DNA from: Rhodospirillaceae bacterium
GTDB taxonomy: Bacteria; Pseudomonadota; Alphaproteobacteria; GCA-2731375
Length of the DNA: 32,800 bases
Reading direction: 5' to 3'
Assembly (NCBI GenBank): GCA_002731375.1
Contig: PCBT01000012.1
Location: forward strand, 1-32,800
Shown here: positions 1 to 32,800 of the stretch, piece by piece
How the letters are laid out: every line of letters begins with the position of its first letter
Numbering within the stretch: the stretch's first letter is position 1
The notes under the pieces: model-generated
Databases searched by the model: none
What the model saw: only the letters and a program-made list of their open reading frames with translations
What the model was told of the DNA's origin: nothing
Translations under genes and position numbers: made by a program

Positions 1-1
1 G

Positions 2-289
2 TTTAGAGTTCTTAAAAAGGGTGGCTGTTTGTTGATATTAGAATTCTCCAAAGTCGAAAATGAAATGCTGGAAAAATTCTACGACTACTACTCTTTCAAC
101 GTTATGCCTAAATTAGGCGGCTTATTCGCAAATGACGAACAAAGTTATCAATACTTAGCGGAATCAATCCGCAAACACCCAAACCAAGAAGACCTTAAGG
201 CAATGGTTATTGGCGCTGGGTTTGATTTATGTGAGTACCAAAACCTGTCTGGCGGAATTGTAGCGCTCCATAAGGCTGTCAAGGCTTAA
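2..289 (+). CDS. ubiE: UbiE C-terminal part (5' truncated by window edge)
   Basis: This is the last 95 codons of the SAM-dependent C-methyltransferase that methylates the benzoquinol ring in ubiquinone and menaquinone synthesis. The frame is open from base 2, and the first residues visible ([16 protein letters not shown]) match the end of the methyltransferase Rossmann domain. The later segment [18 protein letters not shown] matches the conserved UbiE signature region, and the protein ends with a GGIVALHKA-type tail typical of UbiE. The true start lies upstream of the window; the TTG at base 29 is only an internal codon. It is followed after 6 bases by ubiJ and then ubiB, the usual ubiE-ubiJ-ubiB order of gammaproteobacteria. 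Identification is by recalled family sequence, and the match is strong. Confidence 0.93.
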
Positions 290-295
290 CCCTAT

Positions 296-814
296 ATGCT
301 TCGTCTTTCCCTTGAAAAAACCCTTAACCGACTAATTGATACTTGTGATATTGATATAGAGACTCTTGAGGGTAAGAAAATAAACCTACAACTTACTGAA
401 CCCGATATAGCGCTTGCTTTTGTGTTTACAAACTCTCGTATATTTGTAATTAAGTCAAATGAAGTAAGCAATTTTGATGTTACTATTAAGCTTAATAAAG
501 ATGCTTTTTTATCTCTCATAGGGGGCACTAGCCTCGATGAACTTTTGGATAATGAAGAAGTTGTCATTATCGGTAATGTCAAAGTTGCCAAGAAACTGTC
601 CGAAATGCTTGCGATGTCTTCTCAAGACATAGAAGAGGCTATTGCTCACTATACTGGCGATATTGTGGCACATCAAATAGGAAAGGGAATTAGGCTTGCT
701 AAAGACAAACTTGATAGCAGTAAAGCCAATCCCATTGAGGCGATTAAGGATGAAATCTCAACAATTTTAATTGCCCCTAGCCGCTCTCATTTTTTTGGCA
801 ATAAGGCGCCTTAA
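296..814 (+). CDS. ubiJ: Ubiquinone biosynthesis accessory factor UbiJ (SCP2-like)
   Basis: A 172-residue protein between ubiE and ubiB, the position of ubiJ. UbiJ binds lipid through an SCP2 (sterol carrier protein 2) fold and helps assemble the aerobic ubiquinone biosynthesis complex. The N-terminal half (about residues 10-110) has the SCP2 pattern of alternating strands and ends with a short acidic helix followed by VVIIGNVKVAKKLSEML, as in the family. The C-terminal part is a helical, charged extension that includes an IAHYTGDIVAHQIG segment, which resembles the UbiJ C-terminal region. No clear Shine-Dalgarno sequence precedes the ATG, which lies 6 bases after the ubiE stop, so translational coupling is likely. 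Family assignment rests mainly on context plus the SCP2-like pattern. Confidence 0.87.
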   Translation: MLRLSLEKTLNRLIDTCDIDIETLEGKKINLQLTEPDIALAFVFTNSRIFVIKSNEVSNFDVTIKLNKDAFLSLIGGTSLDELLDNEEVVIIGNVKVAKKLSEMLAMSSQDIEEAIAHYTGDIVAHQIGKGIRLAKDKLDSSKANPIEAIKDEISTILIAPSRSHFFGNKAP

Positions 815-2419
815 ATGAGAAGCTTTCTGAGGTTTATTATTGTTTCCCGGATTCTAGTCCGGTACAGACTTGATAACCTTATACTCTCAACACCTTTGCT
901 AAAAAGCTTTAGGCCACTTGTATTTCTCACTCCTTGGCATTATTTTCCGACAAGTAAACTTTCTAGAGGCGAGCGTATTAGGCTTGCCCTAGAAGAACTC
1001 GGGCCAGTCTATATTAAGTTTGGCCAGACACTTTCAACTAGGCGCGATCTTTTGCCTAACGATATTGGCGATGAGTTAGCCAAACTTCAAGATAAGTGCC
1101 CACCTTTTCCAGCAAAGGAGTCAAAAGAGATCATCGAAAAAGGCCTAGGGGAAAGCGTTAGCAATCTTTTTTCTTCTTTTGATGATGTGCCTTTTGCTTC
1201 AGCCTCAATAGCACAGGTACATAGCGCTGTTACCCATGATGGTGAAGAGGTTATTGTTAAGGTAGTGAGGCCAAATATTCGAAAAAAAATAAAGCGAGAT
1301 GTACGCCTATTATATGCATTTGCCGCCCTGGCCGAGAAACACCCCGATGGCAAAAGGCTTTGCCCAAGAGAGGCTGTCGCTGAATTTGAGCGAATTATCT
1401 ATAATGAGTTAAACATGATGGCCGAGGCTGCTAACGCTTCACTATTAAGGAAGAACTTTAAAGATTCAAGCCTTCTGTATGTGCCTAAAGTTCACTGGGA
1501 TTATTGTCGTGAAAATATATTAGTTATAGAGAGAATTTATGGCACACCCATTAGTGATATTAAAGCTTTAAATGAAAAAAAGACAGACCTTATGCGTCTT
1601 TCGGAAAATGGGGTTATTATTTTCTTCACCCAGGTATTCGAACATAACTTTTTTCATGCTGACATGCATCCAGGCAATATTTTTGTTGGCCAAGGAGAGC
1701 AATACATTGGTGTTGATTTTGGCATTATGGGGACTCTCAGCGATGCGGACCAGTACTATCTAGCACAAAACTTTTTGGCGTTTTTTAATCAAGACTATAA
1801 GCGTGTCGCACAAGTCCATCTTGAGTCAGGCTGGGTTCCTAAAGAAACCAGTGCACTCGAATTTGAGAATGCCATACGTAGCGTCTGTGAGCCAATTTTT
1901 CAAAAGCCTCTTAGTGAAATTTCTTTTGGACAGGTTCTATTAAGTCTATTTAAAGAAGCAAGGAGATTCAACATCACTATTCAGCCCCAGTTATTATTGC
2001 TCGATAAAACGCTACTAAATATTGAAGGGTTAGGTCGCGCACTTTATCCAGATCTTGATCTTTGGGCTACAGCCAAGCCTTTTCTTGAGAAACTTATAAA
2101 AGATAAATACAGTCTAAAAGGGACTGTGAAGAAAATCTCAGATCAGTTGCCCGAACTTATTGCAGAAATACCAGACCTTCCCATGTTGGCTGTTAACGCG
2201 TTAAAACAGTTTGAAAGCGGCTCTCTACGCAAGGATATTGCTAAAAAACAAGCAGACGCGATTATAAAACAACTCAAAGAAAATGCCGCCAAACAAAGTG
2301 CGGTTATCACCGCCTCTGCCTTGTTTATTCTTGCCGGCGTTTTAGCAACACAATCGCTCTGGCCTTTTGTTGGATTGAGTGCGGCTCTTGGCCTACTATT
2401 TTGGCTCAAGTCTCGCTAG
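815..2419 (+). CDS. ubiB: UbiB, ABC1/ADCK-type atypical kinase for ubiquinone synthesis
   Basis: A 534-residue membrane-attached protein-kinase-like ATPase needed for ubiquinone synthesis. The family-specific KxGQ motif is at residues 68-71 (KFGQ), followed by TLSTRRDLLP. An ASIAQVH signature (about 130-136) replaces the kinase glycine-rich loop, with a candidate ATP-binding Lys at 149 (VIVKVVRP). HADMHPGNIF (281-290) is the catalytic-loop equivalent and DFG is at 301-303. Two hydrophobic segments at the C-terminus (roughly 490-531) are the expected membrane anchor. The length is close to that usual for UbiB. The ATG directly follows the ubiJ stop with no gap, which indicates coupled translation in a ubiE-ubiJ-ubiB operon. 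Confidence 0.96.
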   Translation: MRSFLRFIIVSRILVRYRLDNLILSTPLLKSFRPLVFLTPWHYFPTSKLSRGERIRLALEELGPVYIKFGQTLSTRRDLLPNDIGDELAKLQDKCPPFPAKESKEIIEKGLGESVSNLFSSFDDVPFASASIAQVHSAVTHDGEEVIVKVVRPNIRKKIKRDVRLLYAFAALAEKHPDGKRLCPREAVAEFERIIYNELNMMAEAANASLLRKNFKDSSLLYVPKVHWDYCRENILVIERIYGTPISDIKALNEKKTDLMRLSENGVIIFFTQVFEHNFFHADMHPGNIFVGQGEQYIGVDFGIMGTLSDADQYYLAQNFLAFFNQDYKRVAQVHLESGWVPKETSALEFENAIRSVCEPIFQKPLSEISFGQVLLSLFKEARRFNITIQPQLLLLDKTLLNIEGLGRALYPDLDLWATAKPFLEKLIKDKYSLKGTVKKISDQLPELIAEIPDLPMLAVNALKQFESGSLRKDIAKKQADAIIKQLKENAAKQSAVITASALFILAGVLATQSLWPFVGLSAALGLLFWLKSR

Positions 2420-2503
2420 GCAGAAGTTCTAGTTACAAAGAAAAGGTTTTCGGGTAAAATTACCCACCAGTTCGCCTGGTCGCAAGGCGGACACGAATAG
2501 TTG

Positions 2504-2527
2504 CATCACCCTAGGTGGTGTTTTTTT
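2504..2527 (+). terminator. Rho-independent terminator between ubiB and rplY
   Basis: A 7-base-pair stem, CATCACC (2504-2510) with GGTGGTG (2514-2520), including one G-U pair, closes a 3-base loop and is followed directly by seven T residues. This has the form of an intrinsic terminator. It lies 84 bases after the ubiB stop and only 26 bases before the rplY ATG. It may therefore end the ubi operon, or act as a leader attenuator for rplY. The same spacer holds two more short inverted repeats: GGGTAA/TTACCC at 2452-2465 and CGCCT/AGGCG at 2473-2489. I could not identify a convincing promoter. Confidence 0.6.
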
Positions 2528-2546
2528 ATTTACAGGAGAACTCAAA

Positions 2547-3278
2547 ATGAGCATAACCGTTAACGCTACATTGCGTGAAGATCAGGGGAAAGGTGCGAGC
2601 CGCCGCCTGAGAAAAAAAGAAAAAGTGCCTGGCATTATATATGGCGGCACTAAAGACCCAGTAATGTTATCACTAAGCATTCATGAAATAACTCATCTAA
2701 CAGAAAACGAAGACACATTCACTTCAGTCCTAGACTTAGTTGTTGATAAAAACAAAGAGCCTGTTGTAATCAAAGACCTTCAGCGCCATCCCGCTAAAAA
2801 CACTATTGCGCATGTGGATTTTTTGCGCGTTGATGCCAAACATGCGCTTATTACAACAACCCCTCTCCACTTTATTGGTGAGGAGGAAAACGAAGCTTTG
2901 CGTGTTGGCCTAGTTTTAAATCAGTTTGTTGTTTCAATTGAAATCTCCTGCCTACCAAAAGATTTGCCGCATGGGATTGATGTAGACGTGAGCAGTCTTG
3001 CTTTAGGCGAGCACTTGTCTTTGACTGACCTAGTTTTACCAGAAGGCGTCACTATTACATCACTACAACACGAAGATGTTGAAGCGCACGATCAGACTGT
3101 TTGTTCTGTTACCGAACCGAAAATCATTATTGAAGAAGAGATTGAAGAGCCTGTTGATGGAGAACTGGAAGGAGAAGAGGGAGCCGAAGGAGAAGAGGGA
3201 GCCGAAGGAGCTGAGGGCGCTAAAGATGAAGGCGAAGCCAAAGGCGACGAAGCAAAAGACGGCGACTCAGAATCATAA
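2547..3278 (+). CDS. rplY: Ribosomal protein bL25, long CTC form
   Basis: A 243-residue protein of the bL25/CTC family, which binds 5S rRNA in the central protuberance of the large ribosomal subunit. The N-terminal L25 domain (about 1-95) includes the family pattern around residues 10-35 (REDQGKGASRRLRKKEKVPG, then IIYGG). The C-terminal TL5/CTC beta domain (about 95-190) includes LPHGIDVDVSSLALGEHLSL. The last 45 or so residues form an acidic Glu/Gly/Ala tail built partly from a DNA tandem repeat. A good Shine-Dalgarno (AGGAGA, ending about 8 bases upstream) supports the ATG at 2547. pth follows, the common rplY-pth-ychF order of gammaproteobacteria. The prs gene that often precedes rplY is absent here. 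Confidence 0.95.
   Translation: MSITVNATLREDQGKGASRRLRKKEKVPGIIYGGTKDPVMLSLSIHEITHLTENEDTFTSVLDLVVDKNKEPVVIKDLQRHPAKNTIAHVDFLRVDAKHALITTTPLHFIGEEENEALRVGLVLNQFVVSIEISCLPKDLPHGIDVDVSSLALGEHLSLTDLVLPEGVTITSLQHEDVEAHDQTVCSVTEPKIIIEEEIEEPVDGELEGEEGAEGEEGAEGAEGAKDEGEAKGDEAKDGDSES
3171..3206 (+). repeat. Two perfect 18-bp tandem repeats in the rplY acidic tail
   Basis: The 18-base unit GGAGAAGAGGGAGCCGAA occurs twice in a row (3171-3188 and 3189-3206) and a decayed third copy follows. It encodes Gly-Glu-Glu-Gly-Ala-Glu repeats in the disordered acidic tail of L25. The unit is a multiple of three, so copy-number changes would keep the frame. Confidence 0.85.
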
Positions 3279-3327
3279 ATCGTGCTCTTTCTTATTGTCT
3301 CAATAAGAAATATGTAGAGGCCTTGTG

Positions 3328-3897
3328 ATGATTAAACTAATTGTTGGACTTGGCAACCCAGGAAAGGAGCACTTAGCCCATCGTCACAATGCTGGCTTCT
3401 GGTTTATTGATTGGCTGGCAAAAACGCTAGAGTCTGAGTTTAGTAGTCAGTCAAAATTTTTTGGCGAGACTGCCGAGATTCTTGTTGGCACAAGAAAGGT
3501 TCGTCTTTTAAAGCCCCAAACATTTATGAACTGTTCTGGCAAGTCAATTCAAGCCTTAGCAGTTTATTTTGGCATTAATGCAAATGAAGTTTTGGTCATT
3601 CATGATGAATTAGACCTGGGCCCGGGCAACATTAAAATCAAGTTCGGAGGTGGCCACGGAGGGCACAACGGGCTAAGAGATACAATCAAATCACTTGATA
3701 CTCAAGATTTTTATCGTCTAAGAGTTGGTATTGGACATCCAGGAACTAAAAATGAAGTTGTTAATTTTGTTTTAAGCCCACCAACAAAAAAAGAATTGGC
3801 GCTCATAGAGGGTTGTATTGGCGATGCAATCGGAGTTATAGGTCTTCTTGTTGAAGGAGAGATTGACGAGGCCATGAAAGGCTTGCATACAAACTAA
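3328..3897 (+). CDS. pth: Peptidyl-tRNA hydrolase
   Basis: A 189-residue enzyme that frees tRNA from peptidyl-tRNAs dropped by the ribosome. Asn10, the catalytic His20 (RHNAGFW), Asn68 (QTFMNCSGKS) and Asp93 (VIHDELDL) fall at the positions expected from the E. coli enzyme. GGGHGGHNGLRD is the usual tRNA-binding loop. Length is normal. I chose the ATG at 3328 rather than the GTG at 3325 because GAGG at 3317-3320 gives a 7-base spacing. It is followed after 12 bases by ychF. Confidence 0.97.
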   Translation: MIKLIVGLGNPGKEHLAHRHNAGFWFIDWLAKTLESEFSSQSKFFGETAEILVGTRKVRLLKPQTFMNCSGKSIQALAVYFGINANEVLVIHDELDLGPGNIKIKFGGGHGGHNGLRDTIKSLDTQDFYRLRVGIGHPGTKNEVVNFVLSPPTKKELALIEGCIGDAIGVIGLLVEGEIDEAMKGLHTN

Positions 3898-3909
3898 TGA
3901 GGGGGGGGA

Positions 3910-5001
3910 ATGGGGTTTAAGTGTGGCATTGTTGGGCTTCCAAATGTTGGCAAATCAACATTGTTTAATGCGCTTACTAAGGCAGGAATAGATTCGGCAA
4001 ATTACCCATTTTGCACTATCGATCCCAACGTTGGGATTGTGCCAGTTAATGATACAAGACTTGAAAAATTAGCCAATATAGTTTCTCCAGAAAAAGTCAT
4101 ACCCACTACAATGGAGTTCGTTGATATCGCAGGACTCGTTGCCGGCGCCTCCAAAGGAGAAGGACTAGGAAATAAATTTTTATCCAACATCCGTGAAACA
4201 GATGCTATTGTCCATGTAGTGCGTTGCTTTGAAAATGAAGATATTACCCATGTTTCTGGCAAGGTTTGTCCAACTGAAGATATTGAAACAATTAATACCG
4301 AACTCGCACTGGCCGACCTTACGACAGCAGAAAAAACCTACCAAAAATCACTAAAAAACTCTAAATCTGGCCAAAAAGAAGGCCTGCCACTAATAAATCT
4401 TCTTGAACGCATACTTCCTGTTTTAGAAGAGGGCGATCAGATTCGTTCCTTGGACTTTAATGAAGAAGAACTAAAACTACTTAAAACGATGCAACTTCTA
4501 ACATCAAAGCCTGTACTTTATGTGGCAAATGTTGATGAAGGTGGATTTTATAATAACTCTCTACTCACAGCAGTAGAACAACTCGCAAAAAACGATAACA
4601 GCCAAGTGGTGGCAATCTGTGCTGACATGGAAGCTGAAATTGCTGAGCTTGAAGAAGAAGACAAACAGAGTTTCTTGATTGAAATGGGGCAGCAAGAGTC
4701 TGGGCTAGAGCGCCTAATTTTTTCAGGCTATTCGCTGTTGGGGCTGCAAACGTATTTTACGGCTGGAGTTAAAGAGGTAAGAGCATGGACAATCAACATT
4801 GGTGATACGGCTCCAATTGCGGCGGGTAAAATTCATGGTGACTTTGAAAAAGGCTTTATACGCGCAGAAACAGTGGCATTCAATGACTTTATCGAATTTG
4901 GAGGAGAGAAAGGCGCCAAAGATGCTGGCAAACTCCGCTCTGAAGGAAAAGAATATGTTGTTAAAGACGGCGATGTGATTCACTTTTTGTTTAACGTTTA
5001 A
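3910..5001 (+). CDS. ychF: Redox-sensitive ATPase/GTPase YchF (OBG family)
   Basis: A 363-residue universally conserved P-loop NTPase that associates with ribosomes and, in E. coli, favours ATP. The G1 loop is GLPNVGKST (9-17) and the G3 motif is DIAGLV. The usual NKxD specificity motif is replaced by NVDE, as is normal for YchF. A coiled-coil insert (about 130-200) and a C-terminal TGS domain (about 280-363, ending [10 protein letters not shown]) complete the standard architecture. An eight-G run in the purine-rich stretch before the ATG serves as the Shine-Dalgarno. It follows pth as in gammaproteobacteria and is followed after 14 bases by gpmI. Confidence 0.97.
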
Positions 5002-5015
5002 TGACAACAATCTAA

Positions 5016-6575
5016 ATGAAAAAAAACAAGTTGCTTATAGTTCTAGATGGTTGGGGGCACTCTAATAACAGGAAGGACAATGCCATCTTAATGGCGAAAA
5101 CGCCTAGCTGGGACTCTTTAATTGCCAATTACCCTAACACGCTAATTGGTACTTCTGGCAACAGTGTTGGTTTGCCAGAAGGGCAGATGGGCAACTCAGA
5201 AGTTGGACACCTAACAATAGGAGCTGGGAGAATCATTGAACAAGACTTTACGCGTATACAAAAGGACATAGATAGCGGAGGTTTTATAGATAATCCGGCA
5301 CTGACTAATGCGCTTAATTCTGCTAATCAGGAAAATGGGGCGGTTCATATTATCGGGCTGCTTTCTGATGGCGGTGTCCACTCTCATCAAAAACACCTTC
5401 ACGCTATGCTTGATATGACAAAGCAAAAAGGCTGTAAAGAGGTTTATTTTCATTTAATTGCTGATGGCAGGGATACGCCGCCACAAAGCCTCGCAACGTT
5501 TGTCTTTGAACTTGAAGAGAAGATAAAAGAACTAAATACAGGCAGAATTGCGTCTATTGTTGGTCGCTTCTATGCGATGGACAGAGATAATAGATGGGAG
5601 AGAATAGAAAAAGCCTACAACTTGCTGACAACTGGAAAGTCTGAATACACTGCTGCTAGAGCTGATACAGCGATACAGAATGCCTACGATCGTGGCGAAA
5701 GCGATGAGTTTATCGCTCCGGCCGTGCTCTCCGGCTATACCGGCATGGCCGACGGCGATGCCATCCTGATGGCTAATTTCCGCGCCGACCGGGTGCGCCA
5801 ATTGCTGGGCGCTTTCCTCGACCCGGCCTTCGAAGGATTTGCCCGCCCGCGCCGCCACAGCTTCGCCGCCGCTTTGGGCATGAGCGAGTATTCCAGCGCG
5901 CTAAACAAGCTAATGACCTGCATGTTCCCCCATACGGCGCTCAAAAATGTACTGGGCGAGACAGTCTCCGCCGCCGGGCTGAAGCAGTTGCGCCTGGCCG
6001 AGACCGAGAAATACGCCCATGTGACGTTTTTTCTGAACGGCGGCGAGGAAAGGGTTTTTGCTGGCGAAGAGCGCGTTCTGGTGCCCTCGCCGAAAGTCGC
6101 GACCTATGATTTGCAGCCCGAAATGTCCGCGGCGGAGGTCACGGACAAGCTGGTCGCCGCCATTGCGTCGGTGAAATACGACCTGATCGTGGTCAACTAT
6201 GCTAATTCCGATATGGTGGGCCATACCGGTAAGCTGGAGGCGGCGGTGCTGGCAGTGCAGATGATCGACCGCTGTCTGGGCCGTTTGTGCGCCGCCTTGG
6301 ATGCTGTCGGCGGTTGCATGTTGATTACCGCAGATCATGGCAATATCGAAATGATGCGCGATCCTGAAAGCGATGGCGCCCATACGGCACATACCACGGG
6401 ACCGGTGCCGGTACTGTTGGTCAATGCGCCTGATGAACAAGCGCAATTGCGGGATGGCAGCCTAGCAGATTTGGCGCCCACGCTGTTGGCAATAATGGGG
6501 CTGAAGCCACCAGCTCAAATGACGGGCCGTTCCTTGCTCGCGCCTCCGGACCAGGCCATGCGGCACCATGGTTAG
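5016..6575 (+). CDS. gpmI: 2,3-bisphosphoglycerate-independent phosphoglycerate mutase, composite of two genomes
   Basis: A 519-residue Mn-dependent glycolytic enzyme interconverting 3- and 2-phosphoglycerate. Visible motifs are VLDGWG (9-14, metal Asp11), the phospho-serine loop GNSEVGH with Ser61, ADGRDTPP (149-156) and, near the end, NYANSDMVGHTG and ADHGNIE. Length and motif order are normal, so the product may be functional. The gene is odd in composition. Codons 1 to about 224 are AT-rich with A/T third positions like the genes on the left, and from about codon 230 they are strongly GC-rich like the genes on the right. The change lies within about 5,685-5,720, in the conserved RGESDEFI segment. 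It overlaps the next gene by 8 bases. No clear Shine-Dalgarno precedes its ATG. Confidence 0.9.
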   Translation: MKKNKLLIVLDGWGHSNNRKDNAILMAKTPSWDSLIANYPNTLIGTSGNSVGLPEGQMGNSEVGHLTIGAGRIIEQDFTRIQKDIDSGGFIDNPALTNALNSANQENGAVHIIGLLSDGGVHSHQKHLHAMLDMTKQKGCKEVYFHLIADGRDTPPQSLATFVFELEEKIKELNTGRIASIVGRFYAMDRDNRWERIEKAYNLLTTGKSEYTAARADTAIQNAYDRGESDEFIAPAVLSGYTGMADGDAILMANFRADRVRQLLGAFLDPAFEGFARPRRHSFAAALGMSEYSSALNKLMTCMFPHTALKNVLGETVSAAGLKQLRLAETEKYAHVTFFLNGGEERVFAGEERVLVPSPKVATYDLQPEMSAAEVTDKLVAAIASVKYDLIVVNYANSDMVGHTGKLEAAVLAVQMIDRCLGRLCAALDAVGGCMLITADHGNIEMMRDPESDGAHTAHTTGPVPVLLVNAPDEQAQLRDGSLADLAPTLLAIMGLKPPAQMTGRSLLAPPDQAMRHHG

Positions 6576-7935
6576 GGTAAGCTTCATCGCATTGGCATTA
6601 CCGGCGCTGTTGCTGTGTGGGCTCGGCGCCTCCGGCGCGGTTGCCGCCGAACGTAATGAAGTGCGGCGCGATATAGAGGCGACGAAGGAATCGATTGCCG
6701 CCGGGCGGAAACAACAACGCGCCCTGGCCCATCAGGCCCGGGCAATCCGCGACCAGGTCGATGGCCTGCGTATCCGCGTCGCTTTGGCGGCGAATCGGGT
6801 GCAGCAGGAAGAGGTCGCATTGGGCGAGATCGAAGAGCGTTTGGCACTGTTGCGGCGCCGCAACGCGGAACATCATCGCCAGCGTGGTCTGATGCGTGAA
6901 GGCCTGGCGCGTTCCGTCAGCGCCCTGGCCCGGTTGGAGCGGCAACCCGCGGCGGCGCTTTTGGCCGCGCCGGGGAGCATGCTGGATGCGGCCCGTGCCG
7001 GCCGCCTACTGGCGGCCGCTCTGCCGGCCCTGCATCGGGACGCGGCCAAGGTTGGTGAATTACTTGTGGCCGCCGATACGGTGCGCCGCCGGCTGGATAG
7101 CGAACAACGGCGCCGGGTGGCCAAGGTGGCTGCCTTGTCCGGCCGCCGCCAGGAACTGCAATCCCTGTTACAGGAGCGGGTATTGGTGGAACGGCAGTTG
7201 CAGCAGGCAGGAACTGCGGAGGGTGAGCGTCTGGCCGCATTGGTAGGCAAGGCACAGGATTTGCAAGGCCTGCTACGGCGCCTGGATGCGGCGGAGCGAT
7301 CGCGCGCTGCGCGGCAAACCGGTGTCGCGGCCGACCGGAAGGAGCATGAGGCCGCGGTGCGCCAGGCCGAGGATCTGGCTAAGCAACTGGCCGAGCGCCG
7401 CCGCTACAAGTTGGCCGCCGAAATGGCTCGGGCCTTGGCCGACCCAAAGGCAAAAAACGGCACCGAAGGGAAAGCACAAGATGCGGTATCGCCAGCCAGG
7501 CAACGTCTGGCCTTGGCGCCGCGGCAATTGCCGTTTTCCAAGATCCGCGGCCGTCTGCGCCTGCCCTCCAAGGGCCGACGGGTCGGACACTTTGGGGAAA
7601 GTACTGGATTTGGTTCACGGGCCCAGGGTGTCACACTACGAACGGCTGATCAGGCGCAGGTTGTCGCGCCCTATGACGGCCGGGTGGTTTACGCTGGTAC
7701 GTTTCGGAAATACGGTCTGATCTTGATCATCTCGCATGGTGAGGGATACCATACTCTGCTGGCCGGTCTGTCGCGGCTGCAGGCGGTGGTCGGGCAGTCA
7801 TTACTTACGGGCGAACCGGTGGGTCGCATGGGTGGGGATGGCAAGCGGTCTCTATATATAGAATTACGGCGCAAGGGGACGGCGATAAATCCGACCTCCT
7901 GGTGGTCGAGCAGCCGTGAAAGGGCGAGTGGATGA
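6568..7935 (+). CDS. EnvC-type murein hydrolase activator (degenerate M23/LytM)
   Basis: A 455-residue exported protein. It has a signal peptide (hydrophobic residues about 6-20, cleavage near AVAA-ER at 26-27), long charged coiled-coil stretches (about 28-130 and 180-290) and a C-terminal LytM/M23 domain (about 350-450). The catalytic M23 HxH motif is replaced by YIELRR near residue 432, and the first zinc site is also not evident. It is therefore expected to be an activator of amidases rather than a hydrolase, as EnvC is known to be. It overlaps gpmI by 8 bases and the downstream protease gene by 4. The gpmI-envC-ctp order is common in proteobacteria. Its composition matches the GC-rich side only. 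Confidence 0.85.
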   Translation: MVRVSFIALALPALLLCGLGASGAVAAERNEVRRDIEATKESIAAGRKQQRALAHQARAIRDQVDGLRIRVALAANRVQQEEVALGEIEERLALLRRRNAEHHRQRGLMREGLARSVSALARLERQPAAALLAAPGSMLDAARAGRLLAAALPALHRDAAKVGELLVAADTVRRRLDSEQRRRVAKVAALSGRRQELQSLLQERVLVERQLQQAGTAEGERLAALVGKAQDLQGLLRRLDAAERSRAARQTGVAADRKEHEAAVRQAEDLAKQLAERRRYKLAAEMARALADPKAKNGTEGKAQDAVSPARQRLALAPRQLPFSKIRGRLRLPSKGRRVGHFGESTGFGSRAQGVTLRTADQAQVVAPYDGRVVYAGTFRKYGLILIISHGEGYHTLLAGLSRLQAVVGQSLLTGEPVGRMGGDGKRSLYIELRRKGTAINPTSWWSSSRERASG

Positions 7936-9272
7936 TGAAGATTTTGATCGGTGGCCGGGCCGCGAAAAGCATGCTGGCGCTGTACACGCTCGTCATCCTG
8001 CTGGCGCTGCTCCTGGTAACCTTGCCGGGACCGGTGCGGGCGGCTAATGATGGTATCTATCGTCAACTGAACCTGTTCGGCGATGTCTTGGAGCGAATCC
8101 GCGCCGACTATGTCGAGGAGGTGGATGACCCTGAACTGATCGAGGCCGCGATCACGGGTATGTTGCGCTCTCTCGATCCGCATTCTTCCTACATGCCGCC
8201 CAGGGCGTATCGCGATATGCGGGAACAGATCAAAGGTGAATTTGGCGGTCTTGGTATTGAAGTGACCATGGAAAACGGCCTGGTCAAGGTGGTCTCACCC
8301 ATTGACGACACGCCGGCGGCGCGCGCCGGTATGAAGGCAGGGGATTATATTACTCAGCTTGACGATACCCCGGTGATGGGCTTGACCTTGTCTGAGGCGG
8401 TGAAGAAAATGCGCGGCCCGGTGAACTCGGAAATCCGCCTGTTGGTGGCCCGGCAAGGCGTGGAAAAACCATTCGAGGTAAAGATCATCCGCGACGTCAT
8501 CCGCGTGCAGTCTGTTCGCTCCCGCCTGGAAGGCGATATGGTCTATCTCCGCATCACTTCGTTCACGGAGCAGACCGACAGTGGCCTGGAAAAAGCCATG
8601 GTCAGGCGTAAGGCTGAATTAGGCAATAAATTCAAGGGTGTGGTGCTGGATTTGCGCAACAACCCGGGCGGCGCCCTGGATCAGGCGATTGCCGTCTCGG
8701 ACGCTTTTCTGGACAAGGGCGAGATCGTTTCGACCAGAGGCCGGCGGCCGGAGGAAACCCATCGCTACAACGCCAAGGTGGGGGATTTGGCCCAAGGTTT
8801 GCCGGTGGCTGTGTTGATCAATAGCGGTTCGGCTTCTGCCTCGGAGATTGTCGCCGGCGCGTTGCAGGATCATCATCGGGCCCTGGTGATCGGCACCAAG
8901 TCCTTTGGCAAGGGATCGGTGCAAAGCATCATACCCCTGCAGGGGCATGGCGCCATTAGGTTGACCACGGCGCGCTATTACACGCCATCGGGCACCTCCA
9001 TCCAGGCCAAGGGGATCGAGCCAGATATTACGGTGGAACAGGTCCGGGTGGAGCGGGCAAAAAACAATCAACGGCGCAGCGAAGCGGATCTACCAAAGCA
9101 TTTGAAGGCGGAAAAGAAAAAAGCTCCCGCGCCGATGCCGAAAAATCATACCAACGTAAAACGCAATGGCGATGGCGTCGGCAATATCGTCAGACCACGT
9201 GATTTTCAATTGAGCTATGCCCTGGATCTGCTGCGCGGCATGGCCCTTATACAACGGCGTAATGGCGACTAG
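7932..9272 (+). CDS. S41 carboxyl-terminal processing protease (CtpA-like)
   Basis: A 446-residue periplasmic serine protease that trims or degrades envelope proteins, often cell-wall hydrolases. It has an N-terminal signal or anchor (about 13-37, ending VRAAND), a PDZ domain (about 100-185) and an S41 catalytic domain. The catalytic dyad is Ser302 (GSASASEIVAGALQD) and Lys327 (SFGKGSVQ), spaced 25 residues as in Prc/CtpA. VVLDLRNNPGG (237-247) is the typical core strand. The start overlaps the EnvC-like gene by ATGA. An adjacent EnvC-type activator and a Ctp protease both act on peptidoglycan remodelling, which fits a shared operon. The C-terminal 90 residues are charged and low-complexity. 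Confidence 0.93.
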   Translation: MMKILIGGRAAKSMLALYTLVILLALLLVTLPGPVRAANDGIYRQLNLFGDVLERIRADYVEEVDDPELIEAAITGMLRSLDPHSSYMPPRAYRDMREQIKGEFGGLGIEVTMENGLVKVVSPIDDTPAARAGMKAGDYITQLDDTPVMGLTLSEAVKKMRGPVNSEIRLLVARQGVEKPFEVKIIRDVIRVQSVRSRLEGDMVYLRITSFTEQTDSGLEKAMVRRKAELGNKFKGVVLDLRNNPGGALDQAIAVSDAFLDKGEIVSTRGRRPEETHRYNAKVGDLAQGLPVAVLINSGSASASEIVAGALQDHHRALVIGTKSFGKGSVQSIIPLQGHGAIRLTTARYYTPSGTSIQAKGIEPDITVEQVRVERAKNNQRRSEADLPKHLKAEKKKAPAPMPKNHTNVKRNGDGVGNIVRPRDFQLSYALDLLRGMALIQRRNGD

Positions 9273-9313
9273 AATCTGGGGCGAATAGATTTCTGATCCG
9301 GAATTGAGGAAAC

Positions 9314-10708
9314 GTGGCCAGGACACCACGAGGCAAGAAAAAGGCTGGCGACGGCGCTAGCACTGGCGGGCGGGCCGGCATGGTTCGTAGCGGCCCCAGT
9401 GCGCCGGCCACGGTGGGGCTGATCCTTGTCGCTGGCGCCGCTGGTTTGGTTGCCTGGTTGAGCTATAGCCATGACCCCGCCAAGCAACAGGCAGACCTGA
9501 ACGCGCAAGCCGCTCTGGCTGATGCGGTGTTGCGCGTGGATCTTAGCAAGGAAGGCAGCGGCAAACAGGCAGTGACCGAGGAGGCAGCCAAGACACAGCC
9601 GGAACGTCGTGACGAGAAGATCGGTAACGACAAGCCTGGCGACGATAAGCCCGTCGCCAAGAACCGCAAGGCCGCCCCGTCCAAAACAGCTGTACACGAA
9701 CCAGCCAAGGACGCCACTGGCCATGCGGTAAAGCCAAAAGTTTCAAGCCAGCAGGCGGAGGAACACAAGCTGACTCCCAAGTCCCAACCCGGCCCCCAAC
9801 TTAGCCTTGGGGACTATAACGCAGACAGACAGGGCGGCGGGCGTGCGCCGGACAAGACCGCATCGGTGCATGGGGCGAAAAGTAAGTTCACGGCCAGCGG
9901 TGGCTTGCGCCCCGCGCCTAATTCGGCCTTGATCAAATCGACCGAGAACGGCCCCCTGCCCGTGGTGGCCCCGGACGGCCGGACGCCGTTGCAGATTTAT
10001 GCCCGTCCTTACAAGGCTACGGGGCGGCCCCGAATCGCCATTGTCGTCGGCAGCCTTGGCCTTAGCCGCGCGACCACAATGACCGCCATTCAACAGCTGC
10101 CAGGCGGGGTCAGCCTGGCCTTCGCCCCCTACGGCCGCAACTTGCAGGATTACGTGAATCAGGCCCGCGCCGCTGGCCACGAGGTGCTGCTGCAGGTGCC
10201 CATGGAGCCGATGGATTATCCCACTAACGATCCCGGCCCCCATACCCTGCTGACCAGTTTGACCATCCATCGAAATCTGCAGCGGCTGGATTGGTTGCTG
10301 GACCGCTTCGCCGGCTATGTCGGCGTGGTCAATTTCATGGGCGGGCGGTTCACCTCCACCGAGCCCCATCTGCTGCCCATGTTGGAGGCCCTGCGCGACC
10401 GGGGTTTGTTGTTTCTAGATGCCCGTGCCTCGTCTTCTTCCGTTGCCTCCGACATCGCGGGCAAGATCGGCTTGACCATTGCCGCCAACGACCGGGGGTT
10501 TGATGCGGTCGCCTCCCGCGCTGCCATCGACGCCAGATTGTTGGAGTTGGAGCGTCTGGCCTCCGCCTCGGGCGGTGCCATTGGGATTGGCTTTCCCTAT
10601 CCGGTGACCATTGAACGCTTGGCCCAGTGGACCCGGGCTATCGGCGACCGCGGTTTTGATCTGGTGCCGATATCAGCCATTACCGATCATCAGAAGGCAA
10701 AGAATTGA
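9314..10708 (+). CDS. Divergent polysaccharide deacetylase family protein (YibQ/DUF610-like)
   Basis: A 464-residue protein with one transmembrane anchor (about 32-51), a long low-complexity Lys/Ala-rich linker (about 52-220) and a C-terminal divergent polysaccharide deacetylase domain (about 225-460). The domain carries LSLAFAPYG-like and GHEVLLQVPMEPMDYP segments typical of the family. The motif that usually reads IDDLG is VGSLG here, and the NHMG-type motif is NFMGGRF. The metal-binding residues therefore seem to be missing, and the protein may not be catalytic. I chose the GTG at 9314 because GAGGA lies just upstream (3-base gap, rather close); an ATG at 9380 is the alternative. Family members commonly follow envC and ctp. 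Substrate is unknown. Confidence 0.8.
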   Translation: MARTPRGKKKAGDGASTGGRAGMVRSGPSAPATVGLILVAGAAGLVAWLSYSHDPAKQQADLNAQAALADAVLRVDLSKEGSGKQAVTEEAAKTQPERRDEKIGNDKPGDDKPVAKNRKAAPSKTAVHEPAKDATGHAVKPKVSSQQAEEHKLTPKSQPGPQLSLGDYNADRQGGGRAPDKTASVHGAKSKFTASGGLRPAPNSALIKSTENGPLPVVAPDGRTPLQIYARPYKATGRPRIAIVVGSLGLSRATTMTAIQQLPGGVSLAFAPYGRNLQDYVNQARAAGHEVLLQVPMEPMDYPTNDPGPHTLLTSLTIHRNLQRLDWLLDRFAGYVGVVNFMGGRFTSTEPHLLPMLEALRDRGLLFLDARASSSSVASDIAGKIGLTIAANDRGFDAVASRAAIDARLLELERLASASGGAIGIGFPYPVTIERLAQWTRAIGDRGFDLVPISAITDHQKAKN

Positions 10709-11175
10709 AACCGTTTTCCGAACGGCCCTACCGCCCCTGTGTCGGTATCATGCTGATCAATGAAGATAATCTAGTGCTCGTCGCCCAGCGTATCGACCAG
10801 CAGGCCGAAGCCTGGCAAATGCCACAGGGCGGCGTCGAGGATGACGAGACACCGCGACAGGCGGCCTTACGTGAACTGAAAGAGGAAATCGGCACCAACA
10901 AGGCCGAAATCATCGCCGAGAGCGAGGATTGGATACCCTATGATTTGCCCGGCCATCTGGCTGACAGGGTCTGGCATGGAAAATTTCGCGGGCAAACCCA
11001 AAAGTGGTTCGCCATGCGCTTTCTGGGCCGGAACGAGGATATCAATCTGGCCACGGCGGAGCCGGAGTTTGATGCCTGGAAATGGACACCCATGGCAAGC
11101 CTCGCCGATGTGGTGGTGGACTTCAAACGTGAGAATTACCGTCAGGTCGTGGCCGCGTTTTCCCACCTAGCATGA
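10705..11175 (+). CDS. rppH: RNA pyrophosphohydrolase (Nudix)
   Basis: A 156-residue Nudix enzyme that removes pyrophosphate from the 5' end of mRNA and starts RNase E-dependent decay. The Nudix box GGVEDDETPRQAALRELKEE then IG lies at 42-63. The opening YRPCVGIMLIN and QMPQGGVE are characteristic of RppH/NudH. The start is TTG at 10705, overlapping the previous stop as TTGA. AAGG at 10694-10697 gives a 7-base spacing, and the conserved RPYRPCVGIM stretch begins only seven residues in, so a later ATG would cut the fold. It overlaps the next gene by ATGA. Confidence 0.93.
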   Translation: MKPFSERPYRPCVGIMLINEDNLVLVAQRIDQQAEAWQMPQGGVEDDETPRQAALRELKEEIGTNKAEIIAESEDWIPYDLPGHLADRVWHGKFRGQTQKWFAMRFLGRNEDINLATAEPEFDAWKWTPMASLADVVVDFKRENYRQVVAAFSHLA

Positions 11176-11948
11176 ACCAGAACAACGACAAGACCATCAT
11201 GATGTTGCCGGGCGCTTTTTGCAGCGCCTCGATCTTCGCCAACTTTCGTGATCATTTCGCGGCCCAGTGCTGGACCGTGCTGACACCCGAACTGCGCCAT
11301 CATGATCAGGGTCCGGGCCAACCCACCGACCCGCGCCTGGCGCAAACGGGCCTAGGCGATTACGTTGCCGATCTTGGCGTCCTGATCGCGGAATTACCCC
11401 AGCCCCCGGTTTTGTTGGGCCATTCCATGGGTGGTTTGCTGGCGCAGTTGCTGGCGGCCAAGGGTCTGGCCCGGGCTCTCATTCTGCTGACCCCAGCGCC
11501 AACCTGGGGCATGCTGCCGGCTTCGGATAACGAGATCGCCGCCGCCATGGGCCTGATGTCCATTGGGCCTTTTTGGGAACAGAGCCTGGATGCCGCGTTC
11601 GAGATCGCGGCGGAAAATTCCCTGAATTGCCTCGCGCCCGCGGGCCAGCGGGAGGTCTTCGCGCAGTTCGTCCCTGAATCCGGCCGGGCCCTCTTCGAAA
11701 GCCTATTCTGGATGTTTGATCCGGGCCGGGCATCCTATGTCAATCCCGTCATGGTGGATTGCCCGGTGCTGGCCATCGCCGGGGGCAGGGACAGGGTGAT
11801 CACGCCCGCCACGGTGCACCAAGTGGCCGATAAATATCTCGAACAGGCGACCTACCTTGAGTTTGCGGATATGGGCCACATGCTATTGCAGGAAGATGGT
11901 TGGCGCGATGTTGCCAGCGCCTGTATGGATTGGCTCAATTTGACGTAA
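11172..11948 (+). CDS. Alpha/beta hydrolase
   Basis: A 258-residue alpha/beta-hydrolase-fold enzyme with a full candidate triad: Ser85 in the nucleophile elbow GHSMGG, Asp207 (GGRDRVITP) and His236 (MGHMLLQE). The N-terminal MLPGAFCSAS is the usual oxyanion-hole region. No signal peptide is visible, so it should be cytoplasmic. The substrate cannot be read from the sequence; esterase, lactonase or thioesterase roles are all possible. It starts within the rppH stop (ATGA), so it is the last gene of the envelope operon. A 52-base gap separates it from the ferredoxin gene. Confidence 0.85.
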   Translation: MNQNNDKTIMMLPGAFCSASIFANFRDHFAAQCWTVLTPELRHHDQGPGQPTDPRLAQTGLGDYVADLGVLIAELPQPPVLLGHSMGGLLAQLLAAKGLARALILLTPAPTWGMLPASDNEIAAAMGLMSIGPFWEQSLDAAFEIAAENSLNCLAPAGQREVFAQFVPESGRALFESLFWMFDPGRASYVNPVMVDCPVLAIAGGRDRVITPATVHQVADKYLEQATYLEFADMGHMLLQEDGWRDVASACMDWLNLT

Positions 11949-12000
11949 GTCAATGAAGCCTGCCGTCTTTGAGTAGGAAACTACAAGAAAAGAGGTGTGA

Positions 12001-12276
12001 GTGACGATGGGATTTTCGACTATCCTGGCAAGACATGGCCGCTGCGGAGCCTGTAATTTGTGCGCGCTGGCCTGCTCCTTCCATCATGAGGGGGCGTTTG
12101 GGCGGCGCAATTCCAGCATCGAGATCATCAAGGACGAGCGGGAAGGCGAGGTTGAAATCGTCATCTTTGATGGGGCGCAAGATGACCGCAAACCGTGCGA
12201 TGGCTGCGCCAACGAGGAACGGCCGCTTTGTGTGCAATGGTGTCCGGTCGGCGCCCTGTCGGTGAAACGGAGCTAG
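12001..12276 (+). CDS. 2x[4Fe-4S] ferredoxin-like subunit of an aldehyde oxidoreductase
   Basis: A 91-residue ferredoxin with eight cysteines. Cys15, 18, 21 and 25 form Cx2Cx2Cx3C, and Cys66, 69, 77 and 81 form Cx2Cx7Cx3C followed by PVGAL. This pattern suggests two [4Fe-4S] clusters. Similar small ferredoxins (AorA type) precede and serve tungsten aldehyde oxidoreductases, and the AOR gene follows here after only 3 bases. I chose the GTG at 12001 because GAGG at 11992-11995 gives a 5-base gap; the ATG at 12007 would be 11 bases away. Its role as electron acceptor of the neighbouring AOR is inferred from position and family knowledge. Confidence 0.88.
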   Translation: MTMGFSTILARHGRCGACNLCALACSFHHEGAFGRRNSSIEIIKDEREGEVEIVIFDGAQDDRKPCDGCANEERPLCVQWCPVGALSVKRS

Positions 12277-12279
12277 GGC

Positions 12280-14169
12280 ATGACCCAGCCTTTCGCCCTT
12301 GGTGGTAATATTCTGCGCATCAATCTGGCGGATCGCGCGGTTACCATTGAGCCGACAGCGCCCCTAAACGCGCGCTTTCCCGCCGGCATGGGGGTCAACA
12401 ACTGGCTGCTGTTCAACGAAACACCGCTGGGCAAGGAGCCGCTGGACCCTGACAATCCGCTTATTTTTACTGCTGGTAGCCTGGTAGGCACCATGGTGCC
12501 GACCGCTTGCCGCATGACAATCAGCTGCAAGAACGTCCTGACGGGTGGCTTTGGCGCGGCTAACGCCGGCGGGAACTTCGCTCCGGAACTGAAATATGCC
12601 GGCTTCGATCATATTGTTGTCACGGGCCGGGCCAAGGTGCCGGTATACATCGATATCGTCGACAGCAACGTCACTATTATCGACGCCGATGACCTTTGGG
12701 GCAAAACCACGTGGGAGGCGGAAAAGGCACTTCGCGCGCGCATTGATCGCCCGACATTGGAATTATTGAGCATCGGGCCCGCCGGCGAAAACATGGCCGC
12801 CGCCGCTTGCATCATTGTCAGCCGGACCCGCTCGGCCTCGCGCTGCGGCGTCGGCGCCGCCATGGGATCGAAAAGTCTCAAAGCCATCGCGGTCAGTGGC
12901 TCGGGCGCCCTGCATGTGGCCGAGCCCGAGGCTTTTATGACCGAAAGCTTGGCCATGCAGCGTTATCTGATGGGTGTTGATACCACCAAGAATTTGCGCA
13001 AGTTCGGGACCTCGACCTCATTCGAGGCGTGGAACAAGCTGGGCTCTATCCCGGTGCGAAACTACCAGGCAACCCAGATAGACCTTGATGAGGCAGACGC
13101 CATCGCCACGGCGGTCAAGGAAAAGCACTATATCGAAAAGGCCTTCGGTTGTTTCGCTTGCCCCGTCATGTGTTCGCAATACCAACGCGTTAAGGCGGGT
13201 CCTCACGCGGGCACCCGTGGCGAAAAGGTCGAAAGCCAGGATTACTGGGATTTTGGCGGCAAGCTAGGTATTTCCGATCCGGCCGCCGTACTCGCACTTA
13301 GCGAGCTTTGCACCCAGCTGGGCCTCGATAATACCAATGCAACCAATCCCATCGCCTGGGCTCTGGAGTGTTTCCAACGCGGCCTTCTCAGCACCGACGA
13401 TACCGATGGCCTGGAGTTGGAATGGGGCAACGTCGAGGTGATCAGCCAACTTTTGGCCAAGATTGCCTATCGCGACGGCTTCGGGAGTTTGCTGGCGGAT
13501 GGCAGTTTGGCGGCGGCTGAAAAGCTTGGTCGAAACTCTGAACGCTTCGCCATGCATATGAAAGGCCAGGACCTGGCCGAGGAGATGCGCGTCTTTAAGG
13601 GTTGGGCGTTGGCCATCGCGGTGGCCGAGCGCGGCGGCACCCATACCCAGGGCGGGCCGCTGACCGAACGCATGCCGCTGGAACCTGATCTGTCCATGCA
13701 GCGCTTTGGCGTGCCGACGGCGTTTGATCCAACCAGCTATGAGCATAAGGCCGAATTGGTGATCTACTACCAGCGCTTTCACAATCTGCTGGAAATCATG
13801 GGCATCTGCTTTTACGCGACCTATTGGTGCGGCTTGCAAATGATGGGGCCGGAGGAAGCCGCGCGGCTGTATTCCCTGGCCACGGGCGATACCAAGACCG
13901 CTGAAGAGCTAATGGCTGAGGGCGAGAAGATCCTTTACCTGCAAAAAGCCTTCAACATGCGCCACACAACTTTCGACCGCACCTCGGACTATCCGCCCGA
14001 ACGCTTCATTAACGAGCCGGCGACAGGCCCGCATGCGGGCGAGCGCCTGGAGCGTCCCGATTGGGATAAATTGCTTGACGAATATTACAGTCAACGCGGC
14101 TGGGACCTAGCATCGGGCAAACCGACGCCGGAGAACTTTCGCACTGTTGGCCGGCCCGACCTTGCTTAA
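12280..14169 (+). CDS. Aldehyde:ferredoxin oxidoreductase family enzyme (W/Mo-bis-pterin)
   Basis: A 629-residue member of the AOR family, which oxidises aldehydes or related substrates with a tungsten (or molybdenum) bis-pterin and one [4Fe-4S] cluster. The cluster ligands are visible: Cx2Cx3C at Cys291, 294 and 298, plus Cys510 in a position matching the fourth ligand of the Pyrococcus enzyme. Pterin-binding signatures include GGNFAPELKYAGFDHIVVTG (97-116) and the SRTRSASRCGVGAAMGSKSL stretch (181-200). GGAG at 12269-12272 is a good Shine-Dalgarno. It forms a two-gene unit with the preceding ferredoxin and ends in a 4-base convergent overlap with the BisC-like gene. The exact substrate is not evident; a benzoyl-CoA reductase-type (BamB) role is unlikely without the rest of that cluster. 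Confidence 0.92.
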   Translation: MTQPFALGGNILRINLADRAVTIEPTAPLNARFPAGMGVNNWLLFNETPLGKEPLDPDNPLIFTAGSLVGTMVPTACRMTISCKNVLTGGFGAANAGGNFAPELKYAGFDHIVVTGRAKVPVYIDIVDSNVTIIDADDLWGKTTWEAEKALRARIDRPTLELLSIGPAGENMAAAACIIVSRTRSASRCGVGAAMGSKSLKAIAVSGSGALHVAEPEAFMTESLAMQRYLMGVDTTKNLRKFGTSTSFEAWNKLGSIPVRNYQATQIDLDEADAIATAVKEKHYIEKAFGCFACPVMCSQYQRVKAGPHAGTRGEKVESQDYWDFGGKLGISDPAAVLALSELCTQLGLDNTNATNPIAWALECFQRGLLSTDDTDGLELEWGNVEVISQLLAKIAYRDGFGSLLADGSLAAAEKLGRNSERFAMHMKGQDLAEEMRVFKGWALAIAVAERGGTHTQGGPLTERMPLEPDLSMQRFGVPTAFDPTSYEHKAELVIYYQRFHNLLEIMGICFYATYWCGLQMMGPEEAARLYSLATGDTKTAEELMAEGEKILYLQKAFNMRHTTFDRTSDYPPERFINEPATGPHAGERLERPDWDKLLDEYYSQRGWDLASGKPTPENFRTVGRPDLA

Positions 14170-16502
14170 TCCCTGCGAATGGGCGGCGGCGTGAAGGCGG
14201 TCACTGGTGGCGGCGTACCTTGAAAAACCTCAACCTCGACCAGACAGGAATGTGCCGACGGCCCCTGGGCCAGTGACGAGGTGCCCACGTCCCGGGTCAG
14301 CACATTGGCATTGCCATGCTTGTCCAGACTGCCAATCTTGCCGGGCTCCGCTGGGTCATACCAGGCGCCGGTGGGCAACTGTATGGTGCCAGCCCGTACC
14401 GCATCTGAAATTATGGCGCCGGCCAGGCATTGGCCCCGGTCGTTGAACAGGCGCACCACGTCGCCGTCCTTGATATTGCGTTCAACGGCATCGTCGGGGT
14501 GGATGGTCACGGCCTCCCTGTCCGCGATTTTTGATTCTCGCGAAACGATACCGTTGTCCAACTGACTGTGCAGGCGGGTGACCGGCTGGTTCGAGACCAG
14601 ATGCAGGGGATAACTCTCGGTCAGCCCGGCGCCCAGCCATTCCGTTGGCTCAATCCATCGCGGATGACCGGGGCAATCATCATAGCCGAAACCAGCAATG
14701 GTATCGGACCAGATCTCCAGCTTGCCGGTAGGCGTGGCCAAGGGCTCGGCGACGGGATCGGCGCGGAAGCCAGCCATGAAAGTGCTTAGCTCCTCCGGTG
14801 GCGACAGATCCACCCGCCCGGCCCGCCAGAACGTTTCGAAGTCAGGCATTTCGTGGCCGGCCTTGGCGGCCCGCTGGTGGGATAGGTCATAGATGTGAAG
14901 CAGCCAATCCATCTCGTTCCGGCCCTCGGTGAAGGCATCGAGAAAGCCCATCTTTTGGGCCATGCCGCAAAAAATATTGTGGTCGTGGCGAGACTGGCCG
15001 ACCGGCTCCATGACCTTGCGGTTCGCCAGCAGGGCGCTACCGTCGCGGAACGAGCCAGTGATATCATTGCGCTCTAACACGGTCGTTGCGGGTAGGACGA
15101 TATCGGCATGGCGGGCGGTGGCGTTCCACCAGGGTTCGTGCACTACCACCGTATCGGGGCATTGCCAGGCCCTCAACAGGCGGTTTAGGTCCTGGTGATG
15201 ATGAAATGGATTGCCGCCCACCCAATAAACCATACGGATGTCCGGATAGGTCATAGTTTTGCCGTTGTAATTGAAACGGCCGCCGGGGTTCAGCAGCAGA
15301 TCGGAAATGCGCGCCAGGGGAATGAAATCTGAGACACCATTGCTCCCGGTATTCAATGTCGCCCAGGGTGCGGCAGGCATGTGCCGGCCTAAGGGCGCGG
15401 CAGAGCCATAGCCCAGGCCAAAGCCGCCCCCCGGCAGACCGATCTGGCCCAGGATAGCCGCGAGGGTAATGACCATCCAAAATGGTTGCTCGCCATGCTC
15501 CGTGCGCTGCAATGACCAGGCAACGTTGATTAGCGTACGTTTCGCCGCCATGCGCCGGGCCAGGGCGCGGATCTGTCCCGCCTCCAGGTCAACAATGGCG
15601 GCGGCCCAGTCGGCATCCTTGGCCTGGCCGTCCGCCTCGCCCATCAAATAGGGTAGGAAGCGGTCAAACCCAACGCAGTATTTCGCCATGAAGTCCGGGT
15701 TGTGAAGATTTTCACTGACCAGGGTATGGGCCAGGCCCAGCATCAAGGCTACATCCGTGCTGGGCCGTGGCTGGATCCATTCGGCCTTGAGAAAATCCGC
15801 CGCGTCGCCCCGCACCGGGCCGATGTTGACGAATTCCACCCCGGCCGTGGCGCAGGCGCGCAGGCCCTCCGCAGCGCTATGTTGCGCCACGCCGCCGGAA
15901 TCCACCTGAGCATTCTTCAGCGGCACGCCGCCGAACGAGACGAACAACTCTGTATGTTCCGCGACAGCTGGCCAGGGATGATGGGCCATCTGCAGCTTTA
16001 CCATGTTGCCCACCACATGGGGCAGGACAACCTCTGCCGCCGCCAGGCTGTAGGTATTGACGGAACGGGTAAAGCCCCCCGTCAGATTCAGGAAGCGCGA
16101 CAATTGTGCCTTCGAATTATGAAACCGCCCGGCGCTGGCCCAGCCGTAGGAGCCTGCGTAAATGGCCTGGCCGCCATGCTCCCGCCGGACCCGTCCGATC
16201 TCGCCCGTGACCAGCTCGAACGCCTGGTCCCAGGATACCGGCACGAAAGGCTCTCCGCCACGGGAGCCACTTCCTTCACCACAAGGGCCCGAACCATTGT
16301 CGAGCCAACCGGCCCGCACCATCGGCTGTTCAATACGCAGTTTGTCATCCACTGCGTCCGCCAGCGAGCGCCCAATGGGCGAGGGATCGGGATCGTCCGC
16401 TACCGGGCGCAAGCTTAACCGGCCCCGGGCGTCACGCTCGGGATGATAGGCACCCCAGTGCGTGGCGGTGTAATGGTTCGATGGCTGCGAATGTTCGTTC
16501 AT
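14166..16502 (-). CDS. Molybdopterin oxidoreductase, BisC/DMSO-reductase family
   Basis: A 778-residue enzyme of the biotin sulfoxide/TMAO/DMSO reductase branch. GSYGWASAGRFHNSKAQLSR (117-136) and NTYSLAAAEVVLPHVVG are family signatures, with Ser152 as the expected molybdenum ligand. No twin-arginine signal and no N-terminal [4Fe-4S] cysteines are present, so it should be a soluble cytoplasmic reductase like BisC. The C-terminal molybdopterin-binding domain (about 620-760) includes the HSQLDNG and KDGDVVRLFNDRGQC segments. It lies 22 bases after the FAD oxidase gene on the same strand, with GAGGG before its ATG, so the two likely form one operon. The substrate may be a sulfoxide or N-oxide. 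Biotin sulfoxide, methionine sulfoxide and TMAO cannot be told apart here. Confidence 0.9.
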   Translation of the reverse strand: MNEHSQPSNHYTATHWGAYHPERDARGRLSLRPVADDPDPSPIGRSLADAVDDKLRIEQPMVRAGWLDNGSGPCGEGSGSRGGEPFVPVSWDQAFELVTGEIGRVRREHGGQAIYAGSYGWASAGRFHNSKAQLSRFLNLTGGFTRSVNTYSLAAAEVVLPHVVGNMVKLQMAHHPWPAVAEHTELFVSFGGVPLKNAQVDSGGVAQHSAAEGLRACATAGVEFVNIGPVRGDAADFLKAEWIQPRPSTDVALMLGLAHTLVSENLHNPDFMAKYCVGFDRFLPYLMGEADGQAKDADWAAAIVDLEAGQIRALARRMAAKRTLINVAWSLQRTEHGEQPFWMVITLAAILGQIGLPGGGFGLGYGSAAPLGRHMPAAPWATLNTGSNGVSDFIPLARISDLLLNPGGRFNYNGKTMTYPDIRMVYWVGGNPFHHHQDLNRLLRAWQCPDTVVVHEPWWNATARHADIVLPATTVLERNDITGSFRDGSALLANRKVMEPVGQSRHDHNIFCGMAQKMGFLDAFTEGRNEMDWLLHIYDLSHQRAAKAGHEMPDFETFWRAGRVDLSPPEELSTFMAGFRADPVAEPLATPTGKLEIWSDTIAGFGYDDCPGHPRWIEPTEWLGAGLTESYPLHLVSNQPVTRLHSQLDNGIVSRESKIADREAVTIHPDDAVERNIKDGDVVRLFNDRGQCLAGAIISDAVRAGTIQLPTGAWYDPAEPGKIGSLDKHGNANVLTRDVGTSSLAQGPSAHSCLVEVEVFQGTPPPVTAFTPPPIRRD

Positions 16503-16524
16503 GTCCGCCCTCGAATTCTATTGT

Positions 16525-17934
16525 CTACAGCCGCAGCATTTTTCCCGGATTCATGATGTTGTCCGGGTCCAGGGCCCGTTTCACGCTGCGCATGACATCC
16601 ACCGCCTCACCCAGCTCCGCCTCCAGATAGTCGATCTTGCCCGAGCCAACACCATGTTCGCCTGTGCAGGTGCCCTCCATGGCCTGGGCCCGCTTGCCCA
16701 GCCGGTCGTGGAAGTCATGGGCCAGGCGGTCCTCGTCGGGATCGCCATAGTTGGCGAGGATCGCCATATGAAAGTTGCCGTCACCCGCATGGCCCACGAA
16801 GGGCGAAACCAAGCCGGTCTGGGCTAGATCTTCTTGCGTCGCCATGATGCATTCCGCCAGGCGTGAGACCGGCACGCAAACATCGGTCGACATGGTATGC
16901 TGGCCCGGCTTGGCTGTGGCCAGGATGGCGTAATGGCCATTGTGCCGTGCGGCCCACAATTTATTGCGGTCTTCCAGTTTCGAGGCCCACTTGAAATCAC
17001 CGGCACCAAAATCCGCCGCGATGGCTTGAACCTGTTCGGCCTGTTCCGTGACGCCGGCTTCGCTGCCATGGAATTCCATGAACAGGGTGTCGCCAATGGT
17101 GTACTCATCCAGCTTGCCGTAATCGCAGATCATCTTCATGCCGGTTTTATCCAGCAATTCGCAACGGGCAATGGGGATGCCGCATTGTACCACGGAAATC
17201 ACCGTGTTGACGGCGGCCTCCAGATCGGGAAAGGAACAGACCGCCGCCCGGGTCGCTTCGGGAATGCCATATAGTCGTAGGGTAACCTCGGTGATCACGC
17301 CCAGGGTACCTTCCGAGCCAACGAACAGCCGCGTTAGATCATAGCCAGCGGAAGATTTGCGGGCCCGCCGGGCGGTCTGAATGATGCGGCCGTCTGCCAG
17401 CACCACGGTCAGGGCCAGCACGTTCTCACGCATGGCGCCATAGCGAACGGTCGTAGTTCCGCTGGCCCGCGTCGCCGCCATGCCGCCCAGGGAAGCGTCG
17501 GCGCCCGGATCGACCGGAAAGAACAACCCCGTATCACGCAAATATTCATTCAACGTATTGCGCGTAACACCGGCCTGGACTGTGCAATCCATGTCTTCGG
17601 CACTGACCCGAATGATCTCATCCATGCCGCTGACATCCAGTGAAACGCCGCCATGCAGGGCCAGGGTATGGCCCTCCAACGCCGTACCCGTGCCATAGGG
17701 AATAACCGGCGTATGGTGGGCGGCGCAGGCCTTGACGATGGCCGCAACCTCTTCGGTGTTACTGGCGAAGGCCACGCCCTCGGGCAGGGCGGCGGTATGA
17801 TAGGCCTCGCCCGTGCCATGATGTTCGCGCACCGATTGGGCGGTGGAAAAACGCTCGCCCAACAGATCTTTCAACGTGGTGACAAGGGCGTCAGATAATA
17901 TCCGTTCGCCGTTCGGGTCGATCGCAAGACTCAT
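16525..17934 (-). CDS. FAD-linked oxidase, D-lactate dehydrogenase (cytochrome)/GlcD-like
   Basis: A 469-residue flavoprotein of the FAD_binding_4 plus FAD-oxidase C-terminal family, which oxidises D-2-hydroxyacids such as D-lactate. The FAD-binding loop is VIPYGTGTALEGH (77-89), followed by VDPGADASLGGMAATRASGT (141-160) and VGSEGTLGVITEVTLRLYG. The C-terminal metal/substrate region includes FVGHAGDGNFH and GTCTGEHGVGSGK. The start at 17934 is supported by GGAAG 6 bases upstream; the frame is open further up, but the extra 33 residues are unlike the family. It is followed by the BisC-like gene. The pairing suggests 2-hydroxyacid oxidation linked to reductive chemistry, but that is an inference. 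Confidence 0.9.
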   Translation of the reverse strand: MSLAIDPNGERILSDALVTTLKDLLGERFSTAQSVREHHGTGEAYHTAALPEGVAFASNTEEVAAIVKACAAHHTPVIPYGTGTALEGHTLALHGGVSLDVSGMDEIIRVSAEDMDCTVQAGVTRNTLNEYLRDTGLFFPVDPGADASLGGMAATRASGTTTVRYGAMRENVLALTVVLADGRIIQTARRARKSSAGYDLTRLFVGSEGTLGVITEVTLRLYGIPEATRAAVCSFPDLEAAVNTVISVVQCGIPIARCELLDKTGMKMICDYGKLDEYTIGDTLFMEFHGSEAGVTEQAEQVQAIAADFGAGDFKWASKLEDRNKLWAARHNGHYAILATAKPGQHTMSTDVCVPVSRLAECIMATQEDLAQTGLVSPFVGHAGDGNFHMAILANYGDPDEDRLAHDFHDRLGKRAQAMEGTCTGEHGVGSGKIDYLEAELGEAVDVMRSVKRALDPDNIMNPGKMLRL

Positions 17935-18059
17935 CACAAGCTTCCTTTTTGATTGGCCGGCTAAAATGACATAGCAGGCTTCATGATACCAGCACCCAAC
18001 CAGGAAATTTGTGCTACAAAGCCTTAACAGCATCCGATAGCAAAAGAATGTGAGTAAAC

Positions 18060-18869
18060 GTGAGCGAAGAGAAAAAACCGGACATTTCAGCTTCGACCGT
18101 TCTGTTGATCCGCGACAGCGCGGACGGCGTGGAAGTGTTCATGGTGGTACGCCACCACGAAATAGATTCCTTCTCGGGCGCCCTTGTGTTTCCGGGCGGA
18201 AAGGTTGATCCCGAGGATGCAGATGTGCGGGAATTCTGCCGTGGTGCTGAGGGCCTGGACGAGATGTTTTTGTCCCACCGCGTGGCGGCGGTGCGCGAGG
18301 CATTCGAGGAATGCGGTGTTCTATTGGCGGCCAACAAAGGCAGTGATGATTTGATTAAAGCCGATCAACTGGCTGGGATCGAAGCCCGCTGGCGGGCCGA
18401 TCTGACGGCGGGCAAGATCACCATCACAGATGTCTGCCGCACCGAAGGCTTGATCTTGGCCCTGGACCAGATGGTCAGCTATGCCCATTGGATCACGCCG
18501 CGCATCGTGCCCAAGGGTTTCGATACACAGTTTTTCGTCGCCCGGGCCCCGGTGGATCATGTCGCCTTACATGATGGTTCCGAGTCCACGGATTCCGAAT
18601 GGCTGCGGCCCGAGGCGGCAGTGGCCGATGCCGAAATGGGTAAGCGCACCGTTGTGTTTCCAACCCGGATGAATTTGTTGAAGCTGGCGCAATACAAGAC
18701 CGTCGACGAAGCCATGGCCGCGGCCCGGGCCACGGCCACCGTGACCGTGCAGCCCGAGCCCGCCGAGCACCCTAAGGGGCGGACCTTGCGGATCCCGGTG
18801 GCAGCCGGCTATCCCGGCAGCCATTTTCTGGTTGAGGACGGCGGCGCGAAGGTCACTGTCCTGGAATAG
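18060..18869 (+). CDS. Nudix hydrolase, NUDT19/NUDT7-like
   Basis: A 269-residue Nudix protein. The Nudix box is split by an insertion: GALVFPGGKVDPEDADVREF comes first, and the catalytic helix VAAVREAFEECGVLL follows about 20 residues later. This arrangement is typical of the NUDT19-like group, whose known members act on CoA derivatives. The conserved HWITP and RFDTQFF-like (FDTQFFVARAP) segments also fit. GTG at 18060 is the first start in the frame, with no strong Shine-Dalgarno. It is transcribed divergently from the FAD oxidase across 125 bases, in which I could not define promoters. The substrate assignment is from the family, not from the sequence. Confidence 0.85.
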   Translation: MSEEKKPDISASTVLLIRDSADGVEVFMVVRHHEIDSFSGALVFPGGKVDPEDADVREFCRGAEGLDEMFLSHRVAAVREAFEECGVLLAANKGSDDLIKADQLAGIEARWRADLTAGKITITDVCRTEGLILALDQMVSYAHWITPRIVPKGFDTQFFVARAPVDHVALHDGSESTDSEWLRPEAAVADAEMGKRTVVFPTRMNLLKLAQYKTVDEAMAAARATATVTVQPEPAEHPKGRTLRIPVAAGYPGSHFLVEDGGAKVTVLE

Positions 18870-18904
18870 CTAATTTGGGGCCACTTTGTAGGGGATTTAG
18901 TTAA

Positions 18905-19570
18905 ATGGAGTTTAGTTCCGGGCGGCGGCTGGCGGCGGAATTTATCGGCACGGCATTCTTGCTGGCGGCCGTGGTCGGCTCCGGCATCATGGGGGAGAGC
19001 CTGGCGGGCGGCAATGTGGCCCTGGCTCTGTTGGGCAACACGATTGCCACCGGCGCCATCCTTGCGGTGCTGATCCTGGTCTTCGGGCCTATTTCTGGGG
19101 CGCATTTCAATCCCGCCGTCACTTTGGCTTTCCTGCTGCGGCGGGAGATCGCGCCGAGCGAGGCTGCGGTGTTCATCGGGGTACAGATTGTTGCTGCGAT
19201 CTGCGGCGCTGCTGCCGCCCACATAATGTTTGCCGAACCCATATTGCAGATATCCACCAACGCCCGCACCGGCGCGGGGCAATGGTTCGCCGAATTCGTG
19301 GCCGCGTTTGGCCTGATCGCGACCATATTGGGTTGCGTGCGGTTCCGCCCCGATGCGGTGCCCTATGCGGTCGGCCTGTTCATAACGGCGGGCTATTGGT
19401 TCACGGCCTCGACCTCGTTCGCCAATCCGGCGGTGACCATCGCGCGGACCTTCACGGATACCTTCTCGGGCATTGCGCCAGGCGACGCGCCGGCCTTCAT
19501 CGCCGCACAATTGGTGGGCGCCGTGGCCGCGACGGTGATCTTCGGCTGGTTGCTGCGGCAGAAGCCGTAA
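18905..19570 (+). CDS. Aquaporin-family channel (MIP), AqpS-like filter
   Basis: A 221-residue membrane protein with six hydrophobic segments and two half-helices bearing NPA motifs at 69-71 (HFNPAVT) and 174-176 (FANPAVT). Residue 177, just after the second NPA, is Val instead of the Arg normal in water-selective aquaporins. The same substitution is known from the arsenite-conducting AqpS of Sinorhizobium. The filter is therefore likely wider and may pass larger neutral solutes. No ars genes are nearby, so an arsenic role has no contextual support. It begins 35 bases after the Nudix gene on the same strand. Confidence 0.9.
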   Translation: MEFSSGRRLAAEFIGTAFLLAAVVGSGIMGESLAGGNVALALLGNTIATGAILAVLILVFGPISGAHFNPAVTLAFLLRREIAPSEAAVFIGVQIVAAICGAAAAHIMFAEPILQISTNARTGAGQWFAEFVAAFGLIATILGCVRFRPDAVPYAVGLFITAGYWFTASTSFANPAVTIARTFTDTFSGIAPGDAPAFIAAQLVGAVAATVIFGWLLRQKP

Positions 19571-19701
19571 CCGTCGCGCACGCGCCCAACTTTCGCATCT
19601 ATACGCTTCGCCGTCTTGATTGACTTGGCTGCTGTCTCTAGGCTTAGGCTAGATCAAGCATGGGCAACACCGCCACGGCAATTCAGTTGAGGTTAGATTT
19701 C

Positions 19702-21420
19702 ATGAGCAGGACAAAGGTTAGTGGTACGGGCGGTGAGGTACTGATGCATCAGTTGGTCGCACAAGGGGTCGAATATGCCTTCACCAACACAGGCAGCGCC
19801 GAGGCGGGCTTTTTTGATGCCTTTCTTACCGTGCCCGGCGTGCAACCGATCCTGCTGCTGGCGGAATCCCTCGTTCTCTCGGCCGCTGATGGCTATGCCA
19901 AGGCGGCCAACAAGCCATCCTTCGTGAACGTGCATCTAGCTGCCGGTACGCGCCAGGGTTCGGGGCAGTTGCAGAATTCCTATTTCGATGGCACGCCCAT
20001 GGTGGTCACCGCCGCCATGCGCGATAACGGCTCGTTCGGCGATCACAACACCCTGGGTGCGTCCGGTGGCTTCAGCCAAATGGGCGCTGTCGAAGACATC
20101 ACCAAGAACCGCTGGGAGGTCACGGACGGCGGCGGCATCGCTATGGCGACGCGTCGGGCCTTCAAGGAAGCCATGACCATGCCCACGGGACCGGTCTATG
20201 TGGCCTATTCTTCCCCCGCTTTGGATCAAACCGGGATCGAGGCCACGATCCAGGCTGCCCAGGGCCTGGAAGTGGCGCAAACGCCCAACGGCGGCACCCT
20301 GGAAAAAATTCATGACGCCCTGCTGAATGCGGAAAACCCCCTGGTCGTCGTCGGACCGGACGTGCGCAATTCGGGCGGAACGCGCGAAATGCTTGATCTG
20401 GTGGAAAATTACGCCCTGCCCGTGGCCGTTGGGTTTTTCGATTACGGCGGCTTCCCCATGCAGCATCCCAACTATGTCGGCCCGATCGACGGCATGTCCG
20501 ACAAAGGCTACGACGTGGTTTGCTGTATCGGCTATCGCCAGAACACCCGCGCCAGCGCCGAGGACGAGAAATTCACCGACGCCGGCATGATCATCGGTAT
20601 CGGCCAGGATCCGGCCATGCTGGGCAATACCTTTGCCCTGGACCTTGATGTCCTGGGCGATGTCAATCATACCTTGCGCGCCTTGAACGCTTTGTGGAAG
20701 CCCGATCATGCAAACCTGGCCCATATTCAGAAGCGCAAGATGGGTCTGGGGGAACAGAGCGCGGCGCGCCTGGCCAAACAATCCGACGGCGCCTTGAGCC
20801 ATGCCAAGGACAATCCCATCCATCCCATGTACCTGGGCGATGCCATGGCGCGTAATCTGGCCAGCAACTCTGTCGTCGTGTCCGAGAATTTCCGGGCATT
20901 TGATCATCTCATGCCATTTGGCTATGGCGACAACGACATGAGCCTGGTGCGCACCGCCGGCGGCAGCCTCGGATACGGTCTGGGAAGCGCCATCGGGGCG
21001 CAGCTGGCCGCACCCGACCGTCCCGTGGTGCTTTCCATCGGCGATGGCGGCGTGATGTACAGCTCATCGGGCTTCTGGACTATGGCGCGTTACAGCCTGC
21101 CGATCCTGACCGTGGTCTGGAACAACATGAACTATCAGACCGTGCGGACCAACTTCGCGGCCTGGGGCGGCAACATGAAGGACCAGAACAAGTATCCTGA
21201 AACCTATCTAGGCGACCCAGCTATCGACTTCGTGCTGCTGGCCAAGGCCCAGGGTATCGAGGGCGAGCATGTGCATGAGCCGGGCGAGTTGGAAGCCGCG
21301 TTACAGCGCGGCAAGGATGCCCAAGCCACGGGCGAGCCACATCTGCTGGACGTACACATCACCACCATCGGCGACGGCGCGGATTCGACCTGGCACAAGG
21401 CAATAGCCGCACATCTGTAG
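19702..21420 (+). CDS. ThDP-dependent enzyme, benzoylformate decarboxylase/acetolactate synthase-like
   Basis: A 572-residue thiamine-diphosphate enzyme with the three usual domains. The PYR domain has the activating Glu55 (LLAESLVLSAADGYAK), and a central domain follows (about 195-345). The PP domain has the ThDP motif starting GDG (447-449) and ending NN (474-475), with the expected spacing of 24 residues between. The long VVWNNMNYQT segment is typical of decarboxylases of 2-oxoacids. I chose ATG 19702 because GAGG at 19689-19692 precedes it and homologues begin near this point; ATG 19660 is a possible alternative. It stands alone on the plus strand, so the substrate cannot be inferred from neighbours. 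Confidence 0.88.
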   Translation: MSRTKVSGTGGEVLMHQLVAQGVEYAFTNTGSAEAGFFDAFLTVPGVQPILLLAESLVLSAADGYAKAANKPSFVNVHLAAGTRQGSGQLQNSYFDGTPMVVTAAMRDNGSFGDHNTLGASGGFSQMGAVEDITKNRWEVTDGGGIAMATRRAFKEAMTMPTGPVYVAYSSPALDQTGIEATIQAAQGLEVAQTPNGGTLEKIHDALLNAENPLVVVGPDVRNSGGTREMLDLVENYALPVAVGFFDYGGFPMQHPNYVGPIDGMSDKGYDVVCCIGYRQNTRASAEDEKFTDAGMIIGIGQDPAMLGNTFALDLDVLGDVNHTLRALNALWKPDHANLAHIQKRKMGLGEQSAARLAKQSDGALSHAKDNPIHPMYLGDAMARNLASNSVVVSENFRAFDHLMPFGYGDNDMSLVRTAGGSLGYGLGSAIGAQLAAPDRPVVLSIGDGGVMYSSSGFWTMARYSLPILTVVWNNMNYQTVRTNFAAWGGNMKDQNKYPETYLGDPAIDFVLLAKAQGIEGEHVHEPGELEAALQRGKDAQATGEPHLLDVHITTIGDGADSTWHKAIAAHL

Positions 21421-21864
21421 TGTTCACTAAGGCTGGGGCGGAATTTCCGTTATTTTTCGGACGGCCTCGTCAATATGGGCATAAAACGCCTTGGCGAAGG
21501 TATTGGTCAGGGGTACGCTTTGTCGGCGGCCATCGGCGGCTTCGATAACCGAGTACCTATCGCGTTCAAGATACTGCCTGACCGCGGATCCGAAGTCAGT
21601 CTCATCATCCAATACAAGAATTCTCAAAGCACAAGACCATATCAAATACAACTGCATGACCAATACATGTAGTTGTAGACATGCACCGCGGCTATAACCT
21701 TTCGCAATGGGAAATTGGTCTAATTTCGGAACGGATAAGGATCAAAATCACAAATTACTAATATTGAATGTGCTATCGCAACATCAATACTACTGAAAAG
21801 ATGGTGGATGATGCCAATTTGTCTCTTCAAGAATGAGGCTTTTGACCCTGATACTAGGTGTATT
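21421..21864 (+). other. 444-base intergenic stretch with a local GC dip
   Basis: No intact gene is visible. The part near the ThDP gene carries a response-regulator remnant on the minus strand. The part from about 21,660 to 21,864 is AT-rich: the rows at 21,661, 21,721 and 21,781 count 27, 20 and 24 G+C of 60, against well over half in the flanking genes. A short inverted repeat, TAGTG-TT-CACTA (21418-21429), spans the ThDP gene's stop codon. No terminator with a T-run and no clear mobile element were found. Confidence 0.6.
21427..21627 (-). pseudogene. Truncated response-regulator receiver fragment
   Basis: Read on the minus strand from a TTG at 21627, the first 30 or so residues (starting RILVLDDETDFGSAVRQYLE, then YSVIEAADG) match the opening of a receiver domain. 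They include the acidic Asp-Asp-Glu patch of strand 1, the first helix and strand 2. The sequence then changes abruptly to RQSVPLTNTFAKAFYAHIDE and ends. The phospho-acceptor Asp, the rest of the receiver domain and any output domain are missing. The simplest reading is a remnant created by a deletion that joined a regulator start to the tail of another gene. There is no convincing Shine-Dalgarno. Confidence 0.5.
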
Positions 21865-22461
21865 CTAAAAAACCGGATAGGTATCTGCGACCGCCGGAAT
21901 TTTCATCATTGCGTCCGCCCAGGCCGCCAGGCCCTCCCGCCCCTTGCGCCAATCGTCGGCGGCGTGGCGCCAATCGGCATAGCCGAGGGAGGCGATCGCG
22001 GCGATGGTGCCGAGGTTGAGAATCGCGTCTTGACCGGCGAGCCGGTTTTCCAGGGCATCGTAACAGCGGCGCGCGCGCAAGCTTTCCTTTTCGATAACGG
22101 CGGGGGATTGCTCGCTGGGTTCGCGGCGTTTTTCATAGGAGCAATGGAACAGCGTATCCATGAGCAGGGAGCTGATCCCCTCAAGCTCGAGCACCGCCTC
22201 GGCTGCCACCGCATCACTCGGCAATAGTTTTCCGCCCGAGAGGTCATTTAGATAGCGGCTGATGATCAAGGTCTCACAAAGAAAGTTGCCTGCGTCCGTC
22301 TCCAGTGCCGGGACCTTGGCGCCAGGACCGTGTTGCAGCAGGAAATGGTTCTCGGCGGCCAGAGGAGAGGCATCGACTTCCTCTACCGCCAGGCCGGCGG
22401 CGCGGGCGGCGATGCGGGCGCGACGGGCATATGGGGAGTTTCCGGAAACGAATAGTTTCAT
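21865..22461 (-). CDS. Glutathione S-transferase family protein
   Basis: A 198-residue two-domain GST. The N-terminal thioredoxin-like domain (1-77) begins MKLFVSGNSPYARRARI, with a Ser/Tyr-containing active-site loop. It has the cis-proline segment KVPALETDAG and the glutathione-binding CETLIISRYL. The all-helical C-terminal domain spans about 85-198. It overlaps the MscS gene by ATGA and is the last gene of a minus-strand operon. It may conjugate glutathione or isomerise substrates; nothing in the sequence fixes the substrate. Confidence 0.9.
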   Translation of the reverse strand: MKLFVSGNSPYARRARIAARAAGLAVEEVDASPLAAENHFLLQHGPGAKVPALETDAGNFLCETLIISRYLNDLSGGKLLPSDAVAAEAVLELEGISSLLMDTLFHCSYEKRREPSEQSPAVIEKESLRARRCYDALENRLAGQDAILNLGTIAAIASLGYADWRHAADDWRKGREGLAAWADAMMKIPAVADTYPVF

Positions 22462-23645
22462 TGGGTTTCCTCCGATACGTTAGGGGATACGTTGGATGAT
22501 GTGTTTGCGGCATTGGGAAAGGCTTCCGGTGTGCCGAACGGCAAGGTTTCGACATAAATGGATGTGGACGGAAAGGCGAAGCCGCTACCCGTCCCCTCTA
22601 CGATGCCCTTAATGGCGAAGGCCAAGTCTTCCTTCACCCGCATCCACTGCGGCCAGCGGGTCGTGGAGGTAAAGCAATATAGCAGGATGTCGATGGAGCT
22701 GTCGTTGAAGCTGTCCACATGGATCAGCGTCGTCACTTTCGCTGGGTCCGTTTCAAAATCGTCGTTGTCGTAGATGTGCTCCTTGATGCCGTTGACGATC
22801 TGTCGCAACTGCCCCTCAGTCGCGCTGTATTCGACGCCGATTTTCCAATAAATCCGCCGGTTGGTCATGCGTGAAAAATTGATCACCGCGTCTCCCGCCA
22901 GCTTGTCATTGGGAATGGTTGTCAGAGCCTTATCAAAGCGGCGGATCTTGGTGGTGCGGAAACCGATATCCTCCACCGTGCCCTCGACGCCCGCGCCCCT
23001 GATCCAATCGCCCTTTTCGAAAATACCGTCCAAAAAAATGGTTACGCCGGCGAACAGGTTGGCGATCAGGTTTTGCGCCCCAAAAGCCACCGCCATGCCC
23101 ACCAGGCCCAGGCCGCCCAGCACCGCCCCCACATTGAATTGCCATTCCTCCAGCACCGCCACGACGCCGACGCAGACAATGACAAAGCACGCCAGCTTTG
23201 CCACGAATTCCTTCAGGCTATCGCCCAGGGTTGTGTGGCCAAGGGCGCCAAAGGCCTTGTCGATCAGGAATGATAGTGGCTCGACACAGCGGTACAGGGT
23301 CCAGAATATGGCAAAAGCGATAAGGGACCGTACTAGGCGGGTCAGTAGGACATTGATCTCTTCCGGGAACGAGACCACCTGGGTCGCCGCATACAATCCG
23401 ATGATGACAAAGACAAAGCGTAGCGGCTGTTCCAGGGCCGTGATCAGCTCATCATCAAAAGCATTCATGGTGCGCCGGGTAATGCTCCCTAAGGTGCCCA
23501 GCACGATTCGGGTAAAAACGCGGCGCAACAGCAGAAACAATATGAACACCGCCAGCGCTGACAACACCTGGCCTACGCCGACGCCAAACAGCGCCGTCTG
23601 CCAAACACTAAGAACCTCGGTCCACAATCCGGACATACTTTCCAT
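22458..23645 (-). CDS. Mechanosensitive channel, MscS family
   Basis: A 395-residue membrane protein with about five predicted transmembrane segments. The pore helix region reads GGLGLVGMAVAFGAQNLIAN, rich in Gly/Ala as in MscS TM3, followed by the LFAGVTIFLDGIFEKGDWI beta-domain entry. The cytoplasmic vestibule continues to about residue 360, and the tail is Ser/Asn-rich. It should open under membrane tension to release solutes. I chose the ATG at 23645 because it overlaps the upstream stop as TGATG; the frame is open further upstream but only inside the neighbouring gene. The gene lies between an M20 amidohydrolase and a GST, an unusual trio. Confidence 0.92.
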   Translation of the reverse strand: MESMSGLWTEVLSVWQTALFGVGVGQVLSALAVFILFLLLRRVFTRIVLGTLGSITRRTMNAFDDELITALEQPLRFVFVIIGLYAATQVVSFPEEINVLLTRLVRSLIAFAIFWTLYRCVEPLSFLIDKAFGALGHTTLGDSLKEFVAKLACFVIVCVGVVAVLEEWQFNVGAVLGGLGLVGMAVAFGAQNLIANLFAGVTIFLDGIFEKGDWIRGAGVEGTVEDIGFRTTKIRRFDKALTTIPNDKLAGDAVINFSRMTNRRIYWKIGVEYSATEGQLRQIVNGIKEHIYDNDDFETDPAKVTTLIHVDSFNDSSIDILLYCFTSTTRWPQWMRVKEDLAFAIKGIVEGTGSGFAFPSTSIYVETLPFGTPEAFPNAANTSSNVSPNVSEETQ

Positions 23646-24886
23646 CAGGCACTGGCCTCCACCGCCGCGGACAGTATGGATGCAGCCCCCGTTGCCAGCA
23701 CTTCGCAACCCAGGACGATATCCTCGATATGGCTGTCCTCGGCGAAATCGTGGCTGATACCGCCAATGGATGGGATGAACAGCATGGCACTGGGCATCAC
23801 CGTGCAGATTACGGCGGCATCGTGGAAGGCGCCCGAAGGCATGGCGGTCCAGTTGCCCGGCGCGTGGCTTTCCGCCGCCTTGGCCAGATGGCCGCGGAAG
23901 CCTGCGTCCATGTGGGCTGGCGCGATGCGTACCCTTGATGGCTTCGCCTCGACCACGGCGCCGCCCCGTTTGTTGATCTCTCCCACCAGGCGATGAGCGG
24001 TTGCCTCGAAGCGGTCCAGAATGGCGGTGTCCACGTCCCGATACTGCAATTCCAGCTCGGCGTAACCGGGAACGATGGACGGGGCGCCGGGGCGCAGCAG
24101 AACCCGGCCCATGGTCCAGACGGAACGAACGCCCGCAACCTTGGGAAATTCTTCGTTTATGGCATTGGCCAGGGCATAAAGCGCCGTTGCCGCATCCTTG
24201 CGTCCGGCCATCATTGTCGTGCCCGCATGGTTCTGCTGTCCGGTGAAGGTAAAGACCATACCGCCCAGACCAACGATGCTTTCAACAATGCCAATGCGCA
24301 GTCCGTCATTTTCCAGATGCGGGCCCTGTTCGATATGCGCCTCGAGGAAGCCCAAATAGTCATGATTCGCCGAAGACAGGCGCGGCACGCCGGTCAGCCC
24401 TGCCTGGGCCAGGGCATCCGAGAGGGTGACGCCGTCCTTGTCCGCTAGGCCGTCTTCCGCCTCGGCCGGAAAGCCACCGCAAAAGGAACGGCTGCCCAGG
24501 CAACCATAGAAGCGGGATTCCTCATCCTGCCAGGATACCGCATCCACTGGTAGGTTCTTAGTCGTGGGGTCTTCCGCCAGGGCGCGCGCGACCTCCAGGC
24601 CATATGCCACGCCGAGGGCGCCGTCCAGCCAGCCGCCCGTGGGCTGGGTATCGGAATGGGAGCCGATCAACAGGGCTGGACCTGGGTTGGTGGATCTGCC
24701 CAGCACGTTGCCGACACCGTCGATCGTGGTTTCCAGCCCGGCGTCTTGATAGCGCTCCGCCAGCCAGCGTCGGGCGGCCATGTCTATCTCGGAAAAAGCC
24801 GGCCGCACAACGCCGATGCCCGCGGCACCCATGGCGCGCAATGTCCGCAGATCTTCCAGCAATCGTTCGCCGTTTATTTTGATCAT
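23645..24886 (-). CDS. M20 family Zn-dependent amidohydrolase (N-carbamoyl amino acid/allantoate type)
   Basis: A 413-residue metallohydrolase of the allantoate amidohydrolase/beta-ureidopropionase/N-carbamoyl-L-amino-acid hydrolase group. Metal-ligand candidates are His77 (GSHSDT), Asp88 (GGWLDGALG), Glu123 (WQDEESRF), His184 (EAHIEQGP) and the late His in GISHDFAEDS. The dimerisation lid carries the conserved GQQNHAGTTMM segment. I chose the ATG at 24886 because the protein then begins MIKINGERLLEDL at the usual family start; the longer frame adds residues unlike the family. Likely substrates are carbamoyl or ureido compounds from nucleobase or hydantoin breakdown. It leads an operon with MscS and GST and diverges from the SRPBCC gene. 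Confidence 0.9.
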   Translation of the reverse strand: MIKINGERLLEDLRTLRAMGAAGIGVVRPAFSEIDMAARRWLAERYQDAGLETTIDGVGNVLGRSTNPGPALLIGSHSDTQPTGGWLDGALGVAYGLEVARALAEDPTTKNLPVDAVSWQDEESRFYGCLGSRSFCGGFPAEAEDGLADKDGVTLSDALAQAGLTGVPRLSSANHDYLGFLEAHIEQGPHLENDGLRIGIVESIVGLGGMVFTFTGQQNHAGTTMMAGRKDAATALYALANAINEEFPKVAGVRSVWTMGRVLLRPGAPSIVPGYAELELQYRDVDTAILDRFEATAHRLVGEINKRGGAVVEAKPSRVRIAPAHMDAGFRGHLAKAAESHAPGNWTAMPSGAFHDAAVICTVMPSAMLFIPSIGGISHDFAEDSHIEDIVLGCEVLATGAASILSAAVEASA

Positions 24887-24987
24887 GACCTTGTCCAATC
24901 GACTCGATTTATATCGATGCGCCTTGGTATAACATCTCATGCCCACCATGGCCCATGACATAGACAATAAAAAAAGAAACCGAAACC

Positions 24988-25449
24988 ATGACAGATACAT
25001 CCGCCTTCGAACGCAGCCATGACATTTTGATAGACGCGCCGGCCAAGGCGGTGCTGGATTATATTTCCAACCCCAATTCCTGGTCGGAATGGATCGCCGC
25101 CTCGCACGAAATGGATAGCCCCAACCGGCCGCTGGTTGTCGGCGATACCTTTTGCGAACAATGGCACACGCGTACCGGTCCGGCGGTTTTGAATTGGCGC
25201 GTCTTGCAGTGTGAGCCGCCCCATTTGTGGATCGCCGAGACTGGGACTCAATTTATCGGACCAATTATTGCCCGTTACGATGTGGAGCAAGTCGGCGATC
25301 AGGTGCGCTATACCCGCACCATACTGAACCCGGCCCGGCCCAAACCACCGACGGCCGAGATGATCGAGCGGATCGATGCCGAAGCCAAGGTTTGCCTGGA
25401 AAAGATCAAACGTAATGTCGAGGCACGGGTCGCCGCCGGCACACTATAG
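24988..25449 (+). CDS. SRPBCC (START-like) family protein
   Basis: A 153-residue protein with the START/polyketide-cyclase-like helix-grip pattern. The N-terminal strand with HDILIDAPAKAVLDYISNP is followed by WSEWIAAS, then alternating strands, and a long C-terminal helix (about 120-150) would line the ligand pocket. Such proteins bind hydrophobic ligands or act as cyclases or hydratases. Upstream there is only a weak A/G-rich Shine-Dalgarno. It is 36 bases before the acyl-CoA dehydrogenase gene in the same direction and may be the first gene of the operon that ends in the selenoprotein. The ligand is unknown. Confidence 0.85.
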   Translation: MTDTSAFERSHDILIDAPAKAVLDYISNPNSWSEWIAASHEMDSPNRPLVVGDTFCEQWHTRTGPAVLNWRVLQCEPPHLWIAETGTQFIGPIIARYDVEQVGDQVRYTRTILNPARPKPPTAEMIERIDAEAKVCLEKIKRNVEARVAAGTL

Positions 25450-25485
25450 TTACCCGTGGAATAAACGTAGCAACAGGTCAGTTAG

Positions 25486-26643
25486 ATGGATTTCAGTTTA
25501 AGCCCCGAGCATCAAGCCCTGAAGGATATGTCCCGGCGTTTCGTTGAGACCGAGTTTCCACGGGAGAAAATTCTGCGATGGGTCCACGACAAGGTGGAAC
25601 CGCCGCGCGAGGCATTCTTGAAGCTTGGTGAACTGGGCGTGTTTGGCTTTCTGCTGCCGCCTGAATATAGCGGCCTGGAGAAAGTAGACCCCACGGGCAT
25701 GGTGGTTTTCGTCGAGGAGCTGTCCCGCGCCTCCTCCGCCCTGGCGACCCATTATGGCCGTGCCGCCGTGATCGTCGGGCCGCAGATCGCGCGATTTGCC
25801 TCGCAGCAACAGAAAGATCTGGTTCTGCCCAAGGTGGTGCGTGGCGAGGTTCAGTTGGCGCTTTGTCTGACCGAGACGGAGGCCGGCTCCGACGCCGCTG
25901 CCATCTCTACGCGGGCGGAGGAGCAGGCGGACGGATCGTATCTGATCAATGGCACCAAGATGTATAATAGCCAGATCGAAAGTGCCGGCTTTGCCGTCAT
26001 CGCCGCGCGCACCGATCCTGATAAACCGAAGCATGACGGCATTACGTTGTTTCTGGTGGAAAATCCCGGTCAGCGGCCAGAGATCGAATACCATCGGATC
26101 GAAACTCTGGGCATGGCCATGATCCCGACCTATTCCATTGCCTTCAATGACCTTCATGTCTCGGTGGACGCCATTATCGGTGGCCGCGGAAATGGCTGGC
26201 AAGGATTACTAGGCGGTCTGGACAACGAACGTTTCTACCATGGTGCCATTGGCGTCGGCGCGGCGCAAGGCATCATCGACATGGTGCTTGACTATGTGAA
26301 CCAGCGCATCGCCTTTGGCCGGCCCTTGGGACGCTTGCAGGCGATACGTCACAAATTAGTTGATATGCAGATGGCTGTGGACAGCGCGCGGCTGCTGACG
26401 TACCGGGCAGCCTGGAAGTTGGAGAATGACAGCAGCTGCCACAGGGAGGCCTCCATGGCGAAGGTTGCCGGCGCTGAGGCCTATATGATGGTTGCGCATC
26501 AGGGCCTGCAGCTGTTGGGTGGTTTCGGCTACAGCGTGGAAAGTGGTCTGCCTATGCACTTTGCGGACGCAAAATTATTTGAGATTGGTGGCGGTGCCAT
26601 GGAAATCCAGCGTAATATCATTGCCAAGGAAATGGGCCTCTAA
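25486..26643 (+). CDS. Acyl-CoA dehydrogenase family protein
   Basis: A 385-residue flavoprotein with the complete acyl-CoA dehydrogenase layout. The N-terminal helical domain spans about 1-115. The beta domain has the FAD/substrate signature LCLTETEAGSDAAAI, then GTKMYNSQIESA. The C-terminal helical domain has RIAFGRPLGRLQAIRHKLVD and QLLGGFGY, and ends with IGGGAMEIQRNIIAKEMGL. Members oxidise the alpha-beta bond of acyl-CoA esters and pass electrons to ETF. The base at the common YEGT position is not obvious because the motif reads FEIGGG, so substrate class cannot be assigned. It sits between the SRPBCC gene and the 351-residue unknown protein. Confidence 0.92.
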   Translation: MDFSLSPEHQALKDMSRRFVETEFPREKILRWVHDKVEPPREAFLKLGELGVFGFLLPPEYSGLEKVDPTGMVVFVEELSRASSALATHYGRAAVIVGPQIARFASQQQKDLVLPKVVRGEVQLALCLTETEAGSDAAAISTRAEEQADGSYLINGTKMYNSQIESAGFAVIAARTDPDKPKHDGITLFLVENPGQRPEIEYHRIETLGMAMIPTYSIAFNDLHVSVDAIIGGRGNGWQGLLGGLDNERFYHGAIGVGAAQGIIDMVLDYVNQRIAFGRPLGRLQAIRHKLVDMQMAVDSARLLTYRAAWKLENDSSCHREASMAKVAGAEAYMMVAHQGLQLLGGFGYSVESGLPMHFADAKLFEIGGGAMEIQRNIIAKEMGL

Positions 26644-26666
26644 ATAAGCTGGGAGCGTAAGGGATC

Positions 26667-27722
26667 GTGCAGCTCGCATCGAAAGTTCATCAGGCGGCGG
26701 ATTTCAACGCCGTACAGGAGCTCTATCACAGCAATGGTTGGACCGACGGCCTGCCCATCGTGCCGCCCACGGCTGAGGCGGTCGAGGCTTGTCTGGAATG
26801 GGCCATGATGCCCGCCGAACAACTGATCGGCGTCGAACCGGTGCGGGAACGTCCGATCACGGTGGAGAAACTGGCCATTAATGCGGTGATGGCGGGCTGC
26901 CTGCCCATGCATTTCCCGGTCGTTATCGCCGCCGTGACGGCCATGATGCAGCCGGAATTCCTGCTGCATGGCGCCACGGCCAGCACGGGGGGCTGCGCCG
27001 TCATGCTGGTTTTGAACGGACCGATCCGCCAGGAATTATCCGCCTGTCCGACCTTTAACGTGCTGGGCGCCAGCGACCGGGCCACCACCGCCATAGGCCG
27101 CGCCCTGCGCCTGATCCTGATCAATGTTTTCGATGTACGGCCGGGCGGTATTGACCGTTCTACCATCGGCCATCCGGGCAAGATCAGTTATTGCCTGGCC
27201 GAAGACGAGGACGACAGCAACTGGTTGAGCTTGGCGGAGCAGAACGATATTCCAAAAGAGGCCTCAGCTGTCACCGTCATGGCCGCCGGCGCGCCGCGCC
27301 AAATCATGAATGAATGGACCACGGAACCTAGGGAGATCCTGGAGACATTCGCTGCGGAAATCCGCGCAAACATGCGGCATTATTCCATCTGGCCCGGCAA
27401 CTACGCCATCATCGTACCTCAGCAGCTGCGCCGCCATTTGCAGAAAGTGGGGTGGAGCAAGGCCGATGTTCAGGAATTCATTTTCGAACGCGCCCGCATT
27501 CACCGCCGGGAATGGGCGGAAGTGGGCAAGGGATCCGTCGTGCGTGACCGAGGCGATACGGTTTATCCTGCGATGGCAAGCCCGGATCAATTGCTGGTCA
27601 TCGCGGCCGGCGGACCGGCGGGAGGATTTGGTGCAGTCATTCCGCCCTGGCTGGGCCATAAGAGCCATGCGGTAACCATGGCCATCGGCATCTGCCTCGA
27701 TTGTGAGCCGCCAAGAACGTAG
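26667..27722 (+). CDS. Conserved protein of unknown function, ends in CxxC, paired with selenoprotein
   Basis: A 351-residue protein I cannot assign to a named family. It has no signal peptide or clear transmembrane segment. Conserved-looking features include NGWTDGLPIVPPT (23-35), a Gly-rich ATASTGGCAVMLVLNGP (103-119) with Cys110, a GIDRSTIGHPGK segment (161-172), a GG-rich AAGGPAGGFGAVIPP (313-327) and a C-terminal GICLDCE (341-347), a CxxC at Cys343 and Cys346. Other cysteines are at 42, 78, 127 and 176. The start is GTG at 26667 with AAGGG just upstream. It lies 29 bases before the selenoprotein gene, so a functional link is likely. The CxxC could exchange electrons with the Sec/Cys site of its neighbour; that is only a proposal. 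Confidence 0.75.
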   Translation: MQLASKVHQAADFNAVQELYHSNGWTDGLPIVPPTAEAVEACLEWAMMPAEQLIGVEPVRERPITVEKLAINAVMAGCLPMHFPVVIAAVTAMMQPEFLLHGATASTGGCAVMLVLNGPIRQELSACPTFNVLGASDRATTAIGRALRLILINVFDVRPGGIDRSTIGHPGKISYCLAEDEDDSNWLSLAEQNDIPKEASAVTVMAAGAPRQIMNEWTTEPREILETFAAEIRANMRHYSIWPGNYAIIVPQQLRRHLQKVGWSKADVQEFIFERARIHRREWAEVGKGSVVRDRGDTVYPAMASPDQLLVIAAGGPAGGFGAVIPPWLGHKSHAVTMAIGICLDCEPPRT

Positions 27723-27751
27723 AGTTTAAATACCTCAGGAAGGGGATCGTA

Positions 27752-28276
27752 ATGACATTGCAGGTATTGGACCCGAGTAGCGAGATGGCGACGGAGCTGG
27801 GCAACCCCGCGCCGCGCCTAGCCTCGCTCCAGGGCAAGACCGTTGGCTTTATCTCCAACGGCAAGGAAGGCACTGTTGGGTATTTTTCCCATCTCGACAA
27901 AATGCTGCGGGATGAGTTCGGTGTCGCCGAGGTGATCGTGCGGGTGAAATCGAACTACAGCGCACCCGCTGACCCGGCCATCGTAGCGGAAATTTCACGA
28001 TGGGACGCAGTCATCTCGGGCCTTGGCGATTGAGGCAGTTGCTCGTCGTGCAGTTTGCATGACGCAGTAACAGCAGAGCGACTAGGTGTCCCAGCGATCG
28101 GCGTCATGACGACGCAATTCGTCAGCGCGGCGGAATTGATGTGCCGTGTCTTGGGCATGCCGGACTATTCATTCGGTGTGATTGACCATCCCGTGAGCAG
28201 CGCCGATGATGCGGGTCTGGCGGTCATGGCGTGTAGCACCATTGATCAGGCCAGATCGCTGCTATTGCGGGATTAG
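27752..28276 (+). CDS. Selenoprotein with U-G-S-C motif; in-frame TGA at 28031-28033 read as Sec
   Basis: A 174-residue protein if the TGA at codon 94 is read as selenocysteine. The frame before it ends ...DAVISGLGD and continues without any other stop as U94-G-S-C97-S-S-C100-S-L-H-D-A, then 70 more residues to a TAG. The downstream part reads as sound protein (ERLGVPAIGVMTTQFVSAAE, then IDHPVSSADDAGLAVMACS). This matches my recollection of the UGSC (seleno)protein family, whose Cys-containing forms have CGSC at this site. A strong hairpin fitting a bacterial SECIS begins right after the TGA. AGGAAGGGG at 27737-27745 is an excellent Shine-Dalgarno. The Sec-Cys pair suggests a redox or electrophile-binding site. 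The selenocysteine machinery (selA, selB, selC, selD) is not in the window. Alternative: a premature stop in a decaying gene, which the intact downstream frame and hairpin argue against. Confidence 0.9.
28035..28074 (+). promoter_or_regulatory. Candidate bacterial SECIS hairpin
   Basis: By hand folding, 28044-28052 (CGUCGUGCA) pairs with 28056-28064 (UGCAUGACG), with one G-U pair, around a GUU triloop (28053-28055). After a single bulged C at 28065, the stem continues with GUUGCU (28038-28043) against AGUAAC (28066-28071). It then extends past an A-A mismatch with two more pairs. There are 17 pairs in all. The loop starts 19 nt after the UGA and its first base is G, which agrees with the published bacterial SECIS consensus (loop of 3-14 nt, G in the first two positions, about 16-37 nt from the UGA). 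It would recruit SelB-GTP-Sec-tRNA. Confidence 0.8.
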
Positions 28277-28314
28277 CCGCGGCATGCTCCAGATTGTAAT
28301 CAACGCCGCATTTT

Positions 28315-28360
28315 CTTGACGTTCATCCCATGAACGCGGTAGTGTTCACCATCTGAACAC
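28315..28360 (+). promoter_or_regulatory. Promoter with two inverted-repeat operators before the regulator gene
   Basis: TTGACG at 28315-28320 resembles a -35 box, and GGTAGT at 28338-28343, 17 bases later, is a weak -10. An inverted repeat GTTCA-N5-TGAAC (28321-28335) fills the spacer. A second copy with longer arms, GTGTTCA-N5-TGAACAC (28342-28360), overlaps the likely start of transcription. The two GTTCA half-sites are 23 bases apart, about two helical turns. This looks like a paired operator for a dimeric winged-helix protein, plausibly the one encoded 44 bases downstream. The repeats are seen directly; promoter and regulator are inferred. Confidence 0.5.
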
Positions 28361-28403
28361 CGATTCGGCTGGGCTCACTCCAGCCGGTGTTTGAGGGCAT
28401 GGG

Positions 28404-29108
28404 ATGAGCAGCGAACAGACTTTGGATGAGGGTGAGAGTACCGCTGACTGTGCGGACAATGAAACCCGTATTACAATGGAAATGCTGCACGCGGTAGATG
28501 GCGAGGAGAGCCTATCACAGCGTGGCCTAGCGGCACGCCTGAACATCGCTCTGGGGCTGACCAATGCCTATCTGAAACGTTGCGTCCGGATGGGTTTGGT
28601 CAAGGTGCGGCGAACTCCGTCGAATCGCTATGCCTACTACCTCACCCCCAAGGGTTTTGGCGAGAAGTCGCGATTGACGGCGAACTATCTTTTCCGCTCC
28701 TTCGACTTCTATCGCAAGGCCCGAAACCAGTGCGACCAATTGCTTGGTGAAGCCGCCGACAGTGGGCTGTGCCGGGTTGCCCTTGTGGGCGCTGGCGAAC
28801 TGGCGGAAATCGCACTTTTATGTGCTCTGCAACATGAGGTCGAGGTGGTGGGCGTGGCCGACGAAGGCGCAACTGCGAACCGTTTTCGCCATGTCGATCT
28901 GGTCCGCGATCCGACCTCTCTGCCCGCTTTTGATCTGATCCTGATCTGCGATGCAAAAGACCCCCAGGGCAGCTTTGAAAAACTGGCTGGCCAATTCGGT
29001 CCGGACGCGATAAGAGCGCCTGGATTGCTAAAAATTTCCTCGCCTCTACTTCGTGACGGCCCAACCGGCGAAGTGGTGGATATAGACTCATTGGAGACAC
29101 CATCATGA
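28404..29108 (+). CDS. Winged-helix regulator with C-terminal Rossmann-like domain
   Basis: A 234-residue protein. Residues about 20-90 form a MarR-like winged helix: helix-turn-helix SQRGLAARLNIALGLTNAYL (38-57) and the wing RRTPSNRYAYYLTPKGFGEK. Residues from about 122 start a nucleotide- or sugar-binding Rossmann-like fold with CRVALVGAGELAEIALL, similar to the PglD/CoA-binding type. Proteins of this plan are often annotated as EPS-associated winged-helix regulators at the head of glycan loci. It overlaps the NusG-like gene by ATGA. It probably senses a metabolite and controls the downstream nonulosonate genes and itself through the inverted repeats upstream; this is inferred. Confidence 0.82.
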   Translation: MSSEQTLDEGESTADCADNETRITMEMLHAVDGEESLSQRGLAARLNIALGLTNAYLKRCVRMGLVKVRRTPSNRYAYYLTPKGFGEKSRLTANYLFRSFDFYRKARNQCDQLLGEAADSGLCRVALVGAGELAEIALLCALQHEVEVVGVADEGATANRFRHVDLVRDPTSLPAFDLILICDAKDPQGSFEKLAGQFGPDAIRAPGLLKISSPLLRDGPTGEVVDIDSLETPS

Positions 29109-29620
29109 CCTCGCCCTCAACTCAGTGGTATGCGGTATACACGCATACCCGGACGGAGCGGTGGGCGCGCAGCAACCTGTGGGAGCGTGGTTTTGAGGTC
29201 TATTTACCGGAATACCTTAAGGAACGGCGGAACGCGCGCAAGACCGATTGGGTCAATGCGCCGCTGTTTCCGCGTTATCTGTTTGTCACCGCCGATCCGA
29301 AGTCTCCCGGCCGGCGTTCCATCAACACCGCCCCTGGCGTGGTTAGTCTGGTTAGCTTTGGCGAGCGGCCGGGCCTGATAGCGGATGCGGTGATACAGGA
29401 AATCCGTAGCCGCGAGGACGAGGCCGGCCACGTTCGATTGGTGGATCCGAACACGTTGGCGCCCGGTGATCTGGTGCGTTTGGAAAGCGGTGCCATGGCG
29501 GATCATGTGGGCCTGTTCGAGCGCTGTGGCGATGCCGAACGGGTGGTTATCCTGCTCAATCTGCTGGGCCGGGAGGTCAGGGTCAAGGTGCCGTCGAACA
29601 GCATTGCCCGGGTGCTGTAA
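29105..29620 (+). CDS. NusG/RfaH-like transcription antiterminator
   Basis: A 171-residue NusG paralogue. The NGN domain (about 7-100) starts QWYAVYTHTRTERWARSNL, close to the RfaH/NusG opening, and includes PLFPRYLFV. The C-terminal KOW domain (about 115-171) includes APGDLVRLESGAMADHVGLF and ends with VKVPSNSIARVL. It is RfaH-like because it sits at the start of a surface-polysaccharide operon and is separate from the housekeeping nusG, which normally lies next to secE and ribosomal genes. It would help RNA polymerase read through the long glycan operon. It overlaps the winged-helix gene by ATGA. Confidence 0.88.
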   Translation: MTSPSTQWYAVYTHTRTERWARSNLWERGFEVYLPEYLKERRNARKTDWVNAPLFPRYLFVTADPKSPGRRSINTAPGVVSLVSFGERPGLIADAVIQEIRSREDEAGHVRLVDPNTLAPGDLVRLESGAMADHVGLFERCGDAERVVILLNLLGREVRVKVPSNSIARVL

Positions 29621-29642
29621 GGCAGGCTGTAGATGGCCTCGT

Positions 29643-29666
29643 TATTTGTCTGGCCGGTAACAAATA
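29643..29666 (+). promoter_or_regulatory. Inverted repeat just before the M20 peptidase start
   Basis: TATTTGT (29643-29649) and ACAAATA (29660-29666) are perfect complements separated by 10 bases. The right arm abuts and shares one base with the AGAGG Shine-Dalgarno of the next gene. There is no T-run, so it is not a standard terminator. It could be an mRNA hairpin affecting initiation, or a protein site. Function is unknown. Confidence 0.35.
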
Positions 29667-29677
29667 GAGGGCACAGT

Positions 29678-31081
29678 ATGACGCGTGACACAGCCATTGC
29701 CAAAGCGGCGGATCATTTCGATAGCGGTGCCTTTTTCGAGGACCTGTCCCGCCGGGTTGCCATTCGTTCCTCGGCCCAGGTCCGCGAACTGCGCCCTGAA
29801 CTGGAGCGCTATCTAGTTGAGGAAATGACCCCCATGCTGGAGGGTCTTGGTTTCACGGTGGCGATCCATGCCAATCCTGACCCCCGTGGCGGCCCGTTCC
29901 TGGTGGCCGAACGCATGGAAAACCCCAACCTGCCCACCCTGTTGAGCTATGGCCACGGCGATGTCGTGCGTGGCTTTGAAGGGGACTGGCGCGAAGACCG
30001 CGATCCCTGGAGCATGGTCAAGGACGGGCAGCGGTGGTATGGCCGGGGCACGGCGGACAACAAGGGGCAGCATTCGATTAATCTCGCCGCCCTGGCGTCG
30101 GTTTTGCAGGTGCGGGGAAGCCTGGGCTTCAATTGCAAGATTTTGCTGGAGATGTCCGAGGAAGTCGGCTCGGTTGGTCTCGGCGCCTTCGCCGCCGGTC
30201 ATTTGCAGGAATTACGGGCGGATCTGTTGATTGCCTCGGATGGGCCGCGTCTGGCGCCGGATCAGCCCACCCTGTTCATGGGTAGCCGTGGCGCCCTTAA
30301 TTTCGAAATGACGATTGACCTGCGCGAGGGCGCCCATCATTCGGGCAACTGGGGCGGTTTGATTTCCAATGCCGGCACCCGCATGGCGAATGCATTGGCG
30401 GTTTTAGTCGGGCCAAAAGGCGAAATTCTGGTGCCGGAGCTACGGCCCGAGGAAATTCCGGCTTCCGTGCGGCAGGTGCTTTCCAGGATCAAGGTCGGCG
30501 GCGGCGATGATGGCCCGGTGGTCGAGGAGGACTGGGGTCAGCCTGGTCTGACGCCGGAGGAGCGGGTGTTTGCCTGGAACGCCTTTGAAGTTCTGGCCAT
30601 GAAGGTCGCCAACCCGGACCGGGTCGCCAACGCCATCCCCCCCGACGCCAAGGCTTGGTGCCAGATCCGCTTCACCGTTGACCGCGATCCCGCCACCTTC
30701 CTGCCCGCCATTCGAGCCCATTTGGATGCCAACGGCTTTCACGACGTCGCCGTGGGGCAGAAAAATGAAGGCTTCGTCATGCGCGCCTCCCGCCTACTAC
30801 CCGATCACCCTTGGGTACAATGGGCCAGTGCATCGTTACGCGAAACAACGGGCATGGAGCCGGCCATCCTACCCAACCTGGGCGGTTCCCTACCCAACGA
30901 TATTTTTGCCGAGACCCTTGGGCTACCCACCATTTGGGTGCCCCATTCCTATGCGGCATGTTCCCAGCACGCGCCGAACGAACACGCCTTGGAACCCATT
31001 ATGCGTGAAGGCCTGCAGATCATGGCGGGATTGTTCTGGGATTTGGGCGAGGGCGATGTGCCGGAATGGAGGACCACATGA
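29678..31081 (+). CDS. M20 family metallopeptidase within nonulosonate operon
   Basis: A 467-residue zinc peptidase. Metal-ligand candidates are His93 (YGHGDVV), Asp127 (GTADNKGQ), Glu161-Glu162 (EMSEEVGS; one the catalytic base), Asp188 (ASDGPR) and a late His in CSQHAPNEH. The dimerisation lid lies in the middle, about 210-330. ATG 29678 has AGAGG at 29666-29670 with a 7-base gap and gives the usual start; an earlier ATG at 29633 lacks a good site. It overlaps the NeuB gene by ATGA. M20 enzymes cleave dipeptides or remove N-acyl groups. In this setting it may trim an N-acyl group of a sugar or precursor, but a housekeeping dipeptidase is equally possible. Confidence 0.85.
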   Translation: MTRDTAIAKAADHFDSGAFFEDLSRRVAIRSSAQVRELRPELERYLVEEMTPMLEGLGFTVAIHANPDPRGGPFLVAERMENPNLPTLLSYGHGDVVRGFEGDWREDRDPWSMVKDGQRWYGRGTADNKGQHSINLAALASVLQVRGSLGFNCKILLEMSEEVGSVGLGAFAAGHLQELRADLLIASDGPRLAPDQPTLFMGSRGALNFEMTIDLREGAHHSGNWGGLISNAGTRMANALAVLVGPKGEILVPELRPEEIPASVRQVLSRIKVGGGDDGPVVEEDWGQPGLTPEERVFAWNAFEVLAMKVANPDRVANAIPPDAKAWCQIRFTVDRDPATFLPAIRAHLDANGFHDVAVGQKNEGFVMRASRLLPDHPWVQWASASLRETTGMEPAILPNLGGSLPNDIFAETLGLPTIWVPHSYAACSQHAPNEHALEPIMREGLQIMAGLFWDLGEGDVPEWRTT

Positions 31082-32127
31082 GCGTGAGAGGTATCAAGAT
31101 CGGCGGCCGGGCCGTCGGCGATGGCGCCCCGGCGCTGTTGATTGCCGAGGTCGGCCAGGCCCATGACGGTAGCCTGGGCACGGCGCATGCCTTCATTGAT
31201 GCCTCCGCCGCCGCCGGTGCCGATGCGATCAAGTTTCAGACCCATATCGCGGCGGCGGAATCCACCCTGGATGAAGAATTCCGGGTTAAGTTCTCAAAGC
31301 AAGACGCCACCCGCTATGATTATTGGCACCGTATGGAATTCACACCCGAGCAATGGGCTGGACTGGCGGAACATGCAGCCGAGAAAGAACTGATTTTCCT
31401 CAGTTCCGCATTTTCCGTCGCGGCGGTGGAACTGCTGGACAAACTGGGCCATCCGGCCTGGAAGATCGGCTCTGGTGAATATAAATCCATGGATCTGATG
31501 GCAGCCATGGCGGCGACGGGGGGGCCAATATTGCTCTCCACGGGGATGAGCCGCTGGGCCGAGATCGCCGACAGCGCCGCCGGCATCCGTGCCTTGGGTG
31601 TCGATCTGGCGCTTTTTCAATGCACCTCGCGCTATCCCACGCCCCTGGACGCGGTTGGTCTGAACGTGATTGATGAATTGCGCGATGCTCATGGCTGCCC
31701 GGTTGGCTTGTCCGATCACAGCGGCAGCCCGTTTCCCAGCCTGGCCGCCCTGGCCCGCGGCGCCGATATGATCGAGGTGCATGTCACCTTTGACCGCGGC
31801 CTGTTCGGCCCCGACGTACCGGCATCATTGACCTTTGACCAGTTTCGCCAGGTCGCTGACGCCCGAGAAGCTTTTGCCCAGATGGATGCCAATCCGGTTG
31901 ACAAGGACGTGATCGCCGATGAACTGGAAACCATGCGCGGCCTGTTCACCAGAAGCCTCGCGCCCACGCGGGCACTTGGCAAGGGCACCGTGTTGGCGGC
32001 GGATATGGTAACCGCCAAGAAACCAGGCACGGGCATTGCCGCGACCCGGTTGGAGGAAATGCTGGGCCGTACCTTGGCCCACGACGTGGCTGCTGACCGT
32101 TTGCTGCGTCTAGAGGATCTGCAATGA
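31078..32127 (+). CDS. NeuB-family nonulosonic acid synthase
   Basis: A 349-residue synthase that condenses phosphoenolpyruvate with an N-acyl hexosamine to make a sialic-acid-like nonulosonate. The TIM-barrel starts LLIAEVGQAHDGS (20-32) and has AGADAIKFQT (46-55), KIGSGEYKSMDLM, LLSTGMS, LFQCTSRYPTP and GLSDHSGS, all hallmarks of the family. A C-terminal SAF/antifreeze-like domain (about 285-349) is present. The usual NHNG in the first motif is AHDG here. GGAGG at 31068-31072 supports the ATG at 31078, which overlaps the upstream stop, rather than the in-frame ATG at 31066. It overlaps the NeuC-like gene by ATGA. Whether the product is neuraminic, legionaminic or pseudaminic acid cannot be decided. 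Confidence 0.9.
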   Translation: MSVRGIKIGGRAVGDGAPALLIAEVGQAHDGSLGTAHAFIDASAAAGADAIKFQTHIAAAESTLDEEFRVKFSKQDATRYDYWHRMEFTPEQWAGLAEHAAEKELIFLSSAFSVAAVELLDKLGHPAWKIGSGEYKSMDLMAAMAATGGPILLSTGMSRWAEIADSAAGIRALGVDLALFQCTSRYPTPLDAVGLNVIDELRDAHGCPVGLSDHSGSPFPSLAALARGADMIEVHVTFDRGLFGPDVPASLTFDQFRQVADAREAFAQMDANPVDKDVIADELETMRGLFTRSLAPTRALGKGTVLAADMVTAKKPGTGIAATRLEEMLGRTLAHDVAADRLLRLEDLQ

Positions 32128-32800
32128 GTAGTAACAAAGCCCGGCGCAAAATCTGCGTCGTGGTCAACAGCCGGGCTAATTATGGCAGGATCAAATCGGT
32201 CATGCGGGCGATCCAGGATCATCCCGATCTTGAATTACAAACCATCGTCGGCGCCTCGGCGCTGCTTTATCGCTTTGGCCATGCGGTCGACAATATCCGC
32301 GCCGATGGCTTCGAACCCTCGGCCACAGTCTATTCCATCGTTGAAGGCGAAAACCCGACCACCATGGCGAAATCCACCGGCATGGCGATCATGGATCTGT
32401 CGACCCAGTTCGAAAACCTGCGCCCTGATGTGGTGCTGACCGTGGCCGACCGTTTTGAAACCATTGCCACCGCCATTGCCGCTTCCTACATGAATATTCC
32501 CGTCGCCCATACTCAGGGCGGCGAGGTCACGGGCAGCATCGACGAAAGTGTCCGCCATGCCGTCTCCAAATTGGCCCACGTGCATTTTCCAGCCACGGAA
32601 TTGGCCAAGGATTATTTGTTGCGTATGGGGGAAGAAGAGGTGCGGGTGCATATGACCGGCTGCCCGGCGATTGATCTGATTGCTGATCTGGACCTGGCCT
32701 TGCCGCCTGATCTATTCACCTCCAACAAAGGCGTCGGCGCTACTCTGGACCCGAGCCAGCCTTACCTGGTGGTGCTGCAACATCCCGTCACCACGGAATT
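32124..32800 (+). CDS. NeuC-family UDP-GlcNAc 2-epimerase (3' truncated by window edge)
   Basis: The first 225 codons of a hydrolysing UDP-N-acetylglucosamine 2-epimerase, which makes ManNAc (or a related sugar) for the adjacent NeuB. The GT-B N-terminal domain starts KICVVVNSRANYGRIKSVM (9-27). VLTVADRFETIATAIAASYM (104-123) and the HTQGGEVTGSIDESVRHAVS stretch (129-148) are hallmark motifs of NeuC-type enzymes. The gene overlaps neuB by ATGA and is open to the last base. With the upstream genes it forms a regulator-antiterminator-peptidase-NeuB-NeuC operon. The remainder, and probably a CMP-nonulosonate synthetase and glycosyltransferases, should lie beyond the window. Confidence 0.9.
   Translation, partial: MSSNKARRKICVVVNSRANYGRIKSVMRAIQDHPDLELQTIVGASALLYRFGHAVDNIRADGFEPSATVYSIVEGENPTTMAKSTGMAIMDLSTQFENLRPDVVLTVADRFETIATAIAASYMNIPVAHTQGGEVTGSIDESVRHAVSKLAHVHFPATELAKDYLLRMGEEEVRVHMTGCPAIDLIADLDLALPPDLFTSNKGVGATLDPSQPYLVVLQHPVTTE

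Follow-up and report, generated by a model that had tools for sequence, protein, structure and literature searches.

Introduction

In a 32,800-nucleotide stretch of a Rhodospirillaceae bacterium genome (hereafter the window) an open reading frame starts with ATG at 27752, runs for 93 codons, meets TGA at 28031-28033 and continues for another 80 codons to TAG at 28274-28276. Is this TGA a stop codon or a codon for selenocysteine (Sec), and what would a protein read through it do? The residues around the TGA read GLGD-U-GSCSSC. On these grounds a first-pass annotation had given the same frame, with exact coordinates, and had proposed an "unreported-looking" member of the UGSC family of (seleno)proteins. 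Our analysis leaves little doubt about the first question: the gene almost certainly encodes a UGSC selenoprotein, judging by its sequence and that of its relatives. The feature coordinates are collected in Table 1.

Table 1. Features at and upstream of the UGSC locus in the window.
Feature	Position	Strand	Remarks
Polyketide_cyc2 (SRPBCC-type) protein	24988..25449	+	upstream, same strand
Acyl-CoA dehydrogenase	25486..26643	+	23 nt before partner gene; not among the commoner families in the neighbour tally
Partner gene, unnamed family, 351 aa	26667..27722	+	29 nt 5' of UGSC gene
RBS-like AGGAAGGGG	27737..27745	+	6 nt 5' of UGSC ATG, by eye
Predicted UGSC selenoprotein gene	27752..28276	+	174 aa, Sec94, stop TAG
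In-frame TGA, predicted Sec codon	28031..28033	+	one TGA shared by own-genome copies and family matches
Bacterial SECIS-type hairpin	28035..28074	+	apical stem 28044-28064 conserved, loop AGUUU 28052-28056

The family itself is not new. It is named in Pfam, NCBIfam and papers and has been in print since at least 2008, so that "unreported-looking" does not hold. The passages seen of the GOS paper count 255 Sec versus 21 Cys UGSC genes (PMC2398784), which places UGSC with the more frequent selenoproteins of aquatic metagenomes, and UGSC-motif selenoproteins are mentioned, in the part consulted of a further paper, in genomes whose tRNA-Sec has the anticodon CUA (PMC5330540). The published passages on the family give no function. 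Remote homology to the Sec domain of the Grd/Prd selenoenzymes, a nearly constant partner and thioredoxin links were not found in print, in a search that left subscription journals mostly outside. The gene thus belongs to a known selenoprotein family, as the first-pass annotation recognised, and the new part is the system which we propose around it.

Results

The read-through product matches Pfam PF24696 with E 3e-44 and 151.6 bits (gathering cut-off 25 bits), and residues 4-171 align with positions 1-170 of 172, i.e. with the whole domain. The N half (93 aa) alone scores 52.2 bits and the C half (80 aa) alone 78.1 bits; since each half matches independently, the read-through match goes beyond chance, and the family proposed by the first-pass annotation stands. 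U94-G-S-C97 is present in the window protein. In an alignment of 54 UGSC sequences, picked from the window and 80 loci, Cys or Sec at position 94 and Cys97 are invariant. Against NCBIfam NF041046 (UGSC_fam, "UGSC-containing protein") the window protein, with C put for U, scores 108.8 bits and does not reach the equivalog cut-off of 125; a close relative (L063) scores 116.6 bits. By these scores the gene is assigned to PF24696 and not to the NCBI equivalog. It is like the described family in its full-length match, in U-G-S-C, in Sec/Cys exchange and in a hairpin after the UGA, and differs from NF041046 in its score below the cut-off.

The source genome (4.55 Mb, 96.2% complete, 6.66% contaminated; window on contig C12) has profile matches to SelA (579.7 bits), SelB (426.5 bits) and SelD (381.4 bits) and a tRNA-Sec with anticodon tca (UCA; 73.1 bits, contig C7), so that selA, selB, selD and tRNA-Sec, which had been left to be looked up, are all present. 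selA adjoins selB on contig C63, and one of two selD matches above cut-off has an in-frame TGA of its own. Seven UGSC genes of this genome each carry a single TGA at the motif, and contig C73 opens with an eighth match, a 3' fragment. Across 41 genomes, 16 of them with UGSC matches and up to eight per genome, 96 of 97 matches contain exactly one in-frame TGA, the exception being a 3' fragment, and in all 35 of the 96 whose loci were inspected the TGA is placed at the motif. TGA ends eight of 28 ORFs picked from the window's ORF list and is therefore an ordinary stop there, which makes the UGSC recoding local. Of 398 genomes drawn evenly from the phylum, five, the window's own included, have UGSC matches; hence the family is patchy.

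The hairpin claimed by the first-pass annotation is real. Its minimum free energy in the window is -24 kcal/mol, a stability equalled by 4 of 200 dinucleotide shuffles and by one of 200 synonymous shuffles (z -2.59). Over 111 post-TGA regions (each required to hold one TGA, 51 clean bases and sufficient partner codons; the own-genome copy L022 dropped out) the mean z against synonymous shuffles is -1.21, with 19 positive values. Merging of identical regions leaves 107, in which 7.64 of nine apical pairs are formed on average versus 5.08 in synonymous shuffles; 106 of the 107 exceed their own shuffle mean and the window forms all nine pairs. One apical pair is C-G in 92 sequences and G-C in 13. 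The hairpin loop is supplied by the serine codon at Sec+7. All 91 Sec genes with such a serine use AGT; they are related sequences and not independent trials, and the background is 197 AGT among 2199 serine codons (9%) in partner genes. AGT also occurs in four of four further Sec genes (L153, L154, L157, L192). Where the Sec+7 residue is Cys its codon is TGT in 17 of 19 cases, and the four Cys homologues with serine at Sec+7 use TCG, AGC, TCC and TCG, none of them AGT.

Any scenario that takes the TGA for a true stop, be it in a pseudogene, through a sequencing error or between two separate proteins, has the stop codon itself in its favor and nothing beyond, and we regard it as vanishingly improbable. 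It is at odds with the single TGA throughout the family, with the uniform Sec+7 codon and with the Sec machinery of the genome. In the recoding scenario SelB, tRNA-Sec(UCA) and the hairpin just 3' of the TGA would insert Sec at residue 94.

Homologues with Cys at the Sec position, also proposed as a check, do exist (L140, L030, L031, L032, L034); with the Sec machinery present too, neither of the refuting conditions named by the first-pass annotation applies. In the 398-genome draw one homologue without an in-frame stop (L156) is a Cys version; in L155, listed with a single TGA, the motif codon is TGC, so that its TGA lies elsewhere. Cys versions occur in haloarchaeal plasmids too. Plasmids of Sporomusa (L190, 4314-6038) and Vibrio europaeus (L191, 4395-6080) carry a UGSC-like domain fused to the partner with DMGTS at the site of the Sec/Cys motif; not every member can therefore be a selenol reductase, and these copies suggest that the scaffold also serves without a selenol. 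Both fusions adjoin aconitase X and DUF126 genes.

The first-pass annotation had foreseen that gene callers would report a short protein ending at the TGA, and two public records bear this out. In Paracoccus ferrooxidans pFER4 (L192, 4426-4995) the UGSC gene was deposited as a pair of hypothetical proteins, of which the first stops at the TGA, and in Acidovorax p2-T1 (L033, 5929-6219) a deposited 96-aa hypothetical protein ends inside the UGSC match. Some deposited genomes thus still truncate or split UGSC genes.

The gene directly upstream encodes a partner that accompanies UGSC nearly everywhere. Its family is present in 41 of 41 UGSC loci (L022-L062, with L022 and L029 being two ends of one gene), and in the reverse, partner-seeded search a UGSC gene was found in 76 of 80 loci; of the remaining loci L089, L097 and L135 stop at or soon after the partner and L134 does not. 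In the own-genome copies L028 and L022/L029 UGSC and partner form a single chain. The latter fusion leaves one end of contig C73 and continues at the other, as in a circular replicon or with overlapping contig ends. A UGSC/"Unknown_1" fusion is reported in the passages seen of the GOS paper (PMC2398784), and our guess is that "Unknown_1" is the same partner family. Pairwise distances of UGSC and partner correlate at 0.64 over the 112 loci with exactly one gene of each kind (maximum 0.12 in 500 permutations); among six own-genome paralogues, 95 of the 720 possible pairings fit no worse than the true one.

None of 53 partner proteins, picked in the same way as the UGSC sequences, has a convincing Pfam or NCBIfam family match, and no clear structural neighbour of the partner's AlphaFold model (pLDDT 91.3) was found. 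Profile search gave no relation to GrdE or PrdA, and Gly_reductase PF09338 had no match among the 53 partners or in the genome, where the search controls were silent too.

The acyl-CoA dehydrogenase gene, the partner and UGSC probably share an operon. Genes next to UGSC loci encode CoA-transferases, lyases, phosphosulfolactate synthase homologues, amidohydrolases, TRAP, ABC and MFS transporters and acyl-CoA dehydrogenase. As we read them, these neighbourhoods point to catabolism of varied acids; the neighbour genes differ widely from locus to locus.

The UGSC family is likely a remote homologue of the Grd/Prd Sec domain. A scan of the 54 UGSC proteins with 18,950 NCBIfam models (E up to 10) gave matches to glycine reductase selenoprotein B for 27 of them (best E 2.1e-6), to GrdF for 13, to the general selenoprotein B model and to PrdB for 10 each, and to GrdH for five, and the five commonest families after UGSC were all glycine/sarcosine/betaine/proline reductase selenoproteins. 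Ten members were also scanned singly: six matched the GrdB model with E values of 0.1 or lower (residues ~72-162 on positions ~328-407 of 431), four did not, and the matches are confined to the region around Sec. The window's own protein matched no Grd/Prd model in the NCBIfam scan, so that its relation to them rests on family membership. An hhalign comparison of UGSC with 29 GRDB-like proteins, drawn from this genome and others and carrying an F[PE]LG motif, placed Sec on Sec over 87 columns with a score of 32.1. None of 100 column shuffles reached this score (best 22.5); the hhalign probability is just 34-38% and identity over the 87 columns 16%.

By sequence comparison this link is one of remote homology and not of membership. 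In ten UGSC members the scores for GrdB/selenoprotein B (TIGR01917, PF07355) reach at most 23 bits against a cut-off of 602, with 174 aa facing an architecture of ~430 aa, and Pfam GRDB is absent among the 25 families listed, of 29 matched by the 54 members. UGSC is like GrdB, GrdF and GrdH (TIGR01917, TIGR01918, PF07355) in its Sec-xxC, in ~80 residues around Sec that are alignable in half of the members, in the pairing with a second protein, in thioredoxin links and in several copies per genome. In contrast, it is a single ~174-aa domain, its partner family is unnamed and has no profile link to GrdE, and the source genome has no match to GrdA or GrdE profiles, with controls silent as well. 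With D-proline reductase PrdB (TIGR04483) and the PrdB-like selenoproteins of its own genome it shares U-x-x-C, the Sec-on-Sec alignment and the genome, whereas identity is low and the partner is not PrdA-like by any profile match. This source genome is rich in selenoproteins: it holds seven PF07355 (PrdB/GrdB-like) matches (L143, L147 and L149-L152 listed), six with an in-frame TGA in U-P-x-C, by eye.

The thioredoxin reductase gene trxB adjoins the UGSC-partner pair in Roseovarius, trxB-trxA does so in Arthrobacter, and in Variovorax trxB lies three genes away; among the annotated plasmid records examined, trxB was seen near the pair in these three only. Also, 12 of 117 partner proteins (from 121 hits) are lengthened by an N-terminal extension that contains CxxC and VPT, L105 being doubtful. 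The extension of L025 matches thioredoxins among PDB entries (best E 0.0044) and has no Pfam match. In the AlphaFold model of UGSC (pLDDT 93.8) strands and helices alternate in the order of a Rossmann-like domain. Its best structure matches are alpha/beta folds of the Rossmann-like kind, and thioredoxin is absent among the 50 matches listed.

Discussion

The recoding signs, the family and the partner linkage can be read from the sequences. From the thioredoxin links, the Grd/Prd relation, the partner and the gene context we infer a reductase in which Sec94 would be the nucleophile and Cys97 the resolving thiol. In this proposal, to which we give an even chance, UGSC would be the selenol subunit of a thioredoxin-recycled reductase made substrate-specific together with the adjacent partner protein. 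Sec94 would sit at a helix N-terminus, and the Rossmann-like alpha/beta domain around it would be a distant homologue of the Sec domain in GrdB-type selenoprotein B and PrdB. Its selenolate would attack the substrate, or a partner-bound form of it, and expel the leaving group; Cys97 would resolve the intermediate to a Sec-Cys selenenylsulfide, and thioredoxin/thioredoxin reductase would recycle it. Several UGSC-partner pairs per genome would provide different substrate specificities, as GrdB-GrdE pairs do. In the parts consulted of the literature, cleavage of a Sec selenoether in glycine reductase is proposed to yield a selenenylsulfide, thioredoxin being the donor (PMC10298544; for D-proline reductase the same paper argues against thioredoxin). 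GrdB-GrdE copies are described as substrate-specific, a proposed C-F cleavage included (PMC10838667), and one genome can hold several such B complexes (PMC10298544, PMC10838667).

UGSC might also be a general thiol-disulfide or peroxide reductase of thioredoxin-like fold, with the partner as substrate or scaffold. The UxxC motif and the thioredoxin links of the pair would suit such a role, which we consider unlikely: the modelled fold and its best structure matches look Rossmann-like, the profile matches lead to Grd/Prd with no thioredoxin among the 25 families listed of 29, and several loci have catabolic neighbours. More improbable still is a service of the pair in selenium or sulfur handling (delivery, detoxification) instead of catabolism, although selA and selB directly follow the UGSC gene in L132, and Paracoccus has selB nearby, with genes for DsrE, TusA and cysteine desulfurase upstream. 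The existence of Cys versions, those of haloarchaeal plasmids included, speaks against it, and up to eight matches per genome and catabolic neighbours fit it poorly.

Somewhat more speculatively, UGSC and partner may represent a second widespread branch of the Grd/Prd type: thioredoxin-recycled two-protein reductases that cleave carbon-heteroatom bonds, with substrates specific to each pair, beyond amino-acid-fermenting anaerobes, the partner belonging to no family or fold recognised so far. By record titles the carriers include Alphaproteobacteria, Burkholderiales, Chloroflexi, Actinomycetota and haloarchaea. With the Grd/Prd link, the near-constant partner and a naturally occurring Cys version next to trxA-trxB, the function of UGSC can be tested directly.

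Two further observations concern the window itself. Right after the UGSC gene, positions 28404-32127 encode a MarR_EPS-like regulator (under its cut-off), a NusG-like protein, an M20 peptidase and a NeuB-like synthase, perhaps the start of an exopolysaccharide-type cluster. Far from the UGSC locus, the first ~5.7 kb of the contig look like a chimeric assembly join inside gpmI (5016-6575): GC content jumps from ~41% (window 1-~5700) to 60% within this one ORF, and contig C47 repeats window positions ~5989-8635 at 99% while matching the earlier part of gpmI weakly, at 79%.
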